Below, piece by piece: positions 1 through 45,166 of a stretch of DNA of 45,166 nucleotides; position 1 is the stretch's first letter; every line of letters starts with the position of its first letter. The translations under genes and the position numbers were made by a program. The DNA comes from Meiothermus rufus DSM 22234. Its GTDB lineage: Bacteria; Deinococcota; Deinococci; Deinococcales; Thermaceae. The stretch covers positions 1 to 45,166 of the forward strand of contig NZ_AUHY01000020.1 of the NCBI RefSeq assembly GCF_000423425.1, in the 5' to 3' direction. The notes under the pieces are model-generated. The model did not search any database, had not been told where the DNA came from, and saw nothing but the letters and a program-made list of their open reading frames with translations.

Positions 1-26
1 GAGCTGGTACGAGGCCAAGGCGTCCA

Positions 27-892
<866 letters not shown>

Positions 893-896
<4 letters not shown>

Positions 897-1204
897 GCGA
901 CTCCCCCTGGCAACCGTTGGAAGAAGTTATCCCTGTTGATCTCTTCCGCGCCGAGGTGCGCTTTTGGGCCGAGCGTATCGGGATTCAACCGAAGCAAGTC
1001 GTCTTGCGTCCGATGAGACGCAAATGGGGTAGTTGCTCTTCAAAGGGATGTCTCACCTTTAACCTGGAGCTTCTTTCGCAGCCAGCCAGCTTCCGGCGTG
1101 AGGTCATCATCGAGGAATTGCTCCACTTAAAGATACCGAACCACGGAAAACTGTTCCGAGCTTTGAAGATGGCTTACTTGCGAGGTCATACCACCCCATC
1201 CTGA
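893..1204 (+). CDS. Small DUF45/YgjP-like metallopeptidase next to hsdR
   Basis: A 103-residue protein of the YgjP/DUF45 (M48-like) metallopeptidase family, in a form often found beside type I restriction genes. The conserved core is RRKWGSCSSKG (residues 42-52), then EELLHLKIPNHGKLF (74-88). In peptidases the motif is HExxH. Here the first position is Glu (E74-E75-L-L-H78), so the usual zinc site looks incomplete. This may be a subfamily trait. Its ATG overlaps the hsdR stop (ATGA), so the two are translationally coupled. Its stop lies inside a 12-bp hairpin. The function in restriction systems is not known to me. Confidence 0.65.
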
Positions 1205-1220
1205 CGCAGTCAGGGTGGGG
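1194..1220. terminator. GC-rich hairpin between convergent genes
   Basis: A 12-bp stem (1194-1205 with 1209-1220, one G-T pair) closes a 3-nt loop and spans the stop codon of the peptidase gene. No T-run follows on either strand, so it is not a classic intrinsic terminator. It could still protect or end transcripts from the facing hsdR and purF operons, or mark the edge of the restriction island. Confidence 0.4.
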
Positions 1221-1322
1221 GCCCCGGTAATGCCCTTGATGGGGCCATCGAGGCCTGTGTACATCCGGTGAAGTGGCCGAGGGTACGGCAGTGTTTGCAG
1301 TTCAACGCTTCTGAGATGCCCG

Positions 1323-2720
1323 CTAGGCCTGCTCGAGGGCTTCCTTGCGGGTCTCCTGCGGGGGCTTTCCGGCGGGGTACTGCCCGTTGAAGCAGGCTAG
1401 GCAGACTGGCCCCCCGATGGCCTGGTAGACCCCGGCCTCGCTCAGGAAGGCCAGGGAGTCGGCCCCGATCAGGCGGCGAATCTCTTCTACCGAGTGGGTG
1501 GCCGCCACCAGCTCCTTGCGGGCTGCGGTATCGATGCCGTAGTAACAGGGGTGGCGGATGGGGGGGGCCGAGATGCGCACGTGCACCTCGAGGGCGCCCG
1601 CCGCGCGCAAGAGCTGAACGATGCGCCCCGAGGTGGTGCCCCGTACGATGGAGTCGTCCACCAGTACCACCCGCTTGCCCCGTACCACCGGGGTAGCGGT
1701 CAGCTTGAGCCGCACCTTCAGGTCGCGCATGGCCTGGGTGGGCTGAATAAAGGTGCGCCCGGCGTAGGGGTTTTTGTGCAGACCGTAGTCGAAGGGAATC
1801 CCTGAGGCCCGGCTGTAGCCAATGGCGGCCCCAATGCCCGAGTCGGGTACCGGCACCACCAGGTCGGCCTGGGCCGGGGCCTCCTGGGCCAGCACCGCAC
1901 CCATGCGGATGCGGGCTGGGTGGGTTTCGATGCCATCGAGCTGGCTGTCGGCCCGGGCGAAGTAGATCCACTCGAACGCGCAGGGGGTGGGCTCGGGGGG
2001 AAGCACCTGCCAGGAGCGGAGTTCGCCCTTTTCCACCCAGACCAACTCTCCCGGGCGCACATCCCGCAGGAAACGGGCTTCCATTAGAGCCAAAGCAGGC
2101 GGTTCGGAAGCAAAGACAAAACCCCCATTGGCTAGCTGCCCAATGACCAAGGGGCGTACCCCGTGGCCGTCGCGTAGGGCCAGCACGGTCTGGCGGTCCA
2201 TCAGCACCACGCTAAAGCCCCCCTGTAGCTCGCGCATGGCCCTTGCGGTAGCCTCGACCAGGTTGAGCCGGGCGTAGCGGGCGATGAGGTTGATCATGAC
2301 CTCGGTGTCGTTGGTGGTTTGGAAGACCGCGCCGTCCTCCAGGAGGGCCTGGCGAATCTCTAGGGCATTGACGAAGTTGCCGTTGTGGGCGATGGCCAGA
2401 ATACCCTTGGAGCTGCGCACGTTCAGGGGTTGGGCATTGAAGCGCAGGTTGGCCCCGGTGGTGGAGTAGCGAGTGTGACCGATGCCCAGGTTGGCCCCAG
2501 GGATGCGTAAGCGCTGCATACGGGCCTCGTCGAAGACCTGGGTGACCAGCCCGAGGTCTTTCTCGATGACCAGGTCTTTGCCGTTGGAAACGCAGATGCC
2601 CGCGGCCTCCTGGCCCCGGTGCTGCAGAGCAAAAAGCCCTAGCTGAAGCAGATCAGCCACCGGTAGCGGCTCGGGTGACCACAGGCCTAGCACCCCGCAC
2701 TCTTCTCGCGGCTTGTCCAT
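1323..2720 (-). CDS. purF: Amidophosphoribosyltransferase PurF
   Basis: First committed step of purine synthesis: PRPP plus glutamine gives 5-phosphoribosylamine. It is about 465 residues, normal length. It starts with a short propeptide (MDKPREE) directly before Cys-Gly-Val-Leu-Gly, so the cysteine becomes the N-terminal nucleophile after cleavage. The Ntn glutaminase domain is followed by a phosphoribosyltransferase domain with the PRPP loop VVLVDDSIVRGTT. Cysteines at PTPCAF, HPCYYG and CLACFNG match the four 4Fe-4S ligands of the Bacillus-type enzyme. The start is one of two adjacent ATGs (2723 or 2720) overlapping the purL stop. A longer frame back to 2780 runs inside purL and is unlikely. 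It is the last gene of the pur operon. Confidence 0.96.
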   Translation of the reverse strand: MDKPREECGVLGLWSPEPLPVADLLQLGLFALQHRGQEAAGICVSNGKDLVIEKDLGLVTQVFDEARMQRLRIPGANLGIGHTRYSTTGANLRFNAQPLNVRSSKGILAIAHNGNFVNALEIRQALLEDGAVFQTTNDTEVMINLIARYARLNLVEATARAMRELQGGFSVVLMDRQTVLALRDGHGVRPLVIGQLANGGFVFASEPPALALMEARFLRDVRPGELVWVEKGELRSWQVLPPEPTPCAFEWIYFARADSQLDGIETHPARIRMGAVLAQEAPAQADLVVPVPDSGIGAAIGYSRASGIPFDYGLHKNPYAGRTFIQPTQAMRDLKVRLKLTATPVVRGKRVVLVDDSIVRGTTSGRIVQLLRAAGALEVHVRISAPPIRHPCYYGIDTAARKELVAATHSVEEIRRLIGADSLAFLSEAGVYQAIGGPVCLACFNGQYPAGKPPQETRKEALEQA

Positions 2721-4921
2721 CATGGCAATACCTCGCGCAAGGGCTTTTCCCAGGCTGCCCGTAGGGCTTCTAGCGGCCACTCCAGCCGTTCCCTGGGCAA
2801 AAGCAGGGTGAGCCGGTCGCCCCCTACCTGGCCCAGCACCCAGTAGGAGAGGCCCCGCTCCTCTAAAGCTTCCGCCACCGCTTGTAGGTGCTCTGGGGCA
2901 ATGGTAAAGAGGATACGGCTGGGGGCCTCGCCAAAGAGGAGGACTTCCCAGGGGGCCTGGCTGCGCAGTTCTACGGTGGCCCCCAGGCCGTAGGGGAAGG
3001 TCATTTCAGCCAAGGCCACCGCCAGCCCGCCTTCGGCTACGTCGTGGGCAGTACGCACCCAGCCCCGCTCGATGAACGCGCGGATGGCTGTCTGGGCCCG
3101 GGCCTCTTTGGCCAGGTCAAGCGGTGGGGGGGCGCCGGCCTCGAGGCCATGCACCACCCAAAGGTATTCCGAGCCGCCCAGGTGGCCCTCGAGCCCACCG
3201 ATGAGCACGATGAGTTCACCGGGTTGGCGGAAGCCCATCTCGGCCCGACGGGCTAGGTCTGGCAGCAGTCCCACCACCCCCACCATGGGGGTAGGGGGGA
3301 TGCGGTAGTGGGGGCCCTCGTTGTACAGCGAAACGTTGCCTGAGACCACCGGTAGCCCCAAGGCGTGGGAGGCCTGGGCCAGGCCCTGGATGGTCTCGGA
3401 GAGTTCAAAGTAGCCCTGGGGGGTCTCGGGGTTTCCACAGTTGAGGCCATCGGTGTAGGCCAAGGGGCGGGCCCCCACCACGCTCACGTTGCGGGTGGCC
3501 TCGGCTAGGGCGTGCATGGCTCCTAGGCGGGGGGCCAGCTTGCTGTAGCGGGGGTTGGCGTCCACCTTGACCGCGATGCCCCGCTGGGTGCCTTTGATGC
3601 GCAGAATAGCGGCATCGCCCCGGCCTGGCACCAGCACGGTGTTGGTGCCTACCTGATGGTCGTAGCGCTCGTAGATGGGGGCTCGGCTGCACAGGTTGGG
3701 GGAGGCCAGCAGGCTAAGGAGCGCCTCCTGGGGGGAGAGGGGCCGGGGTAGCCCTTCCAGAGATTGGTTGCGCCGGGCCTGGGCCTCGGGGCTTTCCGCG
3801 GCTTGGCGCAGGTAGGTGGGGGCCTCGGCCAAGGCCTGGGTGGGGACTTCGGCCACCACCTGGCCTTGGAAGCGCACCCGCAGCACCGGTTCGCTCAGGG
3901 TGTGGGCTACCGCCACCGCATCCAAGCCCCAGCGGGCAGCCAGCGCCTCGAGGTCCTTTTCCTTGCCAGGGCGGGGTACCAGTACCATCCGCTCCTGTGA
4001 CTCGGAGAGCATCAGCTCCAAAGGGTTCATGCCGCTCTCGCGCCGGGGTACCCGGTCGAGGTCGAGCTCGAGGCCTAGCCCCGACTTATGGGCCAGCTCG
4101 GCCAGCGAGGAGGTGAGCCCCGCGGCCCCCATGTCCTGTACGCCTTCGACCAGGTCCTGCCGGATGGCCTCGAGGGTTAGCTCCAAGGTCAGCTTGCCCA
4201 GAAAGGGGTCGCCTACCTGCACACTAGGGCGCTTGGACTGGTTTTCCTCTTCCAGCTCCTCCGAGGCAAAGGCGGCCCCCCCAATGCCGTCGCGTCCGGT
4301 TTTGGAGCCCACATAGTACACCGGGCGGGAGAGGGAGGCCCGGCTCCGTTTGAGCTCCTCTACCCGCAGTAGCCCCACGCACATGGCGTTGACCAGGGGA
4401 TTGTCCTGGTAGTCGGGGTGGAAGTAGACCTCCCCCCCTACCGTGGGCACCCCGATGGCGTTGCCGTAGTGGGCGATGCCCGAGACCACCCCTTGCACCA
4501 GGTAGCGGGTGCGGGCCTCTTCCAGTCGGCCAAAGCGCAGCGAGTTGAGCAAGGCAATGGGCCGGGCCCCCATGGCCACGATGTCGCGGATGATACCGCC
4601 TACACCGGTGGCTGCGCCCTGGAAGGGTTCCACCGCCGAAGGGTGGTTGTGGCTTTCGATTTTGAAGGCCACGGCCCAACCTTCGCCGACCTCCACCACG
4701 CCGGCATTCTCCCCTGGCCCCTGCAACACCGCTGGGCCTTCCTTGGGCAGCAGCTTGAGCAGGGGGCGGGAGTTTTTGTAGCCGCAGTGCTCGCTCCACA
4801 TGACCTTGAACAGGTAAAGCTCCAGCCGGTTGGGTTCCCGTCCCAGCCGGCGCACAATTTCCCGGTATTCCTCCAGCGGGATGCCGGTCTCTTTGAGGAG
4901 GGGATTGAGGGTTTCTTCCAT
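2720..4921 (-). CDS. purL: Phosphoribosylformylglycinamidine synthase, large subunit PurL
   Basis: ATP-dependent synthase subunit that converts FGAR to FGAM using ammonia from PurQ. At 733 residues it is the short PurL type that needs PurS and PurQ, and both are encoded upstream. Visible signatures are [13 protein letters not shown] near the N terminus, the repeated AIRS-like halves, and glycine-rich ATP-binding stretches ([38 protein letters not shown]). The ATG at 4921 overlaps the upstream HAD stop, and the TGA overlaps the purF start, so it is translationally coupled on both sides. An upstream in-frame start at 5050 would run into the HAD gene and is rejected. Confidence 0.96.
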
Positions 4922-5670
4922 CACAGCGCCTTGGGGGGTTGGCCCACAACCCCCTCGAGGAGAGCCAAGAGTTCTTTGTGGTTGCCAATGCGGGCGGTAG
5001 GCTCGGGCTGGCCGTTGCGGTGGGTGTGCCCGGTGTAGAGAACGGCCCAAGGATAGCCAGTGCTAAAGGCCCCGGCGATGTCGGTGCGGGGGATGTCGCC
5101 GATATGCAGGGCTTCCTGAGGGCTGGCCCCCATCTCCTCCAGGGCAGCCAGGAAGGCCTCGGCCTTGGGTTTGACCACCCCGGTTTCGTCGGAGAAGGAA
5201 AAACCGCTGAAAAGGTCGTGCAGCTTATGACGCTTGAGGTGTTCGCGCAGGACGCGCCCGGTGGAGATGCTGGTGTCGGAGACGATGCCCAGGGTATAGC
5301 GCTGGGCCAGCTTGGGTAGGGTCTCCAGCACCCCTGGCAAGGGGATGAGCTGGCCTTCCAGGCTGGCCTCCACGATGCGTTGGGTGGTCAGGGCGATGTG
5401 GCCCTCGTCGTAAGGGAGGCCCAGATAGGCGAAGATGCGGGTTACCCGGTCGAAAGGGGTCATGACCTGCTCGGCGTACCAGGCGGTATCGAAATCCAAA
5501 GCGGCCTGGCGCCAAGCCTCCATCACCGCGTCGATCTCTACCGCCACCCCCGCCTCAGAGGCCGCGTCCAGCAGAATCTCGGTGCGGCGTTCTTTGATAG
5601 GCCCGGCAAACTCCGGGCCTTCGGTGAAGAGGGTGCCCCAGAAATCGAAGGTAATGGCTTTTACTTTCAT
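4921..5670 (-). CDS. HAD-superfamily hydrolase inside the pur operon
   Basis: A 249-residue haloacid dehalogenase-like protein (subfamily IA). Motif I is TFDFWGTLF, with the nucleophile Asp but Trp where most phosphatases have the second Asp. Motif II is in LGIVSDTS, and motif III/IV is VVKPKAEAF...[14 protein letters not shown]. The ATG at 5670 is chosen because AGGAGGT lies just upstream. The longer frame at 5691 has no such site and overlaps purQ. It is coupled to purL by TGATG. Its position between purQ and purL suggests a role in purine metabolism, such as nucleotide dephosphorylation or metabolite repair, but the sequence does not give the substrate. Confidence 0.85.
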
Positions 5671-5680
5671 ACGACCTCCT

Positions 5681-6379
5681 TCACAAACCAACCACGGCCA
5701 AGGCCTGTTTCAGGCTTTCAAACAGGCTTCGACCATCGCTGCTGCCCAGGGTTTCCTCTAGGGCGCGCTCGGGGTGGGGCATCATGCCCAGCACGTTGCC
5801 CTGCTGGTTGACGATGCCGGCGATGTCGTTTAGAGCGCCGTTAGGATTGTAGCCCTCTTTGGGGCCTTCTGGGGGAGGAGCGTAGCGGAAGACCACCTGG
5901 CGGTTTTCCTCTAGCTGCTGCAAGGTTTGGTTGTCGGCGTAGTAGCGTCCCTCGGCGTGGGCGATGGGCAGGCGCAGAAGCTGGCCGGGGGCGTAGCCTT
6001 GGGTAAAAGGCAGGTCAGTGCGCTCGAGGCGAACATAGACCTCCTTGCAGGTGAAGTGGAGGTTGGTATTGGCCAGCAAGGCCCCCGGCAGCAAGCCCGC
6101 CTCGGTGAGCACTTGGAAGCCATTGCAGATGCCCAGTACCGGGTAGCCTTGCCGGGCCAGTTGGCGCACTGCCCGCATCACTGGGGAGAACTTGGCCAGG
6201 GCCCCGGCCCGCAGGTAGTCGCCATAGGAGAACCCCCCCGGCAGCACCACTGCGGCGAAACCCTCCAGGCTATCTTGGCTGTGCCAGACCAGCTCCGCCT
6301 TTAGCCCCACCTGCTCCAGGGCCCAAAGGGTGTCCAGGTCGCAATTGGAGCCTGGAAACTGCACCACCGCCACCTTCAT
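5681..6379 (-). CDS. purQ: FGAM synthase glutaminase subunit PurQ
   Basis: Class I glutamine amidotransferase that feeds ammonia to PurL. At 232 residues it has normal length. The catalytic Cys is in GICNGFQVL, and the His-Glu pair is in [11 protein letters not shown]. It begins [14 protein letters not shown], the typical PurQ start. Its ATG overlaps the purS stop (ATGA). It ends 10 nt before the HAD gene start, whose ribosome site overlaps the purQ end. Confidence 0.97.
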
Positions 6380-6627
6380 GGCTGCTCCTTGAGGCTTTCC
6401 ACCACGAAGACTTCCATGACCGGGTTGGCCAGGGCATTCCCAATGGCCTGGGCCTGGGCCTGGGCGCTTTGCGCGTCGGGGGCCTCGAGGGTCATCTCCA
6501 GCACCCGTCCTACCCGCACGTCCTGCACAGCAAAGCCCTGCCCTTGCAACACCCCCTCTACCGCCCGGCCCTGAGGGTCCAGGATGCCTTCCTTGAGTTC
6601 GATCAGAATGGTGGCGTGGTACCTCAT
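6376..6627 (-). CDS. purS: FGAM synthase subunit PurS
   Basis: An 83-residue small subunit that bridges PurQ and PurL. It starts [20 protein letters not shown], the standard PurS opening, and contains the [11 protein letters not shown] strand. The start at 6627 overlaps the purC stop (ATGA). An upstream in-frame start at 6732 lies within purC and is rejected. Its presence confirms the multi-subunit PurSQL enzyme. Confidence 0.95.
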
Positions 6628-7340
6628 GCGGCCTCCACCCGGCGCAGCACCTCGCGATAGGCTTCCTCCACCCCGCCTAGGTCGCGGCGGAAGCGGTCTT
6701 TGTCCATTTTTTCCCCGCTTTGCATCTCCCACAGGCGCATGGTATCGGGCGAGAGTTCGTCGGCCAGCACAATCGCGCCGCGTTCGTCGGTGGGATGCAG
6801 GAGCTTGCCAAACTCGAGCTTGAAGTCAACAAGCTCGAGGTTGCGCTGGGCAAAATAGTCCTTGAGCAAACGGTTGACCTGCAAAGCCAGCTCCTTAATT
6901 CGGGCCAGCTCACTGCCGCTTACCAGCCCCAGCGCCAGCGCAGCATCATCGTAGATGAGCGGATCCCCCAGGGCATCGTTTTTGAGGGAAAACTCTACCA
7001 ACGGATAGGGCAAGGCCTGCCCCTCTTCCACCCCGTAGCGCCGGGCAAAGCTGCCCGCAGCGCGGTTGCGCACGATGACCTCCAGGGGCACGATTTTTAC
7101 CTCCCGCACCAGCATCTCCCGCTCGGAAAGCAAACGCAGAAAGTGAGTGGGGATACCCTGGGCCTCGAGGTAGCGGAATAGGGTGGCGGAGATGCGGTTG
7201 TTGATGGCGCCTTTGCCCTCGATAACCCCCCGCTTCTGCCCGTTGAAGGCGGTGGCCTCGTCTTTGAAGTAGACCCGCAGGGTGCCGGCCTCAGGGCCGG
7301 GGTAGATGACCTTGGCTTTGCCCTCGTAGCGCTTCTCCAT
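6624..7340 (-). CDS. purC: SAICAR synthase PurC
   Basis: Joins CAIR and aspartate with ATP to give SAICAR. It is 238 residues. Signatures are YEGKAKVIY at the N terminus, [17 protein letters not shown] in the middle, and [10 protein letters not shown] before [13 protein letters not shown]. It starts 30 nt after purB with a GGAG ribosome site and is coupled to purS by ATGA. Confidence 0.97.
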
Positions 7341-7370
7341 GCTTACTCCATAGTACCGCAGCCGAAGGGT

Positions 7371-8681
7371 TCATAGGCCGAAGCGGGCGTAGATGGCCTC
7401 CACGTGCCGTAGGAAGTAGCCGGGGTCGAAGGCTTGGGCCAGGGCCTCTCCCTTGAGGGGACAGGCGGGGTCGGCCTCGAGCAAGTCCTGTAGGCTCGAG
7501 CCCTCTTCCCAGGCCCGTAGCGCGTTGCGCTGCACCACCTCATAGGCCGCCTGGCGCTCCAGGCCCGCCTCGATGAGCAGGCCCAGGACCCGCTGGGAGA
7601 AGACCAGCCCTCGGGTGAGGTACAGGTTTTGTTGAACGCGGGCCTCGTAGACCACCAACCCCCCTAGCACCCGCTCCAGCCGGCGCAGCATGTAGTGGGC
7701 CAGGGTGGTGCTGTCGGGCAGGATGACCCGCTCCACCGAGCTGTGGGAGATGTCGCGCTCGTGCCACAAGGCGATGTTTTCCAAAGCGGCCTGTAGGTTG
7801 GCCCGCAGCAGCCGGGCCAGGCCAGAGAGGTTTTCCAGCGCTACCGGGTTTTTCTTGTGCGGCATGGAAGAGGAGCCGGTCTGCTTATAGGCAAAGGGTT
7901 CCTGGGTCTCCAGCACCTCGGTGCGCTGGAGGTGGCGCAGCTCCACCGCGATGCGCTCGAGGTTGGCCCCCAGGATGGCCAGGGCCGCCAGAAGCTCGGC
8001 GTGGCGGTCGCGCGGCACCACCTGGGTGGAGACCGGCTCCACGCCCAGGCCCAGCCGCTCAGCCACGTAGGCCTCGAGGGCTGGCTCGAGGTGGGCGTAG
8101 TTGCCCACCGAGCCGGAGAGCATGGCTACCCCGATGCTCGAGCGGGCCTGGGCCAGCCGCTTTTTGTCCCGCAGCAAGGCAGCGTAAAAGGCCAGAAAGC
8201 GCAGACCAAAGCTGGTGGGCTCGGCATGAACGCCGTGGGTGCGCCCCACCGCAGGCAGGTTTCGGTATCGCTGGGCCAGCGCTTTCAAGCGCTCGAGTAC
8301 CGGCTCTAAGGCAGCCTCGATCAGGCCCATTGCCTCGAAGAGTAGGAGGTTTTGCGCTGTATCCACCACATCGCTGCTGGTCAGGCCCAGATGCAGCCAG
8401 CGGGCTAGCTCGGCCTGGCCGGTCCACTCCACCAAAGCCCGGGTAAAGGCCACGATGTCGTGCCGGGTTTCTTCCTCTATCTCTTCCACCCGCCGGGCAA
8501 AGCTGGCGTCAATCGGTTTTTGCGCCAGGGCTGCACGCAGCCGCTGGGTGGTTCCGGAGGGCACCTGGCCCAGCTTTTCCCAGCCTTCCAGGGCTAGGGC
8601 TTCCACCTCGGCCCAGGCCTGGTACTTGCGGTGCTCGCTCCACAAAGCCTGCATCTCGGGGGTTTGATAGCGGGCAATCAT
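7371..8681 (-). CDS. purB: Adenylosuccinate lyase PurB
   Basis: Fumarase/aspartase superfamily lyase that acts twice in purine synthesis, releasing fumarate from SAICAR and from adenylosuccinate. It is 436 residues. The family signature [11 protein letters not shown] is present, with the flexible catalytic Ser. Other conserved parts are [12 protein letters not shown] and [11 protein letters not shown]. The ATG at 8681 follows CCAGGAGAA. An in-frame start at 8705 lies before that site and is rejected. It is the first gene of the operon. Confidence 0.97.
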
Positions 8682-8880
8682 GGGGGTTCTCCTGGGAAGA
8701 CACAAAAGCGCTCATTTGGGCGATGCTCCAACCGCTACGCAGGAAACGGTGGGCTGCCCCACCTCTATAGGGGCAAGCCTATCATGCCCCCCAAGGGGGG
8801 GCAACCCAGCGAACTCGCTTTGTTTTCCCGCGGATCGTTTAGAGAAGAGGGGGTGTGGGGGGCTATACGCCCCCGGTGTT
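8682..8880 (-). promoter_or_regulatory. purB: Leader and promoter region of the pur operon
   Basis: This non-coding stretch must hold the pur operon promoter. On the minus strand a TATAGA box lies at about 8769-8764, but I find no -35 at good spacing. A near-palindrome of C and G runs (8786-8802) and a 6-bp hairpin, GGGGGC-TATAC-GCCCCC (8858-8874), lie upstream. These may be regulatory or belong to the adjacent IS left end. No purine riboswitch fold was recognised. Confidence 0.3.
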
Positions 8881-8891
8881 CAAACTGGGCC

Positions 8892-8911
8892 TTGCGCCGG
8901 GCCCGGCGCAA
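8892..8911. repeat. Perfect 20-bp palindrome
   Basis: The sequence 8892-8911 is its own reverse complement (half site TTGCGCCGGG). It lies about 60 bp before the tnpA remnant and upstream of the pur promoter region. It may be the IS left-end hairpin recognised by TnpA, or an operator. No copy was seen elsewhere in the window. Confidence 0.6.
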
Positions 8912-8971
8912 TAGACCCCCCTCGTCCACCGCAGGGGGACATAACATGTCGGGCAGCAGATATGCTATCGT

Positions 8972-9299
8972 ATGCATGTGCCCCAGGAGTGCACCACACG
9001 CCATTCGCATTACAACCTGAACTACCATCAAGTACCGCAGACACCTTTTTCATGGCGCAGTGCGGGAAAGCATGCCCGACCACGCTCACATCTTCGTGTC
9101 TGGGTCCCCTCGGACGTGGCGGAGATTCAGAAGGGCGTATCGGCCCGGCGCATTGTGCAAGAGTTTCCGAAGCTACGGCGGGGCAAGGGTTTTAACAGGC
9201 AACAGTCATCTGTTGACGCCCTCCTTCTACGTGGGCAGCGCTGGGAACATCTCGGCTGGGGTGATAGAGCGCTACATCGAGTCCCAGCGCAGCCAGTGG
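8972..9299 (+). pseudogene. tnpA: Degenerate IS200-type Y1 transposase TnpA
   Basis: Pieces of an HUH transposase appear in order but in different frames: TTRHSHYNLNYHQV in one frame, YRRHLFHGAVRE then MPDHAHIFVS in another, EIQKGVSARRIVQEFPKLRRG back in the first, and LTPSFYVGSAGNISAGVIERYIESQ in the second. The HUH motif (H-A-H in MPDHAHIF) and the segment expected to carry the catalytic Tyr (RYIESQ) can still be read. About 30-40 residues between AVRE and MPDH are missing. At least three frame changes make it non-functional. The last piece is in frame with tnpB. Confidence 0.8.
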
Positions 9300-10445
9300 A
9301 TGACGATGCGTAAAGCCTTCAAGTATCGTCTGTACCCCACCAAACCCCAGGCCCGCGACCTGGAGCGCACCCTCTTTCTGTGCCGCCAGCTGTACAACGC
9401 GGCCTTGCAGGAGCGTAGAGATGCCTACCGCAAGGCAGGGGTGAGTCTCACCTACTACCAGCAGAAGCGAAGCTTGCCGGAGATACGCACCGAGTTACTC
9501 GAGTACAAAGGGGTGCACTCTCAGGTGTTGCAAAACGTTATCGAGCGGGTAGACCTGGCCTTCCAGGGCTTCTTCCGCCGGGTCAAGCATGGGGAGAACC
9601 CAGGCTATCCCCGCTTCAAGGGGCAGGGGCGCTACGACAGCTTCACCTTCCCCCAGGCCGGGACGACCGGGGTCAAGCTCCAGAAAGACGGGAAGCGGGT
9701 GCTCCTCTACGGGATTGGCTCGGTGAAGGTCAAACTCCACCGGCCTTTAGAGGGGAGGTTGAAGACTGCCACGGTCAAACGGGAAGCTGAACACTGGTAC
9801 ATCGTCTTCGTTTGCGAGGTCGAGCCCAAACCGCTCCCTCCAAACGAGGAGACCATCGGGATAGACCTGGGCACCAATCCCCACTTCCTGGTTACCTCCG
9901 AGGGGGAGATGGTCGAAGCCCCCCGCTATTTTCAGAAGGCGCAGGCCAAGCTCGCCCCCGCCCAACGTTCCCTTTCCAGGAAGAAGCGGAGCAGTAACCG
10001 CCGTAAGGAGGCCAGAAAACGGGTGGCTGCCCTCCACCGAAAAATCGCCAACCAACGTAGGGACTTCCACCACAAGCTGGCCCGGAGGCTGGTCAAGCAA
10101 TATGGCACCATCGTCCACGAGAACCTGAACATCGAGGGCCTGGCTCGCTCTTGCGCTGCCAAAGGTGTACAGGATGCAGGCTGGGCGCAATTTCTTTCAA
10201 TCCTCGCCTACAAAGCGGCGGAGGCTGGTAGGCGGGTCATCGCCGTAGACCCAAAATATACGAGCCAGGCCTGCCCCACTTGCGGCCACCGGGAGAGACG
10301 CCCGCTGTGGGTACGGGTGTATACCTGCCCGGGGTGCGGGGCGCACCTGCACCGGGATGTGGCGGCTGCACAAAACGTCCTGGCTAGGGCCTGGACGGGG
10401 CCTTCGGGGGTAGCCATACCATGCCCGAGGAGCCCTGGACTCTAG
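9300..10445 (+). CDS. tnpB: TnpB RNA-guided nuclease of IS200/IS605 element
   Basis: A 381-residue TnpB (OrfB), the ancestor-like relative of Cas12 that cuts DNA with an RNA made from the element's right end. The N-terminal KAFKYRLYPTKPQ is typical. The RuvC-like catalytic acids are present: Asp in IGIDLG (9864-9866), Glu in VHENL (10119-10121) and Asp in HRDVAAAQN (10356-10358). A zinc ribbon CPTCGH...CPGCG is complete. The start is ATG 9300 or 9306, since the frame extends upstream only through tnpA debris. The C-terminal tail ends in RSPGL, as in many family members, and overlaps the predicted guide RNA region. Length and motifs suggest it is intact. Confidence 0.92.
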   Translation: MTMRKAFKYRLYPTKPQARDLERTLFLCRQLYNAALQERRDAYRKAGVSLTYYQQKRSLPEIRTELLEYKGVHSQVLQNVIERVDLAFQGFFRRVKHGENPGYPRFKGQGRYDSFTFPQAGTTGVKLQKDGKRVLLYGIGSVKVKLHRPLEGRLKTATVKREAEHWYIVFVCEVEPKPLPPNEETIGIDLGTNPHFLVTSEGEMVEAPRYFQKAQAKLAPAQRSLSRKKRSSNRRKEARKRVAALHRKIANQRRDFHHKLARRLVKQYGTIVHENLNIEGLARSCAAKGVQDAGWAQFLSILAYKAAEAGRRVIAVDPKYTSQACPTCGHRERRPLWVRVYTCPGCGAHLHRDVAAAQNVLARAWTGPSGVAIPCPRSPGL

Positions 10446-10468
10446 TCCGGGGAGTCGTCACGATTTTC
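10433..10468 (+). ncRNA. Right-end stem-loop, candidate 3' end of omega RNA
   Basis: An 8-bp stem (10433-10440 with 10445-10452, one T-G pair) with loop TCTA contains the tnpB stop codon. IS605-group elements carry a hairpin here that is both the right-end transposase site and part of the TnpB guide RNA. The guide would be the host DNA that follows, here the start of the HAD gene near 10469. Only the hairpin is seen; the RNA is inferred from the family. Confidence 0.4.
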
Positions 10469-10470
10469 TT

Positions 10471-11151
10471 GTGATTCGTGCGGTCTTGTTCGATGTGGGC
10501 GACACCCTGATTCTGGGCCACCCGAGGTTCTGGCTTCTACCCCTTTTAGAGGCCCGGGGGCTGATTCACAAAGCCGATTTGAGCCGGCTACCCCAGGCCA
10601 TGCGCGAGGCCTATGCCCACTATGCCGAGCACCATATGCAAGCTACCGACGAGGCCCGTGCCCTTGCGTTCTGGCGGGGCTTTCACTGGGAGGTTATGAA
10701 CGGGATTGGCCTGGGGCGTTATGCCGAGGAGGTGGCGGACTACCTAAGCCAGAACTGGCAAAGCCCTGAGGTTTGGCCCCTGGTGCCGGGGGCCAAGGAG
10801 GTGCTGGCCGAGCTGCGGGCGCGGGGGTTCAGGCTGGGGGTGGTTTCCAACTGGGACTGGACACTGCCTGGGGTGTTGCGGGCGGTGGGACTGGCTGGGT
10901 TTTTCGACTACATCGGGGTTTCTGCCCTGGAAGGGGTAGCCAAACCCGACCCGCGCTTTTTTCATATAGTCCTCGAGGCTTTGGCGGTAGCCCCTTGGGA
11001 GGCCATTCACATCGGCGACTCAGAGGACGACCTGGAGGGGGCCAAGGCGGCGGGGGTGAAGCCTATTCTCTTCGATCCCTATCGGCAAAACCCCCAGGCC
11101 GTGGGCGAACTGGCCTGGGTGGTGGCCTACCTGGACGGCCACCACTCTTGA
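10471..11151 (+). CDS. HAD-IA family hydrolase
   Basis: A 226-residue haloacid dehalogenase-like hydrolase. Motif I is VLFDVGDTL (nucleophile Asp, next acidic residue shifted to the fourth place, as in many HAD-IA proteins). Motif II is in LGVVSNWD, Lys is in GVAKPDPRFF, and the metal site is HIGDSEDDLEGA. The substrate is unknown. It starts with GTG at 10471 and has no ribosome site, because the IS right end lies directly in front. Its native promoter and leader may have been replaced, or the N terminus trimmed. Confidence 0.85.
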   Translation: MIRAVLFDVGDTLILGHPRFWLLPLLEARGLIHKADLSRLPQAMREAYAHYAEHHMQATDEARALAFWRGFHWEVMNGIGLGRYAEEVADYLSQNWQSPEVWPLVPGAKEVLAELRARGFRLGVVSNWDWTLPGVLRAVGLAGFFDYIGVSALEGVAKPDPRFFHIVLEALAVAPWEAIHIGDSEDDLEGAKAAGVKPILFDPYRQNPQAVGELAWVVAYLDGHHS

Positions 11152-11176
11152 CGCGCAGTCCCGGAGCCTGCAGACT
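11148..11176 (+). promoter_or_regulatory. Putative promoter giving a leaderless mRNA
   Basis: TTGACG (11148-11153), a 17-nt spacer and CAGACT (11171-11176) lie 6 nt before the ATG at 11183. The -35 is close to consensus and the -10 is weak. The spacing implies transcription starting at or near the start codon. Confidence 0.4.
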
Positions 11177-11182
11177 GCCCAT

Positions 11183-11539
11183 ATGAGCCTTCGCAAAGCC
11201 ATCTGGGGCGACAAGTTTGCGGCCATCGAGCAGAGCCTGCTCGAGGTAGACCCCGACCTATACGCCTATATCCGCGACTTCGCCTACGAGGAGGTGTTGG
11301 CCCGCCCCGGCCTCGACCTAAAGACCCGGGAGCTTTTGGCCATCACCAGCCTGATTGCCCTGGGGGCGCCTAAGGAAATCGCCACCCATCTGGAAGGGGC
11401 TTTGCGCAACGGGGCTACCGAGCAGGAAATCCGCGAGACCATCCTCCAGTCGGCCCTGTTTGTGGGTTTTCCCAGGGCCCTGGGGGCCATGAAAACCTTC
11501 CACAGCCTGCTGCGTAAGCGCCGGGCTTCTGGTGTGTGA
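11183..11539 (+). CDS. Carboxymuconolactone decarboxylase-like protein
   Basis: A 118-residue all-helical protein of the carboxymuconolactone decarboxylase (CMD) family. The signature is LDLKTRELLAITSLIALG, then ATHLEGALRNGATEQEIRE and a C-terminal AMKTFHSLL helix. It has no CxxC pair, so an AhpD-like thiol peroxidase role is unlikely. Its true activity cannot be told. It faces the heme operon, and its stop is one base from the hemY stop. Confidence 0.8.
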   Translation: MSLRKAIWGDKFAAIEQSLLEVDPDLYAYIRDFAYEEVLARPGLDLKTRELLAITSLIALGAPKEIATHLEGALRNGATEQEIRETILQSALFVGFPRALGAMKTFHSLLRKRRASGV

Positions 11540-11540
11540 T

Positions 11541-12908
11541 TCAGCCTGGGGCGGGGGCCAGCTCGAGGTAGGCCAGGGCCTTTTGAGCCGCACTCCGCCC
11601 CGTGCGAATCACCTCCGGCAGCCCCACCCCCTGGTAGGCTGCGCCGGCTAGGTAGAGCCCAGGGAGGTCTTCGGCCTGTAGGGCTGCAGCGACCCGCTCC
11701 TGGTGCCCTACGGTGTAGCGCGGCAGCCCCTCTTTCCAGCGGAAGACCCAGGTGCGAACCGGTGAGGGTACCCGGCCCCACAGCCGGCGGAGGTCGGCCA
11801 GGGCCATCTCCACTAGCTGGCGTTCGTCGGCCTCTAGGCCGGAGAAGTAGGCCCGTACCAGGGCGTAGCCTTCTGGGGTACGAAGAGGCCACTTCTGGTC
11901 GCTCCAGGTGAAGCCGCGCACCCGGAAGCCAGCCCCAGCGGCCATCAGCATGCCGTGGCCTTTGCGGGGGGGGATCTGCTCGCGGGGAAAAGCTAGGTTA
12001 ACGGTGGCCGAGTCGGCGTAGGGAATCTGCTCCAGGGCAGCGGCAGCGCTGGGGTGAAGGGGCTTTAGCAGCCGGGCGCTGACCTGAGCGGGGGTGGCCA
12101 GCACCACGGCATCGGCCTGAAGGGTACCTAGAGGGGTGTGCACCCGCCAGCTTTGGGCTTGCTCGAGGGCTTCTACCGGGCTGGATAGCTGAATGTCTAC
12201 CCCTTCTAGATGGGCCTCTAGGGCCTCGACCAGCCGGCCCAACCCGCCCAGAAGGGAGGCGAAGAGGCCGCCGGTCTCGCGGCTGTCTCGCTGGCGGCGC
12301 TGCTGGATGGCCCCCCGGATCAGGCTGCCGTGGGTTTGCTCCAGGGCCTTGAGCTGGGGAAAAGCAGCCAGGGTGGAAAGCTCATAGGGGTCGCCGCCGT
12401 AGATGCCCCCAGTGAGGGGGGCCACCAGCCGTTCCCAGGCCTGTCGGCCCAGCCGCCGCACCATGAAGGCCCCGAAGGCCTCGTCGCCTGGGGGGCCTTT
12501 GGGTAGCCAGCACTCAAGGGCCGCCCGGGCCTTACCCAAAGGGCTTAGCAAAGGGCTTTTGGCTAGGGCCCAAAGGTCGCCCGGCACCACCATCTGCAAG
12601 CCGGGGGGGATGGGCTGGGCTTGCTGGCCGTCGTGGATGAGGGCTGAGGGGTGGGCGGGCAGGGTGCTGACCACCTCTTTTTCCAGCCCCAGCTCGCGCA
12701 TGAGTTCCAGGGCCCAGGGTTTGTAGCGCACCACCGCGTCGGGTCCCCCCTCCAGCACGAAGCCCTCCTCCCGCACGGTAGCCACCTTACCTCCCAGCCG
12801 CGGGCTGGCCTCGAGCAGAGTAATCCGCAGGGGGGGGGCTAGACGGCGGGCCTGGTAGGCCGCGGCCAGCCCCGCTACCCCTCCGCCCACAATCACCAGA
12901 TGGGCCAC
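11541..12908 (-). CDS. hemY: Coproporphyrinogen/protoporphyrinogen oxidase HemY (CgoX)
   Basis: FAD-dependent oxidase that removes six electrons from the porphyrinogen ring. It is 455 residues. The N-terminal dinucleotide-binding motif VGGGVAGLAAAYQA is followed by LEASPRLGGKVATV and EGGPDAV. The C terminus holds LYLAGAAYQGVGLPEVI, the FAD-closing motif of this family. With HemQ and HemH in the same operon and no hemN or hemF in it, the likely substrate is coproporphyrinogen III. The start is GTG 12908, preceded by GGGAGG. It is the last gene of the operon, 96 nt after hemH, and the only wide gap in it. Confidence 0.93.
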   Translation of the reverse strand: MAHLVIVGGGVAGLAAAYQARRLAPPLRITLLEASPRLGGKVATVREEGFVLEGGPDAVVRYKPWALELMRELGLEKEVVSTLPAHPSALIHDGQQAQPIPPGLQMVVPGDLWALAKSPLLSPLGKARAALECWLPKGPPGDEAFGAFMVRRLGRQAWERLVAPLTGGIYGGDPYELSTLAAFPQLKALEQTHGSLIRGAIQQRRQRDSRETGGLFASLLGGLGRLVEALEAHLEGVDIQLSSPVEALEQAQSWRVHTPLGTLQADAVVLATPAQVSARLLKPLHPSAAAALEQIPYADSATVNLAFPREQIPPRKGHGMLMAAGAGFRVRGFTWSDQKWPLRTPEGYALVRAYFSGLEADERQLVEMALADLRRLWGRVPSPVRTWVFRWKEGLPRYTVGHQERVAAALQAEDLPGLYLAGAAYQGVGLPEVIRTGRSAAQKALAYLELAPAPG

Positions 12909-12958
12909 TGGGCCACCTCCCGAGAAAGCCAGGTTTTAGCTGTGGGCCAACCCTTCAT
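12893..12958 (-). CDS. Possible 21-codon ORF overlapping the hemY start
   Basis: In the hemH-hemY gap an ATG at 12958, with GAGG 7 nt upstream, opens a 21-codon frame that runs over the hemY start and stops at TGA 12895-12893. It contains four Trp codons. It could couple or tune hemY translation, but an ORF this short may be chance. Confidence 0.15.
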   Translation of the reverse strand: MKGWPTAKTWLSREVAQWPIW

Positions 12959-13004
12959 AATTTCGCCTCGCCAGATATGGGCCAAGGGTGTTGCTGGGGT
13001 GGTA

Positions 13005-13973
13005 TCAAGCAACGGGCTTTTGCGTCCAGGCCGCCCACTCTCTGAGCACCAGATCGCGCAGTACCTCGATGTAGTCCGGCTCGGCGTTGAGGCTGCGGGT
13101 ACGCAGCAGGCGCAGGCCCAGCCGGGCGGCGGTATTCTGGGCCTCGTAGTCCAGGTCGTAGAAAACCTCGAGGTGATCGGAAGGAAAGCCCACCGCGGTC
13201 ACCACCACCTCGCCAAACCCCTGGGCCGCGGCGGCCTCCAGTCGCTCGTTCACATCCGGCCCAATCCAGGGCTCCGGAGTGCGGCCAGCCGACTGCCAGG
13301 CGGTGTCCCAGTGGGCCAGACCCAAAGTGGCCGCTACCCGGGCCGCGGTCTCCCGCACCTGGGCCTGGTAGCGCCCATCCTGGGCCGAGCGCTCGGGGAT
13401 GGAGTGGGCGGTGAAAAGGAAAAGGGCCTGGCTGGGTTGGCGCAGCCGCCAGAGCTGCTCGGCCACCCGCTGGGCCAGGGCCTGGATGTAGCTGGGGTGG
13501 TCGTGGTAGGCCTCCACCAAGCGGAAGGCAAAGGGATGGCCTAGCTCGGCCAGAGCCGCCTCCACCTTTTCCCTGTACTCGGCGATGCTACGGGCCGAGT
13601 AGTGGGGGGCGGCCACGATACCCACGGCCTGTTTGACCCCATCCTCGGCCATGGCCCGCACCGCCTCGGCGATGAAGGGGTGCCAGTGCTTGGTGCCCAG
13701 GTAGACCCGGGCCGGGCCCCGTACCCGGGGGCCGGGGGAGGCCTGGAAGGGTTTGGGGTAAAGGGGCAGCGTGGCGTTGAGGGCGGCCTCGAGGCGCACC
13801 GCCTGGGCGTAGGTAATCTCGCTCAGGGGGCTCCGCCCGATCAGGTGGTAGCGCTCTTCCAACTCCTGCAGAAGCTCGGGGCTGGGGGGACGGCCCCGGC
13901 GGATGTCGGTGTAGTAGGGGGCGATCTCTTCCCGCCGGTAAGGGGTGCCATAAGCCATCAGCAGTACGTTCAC
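13005..13973 (-). CDS. hemH: Ferrochelatase HemH (CpfC)
   Basis: Inserts ferrous iron into the porphyrin, here most likely coproporphyrin III. It is 322 residues. Features are the N-terminal VLLMAYGTPYRREEI, the conserved FTAHSIPERS and the metal-site region FPSDHLEVFYDLDYEA with its His and Glu residues. There is no C-terminal membrane anchor, as in Gram-positive-type soluble enzymes. Its ATG overlaps the hemQ stop by 4 nt. Confidence 0.96.
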   Translation of the reverse strand: MNVLLMAYGTPYRREEIAPYYTDIRRGRPPSPELLQELEERYHLIGRSPLSEITYAQAVRLEAALNATLPLYPKPFQASPGPRVRGPARVYLGTKHWHPFIAEAVRAMAEDGVKQAVGIVAAPHYSARSIAEYREKVEAALAELGHPFAFRLVEAYHDHPSYIQALAQRVAEQLWRLRQPSQALFLFTAHSIPERSAQDGRYQAQVRETAARVAATLGLAHWDTAWQSAGRTPEPWIGPDVNERLEAAAAQGFGEVVVTAVGFPSDHLEVFYDLDYEAQNTAARLGLRLLRTRSLNAEPDYIEVLRDLVLREWAAWTQKPVA

Positions 13974-14743
13974 GCCAGGTCCTCCAGAATCTCGCGGATG
14001 CCCTTTTGGGCACAGGTGAACATGGGGGTATCGCGCAGGGTGTACTGGCTGGCCTCGGTGAAGCGCAGGCGGTGTACCAGGTCCACAAACTCCTGGGGGT
14101 AGTTGGAGTCGAAGGCCACCACGAACTCCTGGTCGTCGATGCCATAGGAGTAGGAGGTGTTGAGGGTTACCCCGGTGAACGGGGCCGAGACGTAGATGTG
14201 CTCGTCCATCATGCCCTGGCGGGCCTGGGGCGAGAGGTCGTACCAGCTTCGGGTTTTGACAAAGGGGTAGACGAAGAGATACTTCCCCTGCCCCGGCAGA
14301 AGCTGAACCCCTTCACCTTCGGGGTTGAAGCGGTCGACGTAGATGGAGCGCTTTTGCATGGAGAGGAAGCTGTAGGGCTGGCGCAGGTAGCCGGCCAGGC
14401 GGGTGTGGTTGAGTTCCCGCTGCATGGCCTGGAAGTCCTGCACGTCGAAGCTGATGCGCCACAGCATGAAGTCGGCGTCGGCCCGCAGGCCCACCAGGCT
14501 GTAGGTGCGCAGGATAAAGCCCTGACCCCGGCTGGCCCAGGCCTGGCAGACCTGGGCAAACTCCTCTTTGGCTGCTTCTATCTCCTCCCGGGGCAATCGG
14601 CGGAATTCCGGCTCGAGCTTGAAGAAAGCGTAGTTCATGAACTGGCGCTTGGCCTGGTCGGGGGCCTTGCGCGAGATCAGGCCAGCGGGGTCGAGGTCCA
14701 CCATGCGACGGGTTTCCTTTTCCTTATATTCACGGGGTTCCAT
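13970..14743 (-). CDS. hemQ: Coproheme decarboxylase HemQ (ChdC)
   Basis: Chlorite dismutase-superfamily enzyme that converts coproheme to heme b by peroxide-driven decarboxylation, the last step of the coproporphyrin-dependent pathway. It is 257 residues. The catalytic Tyr is expected in VYPFVKTRSWYDLS, and the proximal heme His in GMMDEHIYVSA. Thr-Ser-Tyr-Ser-Tyr-Gly-Ile-Asp-Asp-Gln-Glu-Phe follows, as in other ChdC proteins. It overlaps hemE by 14 nt and hemH by 4 nt. Confidence 0.94.
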   Translation of the reverse strand: MEPREYKEKETRRMVDLDPAGLISRKAPDQAKRQFMNYAFFKLEPEFRRLPREEIEAAKEEFAQVCQAWASRGQGFILRTYSLVGLRADADFMLWRISFDVQDFQAMQRELNHTRLAGYLRQPYSFLSMQKRSIYVDRFNPEGEGVQLLPGQGKYLFVYPFVKTRSWYDLSPQARQGMMDEHIYVSAPFTGVTLNTSYSYGIDDQEFVVAFDSNYPQEFVDLVHRLRFTEASQYTLRDTPMFTCAQKGIREILEDLA

Positions 14744-15776
14744 CTACCAGCTCCTTTCGGGGAAATTGCTGAACGGTCTCTACTAGAAAGGCCACGTGCT
14801 CGGGAGGGGTGGTGCGTAGGAGGCCATGGCCCAGGTTGAAGATATGGGCCCCACCCAGGCCGGCCTCCAGCACCCGCCGGGCTTCTCGGGCGATAGTGGC
14901 CGGGGGGGCTAGGAGCACGCTGGGGTCGAGGTTCCCCTGCAGGGTGCGGCCAGGGAACAAGGGCCGCAGCCTATTCAGGGGGGTTCGCCAGTCCACGCTC
15001 AGCACCTCGCAGGGCAGTTCGGCCATGGCCGGGTAGAGGTGGGCTGCCCCTACTGCCAGGTAGATGCGGGGCAGGCCTAGCCCGGCCAGGCCCTTGAGGA
15101 TGCGCCGGTTGTAGGGTAGGCCGAAGCGGCGATAGAGGGCTTCATCTAAAAGGCCCGCCCAGGTATCGAACACCTGCAAGGCTTGGGCCCCAGCCTGGGC
15201 CTGAAGCCGCAGGTAGCGCAGGGTGAGTTCGCTCAGTTTCTCCAGGAGGTGCTCGGCCAGCCCTGGCTCGCTATGCAAAAAGGCCCGGAAGACCTCGTAG
15301 TCCTTTGAACCGGCCCCTTGCACCAGGTAAGCCGCCAAGGTCAAGGGGGCCCCGGCGAAGCCAATCAGGGCTACCTGCGGGGGTAGCTCCCGCCTGACCA
15401 GGCGGATGGCCTGGGCCACGAAGGGGGCGATGGCCTCGGCCTCGGGGAGGTGCAAAGCCTCAATCTGGGCCTGGGTGCGCACTGGCTCAGCCACCACCGG
15501 GCCGGGGTTGAAGGCCACCTCTAGCCCCATGGCGGGCAGCGGGGTCATGATGTCGCTGAAGAGGATGGCCGCATCCAAAGGGAAGCGGCGCAGCGGCTGG
15601 AGGGTGATCTCGGCGGCCAGCTCAGGGGTGCGCACCATCTCCCAGAAGCTGGCCCGGGCTTTAATGGCCCGGTACTCCGGCAGGTAGCGGCCCGCCTGGC
15701 GCATCAGCCAGAGGGGGGCCCGAGGGGTGTTCTCGCCCCAGGCCGCACGCAGGAAGAGGGAAGGGTGGGGGTTCAT
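14730..15776 (-). CDS. hemE: Uroporphyrinogen decarboxylase HemE
   Basis: Decarboxylates uroporphyrinogen III to coproporphyrinogen III, the first step committed to heme rather than siroheme or cobalamin. It is 348 residues. The signature APLWLMRQAGRYLPEYR carries the active-site Arg residues; ILFSDIMTPLPAMG and the C-terminal HIFNLGHGLL are also diagnostic. Its ATG overlaps the stop of the response regulator (ATGA). Confidence 0.97.
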   Translation of the reverse strand: MNPHPSLFLRAAWGENTPRAPLWLMRQAGRYLPEYRAIKARASFWEMVRTPELAAEITLQPLRRFPLDAAILFSDIMTPLPAMGLEVAFNPGPVVAEPVRTQAQIEALHLPEAEAIAPFVAQAIRLVRRELPPQVALIGFAGAPLTLAAYLVQGAGSKDYEVFRAFLHSEPGLAEHLLEKLSELTLRYLRLQAQAGAQALQVFDTWAGLLDEALYRRFGLPYNRRILKGLAGLGLPRIYLAVGAAHLYPAMAELPCEVLSVDWRTPLNRLRPLFPGRTLQGNLDPSVLLAPPATIAREARRVLEAGLGGAHIFNLGHGLLRTTPPEHVAFLVETVQQFPRKELVDGTP

Positions 15777-16483
15777 GGCTCCTTGTCCTTGGGTTCAGGG
15801 GTGGGGGTGAAGCGGTAGCCTACCCCCCAGACGGTGTGAAAGTGCACTGGGTGTTGCGGGTCGGGCTCGAACAGCCGACGCAGGCGCACCACGAAGTTGT
15901 CGATGGTGCGGCTGCTGGGGTAGACCTCCTGGCCCCAGACCCGGTCGAGAATCTCGTCGCGGCTGACCACCTCTCCCGCCCGCTCGATGAACAGCCGCAG
16001 GATGGCCAGCTCGCGCTCGCTCAGGGGCTCCTTGCGGCCGTCTTTGAGGTGGGCAGTCCAGCTTGCGAAGTCGATGCGGTGGCCGGCGAAGTGGTAGCTG
16101 GGGGCAGTGCGGGTCTGGGCCCGGCGGCGCAGCAGGTTTTGCACCCGCAGCAAGAACTCCGGCAGGTGGAAGGGTTTGCCCAGGTAGTCGTCGCCACCCA
16201 CCCGCAAGCCCTCCACCCGCTCCTCGGGCTGGCCCCGGGCGGAAAGGAAGAGCACCGGGGTGGTGTAGCCCAAAGCGCGCATCCGGCGGCAGACCTCGAG
16301 CCCATCGAGCCGGGGTAGCATCACGTCCAGCACCACCAGGTCGGGCTCCAGGGCCTGCCAGCGCTCCAGGGCTTGGGCCCCATCGCGGGCGATGCTCACC
16401 GCCAGCCCCTCGGCCTCGAGGTTGTCGGCCAAGGCCTGGGCCAGCGCGGGCTCGTCTTCCACCACCAGTACCTGGGGCTTCAA
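15773..16483 (-). CDS. OmpR/PhoB-type response regulator in the heme operon
   Basis: A 236-residue two-domain regulator. The receiver has the acidic pair VVEDEP, the phosphorylation site Asp53 in VVLDVMLPRLDG, and Lys in YLGKPFHLPEF. The C-terminal winged-helix DNA-binding domain is visible in LSERELAILRLFIERAGEVVSRDEI and SRTIDNFVVRLRRLFE. It overlaps the kinase gene upstream and hemE downstream by 4 nt each. Its targets are unknown. Control of the heme operon itself is the simplest idea. Confidence 0.95.
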   Translation of the reverse strand: MKPQVLVVEDEPALAQALADNLEAEGLAVSIARDGAQALERWQALEPDLVVLDVMLPRLDGLEVCRRMRALGYTTPVLFLSARGQPEERVEGLRVGGDDYLGKPFHLPEFLLRVQNLLRRRAQTRTAPSYHFAGHRIDFASWTAHLKDGRKEPLSERELAILRLFIERAGEVVSRDEILDRVWGQEVYPSSRTIDNFVVRLRRLFEPDPQHPVHFHTVWGVGYRFTPTPEPKDKEP

Positions 16484-17619
16484 GCGGGGCTCCTTTCCGG
16501 CTGGGCCTCGGGGAGGGGCTGGGCTAAGGGCAGGCGCAGCACGAAGCGGGCCCCTTGGGGTAGGGCCTGGGCCTCCACGCTTCCCCCCATTAGCTCGCTG
16601 ATGGCCCGCACCAGGTAGAGGCCCAGGCCCAGGCCGCGGGTGTGGCGGGTTTGCTCCTCGCCTGCCCGGTAGAAGGGCTCAAAAATCTGCTGAATCTGGC
16701 CGCGGGGCAGGCCCACCCCCCGGTCTTCTACCTCCAGCCGGGCCCGATGCCCTTCGCTTTTGACCCGTATCCAGATGGGTTTTTCCGCCTGGGGGCTATA
16801 CTTCACCGCATTGTCCAACAGGTTGGAAAGCACCAAGCCAAAGGCCTCGGGGTCGAGGTCAACCGGTACCGGCTGGGGGCTGGGCTCGAAGTGAAGCCGC
16901 GCGCCGCGGGCCTCGAGCACCCCCTTTTGCCGATTCAGACAGTGCTCAACCACCTGGTTCAAATCCTGCCGCTCGGGCCGAACCTGGCCCAAGCCCTGGC
17001 TGAGCCTCGAGGTGGCCAGCAACCGCTCCGAGAGCTCCTCCAATCGGTCAATCTCCTGGCTCATGTGCTCCAGGTAGCGGCGCTGTTTTTCCACGGGCAG
17101 TTCGCGCAAGAGCAGGGTCTGCACCAGCAGGCGCAGGGTGCTGAGGGGGGTGCGGAACTCATGGCTGGCGGCCAGCAGGAAGTTCTGCTGCCGGCGCTTG
17201 TACTCCTGCTCGCGCCGTAGGCTTTGGGCGATGATTAAGAGGCCCAGTAGCATGACCAGCAAAAAGACCGGCACCTCAAAAGCCAGCATGCGCAGGTGCC
17301 GCATCTGCTCTGCCCGGTAGGCGGCCAGCCGCTCGGGGCGCACATAGACCCGCTCCCCCTCGACCTCGAGGTGGGGGAAGGCCTGACGCAGCTCCTGGCG
17401 CAGCGCCCCTCGCTGCTCGGGCTGGGTGGCCGCCCAAAGCCGCTGCACCAGGGCGGCTTCCTGCAGCCAGGCGGTACCCGCGTACTCCAGGTTCTGCTGG
17501 ATATACTGCCGCTGGAAGAGCATCCACCAGACCACCTGGGCCACCAGGAAGAGCACCACCAGCCCGAAGGCCAGCCAGACCCAGTTTCGCCGCAACCAGC
17601 CCACCTCCACCTCCTTCAA
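16480..17619 (-). CDS. Membrane sensor histidine kinase in the heme operon
   Basis: A 379-residue kinase. Two membrane helices (about 13-34 and 111-133) bracket an external domain of only about 75 residues, rich in Gln and Arg. The H box is AASHEFRTPLS (His153), then N box NLLDNAVKYS, G1 VEDRGVGLP and G2 GLGLGLYLV. No HAMP or PAS domain is evident. It precedes its regulator, the reverse of the common order, and overlaps hemB upstream by 4 nt. The signal is unknown. The small sensor region suggests a membrane or partner-protein cue rather than a large ligand pocket. Confidence 0.94.
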   Translation of the reverse strand: MKEVEVGWLRRNWVWLAFGLVVLFLVAQVVWWMLFQRQYIQQNLEYAGTAWLQEAALVQRLWAATQPEQRGALRQELRQAFPHLEVEGERVYVRPERLAAYRAEQMRHLRMLAFEVPVFLLVMLLGLLIIAQSLRREQEYKRRQQNFLLAASHEFRTPLSTLRLLVQTLLLRELPVEKQRRYLEHMSQEIDRLEELSERLLATSRLSQGLGQVRPERQDLNQVVEHCLNRQKGVLEARGARLHFEPSPQPVPVDLDPEAFGLVLSNLLDNAVKYSPQAEKPIWIRVKSEGHRARLEVEDRGVGLPRGQIQQIFEPFYRAGEEQTRHTRGLGLGLYLVRAISELMGGSVEAQALPQGARFVLRLPLAQPLPEAQPERSPA

Positions 17620-18650
17620 ATCCAGCCCTGGGCCAAGGCTTCCTGAGCGTGGTAGCTGATGATTAGGTCGGCCCCTGCCCGCTTGATAGCCAGCAAGGTT
17701 TCACGCACCGCCCGGCCCTCGTCCAGAACCCCGGCCCGGGCCGCCGCCTTGAGCATGGCATACTCCCCGCTGACGTTGTAGGCTACCAAGGGAAGCTGGG
17801 TGCGGGGGCGCAGCCGGGCCAGGATGTCCAGGTAGGCCAGGGCTGGCTTAACCATCAGCAGGTCGGCCCCCTCGGCCTCATCCAGCTCGGCCTCCCGCAG
17901 GGCCTCCCGGGCGTTGCGCACGTCCATCTGGTAGGTGGCACGGTCCCCGAAGCTGGGGGCGCTGTGGGCGGCTTCGCGGAAGGGGCCATAGAAGGCGCTG
18001 GCGTACTTGACCGCGTAGGAGAGGATGCCCACCTGGCTGTGGCCGTGCCGGTCTAGGGCCTGGCGCAGATAGCCTACCCGCCCGTCCATCATGTCTGAAG
18101 GGGCCACGAAGTCGGCCCCGGCCTCGGCGTGGGCCAAAGCCATGGCCGCCAGGTGGCGCAGCGAGGCGTCGTTGTCGATCTGCACCCCGCGGGGGGTTTC
18201 CCTGAGCACCCCGCAGTGGCCATGGGTGGTGTGGCCGCAGAGGCAGACGTCGGTATAGAGCACCACCGCTTCGCCAAAGGCTTCCCGTGCGGCCCGCAGG
18301 GCGCTGGGCACCGGCCCTTGGGGGTCGGCGGCGCTCTGGCCTAGGGGGTCTTTGGCGCTTTCCGGTAGCACGCCGAACAGAAGGGCCGAGCGCAGGCCCT
18401 GCTCGAGCGCAGCCTCGAGAGCCGGCAGAAAGCGATCCACACTCAAGCGGGCTACACCGGGCAGGGCGGGGATGGGTTCTTCAATCTGGCGCCCAGGCAC
18501 CACGAAGAAAGGTACGATGAAATCGCTAGGCAAAAGCCGGGTTTCGGCTAGGCTATCGCGCAGGGCCGGGCTGGCCCGCAGACGGCGGGGGCGCTTGGGC
18601 AAAACGGGGTCGTCCAGAGGCGGGCTTTGGGAGTTTTTTAGCTCGAGCAC
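17616..18650 (-). CDS. hemB: Delta-aminolevulinic acid dehydratase HemB
   Basis: Condenses two 5-aminolevulinate molecules to porphobilinogen. It is 344 residues. The metal-site segment DVCLCGHTTHGHC keeps three Cys, so this is the zinc-binding type. The Schiff-base lysines are in YAVKYASAFYGPF and LMVKPALAYLDI. The start is GTG 18650 with GAGGTG upstream, overlapping the hemD end by 13 nt. It is coupled to the kinase gene by ATGA. Confidence 0.96.
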   Translation of the reverse strand: MLELKNSQSPPLDDPVLPKRPRRLRASPALRDSLAETRLLPSDFIVPFFVVPGRQIEEPIPALPGVARLSVDRFLPALEAALEQGLRSALLFGVLPESAKDPLGQSAADPQGPVPSALRAAREAFGEAVVLYTDVCLCGHTTHGHCGVLRETPRGVQIDNDASLRHLAAMALAHAEAGADFVAPSDMMDGRVGYLRQALDRHGHSQVGILSYAVKYASAFYGPFREAAHSAPSFGDRATYQMDVRNAREALREAELDEAEGADLLMVKPALAYLDILARLRPRTQLPLVAYNVSGEYAMLKAAARAGVLDEGRAVRETLLAIKRAGADLIISYHAQEALAQGWI

Positions 18651-19321
18651 GCTTCACCTCGCAGCTGAAGAACTGTCTGCAAAATGCCTTCCGGGCTGGG
18701 ATGAGCCACCTGGGTGTGGGGCCAGCCTCGTTCCAGGAGGGCTTGGGCGGTGGTGGGACCCAGGGCCAGGGCGTGGCTTTGTCTTCCAATGGATTCAGGC
18801 ACGGCCTCCACCGCCGAAGGGCTGGCCAGAAGCAGTAGGTCGGGGGCGGGAAGGGTGGCAGGCCAGGGCTGGGGTAGGGTCTCGTAGACCACCACGCTGC
18901 GCACCTGGTAGCCGGCCTGGGTCAGGCGCTGGGCCAGGGTGGGCCGGGCCTGGGCCCCCAGGGGCAGCCCCACCCAGCCAAAGGGGCGCCGGGCCAGGAA
19001 AGCCTCGGCCAGGCTAAGGGCATGGCCCTCGGGGGCTACCAGCACCACCCGTCCTCCGGCGGCCTCGAGGGCGGCCTGGGTGGCCGGCCCCACGGCCCCT
19101 AGCCAGCGCTCGGCCAAGGAGGCCCCCAGCGCCTGTACGGCTTGTACCGCGGCCACGCTGGTGAATAGCCACCAGCGGCAAGGTTCCAAAGGAGAGAGGT
19201 CGGCCTGGGGTAGGGGCTGGGTGCGCACCAGGGGGACCCGCCAGACCTCCAAGCCCAAAGCCTCGAGCTGGGCCTCTAGGCCTTCCAGACGGCCTTCGGA
19301 CTGGGTCAGGGCGATTCGCAT
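18638..19321 (-). CDS. hemD: Uroporphyrinogen III synthase HemD
   Basis: Closes and isomerises hydroxymethylbilane to uroporphyrinogen III. It is 227 residues. The family is poorly conserved. Support comes from MRIALTQSEGRLEGLEAQLEA, the VWRVPLVRT strand, the LLLLASPSAVEAVPE segment and LGPTTAQALLERGW, plus its place after hemC. The ATG at 19321 overlaps the hemC end. An upstream in-frame start at 19594 lies inside hemC and is rejected. Confidence 0.9.
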   Translation of the reverse strand: MRIALTQSEGRLEGLEAQLEALGLEVWRVPLVRTQPLPQADLSPLEPCRWWLFTSVAAVQAVQALGASLAERWLGAVGPATQAALEAAGGRVVLVAPEGHALSLAEAFLARRPFGWVGLPLGAQARPTLAQRLTQAGYQVRSVVVYETLPQPWPATLPAPDLLLLASPSAVEAVPESIGRQSHALALGPTTAQALLERGWPHTQVAHPSPEGILQTVLQLRGEACSS

Positions 19322-20208
19322 GGAGCCACCTCCGGATGGTGTTGGCGTATTTGTTGAAAAACCGCCTCCGCCACGGCCTGGGGGCTGGGGGCCTGGGCCT
19401 GGTACTGCTGGCCACCGTACCAGGCCAAAAGCTCCAGGCCCCCGGCCACCCTTCGGGCATAGGCCCCCAGGGCGAGCTGGCACCCTCCAGCCAGCCGGGC
19501 CATCAGGCCCCGCTCGGCGGCCACGCAGGCCTGGGTCGGGGGGTCGTTTAGGGGTTGCAGCAGGGTTTGCAGCTGGCGGTCTTCGGCGCGGCACTCCAGG
19601 GCTAGGGCCCCTTGGGCCGGAGCCGGCACCAGCTCCTCAGGTTCCAAGAGCCGGGTGTGAAAGGCCGATAGGGCCAGCCCCAGCCGCCGCACCCCCGCAT
19701 GGGCCAACAGGATGGCCTGGTACTCCCCCCGGGCCAGCTTGTCCACCCGGGTCGGCACGTTGCCCCGCAGCTCGGCTAGCTGCAAATCCGGGCGCATCTG
19801 CCGTAGCTGGGCCTGTCGGCGTATGGCGCTGCTACCTAGGCGGGCCCCGGGACATAGCGGCAGGGGTTCCTGGGGGTTCCAGGCCTCGGGGCGGATCAGC
19901 AGCAGCTCACGGGGGTCTTCGCGGGGGGGGATGGCCGCCACCACCAGGCCAGGGGGGCTGGCACTGGGCAGGTCTTTGTGGGAGTGCACCGCCAGATCGG
20001 CGGCACCCGTCAGCACCGCTTCTTGAATGGCTTTGGTGAAGAAACCCTGGCCCTGCATCTGGGCAAAAGGGCGATGCTCCCGGTCACCCTGGGTTTCCAC
20101 CACCACCAGCTCCACCCGTGCGCCTTGGGCCTCGAGCTGGCCCTTGACCCACTCTGCCTGCCATAAGGCCAGCCGGCTCCCCCGGGTGGCCAGGCGCACC
20201 TTAGGCAT
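19306..20208 (-). CDS. hemC: Porphobilinogen deaminase HemC
   Basis: Hydroxymethylbilane synthase that links four porphobilinogens. It is 300 residues. It starts VRLATRGSRLALWQAEWV. The catalytic Asp is in AVHSHKDLPS, and the cofactor-binding Cys is in LMARLAGGCQLALGAY. The ATG at 20208 overlaps the hemA stop. Earlier in-frame starts lie inside hemA and are rejected. Confidence 0.97.
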   Translation of the reverse strand: MPKVRLATRGSRLALWQAEWVKGQLEAQGARVELVVVETQGDREHRPFAQMQGQGFFTKAIQEAVLTGAADLAVHSHKDLPSASPPGLVVAAIPPREDPRELLLIRPEAWNPQEPLPLCPGARLGSSAIRRQAQLRQMRPDLQLAELRGNVPTRVDKLARGEYQAILLAHAGVRRLGLALSAFHTRLLEPEELVPAPAQGALALECRAEDRQLQTLLQPLNDPPTQACVAAERGLMARLAGGCQLALGAYARRVAGGLELLAWYGGQQYQAQAPSPQAVAEAVFQQIRQHHPEVAPCESP

Positions 20209-21361
20209 GGGGCCCCTCCAGCCCGGCGGCCTGCAGGAAGTCCAGGGCCGCCCCGGCCCCGTGTTTGCGGGCCAGGCCCCGCAGGCCCTTGACCGGGAAA
20301 TGGGCAAAGCGGTGAGCCAACCGCTCCAACAGCTCGGGCTCGAGCAGCTCGCCCACAGCTTCCTCCAGGGTGCGCCGGTAGGCTGCCCGCAGGCTCTGGA
20401 TGGCCGGGGCGATGGCCCGTTCGGCCCAGGCAGCTAGGGCCTCTTCCAGCTCTTCAGCGATGATGCGCTCGGCCTGGGCCAGGTGGGCTTGTAGCCGGGC
20501 CCGCCGGGCCTCGCCCAGCCGGCGCAGGGCCTCGAGGTTCAGCAGGTGGGCCGGGTGGCCTTCCAAAGGGGCCACATTCTGCGGTAGCCCAAGGTCCACC
20601 ACTACCCGCAGCCCCGGCTGGCCTTGCAGGAAGGCTGGGCCGATCAGGTGCTCCACCGGGGTAGCCGCCACCAGTCCGTCCAGGGGGGGTGGGGCTTTTA
20701 GGAAGGCTTCTAGCCCCATGGCTTCCGCCCCCAGCTCGGCGGCCAGGGCTTGGGCCTTGTCCAGGCTGCGGTTCACCAGAAGCAGGTGAATCTGGGGGTT
20801 TTCCGCCAGGCTGATGGCGGCCAGGCGGCCCATCTGACCCACCCCCAGCACCGCCACCCGGGCCGGGGTAGGCAGGTGGGCCTCGAGCGCGGGCCGGGCC
20901 AGGCTAAAGAGCGAGGTGTGGGCCGGGGCCAGCGGTACCTCTCGCCGCACCCGCTTGGCTGTGCGCAAAGCTTGCTGGAAGGCGAAGCTGGTCAGCGGCC
21001 CCACCGTGCCCTGTTGGCGGGCCTCCTCGAAGGCCTGGCGTACCTGTTGCATGATCTGATCCTCGCCGGGGTTGAGCGAGTCCAGCGAGGCCGCTACCCG
21101 GCAGAGGTGTTCCAGGGCCGCCTCGCCGACGAAAGCGTAGCCCCGGGGAAGCCCAGGGGGCAGGAGCTCCTGCCGCAGGGTCTCCAGGCTCAGGCCAGGG
21201 GGCAAGGCCAGCACCAGTTCGGCCCGGTTGCAGGTCAGCAGGGGTACCCCCTCGGGTACCCGCGGGGAGGGCCAGGCCTGCTGCAGCCAGGCTGTCCAGG
21301 CCTCGAGGGCCTGGGTGCCCTGGCGTCGTTGTGAGGTTCCGATTAGCGCCAACCGCTCCAT
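20201..21361 (-). CDS. hemA: Glutamyl-tRNA reductase HemA
   Basis: First enzyme of the C5 tetrapyrrole route: reduces glutamyl-tRNA to glutamate-1-semialdehyde with NADPH. It is 386 residues, slightly short. The catalytic Cys44 is in LLTCNRAEL. GEDQIMQQVRQAFEEA and the NADPH fold VLGVGQMGRLAA are present, with a C-terminal dimerisation helix. It is the first gene of the operon and divergent from hemL, whose product uses its semialdehyde. Confidence 0.97.
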   Translation of the reverse strand: MERLALIGTSQRRQGTQALEAWTAWLQQAWPSPRVPEGVPLLTCNRAELVLALPPGLSLETLRQELLPPGLPRGYAFVGEAALEHLCRVAASLDSLNPGEDQIMQQVRQAFEEARQQGTVGPLTSFAFQQALRTAKRVRREVPLAPAHTSLFSLARPALEAHLPTPARVAVLGVGQMGRLAAISLAENPQIHLLLVNRSLDKAQALAAELGAEAMGLEAFLKAPPPLDGLVAATPVEHLIGPAFLQGQPGLRVVVDLGLPQNVAPLEGHPAHLLNLEALRRLGEARRARLQAHLAQAERIIAEELEEALAAWAERAIAPAIQSLRAAYRRTLEEAVGELLEPELLERLAHRFAHFPVKGLRGLARKHGAGAALDFLQAAGLEGPHA

Positions 21362-21373
21362 TCGCTAACCATA
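21362..21373 (-). promoter_or_regulatory. hemA: -10 box of hemA operon, leaderless type
   Basis: On the minus strand TATGGT (21373-21368) lies 6 nt before the hemA ATG, in an AT-rich patch. No ribosome site is present, which fits a leaderless transcript. A convincing -35 at 17 nt was not found. Confidence 0.4.
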
Positions 21374-21524
21374 ATCAATAACGAAAAACCGCTGATGAGT
21401 GTCACAAATCTGTCAGAGTCAGGGCGGGCTTCCCTGCGAGATCAAGTCTGTCCCAAGCCTGGAGTACGTTTATCCTTGGCTCCGGGGTGGCCTGCTGGTA
21501 GGCTTTCGTTTTTTGCAAGATCCC

Positions 21525-21553
21525 TTGCGGCTCCCGGGACACAGTGCTAAGGT
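21525..21553 (+). promoter_or_regulatory. hemL: hemL promoter, leaderless type
   Basis: TTGCGG (21525-21530), a 17-nt spacer and TAAGGT (21548-21553) lie 7 nt before the hemL ATG. No Shine-Dalgarno sequence is present. The layout implies an mRNA that starts at or near the ATG, common in Deinococcota. Confidence 0.6.
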
Positions 21554-21560
21554 GGCCCCC

Positions 21561-22859
21561 ATGAAAACCCAACGCTCAGAGGAGCTTTTCGCCCGGGCCC
21601 AGCAGCTCATCCCTGGGGGGGTCAACTCGCCGGTACGGGCTTTTCGCGCTGTGGGAGGTACTCCCCGCTTTATGGCCCGGGCCCAGGGGGCCTACCTGTG
21701 GGATGCCGATGGCAGCCGGCTGCTGGACTACGTGGGTTCCTGGGGGCCGATGATTCTGGGGCACAACCATCCCCAGGTGCTGGCCGCCATCCAGGAGGCT
21801 GTGCAGGAAGGCCTGAGCTACGGGGCCCCTACCGAACGCGAGGTACGGCTGGCCGAGCGAATTCTGGCCGCCTACCCCAGTTGCCAGAGGGTGCGCCTGG
21901 TCTCCAGCGGCACTGAAGCCACCATGAGTGCCTTGCGTCTGGCCCGTGGCTATACCGGGCGCGAGCTTATCGTCAAGTTTCGTGGCAACTACCACGGCCA
22001 CGCTGACAGCCTGCTGGTGCAGGCCGGTTCGGGCCTGCTTACCGCAGGTGGAGGAACGGCCCAGAGCGCTCCTTCCAGTGCGGGGGTACCTCCGGCTTTT
22101 GCTGAGCGTACCCTGGTGGCCGACTACAACGACCCTGAGGGCCTCGAGGCCCTCTTTGCTGCTCGGGGGGAGGAGATTGCTGCGGTCATCTTCGAGCCAG
22201 TGGTGGGCAACGCCGGGGTGTTGGTGCCCACACCGGCTTTCCTGGAGGCGCTCCACCGCCTGACCCGGCAGTACGGGGCCCTGCTGATTGCCGACGAGGT
22301 AATGACCGGTTTCCGCTTAGCCCCGGGTGGGGCGGTGGAATTGCTGGACCTGAAGCCCGACCTGGTTTGCTGGGGTAAGGTAATTGGCGGAGGTCTGCCG
22401 GTGGGCGCTTATGGCGGACGGGCCGAGATCATGGAGATGGTGGCCCCCAGCGGCCCGGTCTACCAGGCCGGCACCCTGAGCGGCAACCCGGTGGCTATGG
22501 CCGCGGGGCTGGCTACCCTGGAGGCTCTGGCCCAGGACCCGCCCTACGCCCGGCTCGAGGCCTACGGTGCGGCTTTGGAGCAGGGTCTTAGGGAAATCTT
22601 TACCCAGGCTGGGGTGCCAGTGGCCATCAACCGGGTAGGCTCGATGATTACGGTCTTTTTCCGCCCAGGGCCGGTGCACACCTATGCCGAGGCGGTGGCC
22701 TCCGATACCGAGGCCTTCAAGCGCTTCTTCCACGGCCTGCTAGAGCGCGGGGTCTACTGGCCCCCCAGCCAGTTCGAAGCGGCCTTCATCTCGGCTGCCC
22801 ACGGGCCAAGGGAACTCGAGCGTACCCTAGAAGCCGTGCGCGATGTATATTTGGGCTAA
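21561..22859 (+). CDS. hemL: Glutamate-1-semialdehyde aminomutase HemL
   Basis: PLP enzyme that turns glutamate-1-semialdehyde into 5-aminolevulinate, the step after HemA. It is 432 residues. It starts MKTQRSEELFARAQQLIPGG. The signature includes GVNSPVRAF, ADEVMTGFR and the PLP lysine in CWGKVIGGGLPVGAYGG. The ATG at 21561 is chosen from homology and promoter spacing. An upstream frame to 21399 is non-homologous. Confidence 0.97.
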   Translation: MKTQRSEELFARAQQLIPGGVNSPVRAFRAVGGTPRFMARAQGAYLWDADGSRLLDYVGSWGPMILGHNHPQVLAAIQEAVQEGLSYGAPTEREVRLAERILAAYPSCQRVRLVSSGTEATMSALRLARGYTGRELIVKFRGNYHGHADSLLVQAGSGLLTAGGGTAQSAPSSAGVPPAFAERTLVADYNDPEGLEALFAARGEEIAAVIFEPVVGNAGVLVPTPAFLEALHRLTRQYGALLIADEVMTGFRLAPGGAVELLDLKPDLVCWGKVIGGGLPVGAYGGRAEIMEMVAPSGPVYQAGTLSGNPVAMAAGLATLEALAQDPPYARLEAYGAALEQGLREIFTQAGVPVAINRVGSMITVFFRPGPVHTYAEAVASDTEAFKRFFHGLLERGVYWPPSQFEAAFISAAHGPRELERTLEAVRDVYLG

Positions 22860-22918
22860 AAAGAAACCAACTGGGCTGAAGCCACGCTGCCTGTGCAGGT
22901 TGTGCAGTAAAAATGGTG

Positions 22919-22935
22919 CATACGTCATCAGTATG
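22919..22935. repeat. Short inverted repeat upstream of purine-catabolism operon
   Basis: CATAC-N7-GTATG, about 70 bp upstream of the main operator-like repeat and with the same 7-nt spacing. It may be a second, weaker regulator site or chance. Confidence 0.3.
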
Positions 22936-22989
22936 GCCGTTATATGCCCGGTTAGTCCTTGCTTTGTGTAAGGTGAGCAGGGAAAGCCG

Positions 22990-23010
22990 TACATTTGTCG
23001 AAAAAATGTA
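22990..23010. promoter_or_regulatory. 21-bp inverted repeat, likely operator
   Basis: TACATTT (22990-22996) and AAATGTA (23004-23010) form perfect 7-bp arms around a 7-nt spacer. The repeat covers the -35 box of the promoter at 22995-23023, so a dimeric regulator bound here would block RNA polymerase. No regulator gene is adjacent. Confidence 0.6.
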
Positions 23011-23023
23011 TGACGCTTATACT
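22995..23023 (+). promoter_or_regulatory. Promoter of ABC importer/urate operon
   Basis: TTGTCG (22995-23000), 17-nt spacer, TATACT (23018-23023). This is one of the best sigma-70-type matches in the window. The start would be near 23030, giving a short leader with TTTGGAGG before the ATG at 23058. Confidence 0.7.
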
Positions 23024-23057
23024 ATGCCCCAGGCGCACAGCGCCTTTGGAGGTTCGC

Positions 23058-24077
23058 ATGAGAGCAAAAGCCCTTTTTTTCATCGGTCTGCTGCTGGCCG
23101 GATTAGCCCTGGCCCAGCCGCGCACCAACCTGCGCTTTACCCTGGACTTTGCCTTCCAGGGGCCTCAGGCTCCCTTCCTCTTGGCCTTGGATAAGGGCTA
23201 CTACGCCGCCGAGGGGCTCAACGTGACCATTGACCGGGGCTTTGGCTCAGCCGACGCGATTAGCCGTATTGCTGCTGGTAACTATGAGATGGGCTTTGCC
23301 GACATCAACTCCCTCATCGAGTTCAATGTGCGTAACCCCAGCAACCAACTGCTAGCGGTGTTCATGGTTTACAACACCACCCCAGCGGCGGTCTTCGCCC
23401 TCAAGGGTAGGGGCATCAGCCGGCCTGCTGATCTAGTGGGCAAGACCCTAGCCGCACCAGCGGGCGACGCGGGGCGGCGGCTTTTCCCGGTTTTTGCCGA
23501 GGCCACCGGGATAGATGCCAGCCGGGTCAACTTTATCAACGTGGACGTTCCCCTGCGGGAGCCTACCCTAGTACGGGGCCAGGCCGATGCCATCACCGGT
23601 TTTTACTTTACCTCGCTGCTCAATCTTAAGAATCTGGGGGTCAAACCGGAGGACCTGGTGGTTCTGAAGTACGCTGATTTTACCCAGGACCTCTACGGTA
23701 ACGCCGTGGTGGTGCGGCGCGACTTTGCCCAGGCCAACCCGCAGGCGGTTGCAGCTTTCCTGCGGGCGCTGGTGCGGGGTTTCAAGGACGTCATTGCCAA
23801 CCCAGACGAGGGTATCGCTGCGGTCAAGCGCCGCGATGGCCTGATTAACGAAGCCCTCGAGCGCGAACGCCTGGTGTTGGCCTTCAACTCCCACGTGCTG
23901 ACCGCCGATAGCCGGGCTTTTGGGCTGGGCTCGGTACGGCGCGAGCGGATGGAGCGCAATATCCAGGCGGTAAGCAAGGCTTTTGGCCTGCCCGCTACCC
24001 TGCGGCTTGAGCAGCTTTGGACCGACCGCTTTTTGCCACCCATTGCCGAACGCCGGGTGACCGGCTCACTGCGCTAG
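23058..24077 (+). CDS. ABC transporter substrate-binding protein (NMT1/THI5-like)
   Basis: A 339-residue periplasmic solute-binding protein of the NitT/TauT/NMT1 group. The signal peptide is MRAKALFFIGLLLAGLALA with cleavage before Gln. The ligand-binding core has FALDKGYY-like LLALDKGYYAAEGLNV and GFGSADAISRIAAGNYEMGFADIN, the standard first lobe. The family binds nitrate, sulfonates, thiamine precursors, hydantoins and similar small molecules. Since all downstream enzymes degrade urate and ureides, a purine or ureide ligand is the best inference. The ATG at 23058 has TTTGGAGG upstream. It is the first gene of the operon. Confidence 0.9.
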   Translation: MRAKALFFIGLLLAGLALAQPRTNLRFTLDFAFQGPQAPFLLALDKGYYAAEGLNVTIDRGFGSADAISRIAAGNYEMGFADINSLIEFNVRNPSNQLLAVFMVYNTTPAAVFALKGRGISRPADLVGKTLAAPAGDAGRRLFPVFAEATGIDASRVNFINVDVPLREPTLVRGQADAITGFYFTSLLNLKNLGVKPEDLVVLKYADFTQDLYGNAVVVRRDFAQANPQAVAAFLRALVRGFKDVIANPDEGIAAVKRRDGLINEALERERLVLAFNSHVLTADSRAFGLGSVRRERMERNIQAVSKAFGLPATLRLEQLWTDRFLPPIAERRVTGSLR

Positions 24078-24116
24078 GTAGGTGTGCTAAGCTAGGGGAC
24101 ACCGGCTAGGGGAGGC

Positions 24117-24920
24117 ATGGCGTTCATTCAGCTCAGCAACGTTAGCCTGCGCTACGAAAACGGCTACCTGGCGGTGGAGGGGGTCAGCCTCTCCATCGCC
24201 CAGGGGGAGTTTGTGGGCCTGGTGGGCCCTTCGGGCTGCGGCAAGTCCACCCTGCTACGGGTGATCTCGGGGCTGCGTCCGCCCAGCAGCGGGGAGGCCA
24301 CCGTACACGGCCAGCCGGTGCGTGGCCCCATCGCCAGCATCGGGATGGCTTTCCAAAACCCCACCCTGATGCCCTGGCGCACGGTTTTGCAGAACATTTT
24401 GTTGCCCCTCGAGGTCTCTCCCCAGCACAAGTGGGCCTTCCGCCGGAACCCCCAGCCTTACCTCGAGGCAGCCCGCGAGCTGATGGCCTCAGTGGGGCTT
24501 TCCGGCTTTGAAAACGCCCGGGTGTGGGAGCTTTCCGGGGGGATGCAGCAGCGGGCTAGCTTGTGTCGGGCTTTGATTCACCAACCGGAAATCCTTTTAC
24601 TCGACGAGCCTTTTTCCGCTCTGGACGCTTTTACCCGCGAGGAGCTGTGGCAGGCCATGCAGGTGCTCTATCTACAGCGCCGCCCCACCGTGGTGCTGGT
24701 TACCCACGACCTGCGCGAGGCGGTTTACCTGTGCGATACCATCCACACCATGAGCAGCCGCCCGGGCCGCATCGCCTATACCCGCCGGGTAGAGTTTCCC
24801 CGTCCTAGGCCGCTCGAGCTTACCTACCAGGACGACTTCGCCCACATCGTGCGGGAGTTGCGCGAGCAAATTGGTGGAATGCGCACCCAGATTAGCACCC
24901 TGCGGGGGGTGGGCCCATGA
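24117..24920 (+). CDS. ABC transporter ATP-binding protein (NitT/TauT type)
   Basis: A 267-residue ATPase that powers the importer. Walker A is GPSGCGKSTLL, the Q loop is in MAFQNPTLMPWRTV, the signature is LSGGMQQRASL, Walker B is ILLLDEPFSALD and the switch His is in VTHDLREA. The ATG at 24117 follows GGGGAGG. It is coupled to the permease by ATGA. Confidence 0.94.
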   Translation: MAFIQLSNVSLRYENGYLAVEGVSLSIAQGEFVGLVGPSGCGKSTLLRVISGLRPPSSGEATVHGQPVRGPIASIGMAFQNPTLMPWRTVLQNILLPLEVSPQHKWAFRRNPQPYLEAARELMASVGLSGFENARVWELSGGMQQRASLCRALIHQPEILLLDEPFSALDAFTREELWQAMQVLYLQRRPTVVLVTHDLREAVYLCDTIHTMSSRPGRIAYTRRVEFPRPRPLELTYQDDFAHIVRELREQIGGMRTQISTLRGVGP

Positions 24921-25669
24921 GGCGGACCCAGGACACCTTGGCGGCGGTGGGGGCCACGCTGGGGTTGTTTGTGCTTTGGGAACTGGCGGTGCGGCTTTTC
25001 AAAATTCCCCCCTTCGTGCTACCGGCCCCCTCCCAAGCCCTAGAGGCCCTGCGCCCGGTCTGGGGGGCGGTGCTGGGCCACGCCTGGCAGACCCTCTGGA
25101 CCACTCTGGTGGGGTTCGCCCTGGCGGTGGGGGCTGGGGTGCTGCTGGGCGCGGCGGTGGGCACCTCGAGGCCCCTCAATCTGGCCCTTTACCCGCTCTT
25201 GGTGGGTTTCAACAGCGTGCCCAAGGCAGCTTTGGTGCCGGTGCTGGTGCTGTGGTTTGGGATTGGTACGGTGCCGGCCATCCTGACCGCTTTCCTCATC
25301 TCCTTCTTTCCTATTGTGGTCAACGTGGCTACCGGCTTAGCCTCGGTGCCTCCCGAGCTGCGGGAGGTGCTAAAGGTGTTGGGCTCGAGCCGCTTCGAGG
25401 CCTTTACCCGGGTTTCGGTACCCTTCTCCTTGCCCTATTTCTTTGCTTCGCTCAAGGTAGCCATCACCCTGGCCTTCGTGGGCACGGTGATCTCCGAGAT
25501 CGCCGCCTCGCAGAAGGGGATCGGCTACATGATGACTTCAGCCAGCTCCCAGTTCAACGTGCCCTTGGTATTCGGTGGCCTTTTGGTGATTGCCGCCATG
25601 GGCATCGCCTTGTATGGGGTGTTCGCCCTGCTCGAGCGCCGACTGGTGGGCTGGGCCTACCGTAGCTGA
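24917..25669 (+). CDS. ABC transporter permease (NitT/TauT type)
   Basis: A 250-residue inner-membrane permease with about six helices. The EAA coupling loop is seen at ELREVLKVLGSSRFEAFTRVSVPFSLPY. It overlaps the ATPase gene by 4 nt and ends 5 nt before uraD, tying transport directly to purine breakdown. Confidence 0.93.
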   Translation: MRRTQDTLAAVGATLGLFVLWELAVRLFKIPPFVLPAPSQALEALRPVWGAVLGHAWQTLWTTLVGFALAVGAGVLLGAAVGTSRPLNLALYPLLVGFNSVPKAALVPVLVLWFGIGTVPAILTAFLISFFPIVVNVATGLASVPPELREVLKVLGSSRFEAFTRVSVPFSLPYFFASLKVAITLAFVGTVISEIAASQKGIGYMMTSASSQFNVPLVFGGLLVIAAMGIALYGVFALLERRLVGWAYRS

Positions 25670-25674
25670 GCGCG

Positions 25675-26178
25675 ATGATCAACCTAGCCACCCTCAACCA
25701 GCTTTCCCGCGAAGCCTTTGTGAACGCCATCGGCTGGGTTTTCGAGCACTCTCCCTGGGTGGCCGAGCAAGCCTGGGCCCAGCGCCCCTGGTCTAGCCCC
25801 CTGGCCCTCTACCAAAGCCTGGTGGCGGTGGTGCAGGCCGCCCCCCGGGAGGCCCAGCTTGCCCTGATCCGGGCCCACCCCGACCTAGGTAGCAAAGCCC
25901 GCATGGCCCCGGCCTCGGCCCAGGAGCAGCAGGGGGCTGGCCTGGATGCCTTGAGCCCGGAGGAGTACGCCGATCTTCTTGCCCTCAACCAGCGCTACCG
26001 TGAGCGCTTCGGCTTCCCCTTCATCCTGGCGGTGCGGGGTAAGGGCAAGGCCGAGGTCTTTCAGGCCCTGCGCGACCGGCTGCACAACGACCTCGAGGCC
26101 GAGTTCCACACGGCATTGGAACAGATCTACCAGATTGCCCGCTTTCGTCTAGCCGACATTCTACAAGAGGCTATATGA
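25675..26178 (+). CDS. uraD: OHCU decarboxylase
   Basis: Decarboxylates 2-oxo-4-hydroxy-4-carboxy-5-ureidoimidazoline to S-allantoin, the third step after urate. It is 167 residues. The catalytic His is in IRAHPDLGSKA, and the substrate loop is RFGFPFILAVRGK. It overlaps puuD by ATGA. Confidence 0.93.
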   Translation: MINLATLNQLSREAFVNAIGWVFEHSPWVAEQAWAQRPWSSPLALYQSLVAVVQAAPREAQLALIRAHPDLGSKARMAPASAQEQQGAGLDALSPEEYADLLALNQRYRERFGFPFILAVRGKGKAEVFQALRDRLHNDLEAEFHTALEQIYQIARFRLADILQEAI

Positions 26179-27482
26179 ACCCCCTACACCAAGACCGACT
26201 GCGCCTGGTGAAATGGCCCTGGATTCTGGCCATTTTAGCCGTTTTCGCTCTGGGCCTCTACCTGACGCTGGCCAATGGCTGGCAGGCCCACGCCCGGGAG
26301 TGGCTGGGCCTGGTGGTGCGCTGGCTGCACATCATCTACGGCATCGCCTGGATTGGGGCTAGTTTCTACTTCATCTTTTTAGAGAACAGCCTCGAGCGCC
26401 AAGGGGTGCGGCCCGAGCTTTCGGGCAACCTATGGGCCATTCACGGCGGGGGCATCTACTACCTGGAAAAGTACAAGACCGCTCCGGCCCAGCTACCCCG
26501 CACCCTGCACTGGTTCAAGTGGGATGCCTACCTGACCTGGGTCACCGGGTTTTTGCTTTTGGTGATTGTCTACTACGCCGATCCCCGGGCCATTCTGCTC
26601 CCGCCCGGCAGCCCTTTGCCTGCCGGGGTGGCCATCGCCATCGCGGTAGGAAGCCTGGTGCTGGCCTGGTTGGTCTACGCGGGCCTTTCCCGCACCGAGC
26701 TGCTCTACCGTCCGGGGCTATTCTTGTTGGTGGGGGGGCTACTGGTGGCCCTGGCGGCCTGGGGGCTGGGCCAGGTGTTCAGCGGGCGGGGTACCTTTAT
26801 GCACATCGGGGCCATGCTGGGCACCATCATGGCGGCCAATGTCTTTTTTGTCATCATTCCTTCGCAGAAGAAGCTGGTGCAGGCGGCGCAAAAAGGGGAG
26901 GCTCTCGACCCCGGCTTTGTGAACTGGGTGCAGCTTCGTTCCCGCCACAACAACTACCTAACCCTGCCGGTGCTCTTCACCATGATCGCCCACCACTTCC
27001 CCACCACCTATAGCCACGGGGCCCAGTGGCTGATTCTGATACTGCTTTTTGCCGCGGGGGTGGCGGTGCGGCACTTTATCAACGTGACCGAGAAGGCCCA
27101 CCAAAAAACCTTGGTGGAGGGTGGGGCCATGCCTTACCTGCTGGTGCTGGCGGCGGCATTACTCCTGGTGGCCTTCTACCTGACCGCCCCTAAAAAGGCT
27201 CCCGTGGCCACCGAGCCGGTGCCCTTCGCCGAGGTCGAAGCCATCATCCAGGCCCACTGCCAGATGTGTCACGCAACCCGGCCCACCCAGCCCGGCTTCG
27301 CCTCGGCCCCAGGGGGGGTGGTGCTGGAGACCCCGGAGCAGATTGTGGCCTTGGCCCAGAAAATCAAACAGGTGTCGGTGGACAGCCAGTACATGCCCCT
27401 GTTGCTGCCAGGGGTTCCGCCCCTGAGTGAGGCCCAGCGGGCCCGGCTGGGGGCCTGGGTGGCCCAGGGGGCTCCGCGGTAG
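26175..27482 (+). CDS. puuD: Membrane urate oxidase PuuD (cytochrome c-linked)
   Basis: Oxidises urate to 5-hydroxyisourate at the membrane, passing electrons to cytochrome c instead of making peroxide like classic uricase. It is 435 residues. The N-terminal part is the DUF989-type membrane domain with about nine helices and conserved His residues (RWLHIIYGIAWIGASFYF; MIAHHFPTTYSH). The C-terminal domain holds a c-type heme site CQMCH (Cys362, His366). The whole protein matches the PuuD layout. It lies between uraD and uraH, whose products handle its product. Confidence 0.93.
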   Translation: MNPLHQDRLRLVKWPWILAILAVFALGLYLTLANGWQAHAREWLGLVVRWLHIIYGIAWIGASFYFIFLENSLERQGVRPELSGNLWAIHGGGIYYLEKYKTAPAQLPRTLHWFKWDAYLTWVTGFLLLVIVYYADPRAILLPPGSPLPAGVAIAIAVGSLVLAWLVYAGLSRTELLYRPGLFLLVGGLLVALAAWGLGQVFSGRGTFMHIGAMLGTIMAANVFFVIIPSQKKLVQAAQKGEALDPGFVNWVQLRSRHNNYLTLPVLFTMIAHHFPTTYSHGAQWLILILLFAAGVAVRHFINVTEKAHQKTLVEGGAMPYLLVLAAALLLVAFYLTAPKKAPVATEPVPFAEVEAIIQAHCQMCHATRPTQPGFASAPGGVVLETPEQIVALAQKIKQVSVDSQYMPLLLPGVPPLSEAQRARLGAWVAQGAPR

Positions 27483-27493
27483 GATACTGGCGT

Positions 27494-27850
27494 ATGGCCC
27501 GGCTTACGACCCACGTCCTCGATACGGCCCACGGGCATCCGGCCACGGGCCTCGAGCTCGAGCTGTACCGCATCGGCCCTGCGGGCCAGCGCACCCTCGT
27601 GGCCCAGGCCCGCACCAACGCCGATGGCCGCACCGAGGCCCCTTTGCTTTCCGGCGAGACCCTGCCTACTGGGGTCTACGAACTGGTTTTTTATGTGGCG
27701 GCCTACTTCCGTGCCCAGGGGGTTCACCTCCCCGACCCCCCTTTTCTGGATGAGGTGGTGGTGCGCTTTGGTCTGGCCGAGGCCAAGGGCCACTACCATG
27801 TGCCCCTCTTAGTCTCCCCCTACGGCTACAGCACCTACCGTGGGAGTTAG
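27494..27850 (+). CDS. uraH: 5-hydroxyisourate hydrolase
   Basis: Transthyretin-like enzyme that opens 5-hydroxyisourate to OHCU. It is 118 residues. Diagnostic motifs are LTTHVLDTAHGHPA near the N terminus and the C-terminal YGYSTYRGS, which together hold the active-site His, Arg and Ser. There is no signal peptide. A TAGGAT box 8 nt before the ATG could give an internal leaderless start, since no ribosome site is seen in the 11-nt gap after puuD. Confidence 0.95.
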   Translation: MARLTTHVLDTAHGHPATGLELELYRIGPAGQRTLVAQARTNADGRTEAPLLSGETLPTGVYELVFYVAAYFRAQGVHLPDPPFLDEVVVRFGLAEAKGHYHVPLLVSPYGYSTYRGS

Positions 27851-27854
27851 CCCT

Positions 27855-29099
27855 ATGGACCTCGAGGTGCTGGCTCAGGAAGTTCTCGAGCGCTGCCAGA
27901 GGCTTGGGCGCTACTCCGAGGAGCCAGGCCGGCTAACCCGCACCTTTCTTTCGCCCCCCATGCGCCAGGTGCACGCCGAGCTGGCCGGCTGGATGGAGGA
28001 GCTGGGTATGACGGTGCGCCTGGACGCGGTGGGCAACCTGATTGGCCACTACCCCGGCCAGGCCCCCGGGGCCCCCTTGTTTTTGCTGGGTTCACACGTG
28101 GACACCGTGCGCGACGCGGGCTGCTACGACGGGGTGTTGGGGGTGGTGTTGGGGCTGGCCCTGGTGAAAGCCTTGGAGGGGAAGCGCCTGCCAGTGGCCT
28201 TAGAGGTTATCGCCTTTTCCGAGGAGGAAGGGGTGCGCTATGGGGTGCCTTTTTTGGGCAGCAAGGCGGTAGCAGGCCGGTTTGAAGCCGAGTACCTGGA
28301 TTTGCAGGACGCCCAAGGCCAGCGGGTGCTCGAGGCCCTCCGGGAATTTGGCCTCGAGCCGGCCCGTCTGCCCCAGGCTGCCTATGACCCGGCCCACGTG
28401 CGGGGCTACCTGGAGTTCCACATCGAGCAGGGGCCAGTGCTGGAGGCTTTGGGGGCCCCGCTGGGTCTGGTAGAGGCTATCGTGGGGCAGAGCCGGCTGG
28501 AAGTGGTTTTCCGCGGCCAGGCTGGCCATGCCGGCACCACCCCCATGGCCCTGCGGCGGGACGCTCTGGCCGGGGCGGCCGAGTGGATGACCCTGGTGGA
28601 GCGCGAGGCCCGGGCCGAGCCAGGACTGGTGGCCACGGTGGGGATGATTACCGCCCGACCCGGGGCGGCCAATGTGATTCCGGGAGAGGTGCAGCTTAGC
28701 CTGGATGTGCGCCATGCCGACGACGAGGTGCGCAGCCGTTCTGTGGCCCACCTGGTGGCTCGAGCCCAGCAGGTGGCCCAGCGCCGGGGCCTCGAGCTGG
28801 CCTTCCAGACCCTCTACGAGCAGGCCGCGGTGCCCTGCGATGCCGGGCTAAACAGCCTGCTGGAGCGGGCCTTGCAGGCCGAGGGTCTGCCGCTGCACCG
28901 GCTGGTCTCGGGAGCCGGCCACGATGCTATGATTATGGCTTCCATTTGCCCGGCTACCCTGCTTTTCATCCGCAGCCCAGGTGGGCTTTCCCACCACCCC
29001 CAGGAGTCGGTCTGGCTGCAGGATGTAGCCGCTGCACTGCGGGTGGGACGGACTTTTTTGCGGATGCTGGCTCAGGAGGAACACCCATGCTCGACCTGA
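27855..29099 (+). CDS. allC: Allantoate amidohydrolase (M20 family)
   Basis: Dinuclear metal amidohydrolase, 414 residues. Metal ligands are seen in GSHVDTVRDAGCYDGVLGV (His, Asp), FSEEEGVRYG (Glu), EFHIEQGPVLE (His) and SGAGHDAM (His). The same family includes N-carbamoyl-L-amino acid hydrolases. Its place before allantoinase and ureidoglycine aminohydrolase makes allantoate the likely substrate (products ureidoglycine, CO2 and ammonia). The ATG at 27855 follows GGGAG. An upstream GTG at 27840 overlaps uraH and is rejected. Confidence 0.88.
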   Translation: MDLEVLAQEVLERCQRLGRYSEEPGRLTRTFLSPPMRQVHAELAGWMEELGMTVRLDAVGNLIGHYPGQAPGAPLFLLGSHVDTVRDAGCYDGVLGVVLGLALVKALEGKRLPVALEVIAFSEEEGVRYGVPFLGSKAVAGRFEAEYLDLQDAQGQRVLEALREFGLEPARLPQAAYDPAHVRGYLEFHIEQGPVLEALGAPLGLVEAIVGQSRLEVVFRGQAGHAGTTPMALRRDALAGAAEWMTLVEREARAEPGLVATVGMITARPGAANVIPGEVQLSLDVRHADDEVRSRSVAHLVARAQQVAQRRGLELAFQTLYEQAAVPCDAGLNSLLERALQAEGLPLHRLVSGAGHDAMIMASICPATLLFIRSPGGLSHHPQESVWLQDVAAALRVGRTFLRMLAQEEHPCST

Positions 29100-30430
29100 T
29101 CGTCCGCGGAGGGCACCTGGTTACCCAAAGCAAGGTGGTGCAGGCCGACTTAGGGGTGCTGGAGGGGCGGATTGTCCAGATAGCCCCGGCCATTGACCAG
29201 CCCGCACGCCGGGAGGTTATGGCCCAGGGGCTTTACGTTTTTCCCGGCTTGATCGACGTGCATGTGCATTTCAACGAACCTGGCCGGGTCCACTGGGAGG
29301 GGATAGAAACCGGCAGCGCCGCTTTGGCTGCGGGGGGCGGTACGGCTTTTTTTGATATGCCCCTCAACTCGCTGCCCTGTACCCTCGAGGCCAGAGCCTT
29401 CGCGGCCAAGCTGGCGGCCATGCGAGCTTCGTCCTACACCGATTTTGCCCTGTGGGGTGGCCTGACCCCGGGTAACCTGGAGCACCTGCCCGAGCTGGCT
29501 GAGTGCGGGGCGATTGGCTTCAAGGCCTTTATGTGCCACTCTGGCCTTCCAGAGTTTCCCCCCTGCGACGACGGCACGCTCTACGAAGGCATGCGTATCG
29601 CGGCTCAGCTGGGGCTGCCGGTGGCGGTGCACGCCGAGTCGGAGGCCCTGACCGCCCATCTTGCCCGTCTGCGGGCGACCGGGGCCACCACCTGGCGCGA
29701 CTACTTGGCCTCGAGGCCACTCTTCACCGAGCTCGAGGCTATTCAGCGGGCTCTTTTGCTGGCCCAGGAGACCGGTTGCAAACTGCACATCGTGCACATC
29801 AGCGCAGGGGCCGGGGTAGTGCTGGCTGCCGAGGCCAAAGCCCGGGGGGTGGATGTAAGCCTCGAGACCTGCCCTCACTACCTGGCCTTTACCGAGGAAG
29901 ACCTGGAGCGGCTGGGGGCCTTGGCCAAGTGTGCGCCCCCGCTGCGCTCCCAGAGGGAGCAGGAAGGGCTTTGGGCGGCGGTGCTGGAGGGTACGGTAGA
30001 CCTGGTGGCCTCCGACCACTCCCCCAGCCCACCCGAAAGTAAGCAGGGCCCCGATTTTTTGGCCCTGTGGGGGGGGATCGCTGGGGTGCAATCCACCCTG
30101 GGGGTGATGCTTACCGAAGGCTGGCAACGACGGGGGCTGGCCCTAGAGCACCTGGCTGCCCTCGTGGCCCTGAACCCTGCCAAGCGCTTTGGCCTGCGGC
30201 AAAAAGGGCAGCTTGCGCTGGGCTACGAGGCCGATTTCACCTTGGTGGATCTCTCGCAAAGCTATACCCTCACTCCCCAGCACCTGCGCTACCGCCACCC
30301 CCAGTCGCCCTACCTGGGCCGGAGGTTTCAAGGAGTGGTGCAAAGCACCTGGCTTAGAGGTGAGCCCATCTACTGGGAGGGTAAAATAACCCGGCCTAGC
30401 GAGGTTCGCCTGCTGACGAGGAACCCATGA
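29087..30430 (+). CDS. allB: Allantoinase
   Basis: Cyclic amidohydrolase that opens allantoin to allantoate. It is 447 residues. Metal ligands are DVHVHFNEPG, the carboxylated Lys in GFKAFMCHSG, AVHAES, HIVHISAG and VASDHSPSP. The ATG at 29087 follows CAGGAGGA and overlaps the end of allC by 13 nt. It is coupled to allE by ATGA. Dihydropyrimidinase relatives look similar; the operon settles the call. Confidence 0.93.
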   Translation: MLDLIVRGGHLVTQSKVVQADLGVLEGRIVQIAPAIDQPARREVMAQGLYVFPGLIDVHVHFNEPGRVHWEGIETGSAALAAGGGTAFFDMPLNSLPCTLEARAFAAKLAAMRASSYTDFALWGGLTPGNLEHLPELAECGAIGFKAFMCHSGLPEFPPCDDGTLYEGMRIAAQLGLPVAVHAESEALTAHLARLRATGATTWRDYLASRPLFTELEAIQRALLLAQETGCKLHIVHISAGAGVVLAAEAKARGVDVSLETCPHYLAFTEEDLERLGALAKCAPPLRSQREQEGLWAAVLEGTVDLVASDHSPSPPESKQGPDFLALWGGIAGVQSTLGVMLTEGWQRRGLALEHLAALVALNPAKRFGLRQKGQLALGYEADFTLVDLSQSYTLTPQHLRYRHPQSPYLGRRFQGVVQSTWLRGEPIYWEGKITRPSEVRLLTRNP

Positions 30431-31173
30431 GCCTGAGCGGATTCACCCGTACCCACGTGGCCCCCGACCACGCCCTTCTGACCCCAGACACCTTTGTGCG
30501 GGCTTTTCTGCCCGGTTGGCACCAGACCGCTTGCATCGTGCATATCTCCCCCGAGCTAGGGGCTCGTTTTCAGATGTATACCGTGGAGATGCAGCCCGGG
30601 GGCAGCGGTGAGTTGAGCCTTTTGGATATCCAGCGCTTCGCCTACGTGCTCGAGGGGGAGGTGAGCCTCGAGGTGGGGGAGGTGCGGCACACCCTCAGGC
30701 CGCATGGCTTTGCCTACCTACCGGCCAACACCCCGCACCGCTTCAGCAGCCAGGGCCCAAGCCGCATGGTGGTCTTCGACAAGCCCTACCAGTCCTTGGC
30801 CGGCGCCGAGGCCCCTTCACCGGTGCTGGGCTACGAGCCCGAGGTGCCCAGCAACCCTTTGCTGGGCGACGAGGCCCTGCAGGTGCGCCTACTGTTGCCC
30901 GATACCCCTTCCTTCGACCTGGCGGTCAACACCATGACCTTTGCCCCCGGGGCCCACCTGCCCTTTGTGGAGACCCATGTGATGGAGCACGGCCTGTTGT
31001 TTTTGCAGGGGGGTGGGGTGTACCGCCTGGGCGAGCGCTGGTATACCGTACAGGCCGGGGATGTCATCTGGATGGCCTCGTACTGCCCCCAGTGGTTTGG
31101 GGCTTTGGGCAAGACCCAGAGCAAGTACCTTCTGTATAAGGACGTGAACCGCTACTCGCTGGAATCGGTGTAG
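30427..31173 (+). CDS. allE: (S)-ureidoglycine aminohydrolase
   Basis: Bicupin metalloenzyme that converts S-ureidoglycine to S-ureidoglycolate and ammonia. It is 248 residues. The first cupin carries YVLEGEVSLEVG and YLPANTPHRF; the second has LPFVETHVMEHGLLFLQGG, the Mn-site region of this family, and DVIWMASYCPQWF near the end. It is the last gene of the urate operon. The next enzyme (ureidoglycolate lyase or dehydrogenase) is not in the window. Confidence 0.92.
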   Translation: MSLSGFTRTHVAPDHALLTPDTFVRAFLPGWHQTACIVHISPELGARFQMYTVEMQPGGSGELSLLDIQRFAYVLEGEVSLEVGEVRHTLRPHGFAYLPANTPHRFSSQGPSRMVVFDKPYQSLAGAEAPSPVLGYEPEVPSNPLLGDEALQVRLLLPDTPSFDLAVNTMTFAPGAHLPFVETHVMEHGLLFLQGGGVYRLGERWYTVQAGDVIWMASYCPQWFGALGKTQSKYLLYKDVNRYSLESV

Positions 31174-31206
31174 TTTTGATAGGCCTCGAGGCGATCCACC
31201 CTCTGT

Positions 31207-32109
31207 ATGACCCCGGTACAAGCCCTTAGCCTGAGCCTGGTGGTGGCGGGCCTGGTGTTTGCCCTAAAGTGGCTGGCCTATGTGTTTACCGGCTCGGTGG
31301 CCCTTTACTCCGACGCTTTGGAGTCGGTGGTCAACATTGTGGCGGCAGGGGCGGCCCTGGTGGCGGTGCTGGTCTCGCGCCGTCCGGCGGACCACAACCA
31401 CCCCTACGGACACACCAAAGCTGAGTATTTTTCGGCTGTGCTGGAAGGGGTGCTGATCGTATTGGCGGCCCTGGCCATCGTGCGCGAGGCCTGGCCCAGG
31501 CTGGTGAGCCCTGCGCCAGTGCAAGAGCTGGGCCTGGGGCTGTTGTTTTCGCTGGCCGCCTCGAGCCTGAACGCGGCTTTGGGCTGGTTCTTGCTGGTTC
31601 GGGGACGCAAAGCCCGCTCTCCTGCGGTTATTGCCGATGGCAAACACATCCTGACCGATGTGCTGACCTCGCTGGGGGTGCTGGTAGGGGTTGGGCTGGC
31701 CTGGCTCAGCGGTTGGTGGATTCTCGATCCCCTGTTGGCCATTGGGGTGGCGGGCAACATCCTGTGGGTGGGCTGGCGTTTGGTGCGGGACTCGGTGGGA
31801 GGGCTGATGGACGAGGCCCTTCCTGCACAGGAGCTGGCCGATATACGCCTGGCTCTCAACCGCGCCCTTCAGGGCCTAGCCTCCGAGGGAAAGGTATTGG
31901 AGGTGCACGACCTGCGCACGCGGCGGGCTGGTCCCCGCACCTTTGTGGAGTTTCACCTGGTGGTTCCTGGGGCTACCTCGGTAGAACAGGCCCACCAGAT
32001 CTGCGACCGCCTCGAGATGGCCCTTCAGGCCCAGCTAGACCAGGTCCACACCACCATTCATGTAGAGCCCGACCACAAGGCCAAGCACACCACCTTCCGC
32101 ATAGGCTGA
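31207..32109 (+). CDS. Cation diffusion facilitator metal exporter
   Basis: A 300-residue CDF-family transporter that exports divalent metal (Zn, Fe, Co or Mn) by proton exchange. About six helices are seen. Metal site motifs are YSDALESVVN in helix 2 and HILTDVLTSLG in helix 5. The His-rich segment DHNHPYGHTKAEY follows helix 2. A C-terminal cytoplasmic ferredoxin-like domain (HTTIHVEPDHKAKH) is present. It starts 33 nt after allE and may be co-transcribed, though the functions are unrelated. Confidence 0.92.
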   Translation: MTPVQALSLSLVVAGLVFALKWLAYVFTGSVALYSDALESVVNIVAAGAALVAVLVSRRPADHNHPYGHTKAEYFSAVLEGVLIVLAALAIVREAWPRLVSPAPVQELGLGLLFSLAASSLNAALGWFLLVRGRKARSPAVIADGKHILTDVLTSLGVLVGVGLAWLSGWWILDPLLAIGVAGNILWVGWRLVRDSVGGLMDEALPAQELADIRLALNRALQGLASEGKVLEVHDLRTRRAGPRTFVEFHLVVPGATSVEQAHQICDRLEMALQAQLDQVHTTIHVEPDHKAKHTTFRIG

Positions 32110-32121
32110 GCCCGCGAGGCC

Positions 32122-32601
32122 CTAGGCGTACATCAACTCGACGATGACATAGGTCTGGCTGCCCTTAGGGCCTTTGACCTGCACCTCGTCGCCCACCCGC
32201 TTGCCCATCAGGGCTTGGCCCAAGGGAGATTCGTTGGAAATTTTGCCGCTGAACACATCGGCCTCGTGGCTGCCCACCATGGTGATGCTCATCCGCTGGC
32301 CGCTGGGGGTTTCAAGCTCCACGGTGACCCCCAGCTGAACCTCGCTGGGCACCCCGTTGCCGGATTCCACCACCTGCACCCGGCTGAGGATATCTTCCAG
32401 TTCGGCGATCCGGCTGTTGTTCTGCCACATGGCCCGCCGGGCTTCATCGTAGCCTGCGTTTTCCCGCAGGTCGCCCTCGGCGATGGCCCGGCCCATCTCC
32501 TCGGCGATTTGCTGCATCTTCTCGGTTTTTAGATACGCCAGCTCCTGCTCGAGCCGCGCTTTGCCCTCGGCGGTGAGGTATACCGGCTTTTTCTCTGCCA
32601 T
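32122..32601 (-). CDS. greA: Transcription elongation factor GreA
   Basis: Rescues backtracked RNA polymerase by stimulating transcript cleavage. It is 159 residues. The N-terminal coiled coil has the tip motif EGDLRENAGYDEAR with the acidic pair needed for cleavage. The C-terminal FKBP-like domain ends SPLGQALMGKRVGDEVQVKGP. The tip and the N terminus differ from the Thermus anti-GreA factor Gfh1. GGAGGT precedes the ATG. Confidence 0.94.
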   Translation of the reverse strand: MAEKKPVYLTAEGKARLEQELAYLKTEKMQQIAEEMGRAIAEGDLRENAGYDEARRAMWQNNSRIAELEDILSRVQVVESGNGVPSEVQLGVTVELETPSGQRMSITMVGSHEADVFSGKISNESPLGQALMGKRVGDEVQVKGPKGSQTYVIVELMYA

Positions 32602-32645
32602 TTGACAAAACCTCCACAGGCCTACCCATGGCAGACCCAGAGGCC

Positions 32646-32684
32646 AGTATACCGCCAGAGACTGGGGGAAGGGTGCAATAGAAT
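32646..32684. promoter_or_regulatory. Divergent promoters between greA and the 667-residue gene
   Basis: On the minus strand TATACT (32651-32646) serves greA, leaving a short leader with a good ribosome site. On the plus strand TAGAAT (32679-32684) lies 6 nt before the ATG at 32691, with no ribosome site, so that mRNA is probably leaderless. Neither has a clear -35. Confidence 0.45.
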
Positions 32685-32690
32685 GGGGCC

Positions 32691-34694
32691 ATGCGTTGGA
32701 TCGCGGCGGTTGTATGGCTGGGTATGGCCCTGGCGCAAAGCCTAAGCCTCCCCCCTGAGGCCCTGGTGGGGCAGCCTTTGGAGGTCCGGGGGGAGGGCTT
32801 TCCTCCCGGTCGCTATACCCTTCAGATCTCTTCCCAGGCCGCTAGCTTTGCCGTGGACCTGCAAAGCCTAGAGGGCCGTATCGCCGCTACCTGGACACCG
32901 CCCAGCCCTGGACTGTATACCCTGCGCATCCAGGTGGGTGCACAGGTGGTGCAGGCCCAGACCCAGGTGCGCTCCCTTCCGCAACCGGTGGCTACGCTGA
33001 CCCCCGAAGGGCTAGTCTTGGGCTCTTGGAAGCTCCCTCTTCCGGGTACTTGGGTTGGCCCCAAACAAGTAGGCTCGCGAATTTTCATCGCTCGAGGCCC
33101 CCTGGTTTTGGAGATAGACGCCCAAAACCCCCGGGTGGTTGCCCAACACTACCCTCCAGGGGAGGTGCGGGCCTTGGAGGCTGACGCCGGGCTGAGCGTG
33201 CTGCTCGAGGACGGGCGGCGGCTGGCTTTGGCCGATTTTGATCGTAAGCCTTACGAGGGTTCCTGGGAGGGCCTGGGGGTTTTTCCCGCCTACCAGGAGG
33301 CCTTAGGGGCGGAGGCCTCCACCCTGGATCAAAGCCCCCCCAGTCCAAGGCCCTACTGGTACTACTTCAGCCAGGAGCCGGCCCGCTTGCGCCCAGAAGA
33401 CCTCGAGGCTGCCGGGCGGGATCTGTTGCAGCGGGGCCACCGGCCCGAGCTGGCCTGGGGTTCGGGGGTTTTGCGCTGGCTGGCCCCCTGGCTGGAACAG
33501 ATTCGCATAGCGCGTAGCCAGGGGTTGGAGAAAAGCCTAGCCTGGTCCGATTTCTTCCTAAAATACCTGCCCCAGGTGCCCGGGGCTGTAGCCCTGCTGG
33601 AAGAGCAGGCGGACTGGCTCGAGGCCCAGGGAAGACCCGACCTAAGCCAGCGTTATCGCGAGGCGCTGCGCCAGGTAGCCAGCTGGCAAAACCCTTTCAG
33701 CTCAGGCAGTTTGGCCATCGCGACCTGGGTACTGCTGGGCCTTTATGCCTGGATGCTTCTATACCTAAACCTCATTTACCTGCCAGCCCAGCTTCGCGGG
33801 GTGCGCCAGAGCGGGGGTTGGCTGGCCGGTTGGCTGGGCCACCCGTTGTTGCGCCTGCGGCACAGCATGCTGGCCTACACCACCGGGGGGGAGCGCACCT
33901 TGCTGTTGCTGCTGCTCTTGCTGGTGATCTTGGCGTTGCTGGGCTGGGGCTTTCTGCTCCGGGCCGAGGCCCTTTTGCAGCAGGACAGCCTGGCCCGGGG
34001 AACCCTGCGCTCGAGCGCGGCTCAGGAAACCTTGCGCAGCCTGGCCAATACCCCAGCCCTGCGGGGTCTTCTGGCCTATGCCCAGGCCCAGGAGAACCCC
34101 GGCGAGGCCCAGCGGCTTTATGCGGAAGCCCCACCCTGGACCTATGTGTTGGTAGGCCGGGGTACCCCCGAGGCCCTGGCCCAGGCCTACCAGCAGGCCC
34201 CTTCCTCCGCGGCGGTGCGGGAGGCTCTGGGGCTGGGCGGCGATCTCTGGACGCCAGTCTACCAGGCGGCTGGATTGGCACGGGAGGCTGTGCCCACTCC
34301 CAGAGACCTCACCGCTGCCCTCATGCTGGACAGCCTGCGTGAGCTAGGGGCCGATTTCCTAGAGCAGTGGCGTAGCCTGCCTATCTGGCCCAGTTCGTGG
34401 TGGGCCTGGCTGAGCCTGGCCCTGCTTTTGCTGCTGGCCCTGTACCACCTGCTGTGCTTTTTTCTGCCCCGTCCCAAGGACGGGCATACCCACCGTGCCT
34501 GGCGACGCTGGGTGCAGCTTTTCTTTCCCGGAAGCCCCACCTATAGCCAGGGCTGGGGTCTGCTGGTTTTGCTGGCCCTGGGGGTGGGGGGGTGGTTGGG
34601 GTGGCAGGGCAGTGGCTGGGGCCTCCCCCTGGTTGGGCTGGCCCTGGCTGTTCATCTGGGGTTGTGGTTTATGCTGGTTTACCGGGGGCGCTAA
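32691..34694 (+). CDS. Unrecognised 667-residue membrane protein
   Basis: I do not recognise the family. A signal peptide (MRWIAAVVWLGMALAQ) leads into a beta-rich region (about 17-95) that looks like an Ig-like or carbohydrate-module fold, then a second strand-rich stretch and a helical part to about 340. Membrane helices follow at about 342-365 and 403-425. Next comes a soluble Ala/Glu-rich helical region (430-565), reminiscent of repeats, then three more helices near 570-592, 622-638 and 644-667. Codon use matches the host. It is followed 34 nt later by the DapA-like gene. A scaffold or envelope role is possible but unproven. Confidence 0.8.
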   Translation: MRWIAAVVWLGMALAQSLSLPPEALVGQPLEVRGEGFPPGRYTLQISSQAASFAVDLQSLEGRIAATWTPPSPGLYTLRIQVGAQVVQAQTQVRSLPQPVATLTPEGLVLGSWKLPLPGTWVGPKQVGSRIFIARGPLVLEIDAQNPRVVAQHYPPGEVRALEADAGLSVLLEDGRRLALADFDRKPYEGSWEGLGVFPAYQEALGAEASTLDQSPPSPRPYWYYFSQEPARLRPEDLEAAGRDLLQRGHRPELAWGSGVLRWLAPWLEQIRIARSQGLEKSLAWSDFFLKYLPQVPGAVALLEEQADWLEAQGRPDLSQRYREALRQVASWQNPFSSGSLAIATWVLLGLYAWMLLYLNLIYLPAQLRGVRQSGGWLAGWLGHPLLRLRHSMLAYTTGGERTLLLLLLLLVILALLGWGFLLRAEALLQQDSLARGTLRSSAAQETLRSLANTPALRGLLAYAQAQENPGEAQRLYAEAPPWTYVLVGRGTPEALAQAYQQAPSSAAVREALGLGGDLWTPVYQAAGLAREAVPTPRDLTAALMLDSLRELGADFLEQWRSLPIWPSSWWAWLSLALLLLLALYHLLCFFLPRPKDGHTHRAWRRWVQLFFPGSPTYSQGWGLLVLLALGVGGWLGWQGSGWGLPLVGLALAVHLGLWFMLVYRGR

Positions 34695-34728
34695 AGCTTT
34701 GGCCCATAACCACCCCAGGAGCTGACCC

Positions 34729-35599
34729 ATGATCATCCCTCCCTTGCCCACGCCCTTCGACACCCAAGGCCACCTCGATACCGAGGCTTTCCGCGCGCTG
34801 GCCCAGGCCCTCGAGCCCCAGGTAGACGGGCTGCTTTTCTATGGTTCCAACGGTGAAGGCGTACACCTCACCCGCGAGGAGCGGGCCGCCGGCCTAGCCG
34901 TGCAAAGCCCCAAAAAGCCGGCTATGGTAGGTCTGATGGAAGAGACCTTGGCCCAGGCTACCCAGGCCCTGGAGGAGGCCGCTCAGGTGGGGGGGCGGGT
35001 GCTGGTCACACCGCCGCGCTACTACGAGGCCAACCTGGGCCACGATGGTCTGCTGCGCTATTTCACCGAACTGGCCGACCAGGGTTTAGCTGAGGTCTGG
35101 CTATACCACGTGCCAGCCAATACCAAGACCCAGCTTCCCCTGACGGTGGTGGCGGAGCTGGCCAAGCACCCCAGGATTGGTGGCCTCAAAGACTCTAGCG
35201 GGGAGCTGGCCCGCATGGCTTTTTACACCGCGCAAAAGCTCGACCTGAAGCTCTACACCGGGCACGCCCCCACCTTTTTAGGGGCCCTGGCCTTGGGGGC
35301 GAAGGGGGGTATCTTGGCCGTGGCCAACCTGGCCCCCCGGCCCTATAAAAAAGTTGCTGGAGCTGTGGCAGGCTGGCCGAGCCCAAGAGGCCCAGGCTCT
35401 GCAGGCTGAGCTCGAGCCCTTTGGCCGGGTGCTGGCCCAGGGAGGCTTCATCCTGCTCAAGCAGGCCCTGCGTCACCTGGGGTTGCCTGGAGGTTACCCG
35501 CGACCTCCCTATCCCCAGGAAAGCCCTTTTTGGCCAGCCTTCAAGCCCCTTCTGGAGGACTTCCGGGCCCGGGGCTGGACGGCAGACTGCGGCATCTGA
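34729..35599 (+). pseudogene. DapA-family aldolase/lyase with a frameshift
   Basis: Dihydrodipicolinate synthase superfamily (TIM barrel, Schiff-base Lys). Frame 1 gives PPLPTPFDTQGHLD, YGSNGEGVHLTREER and the Lys in IGGLKDSSGEL, then runs out of homology after LAPRPYKK and stops at 35409. The missing C terminus (LLELWQAGRAQEAQALQAEL...GFILLKQALRHLG) continues in another frame to 35599. The shift maps to a run of six A (35347-35352); one A too many explains it. Joined, the product is about 289 residues, the normal length. It may be a true pseudogene, a sequencing error, or slippage. The substrate is uncertain, since the family also includes sugar-acid aldolases. Confidence 0.8.
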
Positions 35600-35637
35600 G
35601 CCGTTGTAGTAACAGCGATGGAGTAAGCTTGGGAACG

Positions 35638-36420
35638 ATGAAGCGAAGCTTGCCTTTACTGCTTATATTGGCCCTAGTGCTTGGGGCTTGTGTGCCCCAG
35701 GTGGTTCGGCCTCAGGCCCCTCAGGTGGAGCTCTTGCAGTTCAACCTGATCTCGCTGGACCCTTTTAGTGGTCGGGGGGAGTTCGATCTTCGCCTGCGCC
35801 TGACCAATCCTAACGGCTTTAGCCTGCCCTTGCTGGACAGTACCCTCACCGCGGAGCTGGGCGGTACGGCTTTCCGCCTTACCTTGCCAGCCTTGGAGAT
35901 TCCGGCAGGGGCTAGCCGCGAGGCCCAGACCCGGCTGGTGGTGCCGTTGGTGGAGGGTACCCGGGTTTTGGCAGGCCTTTTGGCAGGGCAGAGCACCCGC
36001 TTCCGCTTGCTGGGGGAGCTTAGGGCCCAGCTTGGCCCGGCCGTAGTGCCCATTGGGCCCCTGACCTTGCTCGACCGCGAGGTGCGGGTGCAGTTCGCCT
36101 TCCAGCTACCCCGTATCCGCCTGCTCGAGATTCGTCTGGATGGCCTGGCCATCCGCCTGGTGCTCGAGGTGGAAAACCCCAACCCCGTCGGGTTCACCCT
36201 AGAAGGCCCGCTGCGTTTGTTGATTGGGGGTCGGGGCGTGGCCGAGACGGCCTTCAACATGCGGCTATCGCCCAATGAGCGGAGGCCCAATGAGGTGCGC
36301 TTGGGTCTGTCGGGTTTCCCTGGGGCAGGTGGATTAAGCGTGGAGCTGGGGCTCAGGGCCTATATTCCCGGCATCCTCGAGCGCTTGGTAGCCCAGGTGC
36401 TTCAGGGTATTCTGCGCTAG
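35638..36420 (+). CDS. LEA14-like (WHy domain) lipoprotein
   Basis: A 260-residue lipoprotein. The signal and lipobox are [10 protein letters not shown], lipidated Cys at about residue 20. Two LEA type 2/WHy-like repeats follow: [20 protein letters not shown] with [21 protein letters not shown], then [21 protein letters not shown]. The Asn-Pro-Asn turns are typical of the family, linked to stress and desiccation tolerance. It is anchored in the envelope. The start is ATG 35638; upstream frame is non-homologous. Its stop overlaps the dus stop on the other strand. Confidence 0.85.
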
Positions 36421-37367
36421 GGCCTAGCCAGCCGGGAAAGGAGGCTTTGCAGCTCCTCTAAGGAGGCCACCTGCTTGAGGGCGGGGTGCAGCGCAGGGTG
36501 ATGGGGGAAGTAGCGGTAGAGCACCTTTCGCAACTGGCGCAGGCCCTGGGCCTCGCCATACCACTGGGCATTGAGAAAAGCGTGGCGTAGAGCGGTCTGG
36601 ATGCGCTCAGAGAGGGAGGGGGGATCGGTACGGCCCTGAGTAATCTGGCGGAAAATCCAGGGGTTGCCCACTGCCCCGCGCCCGATCATTACCCCTGCGA
36701 CGCCGGTCTGTAGGCGCTCAAAGTACTCCTCAGGGCGGGTGACATCCCCGCTGCCGATGACCGGTACCCGCAGCGCCTGGGCCACCCGGCCAATGGCCTC
36801 CCAGTCGGCCTGGCCTTGGTAGCGCTGCTGGCTGGTGCGCCCATGGACAGTGATCAGGGCCACTCCAGCGGCCTCCAAGCCCTGGGCGATCTCCAGGCTT
36901 TGGTCTTTGTCCCAACCTAGGCGTATCTTGGCGCTGACCGGTAGCCGGGTGCCCTGGCGCATAGCCCGCACCAGCGCATAGGCCCGCTCAGGGGTTTGCA
37001 GCAGGCAAGCACCCCCACGTCCCGCCAGCTTGGGGGCTGGGCAGCCCATGTTCAGGTCTATGGCCACGGGCTTGAACAGGCGCTCCACCTGGGCTGCGGC
37101 CTCGCTTAGCACCTCGGGGTCGTCGCCGAATAACTGGACGACCAGCCGCTCTTCACCAGGGAAAGGGGCCCCCAGCGCTACCGAGCGGCGCTCCCCGGCC
37201 AGAAGGCCCCGAGCCAGAAGCATCTCACTAACCGTCCAGGCAGCCCCATGTTCCAGAGCCAGCCGGCGGAAGGGGGCGTCGGTATAACCGGCCATGGGGG
37301 CCAGCACGGCCTGGGGCTGGCGGAGTACCTGGGCGTAAAAGTCGTTTTGGGTACGCTCAGCTACCAC
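36417..37367 (-). CDS. dus: tRNA-dihydrouridine synthase
   Basis: FMN enzyme that reduces uridine to dihydrouridine in the tRNA D-loop. It is 316 residues. It has [17 protein letters not shown] at the N terminus, the catalytic Cys in [33 protein letters not shown], and the FMN phosphate site [12 protein letters not shown] with [13 protein letters not shown]. It resembles the DusB group. The start is GTG 37367; a TAGACT box lies 9 nt upstream on the minus strand. Confidence 0.93.
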
Positions 37368-37409
37368 AGCCTTACCAGTCTACCCATGCTTACGACGCTT
37401 CAGAGTGGG

Positions 37410-37415
37410 TATACT
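37410..37415 (+). promoter_or_regulatory. -10 box for ABC-2 exporter operon, leaderless type
   Basis: TATACT lies 7 nt before a GTG at 37423, which I take as the start. No ribosome site is present. The region is only 55 bp wide and also holds the divergent dus promoter. Confidence 0.5.
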
Positions 37416-37422
37416 TCACCCA

Positions 37423-38328
37423 GTGATCCCCGCAGCAGAAGCGACCCAACTGCAAAAACGCTTTGGTTCATTGAGGGCAGTGGACGGGGTCAACCTGCAT
37501 CTTTACCCCGGTGAGGTGCTGGCCTTTTTGGGGCCCAATGGGGCAGGGAAGACCACCACGGTTAAGATGATGGCCGGTCTGCTTTACCCCGATGGGGGTC
37601 AGGTGCGGCTTCTCGGAAAAAACCCCCACCAGGACCCCTGGGCCCTGAGGCACCTGGGGGCGATGCTCGAGGGTAACCGCAACGTCTACTGGCGCATGAC
37701 CCCCTTGGAGAACCTGGTCTACTTTGGGGTGGCCCGGGGTCTTAGGCTAAGGGAGGCCCAGCGGCGGGCCCTCGAGCTACTGGAGAAACTGGAGCTCAAG
37801 GAAAAAACCCATACCGAGGTGCGCCACCTTTCCCGGGGCATGCAGCAGAAACTCTCCTTGGGGGTGGCGCTGATGCACGATCCCGAGGTGTTGCTTTTGG
37901 ACGAACCCACCTTAGGCCTGGACGTGGAAAGCGCCCTGAGGGTGGAGGAGATGATCCGGGAGATGACCCAGTCCGGTAAGGCTATCCTGCTTACCACCCA
38001 CCAGCTCGAGGTAGCCCAGCGCCTGGCCCAGCGGGTGGCCATCATCCAGCGGGGCCGCATTGTGCTGGAAGGGCGCACCGCCGAGGTCTTGGCCCGCTTT
38101 GCCGGAGAGCACTACCTGATCGAGCTGGACACCCCTCTTTCGCCACAACAACTAGCCGCCCTCCGCTCTTTGGGCCTCGAGGGCCAAGGGCCTACCTACG
38201 TCTATCAGGGCGACAACGAAGGGCTTTGGCGCCTTTTGGAGGCTTTGAAGCCCCTGCCCATCAAGAAGGTGGCCCGGGCTGAGGCCGACCTACTGGAGGT
38301 GTTTTTGAAGGTGGTGAACCATGTTTGA
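37423..38328 (+). CDS. ABC-2 type exporter, ATP-binding protein
   Basis: A 301-residue ATPase. Walker A is LGPNGAGKTTTVKMM, signature LSRGMQQKLSLG, Walker B VLLLDEPTLGLD, and switch His in LLTTHQLEVAQRL. A C-terminal domain after residue 210 is typical of ABC-2 exporters for drugs, lipids or polysaccharide precursors. The GTG at 37423 is preferred over 37405 because of the -10 box. It overlaps the permease gene by 8 nt. Confidence 0.92.
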   Translation: MIPAAEATQLQKRFGSLRAVDGVNLHLYPGEVLAFLGPNGAGKTTTVKMMAGLLYPDGGQVRLLGKNPHQDPWALRHLGAMLEGNRNVYWRMTPLENLVYFGVARGLRLREAQRRALELLEKLELKEKTHTEVRHLSRGMQQKLSLGVALMHDPEVLLLDEPTLGLDVESALRVEEMIREMTQSGKAILLTTHQLEVAQRLAQRVAIIQRGRIVLEGRTAEVLARFAGEHYLIELDTPLSPQQLAALRSLGLEGQGPTYVYQGDNEGLWRLLEALKPLPIKKVARAEADLLEVFLKVVNHV

Positions 38329-39091
38329 CCTGCTTTGGGTGGAGTTCAAGCGAAGCTGGATAAACCTGCGCCGCTACCCCAGCGAGTTTGTGGGTGGGGT
38401 GATTACCCTGAGCCTATTTTTTCTGCTGCTTTACCTGGGGGCCAGATACCTGGCCGGCCCTGGGGCCAATTTCGGCGAGCGCACCGAGGCCATTCTGGCG
38501 GGCTTTTTGCTCTGGACCCTGACCCTTTTTGCCTACAACTCCCTCTCTTTTGGGCTTTCCGAAGAGGCCCAGACCGGTACCCTGGAGCAGGTATTCCTCA
38601 CCCCCTATGGCCCAATACCGCTGTTGCTGCTACGCAACCTGGCTGGCCTAGGCACCCAGCTCCTGCTCATCGGCAGCGTTGGTCTGGTGCTGATGTGGTT
38701 TACCGGGGCGCGCCTATCCTTGCCGCCTTTGGTTTTCCTGCCCATTCTCACCGTGCTTATCGGGGGGTATGGTCTGGGTTTTGCCATGGCTAGCCTGGCG
38801 TTGCTCTTCAAGCGGGTGCAGCAGCTTCTGGGGATCAGCCAATTCCTGTTGATTTTTCTCCTGCAGTACCCCTTGGAAAGCGAGGGTTGGCTGCGCACCT
38901 TGGGCTACTTCCTTCCCCTGGTACCGGGCGCTGGTCTGGCTCGAGGGATGATGTCCAGCAGCGCAGGGCTGGACTGGGGTGCTTTGGCCCTGGCCTTTCT
39001 TAACGGCCTGGCCTATCTGGCCTTAGGCATTGCCCTGTTCAGCCGGGCTGTGCACACCGCTAAGCGGCGGGGTTTGTTGTTTGGCTACTAG
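38321..39091 (+). CDS. ABC-2 type exporter, permease
   Basis: A 256-residue integral membrane protein with about six helices (for example GGVITLSLFFLLLYLGA and LLLRNLAGLGTQLLLIGSVGLVLMW). It has the central GTLEQVFLTPYG segment seen in ABC-2 permeases. The substrate is unknown. It pairs with the ATPase encoded just upstream. Confidence 0.9.
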   Translation: MFDLLWVEFKRSWINLRRYPSEFVGGVITLSLFFLLLYLGARYLAGPGANFGERTEAILAGFLLWTLTLFAYNSLSFGLSEEAQTGTLEQVFLTPYGPIPLLLLRNLAGLGTQLLLIGSVGLVLMWFTGARLSLPPLVFLPILTVLIGGYGLGFAMASLALLFKRVQQLLGISQFLLIFLLQYPLESEGWLRTLGYFLPLVPGAGLARGMMSSSAGLDWGALALAFLNGLAYLALGIALFSRAVHTAKRRGLLFGY

Positions 39092-39159
39092 CTCTCCCAT
39101 TTGGCTAGGTAGTATGGGGTTTGTCTTTCTATAACGTTTTTTCCTCACTGGCCTCGTGA

Positions 39160-39165
39160 TACGAT
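39160..39165 (+). promoter_or_regulatory. -10 box for acyl-CoA dehydrogenase gene
   Basis: TACGAT lies 6 nt before the ATG at 39172 within an AT-rich stretch. No ribosome site is seen, so the mRNA may be leaderless. Confidence 0.4.
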
Positions 39166-39171
39166 ATATTC

Positions 39172-40293
39172 ATGGCTATTCTAACCACCGACCAAAAACT
39201 GGTACTGGACATGGTGCGGATGGTTTCCCGCGAGGTCTTGTGGGCGATGGCCCCAGCCTACGACCAAAGCGGCGAGTATCCTTGGCCGCAGCTCAGACAG
39301 TTAGGCCAACTAGGCCTCTTGGGCATGACCACCCCGGAGGCTTGGGGAGGGGCTGGCCTGGACTCGGTGACCTGGGCGCTGGCCTTAGAGGAAATCGCTG
39401 CGGCTGACCCCAGTGTGGCAGTAATTCTCTCGGTGACCTCTGGGCTGCCCCAGTACATGCTGAACCGTTTTGGTACCGAGGCCCAGAAAAAGAAGTATCT
39501 GGTGCCCTTGGCCAAAGGCGAATGGATCGGAGCTTTTTGCCTGACCGAACCCCATGCCGGTTCCGACCCAGCCTCGCTCAGGCTGATGGCCCGCAAGGTA
39601 CCGGGGGGGTGGGTGCTCGAGGGCCAGAAAAGCTGGGTGACCTCTGGGGGACAGGCCCAGGTCTACGTGGTGATGGCCCGTGGCGAGAGCGGTATCAGCA
39701 GCTTTATTGTGGAAAAAGACTGGCCTGGCCTGAGCTTTGGCCCCCCTGAGCACAAGATGGGGCTCCATGCGGCCCACACCTGCGAGGTGCGCTTTGATGG
39801 GGTTTTTGTCCCCCAAGAGAACCTGCTGGGCCAGGAGGGGCGAGGGTTGGCCCAGGCCTTGGCTGGGTTGGACTCAGGGCGCATCGGCATTGCGGCCCAA
39901 GCCGTGGGTATGGCCCGGGCTGCTTTTGAGATTGCTAAGGCTTATGCCGATACCCGCTTCCAGTTCGGGCAGAAAATCCGGGAGTTCCAGGGGGTAAGCT
40001 TCAAGCTGGCCGAGATGCACACCCAAATTGCTGCAGCCCGCGCCTTAGTCCTCGAGGCGGCTAACAAAAAAGACCGGGGAGAGCGCTATACCCTCGAGGC
40101 TTCTACCGCCAAGCTTTTCGCCTCCGATACCGCTGTGCGCGTGACCCGCGAGGCAGTGCAGGTGCTGGGTGGGTACGGTTACCACCGGGAGTATCGGGTG
40201 GAGCGCTATTACCGCGATGCCAAAATCACGGAGATTTACGAGGGTACCAGTGAAATTCAAAAGCTGGTCATTGCCCGAGAACTCTACCGTTGA
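39172..40293 (+). CDS. Acyl-CoA dehydrogenase
   Basis: FAD enzyme that makes the first double bond in beta-oxidation or branched-chain catabolism. It is 373 residues. It has AFCLTEPHAGSDPASLR, GQKSWVTSGGQAQVYVVMAR, LDSGRIGIAAQAVGMA, and the C-terminal catalytic Glu region EIYEGTSEIQKLVIAREL. The Glu position is that of short- and medium-chain enzymes. It stands alone, with electron-transfer partners elsewhere. Confidence 0.94.
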   Translation: MAILTTDQKLVLDMVRMVSREVLWAMAPAYDQSGEYPWPQLRQLGQLGLLGMTTPEAWGGAGLDSVTWALALEEIAAADPSVAVILSVTSGLPQYMLNRFGTEAQKKKYLVPLAKGEWIGAFCLTEPHAGSDPASLRLMARKVPGGWVLEGQKSWVTSGGQAQVYVVMARGESGISSFIVEKDWPGLSFGPPEHKMGLHAAHTCEVRFDGVFVPQENLLGQEGRGLAQALAGLDSGRIGIAAQAVGMARAAFEIAKAYADTRFQFGQKIREFQGVSFKLAEMHTQIAAARALVLEAANKKDRGERYTLEASTAKLFASDTAVRVTREAVQVLGGYGYHREYRVERYYRDAKITEIYEGTSEIQKLVIARELYR

Positions 40294-40383
40294 ACCAGAT
40301 GCTTGTATTGATTCCAGGACATTTGCCCCTATGCCCCAACCTATAGTTGTTCCAGGGGGTTTCTGTTAGTCTTTATACAGCGT

Positions 40384-40401
40384 CCAGACCCCAGGGTCTG
40401 G
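40384..40401 (+). terminator. Hairpin upstream of the bc-complex operon
   Basis: A perfect 8-bp stem CCAGACCC/GGGTCTGG with a 2-nt loop, followed by CTTTTAGG. It may end the acyl-CoA dehydrogenase transcript, or sit at the 5' end of the fbc mRNA, because a TTATAC box lies just before (40373-40378). The fbcC ribosome site AAGGAG follows directly. Confidence 0.5.
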
Positions 40402-40420
40402 CTTTTAGGAAGGAGCCAAA

Positions 40421-41179
40421 ATGCCGATTGAACGAATCGAAGTTTACCTCGACGACCAGCCCGAGCCCATCCAGGTCATCCGGCAGCCCCCCTTCAAACT
40501 AAAGCTAGATACACGGCAGATACCGGATGGCGAACACCTATTTCGGGTAGAGACCTACTTCAAAGGGGGTGGCCGGGAGATCCGAGAAATCCCCTTCAAG
40601 GTCAACAACCTACCCGATGTGCTGGTGCAGGGTCTGGAGGAGGGCATGGAGGTCCAGGGGGAGCTCGAGGTGGCCCTGAAGGTGGGCGACCCCGATGTAC
40701 CGGTGCAGCCCGAGCGCTTTCCTAGCTGGGTTTTGGCCCTAGCCGCGGTAGTGGTGTTGGGAGGGGTGTGGGGCTTTTTTGCCCTGACCCCGGCCTCGCA
40801 GAAGATCATCAGCGAGGTAGCCCCTCCCGCCAGCGAAGCCAGCGCCCATGGCGGGCATGGCGAGGGAGCTCAGGCCGCGGCCCCTGCCGATGCTGCAGCC
40901 TTGGCTAAGGAAGGCGAAGGTATCTACGCGCAAAACTGCGCCGGTTGCCATCAGGCTACGGGGCAGGGCCTGCCCGGGGTTTTCCCTGCGCTGGCTGGTA
41001 ACCCCAAGGTAGGGGATAAGAACCACGTTATCAACACTGTCCTAAAGGGCAGAAATGCCATGCCAGCCTTTGCTCAGCTTTCGGACCAGCAGGTGGCTGC
41101 GGTTCTCACCTACGTGCGCTCGTCCTGGGGCAATAGCTTCGGCGCCATCGCCGAGGCCGAAGTGAAGGCTGCCCGCTAA
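40421..41179 (+). CDS. fbcC: Cytochrome c1-like subunit of bc complex, with Ig-like N-terminal domain
   Basis: A 252-residue membrane-anchored c-type cytochrome, first gene of the fbcCDFB-type operon known from Thermus. Residues 1-95 have no signal peptide and read as an Ig-like fold (RIEVYLDDQPEPIQV, TRQIPDGEHLFRVETYF). A membrane helix follows at about 102-122. Then an Ala/Gly/His-rich linker and a cytochrome c domain with CAGCH (Cys173, His177) and the likely axial Met in GRNAMPAF. The heme domain must be outside, which places the Ig-like domain in the cytoplasm. It receives electrons from the Rieske protein. Confidence 0.85.
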   Translation: MPIERIEVYLDDQPEPIQVIRQPPFKLKLDTRQIPDGEHLFRVETYFKGGGREIREIPFKVNNLPDVLVQGLEEGMEVQGELEVALKVGDPDVPVQPERFPSWVLALAAVVVLGGVWGFFALTPASQKIISEVAPPASEASAHGGHGEGAQAAAPADAAALAKEGEGIYAQNCAGCHQATGQGLPGVFPALAGNPKVGDKNHVINTVLKGRNAMPAFAQLSDQQVAAVLTYVRSSWGNSFGAIAEAEVKAAR

Positions 41180-41188
41180 GGAGGCCTC

Positions 41189-41671
41189 ATGTACCGTAAC
41201 GACACCATCATTCCCTTTTTTGCCCTGCTCTTCTCGGCGGCTTTGTTTCTGATGAGCTACCTCAACGGCCAGCGCATTGCGGTTCTAACGGGTCATAAGC
41301 CAGAAGAGCTCTCGGTCGGCCAGATTGGTCTGATGGCCTTTGCCGCGGTGCTTTTCATCTACGGAGCCATCGGCTATATCTCGGCCTGGCTGGAGGGGCA
41401 GGAGCTTCGCCCAGGGCGGCATTTTCCCGAGCCCAGCACCTCGCCTTTGGTGGCAGGTATCGTGTTGGTGCTTTTGCTGACCGCCATGGGTGGATTTTTC
41501 GTGCAGCTTCTGGTGTACAGTGCCCAAAGCGGTCAAAACCCCACCTGGCTGCAAGGAGGGTTCTTTGCCGCCATGGCGCTGATCATCGCTGCTTTGTTGG
41601 CCATCTACAAGAAGTTTTATCAGCGTGAGGAAGTGGTCACGGAGGACGAGCACTCGGAAGTGCCCTGGTGA
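41189..41671 (+). CDS. fbcD: Small membrane subunit of bc complex
   Basis: A 160-residue protein with about four membrane helices ([71 protein letters not shown]). It has no cofactor motif. Position and size match the fourth subunit encoded in the Thermus bc operon; the symbol rests on that synteny. AAGGAGG precedes the ATG. Confidence 0.75.
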
Positions 41672-41675
41672 GCTT

Positions 41676-42281
41676 ATGAACGAACGTGAAGCCAGACTGC
41701 GTTCCTCCCGCCGACGGGCCGTACTCAAAGCGGCCATCGGTACGGGAATTGGCCTTTCTTTGGTCTCCGCTTTCTATGTGGGTAGTTCCCTGCGCCCCAG
41801 GCAGGTGGTTACCCCTGACAAAGAGCCACTTAAGCCTGGAGACATACTGGTCTTTGCCCAGGGCAGCGGCCAGGGCAAACCCATTACACCCGACGACATA
41901 AAGCCCGGCGATCCCCTGATCCTGGCCCACCCCATGGATCCGCAGAGCAAGGTGGTGAAGAGTGGGGATGCCAAAAACACGGTGCTTCTGGTGCGCTACA
42001 GCCCCGAGGAGCTCGACGAGGAGACGCGAAAAAACGCGGTGGAGGGGATTGTAGCCTACTCCGCTGTGTGCACTCATCTAGGCTGCATCGTGAGCCAGTG
42101 GCTGCCCGACCGTAAGGTGGGGCTTTGCCCCTGCCACGGGGGTATGTACGACTTTGCCCATGGAGCTAAGGTGGTCTCGGGTCCTCCGCCCCGCCCTGTA
42201 CCGGCCCTGCCTATCCGCCTCGAGGGTGGTCAGATTGTGGCCGCAGGTGAGTTCACCGGCCCGGTAGGTGTGGAAACCTGA
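41676..42281 (+). CDS. fbcF: Rieske iron-sulfur protein of bc complex
   Basis: A 201-residue Rieske 2Fe-2S protein. A Tat-like start [19 protein letters not shown] gives an uncleaved membrane anchor. The cluster motifs are CTHLGC and CPCHGG, followed by the Pro-rich loop [12 protein letters not shown]. It takes electrons from menaquinol at the Qo site. The ATG at 41676 lies 4 nt after the fbcD stop; an in-frame start at 41625 lies inside fbcD and is rejected. Confidence 0.95.
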
Positions 42282-42289
42282 GGTGAGTT

Positions 42290-43573
42290 ATGTACCAATG
42301 GCTCGACGAACGACTGGAAATCTCTCGTCTATACCACAAGTTCCTGCGGAAGGCTTTTCCGGTACACCATTCGTTTTTTCTAGGGGAAATAACCCTCTTT
42401 GCCTTCATCACCCTGGTTCTTACCGGCATCTTTCTCACCCTAAACTACGAGCCCTCCATCCGCCCCACCGAGCTACCCGATGGGCGTACCGTGCCTGCAG
42501 CCTACGCCAGCGTGCTGTACATCGACTCCCTGCCTTTTGGCGCGGTTATTCGTAGCATTCACCACTGGTCGGCCCATATCATGATTGCTGCGGCCTTCTT
42601 GCACATGCTGCGGGTGCTCCTAAGTGGGGCCTACAAGAAACCCCGCGAGCTTAACTGGTTGGTGGGCCTGGGGCTTTTGGGTCTGGCAGTGGTGACGGCC
42701 TTTACCGGCTATGCTCTGCCTTACGACAACTACGCCGTGACTGCCACCCGCATTGGCTACGGCATCGGGGCCTCCATTCCTTGGGTGGGCCCTACTGTGG
42801 CCCAGATTATGTTCGGTGGGGAGTTCCCTGGCTCAGAGATGGCCATTCCGCGGCTTTACAGCCTGCATGTGCTCTGGTTGCCCCTGACGCTGATTGCTTT
42901 GATTAGCCTACACATGGTCATCATGATCAAGCAGAAGCACACCCAGCCCAAGTATGCCGAGCGAATCGCCCCAGGCAAAATTCTGGGTGTGCCCATGTAC
43001 CCCCAACAGTTGGTCATGATGAGCATCGTCTTCCTGCTGTACCTAGCGGTGGTCTCCTTCATTGGTGGGGTCTTCATTGCTCACCCTATCGAGGCTTTCG
43101 GCCCCCCCACCCCGCAGACCCCTGCGGTTAAACCGGACTGGTACTTCCTCTGGATTTACGGGATTCTGCAGGTGATCCCTTCGGAGTGGCAGTTCCGCCT
43201 CTTTGGTGCCCTGATCAGCCCGGAGTTCTTAGGTGGGGTGGTGGTACCGGGGATTCTCATCCTGGCGGCGGTGCTGCTTCCCTTTGTGGATACCCGTTCC
43301 GACAAGCAGCGCTACCTTGAGCTGCCTAGCCAGCATCCCCTACGTACCAGCGTAACCTTGGGGGTACTGGTCTTCTTCATCATGGCTACCCTGGCTGGCT
43401 ACAAGATTGACTTCCAGCAGGCGGGCTCACCCTTGGGTGACAACCGGGTGCTGTGGGTGCTGTTGCTGGTGGTGCCTGCCGTGACCACTTTGGTCAGCTT
43501 TGTCCTGATTAAGAATCTTTACGGGGCCAAGAACGAGGCATCTGGGCAGCTCGAGCCCAAGGCTGGCGACTAA
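42290..43573 (+). CDS. fbcB: Cytochrome b of bc complex
   Basis: A 427-residue cytochrome b in one chain. The heme-ligand His pairs lie in HHWSAHIMIAAAFLHMLR and SLHVLWLPLTLIALISLHM. The Qo motif is PDWY (TPAVKPDWYFLW), the variant linked to low-potential menaquinone rather than PEWY. It has about eight helices. It is the last gene of the operon and is followed by a terminator. Confidence 0.96.
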   Translation: MYQWLDERLEISRLYHKFLRKAFPVHHSFFLGEITLFAFITLVLTGIFLTLNYEPSIRPTELPDGRTVPAAYASVLYIDSLPFGAVIRSIHHWSAHIMIAAAFLHMLRVLLSGAYKKPRELNWLVGLGLLGLAVVTAFTGYALPYDNYAVTATRIGYGIGASIPWVGPTVAQIMFGGEFPGSEMAIPRLYSLHVLWLPLTLIALISLHMVIMIKQKHTQPKYAERIAPGKILGVPMYPQQLVMMSIVFLLYLAVVSFIGGVFIAHPIEAFGPPTPQTPAVKPDWYFLWIYGILQVIPSEWQFRLFGALISPEFLGGVVVPGILILAAVLLPFVDTRSDKQRYLELPSQHPLRTSVTLGVLVFFIMATLAGYKIDFQQAGSPLGDNRVLWVLLLVVPAVTTLVSFVLIKNLYGAKNEASGQLEPKAGD

Positions 43574-43586
43574 GTTCCAGCTCCCT

Positions 43587-43625
43587 AACCCCGCCGCAGC
43601 CTAGTTTGTGGCGGGGTTGTCTTTT
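43587..43625 (+). terminator. Rho-independent terminator of the bc operon
   Basis: A 9-bp stem AACCCCGCC/GGCGGGGTT (43587-43595 with 43610-43618), loop 14 nt, then GTCTTTT. It begins 13 nt after the fbcB stop. Confidence 0.85.
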
Positions 43626-43714
43626 CACTGGCTAGGGTGTTCGGCAGCCCTTTTGGCTAGCTGTCTTGGAGATGCCGACCTGTCGCACCCCCAGTTAGCC
43701 CCTTTGCGTGTGTG

Positions 43715-44853
43715 CTAGACCCTAGGGTTGGGTTTACTGGGGTTGGCTGCGGCCATAGCGGCTTTGCCAGAGGGGGAGGTGATGCGCTCTAGGAAGATAT
43801 CAACCAGCTTGGGGTCTAGCTTTTTCCCCTTTAGGCGGTTTAGCTCCTCGATGATTTCGGCTGGCTGCCAGGCCCGCTTGTAGGGCCGGGGGCTATAGAG
43901 GGCATCAAAGGTATCCACCACCGCAAAGATACGCGCCAGTAGGGGAATGTCCTGTCCTTTCAAGCCATCGGGGTAGCCGCTGCCATCCCAGTTCTCGTGG
44001 TGATGGCGCACCACCTCCAGGGTTTCCTGAGGCAGGAAGGGAACTCGCGAGAGCATTTCCCAACCTCGGACTACGTGGCTTTTCATGATTTCCCACTCTT
44101 CTGGGTCAAGCTTATCGGGCTTGCGCAGGATGTGGTCGGGGATGGAAAGCTTGCCGATATCGTGTAGATAAGCGCCCCAGCGCAGGAACTTACGGGTGGT
44201 CGGGTCTAGATTCAGGTCTTGGGCGAGCTAGTCGGACCAGGCTACCACCCGCTTGGCGTGGCCCTGCGTCTCGTGATCGCGAAACTCCAGAGCCAGACCC
44301 AAGGCCCGTAAGGTGCCGTCGTAGGCATCCTCGAGGTGTTTGAGGGCCTCCATCTGGCCAAGCTGCGCTCCCATGACCCGGGCCAGCGAGTTGGCCATGG
44401 CTTTTTCGTCGGATTGAAAAGGTTTGTTGCCCTCCCGGGCTAGAATGACCACCCCCAAGGGTCGTTTTTGCCGAGCCGAGACGGGTACGGCCGCGGTAGA
44501 CCAGCCCGCGCTTTCCGGGATACCCTCGAGGTAGTTGCCCACGACCAGGGTGTCGGTGAGGCTGGCGTGGGTGCTGAGCTTTTGTTGGGGTAGGTGCCGC
44601 CCCCTATAGCGCTCGAGGGCCCCCCGCGCGCTGACCACTACGGGCTTGCCCTCGCGAAAACGGATAAAGGCCAAGTGAGGGGCGATTTTGAGGTTATGCA
44701 AGGAGTCCATAGCGCTTTCAGTGAGTTCCAGGGGGTCCACAGCCGAGCTGATATTCAGGCTGCCTTCTTCCAAAAGCCGCATCAGGCGCAGGGACTCCTC
44801 GAGTTCCTTTTGCGATTGCCGTTCACGTTGGCGCAGCCAGGCGACTAGGCCTA
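43715..44853 (-). pseudogene. GAF/HD-GYP cyclic-di-GMP phosphodiesterase, broken
   Basis: The reading frame is continuous except for a single in-frame TAG (44230-44228). The upstream part has a GAF-like domain (STAAVPVSARQKRPLGVVIL) and the start of HD-GYP (LEFRDHETQGHAKRVV). After the stop come the catalytic HD in AYLHDIGKLSIPDHIL and the GYP motif in HHHENWDGSGYPDG. The N terminus, which ends like a membrane helix (LGLVAWLRQRE), is cut by the IS5-like element near 44853. Both lesions make it inactive. The family degrades the second messenger c-di-GMP. Confidence 0.88.
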
Positions 44854-45166
44854 GAGGGTGTTATGAACTTTAGGGCTAAGCTGGAGGGATGAGCCGAAAG
44901 CGGTATCCGAGCGACGTGAGCGACGAGGAGTGGCTGTTCGTGGCCCCCTACCTGACCCTGATGCGCGAGGACGCACCCCAAAGGGAATATGCCCTGCGGG
45001 ACGTGTTCGACGGTTTGCGCTGGATAGTCCGTGCCGGAGCCGCGTGGAGGATGATGCCGGGGGATTTACCGCCCTGGGAAGTGGTTTATCAGCAAACCCA
45101 GCGCTGGCTGGCAGCGGGGGTGTTCGAGGCCATCGTGCAGGACCTGAGGGTGTTGTTGCGGTTGGC
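44854..45166 (+). mobile_element. IS5-like insertion sequence, left part
   Basis: The left end is probably at GAGGGTGTTATGAAC (about 44854), where the HD-GYP frame meets a stop. A CTA next to it (44851-44853) may be a target duplication, but the right end is outside the window. Confidence 0.7.
44889..45166 (+). CDS. IS5-family transposase, N-terminal part
   Basis: The visible 92 residues match the N-terminal DUF4096-type domain of IS5-group transposases: MSRKRYPSDVSDEEWLFVAPYL, then REYALRDVFDGLRWIVRAGAAWR and MMPGDLPPWEVVYQQTQRW. The DDE catalytic residues lie beyond the right edge. GGAGGG sits almost against the ATG, unusually close. Confidence 0.9.
   Translation, partial: MSRKRYPSDVSDEEWLFVAPYLTLMREDAPQREYALRDVFDGLRWIVRAGAAWRMMPGDLPPWEVVYQQTQRWLAAGVFEAIVQDLRVLLRL

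What the first reader, a model, noticed from the sequence alone, without database searches (positions are those of the whole stretch)
23058..31173. One operon joins an ABC importer to a nearly full urate-to-ureidoglycolate pathway
Ten genes in tight array encode a NitT/TauT-type importer, PuuD, HIU hydrolase, OHCU decarboxylase, allantoinase, allantoate amidohydrolase and ureidoglycine aminohydrolase. A membrane cytochrome c urate oxidase in a thermophile feeds electrons to the respiratory chain without making peroxide. The importer family is not known to me as a purine carrier, so its ligand may be new (urate, allantoin or another ureide).
Basis: partly seen in the sequence, partly recalled or inferred. 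Interest (0 to 1): 0.65.

Follow-up and report, generated by a model that had tools for sequence, protein, structure and literature searches.

The report
Probable urate importer in uric-acid operon
A hot-water bacterium (Meiothermus) carries, in one gene row, enzymes for breaking down uric acid and a pump of a type so far linked to taurine, nitrate or vitamin precursors; comparison across many phyla indicates that this pump belongs to a widespread, uncharacterised family that most likely imports uric acid or a close purine relative.

Summary
The gene row is real. Nine genes (not ten), 23058-31173, all + strand: substrate-binding protein, ATPase, permease, OHCU decarboxylase, PuuD (CXXCH present), HIU hydrolase, allantoate amidohydrolase, allantoinase, ureidoglycine aminohydrolase; junctions -13 to +39 bp. 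The host is Meiothermus. XDH, a BMP-type ABC importer and a candidate ureidoglycolate amidohydrolase lie at a second locus. No NCS1 or NCS2 purine permease was found in the genus.

The importer's ligand is the open point. Relatives recur beside three purine pathways in five other phyla: XDH in Chloroflexota and Bipolaricaulota; PuuD-OHCU-HIUH-(ABC)-XDH operons in Alphaproteobacteria; XDH/SsnA/YgeW-like reductive urate clusters in Armatimonadota and kin. In 289 alphaproteobacterial genomes, 27 of 33 carriers have PuuD (47 of 256 non-carriers); five pairs lie within 5 kb (0.1 expected).

Urate is common to the oxidative and reductive routes. Three Meiothermus species lack the importer, one by a visible deletion, yet keep the enzymes: it supplies an extra substrate.

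Verdict: an oxopurine importer, urate most likely; a new substrate class for the NitT/TauT family. Outlying relatives beside cyanurate, F420 or uracil genes leave cyclic-ureide breadth open. Binding is untested.

The parts
22995..23023 (+). promoter-like site TTGTCG-17-TATACT, probable start of the operon
   Evidence: only + strand promoter-like match in 22700-31400; the same place reads TTGACA-17/18-TATACT in ten Meiothermus relatives including the importer remnant
23031..23045 (+). short hairpin AGGCGC-ACA-GCGCCT just before the ribosome-binding site (5' leader hairpin or operator dyad)
   Evidence: most relatives have GGTGT...ACACC or GGTG...CACC at the same place; both sides changed together in the window
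23058..24077 (+). substrate-binding protein, NMT1 (NitT/TauT) family, signal peptide; proposed urate/oxopurine receptor
   Evidence: PF09084 9.8e-39; AlphaFold pLDDT 93, best PDB folds 4nmy (thiamin), 3ix1 (formylaminopyrimidine), Thi5; context of relatives
24117..24920 (+). ABC ATPase of the importer
   Evidence: PF00005 1.4e-33
24917..25669 (+). ABC permease of the importer
   Evidence: PF00528 2.5e-26
25675..26178 (+). OHCU decarboxylase
   Evidence: TIGR03164 199.8 bits, cut-off 96
26175..27482 (+). PuuD, membrane urate oxidase with C-terminal cytochrome c domain
   Evidence: PF06181 5.5e-109; CXXCH and distal Met conserved
27494..27850 (+). 5-hydroxyisourate hydrolase, C-terminal YRGS
   Evidence: TIGR02962 130 bits, cut-off 87
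27855..29099 (+). allantoate amidohydrolase (M20)
   Evidence: NF006775 596 bits, cut-off 479
29087..30430 (+). allantoinase
   Evidence: NF004839 678 bits, cut-off 631
30427..31173 (+). (S)-ureidoglycine aminohydrolase
   Evidence: TIGR03214 302 bits, cut-off 200

Best explanation
The three ABC genes encode an ATP-driven importer for an oxopurine, most likely urate. They are co-transcribed with the enzymes that take urate to ureidoglycolate. Proposed route: the periplasmic binding protein captures urate and the permease/ATPase brings it in. PuuD oxidises it and passes electrons to its own haem c, and from there probably to a terminal oxidase. HIU hydrolase and OHCU decarboxylase make S-allantoin; allantoinase, allantoate amidohydrolase and ureidoglycine aminohydrolase release ammonia; the M20 enzyme beside XDH probably finishes ureidoglycolate. 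Purine bases that need XDH would enter by the separate BMP-type importer beside XDH. Shown here: gene identities, gene order, the conserved promoter, cross-phylum linkage and natural absences. Inferred: ligand, direction of transport, co-transcription, electron acceptor, and the roles of the BMP importer and second M20 enzyme.
For: Nine-gene array. Importer intact directly before OHCU in ten Meiothermus genomes. No NCS2 or NCS1 purine permease in the genus. ABC genes or the receptor beside XDH-type genes in Chloroflexota and Bipolaricaulota, beside XDH-SsnA-luciferase-family or YgeX/YgeW/carbamate-kinase-like clusters (pathway in PMC12507026), and inside PuuD-OHCU-HIUH-ABC-XDH operons in Alphaproteobacteria. 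27 of 33 carriers versus 47 of 256 non-carriers have PuuD (p 6e-13; 2e-11 without the three genomes known beforehand); five pairs within 5 kb against 0.1 expected. Of 15 further proteobacterial carriers 14 hold PuuD somewhere in the genome, and 15 of 16 non-proteobacterial carriers hold an SsnA-family match, nine of them over its curated cut-off. Control NMT1 loci in the same genomes show core markers in 4 of 39, against 18 of 52 (p 0.012). Purine contexts fall in several separated clades of the receptor tree.
Against: No binding or growth data. Linkage statistics are not corrected for phylogeny or genome size. Most Xanthobacteraceae-type carriers have no purine genes beside the ABC. Some relatives sit beside a cyanurate hydrolase and allantoinase (L221), an F420 gene cluster (L219), a URC4-like uracil gene (L125) or urea genes (L218), so ligands may differ between clades; L217 and L218 are in the same clade as the Meiothermus proteins. 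Several Meiothermus genomes run the enzymes without the importer.
Confidence: 0.7

Rival explanations
1. The importer carries allantoin or another ureide/hydantoin, entering the pathway after PuuD.
For: Three of the enzymes handle ureides; some relatives lie beside allantoinase-like and hydantoinase-like genes.
Against: Allantoin is not an intermediate of the reductive urate pathway (PMC12507026) whose genes accompany relatives L116, L118, L119 and L120, nor a substrate of XDH, which accompanies the Chloroflexota and Bipolaricaulota relatives.
Confidence: 0.12
2. The family is promiscuous for cyclic ureides and oxo-azaheterocycles (purines, uracil, barbiturate, cyanurate, hydantoin); urate is one ligand of several.
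For: Nearest solved folds bind pyrimidine-type rings; relatives beside cyanurate hydrolase, F420 genes and a URC4-like gene.
Against: Those contexts are few and on separate branches; purine contexts dominate.
Confidence: 0.11
3. The importer serves an unrelated ligand (taurine, nitrate, thiamine precursor) and its place is accidental.
For: NMT1 family; the enzymes are kept without it in G009, G010 and (in part) G013; stand-alone copies elsewhere.
Against: No substrate-specific NCBIfam cut-off reached; five receptor-PuuD pairs within 5 kb in other genomes against 0.1 expected; conserved position in ten Meiothermus genomes.
Confidence: 0.07

Closest known systems
PuuD cytochrome c urate oxidase pathway (Doniselli et al. 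2015, PMC4562309; Agrobacterium fabrum)
   Same: membrane Urate_ox_N domain with C-terminal CXXCH cytochrome c, clustered with HIU hydrolase and OHCU decarboxylase
   Different: thermophile of another phylum, continuing to ureidoglycine aminohydrolase in one array, with an NMT1-type ABC importer in front
NitT/TauT-type ABC importers (TauABC, SsuABC, NrtABCD, ThiXYZ)
   Same: one binding protein, one permease and one ATPase, all matching these families; NMT1 fold
   Different: no substrate-specific model reached; the receptor clade is separate from other NMT1 proteins of the same genomes; purine gene context
ThiY formylaminopyrimidine-binding protein (3ix1) and C. difficile thiamin-binding protein (4nmy)
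   Same: closest solved folds, TM-score 0.87 by target length
   Different: 19-22% identity; the family-wide invariant Arg167 aligns with Gly in ThiY
Reductive uric acid gene cluster (E. coli/C. difficile type, PMC12507026)
   Same: relatives of this importer sit beside XDH, SsnA, carbamoyltransferase, carbamate kinase and PLP genes in Armatimonadota and kin
   Different: the Meiothermus operon is the oxidative, PuuD-dependent route; the passages of that paper read here do not discuss such an importer
NCS2 and BMP-type purine importers
   Same: the presumed job of purine uptake
   Different: different families; NCS2 not found in Meiothermus; a BMP-type ABC sits beside XDH at another locus

Membership tests
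NitT/TauT (NMT1) ABC importer | NMT1 binding protein with cognate permease and ATPase in tandem | tested here: met
   PF09084, PF00528, PF00005 above cut-off
Taurine, sulfonate or nitrate importer | reaches a curated equivalog or subfamily cut-off | tested here: not met
   receptor: 53.7 of 304 bits (taurine), 65.8 of 163.5 (SsuA); permease: 86.6 of 209 (NtrB)
ThiY/HMP-precursor receptor | binds a thiamine pyrimidine precursor | tested here: inconclusive
   same fold but different conserved residues and no thiamine genes seen near the ABC among the neighbours examined; binding not testable
PuuD urate oxidase | Urate_ox_N domain plus CXXCH cytochrome c with distal Met | tested here: met
PuuD urate oxidase | urate oxidation without H2O2 | not testable with these tools
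   literature only (PMC4562309)
Urate/oxopurine ABC importer (proposed) | recurrent linkage to purine catabolism beyond close relatives | tested here: met
Urate/oxopurine ABC importer (proposed) | receptor binds urate | not testable with these tools
   needs ITC or thermal shift

The most novel reading that the evidence does not exclude
The importer represents an ABC-type urate importer family of the NitT/TauT class, spread over at least six phyla and shared by the oxidative (PuuD) and reductive (XdhD/SsnA) urate routes.
Probability: 0.5. Interest if true: 0.65.

Novelty: new variant of a known kind. Interest (0 to 1): 0.55.

Why it matters
From general knowledge, bacterial urate uptake is usually assigned to NCS2 permeases; in this genus none could be found. 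An ATP-driven, high-affinity urate importer family would fill that gap and give a marker gene for urate scavenging. It would also turn many proteins annotated only as 'nitrate/sulfonate/taurine ABC transporter' into testable purine importers. The natural Meiothermus pairs with and without the importer make the question directly testable.

Tried and rejected
Considered and dropped: that the importer is the sole purine entry (a BMP-type ABC sits beside XDH, and G009 and G010 keep the enzymes without it); that the pathway stops at ureidoglycolate in this genome (a second M20 enzyme lies beside XDH, though its substrate is unproven); that the CDF gene at 31207 belongs (not conserved there). A known RNA family in the window: none. 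The leader dyad in front of other genes: matches at XDH loci fall inside the XDH coding sequence. Literature searches for an NMT1-type purine importer found none, but the library holds only open-licence papers. One ocean study mentions a 'purine ABC transporter' whose family I could not determine (PMC11698098).

Full report
OBSERVATION. Nine + strand genes lie between 23058 and 31173. Junctions are 39, -4, 5, -4, 11, 4, -13 and -4 bp (with starts at 27855 and 29087), so a single transcript is the simple reading. The only + strand promoter-like site in the stretch, TTGTCG-17-TATACT at 22995-23023, sits 34 bp before the receptor gene. Ten relatives have TTGACA-17/18-TATACT there, followed by GGTGT...ACACC or a close form of it; the window has GGCGC...GCGCC, a paired change.

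HOST. All 18 genomes of the genus searched, this one included, have PuuD; none of the 14 searched genomes of the sister genus labelled g5 does.

REST OF THE PATHWAY. A second locus, G000:C2 (L096), holds XDH small and large subunits, XdhC, a BMP-type ABC importer and a second M20 amidase. That amidase is 80-83% identical to the gene after the ureidoglycine aminohydrolase in relatives, and is a candidate ureidoglycolate amidohydrolase (inference). No NCS2 or NCS1 permease was found in any Meiothermus genome.

NATURAL EXPERIMENTS. The importer is intact before OHCU in ten Meiothermus genomes. In G009 and G010 hemL abuts OHCU directly. In G013 (L051) a deletion joins receptor codon ~113 to the permease tail while promoter, OHCU, PuuD, HIUH and AAH stay. 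ALN and UGlyAH were not seen in the G013 stretch read, so keeping of the whole enzyme row is shown for G009 and G010 and only in part for G013. G001 and G017 lack the importer too. In G004, G005 and G015 PuuD lies near a contig end, and no receptor was found elsewhere. So the importer adds a substrate; the enzymes do not depend on it.

LIGAND. Among 57 relatives from named genomes, the ABC genes or the receptor lie beside XDH-type genes in Chloroflexota and Bipolaricaulota. In L120 the neighbours are XDH, SsnA and a luciferase-family enzyme, the set PMC12507026 describes for Chloroflexota. In L116, L118 and L119 they are PLP enzymes, carbamoyltransferases and carbamate kinase, with SsnA on the same contig. 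L124, L126 and L135 have PuuD and/or HIUH. Control NMT1 loci from the same genomes: 4 of 39 with core purine markers, against 18 of 52 (p 0.012). In 289 genomes of the class of G083, PuuD occurs in 27 of 33 carriers and 47 of 256 others; removing three genomes known beforehand leaves p 2e-11. Five receptor-PuuD pairs lie within 5 kb against 0.1 expected; three are PuuD-OHCU-HIUH-receptor-ATPase-permease-XDHa-XDHb in one row (L211, L212, L213). These counts ignore phylogeny and genome size. Of 15 further proteobacterial carriers, 14 hold PuuD somewhere in the genome; 15 of 16 non-proteobacterial carriers hold an SsnA-family match, nine over the curated cut-off. Urate is the metabolite common to the oxidative and reductive routes; XDH makes or reduces it.

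STRUCTURE. The AlphaFold model has mean pLDDT 93. Best PDB folds bind pyrimidine-type rings: 4nmy, 3ix1, Thi5. Across 47 family members Asp137, Arg167, Tyr213, Glu268 and Arg271 are invariant. Arg167 aligns with Gly in ThiY; that it touches the ligand is a guess, since coordinates could not be inspected.

TREE. Family receptors form one group apart from 16 control NMT1 proteins (support 93; control branches are long). Purine contexts occur in several separated clades. Exceptions: cyanurate hydrolase/allantoinase (L221), F420 genes (L219), URC4-like DUF1688 (L125), urea genes (L218). L217 and L218, Deinococcus plasmid copies, are in the same starred set as Meiothermus without purine genes beside them.

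ELECTRONS. Two COX1 genes and cytochrome c assembly proteins are in the genome. The electron route from PuuD is inference. PMC4562309 reports no catalase induction with PuuD but found azide inhibition uninformative.

JUDGEMENT. Gene content is ordinary; the importer assignment is the new part. I put 0.7 on an oxopurine (urate most likely), about 0.5 on urate specifically.

Noticed in passing
window 23031-23045; L036, L038, L039, L041-L043, L045-L047, L051 upstream of the receptor gene: Conserved dyad GGTGT...ACACC between -10 box and ribosome-binding site, with a paired change to GGCGC...GCGCC in the window: 5' leader hairpin or operator.
   Followed up: partly
L051 8510-8900 (G013): Deletion fused the receptor gene (codon ~113) to the permease end, removing the importer while leaving promoter and at least four downstream enzyme genes.
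   Followed up: yes
L126 8804-9715: PuuD-like protein with the membrane domain but no C-terminal cytochrome c; a GTP cyclohydrolase I gene lies next to the HIU hydrolase there.
   Followed up: no
L219 1320-10527 (Paracoccus plasmid): A relative of the importer beside F420 biosynthesis genes and a TIGR03842 F420-dependent oxidoreductase.
   Followed up: partly
L221 7917-16936 (Skermanella plasmid): Two related receptors, allantoinase-like, TRZ/ATZ-family and cyanuric acid amidohydrolase genes in one row: possible cyclic-ureide or triazine uptake and breakdown.
   Followed up: partly
window 31207-32109: CDF metal-efflux gene (MntE-like 404 bits, under the 500 cut-off) 33 bp after the operon, where relatives have the second M20 amidase.
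   Followed up: no
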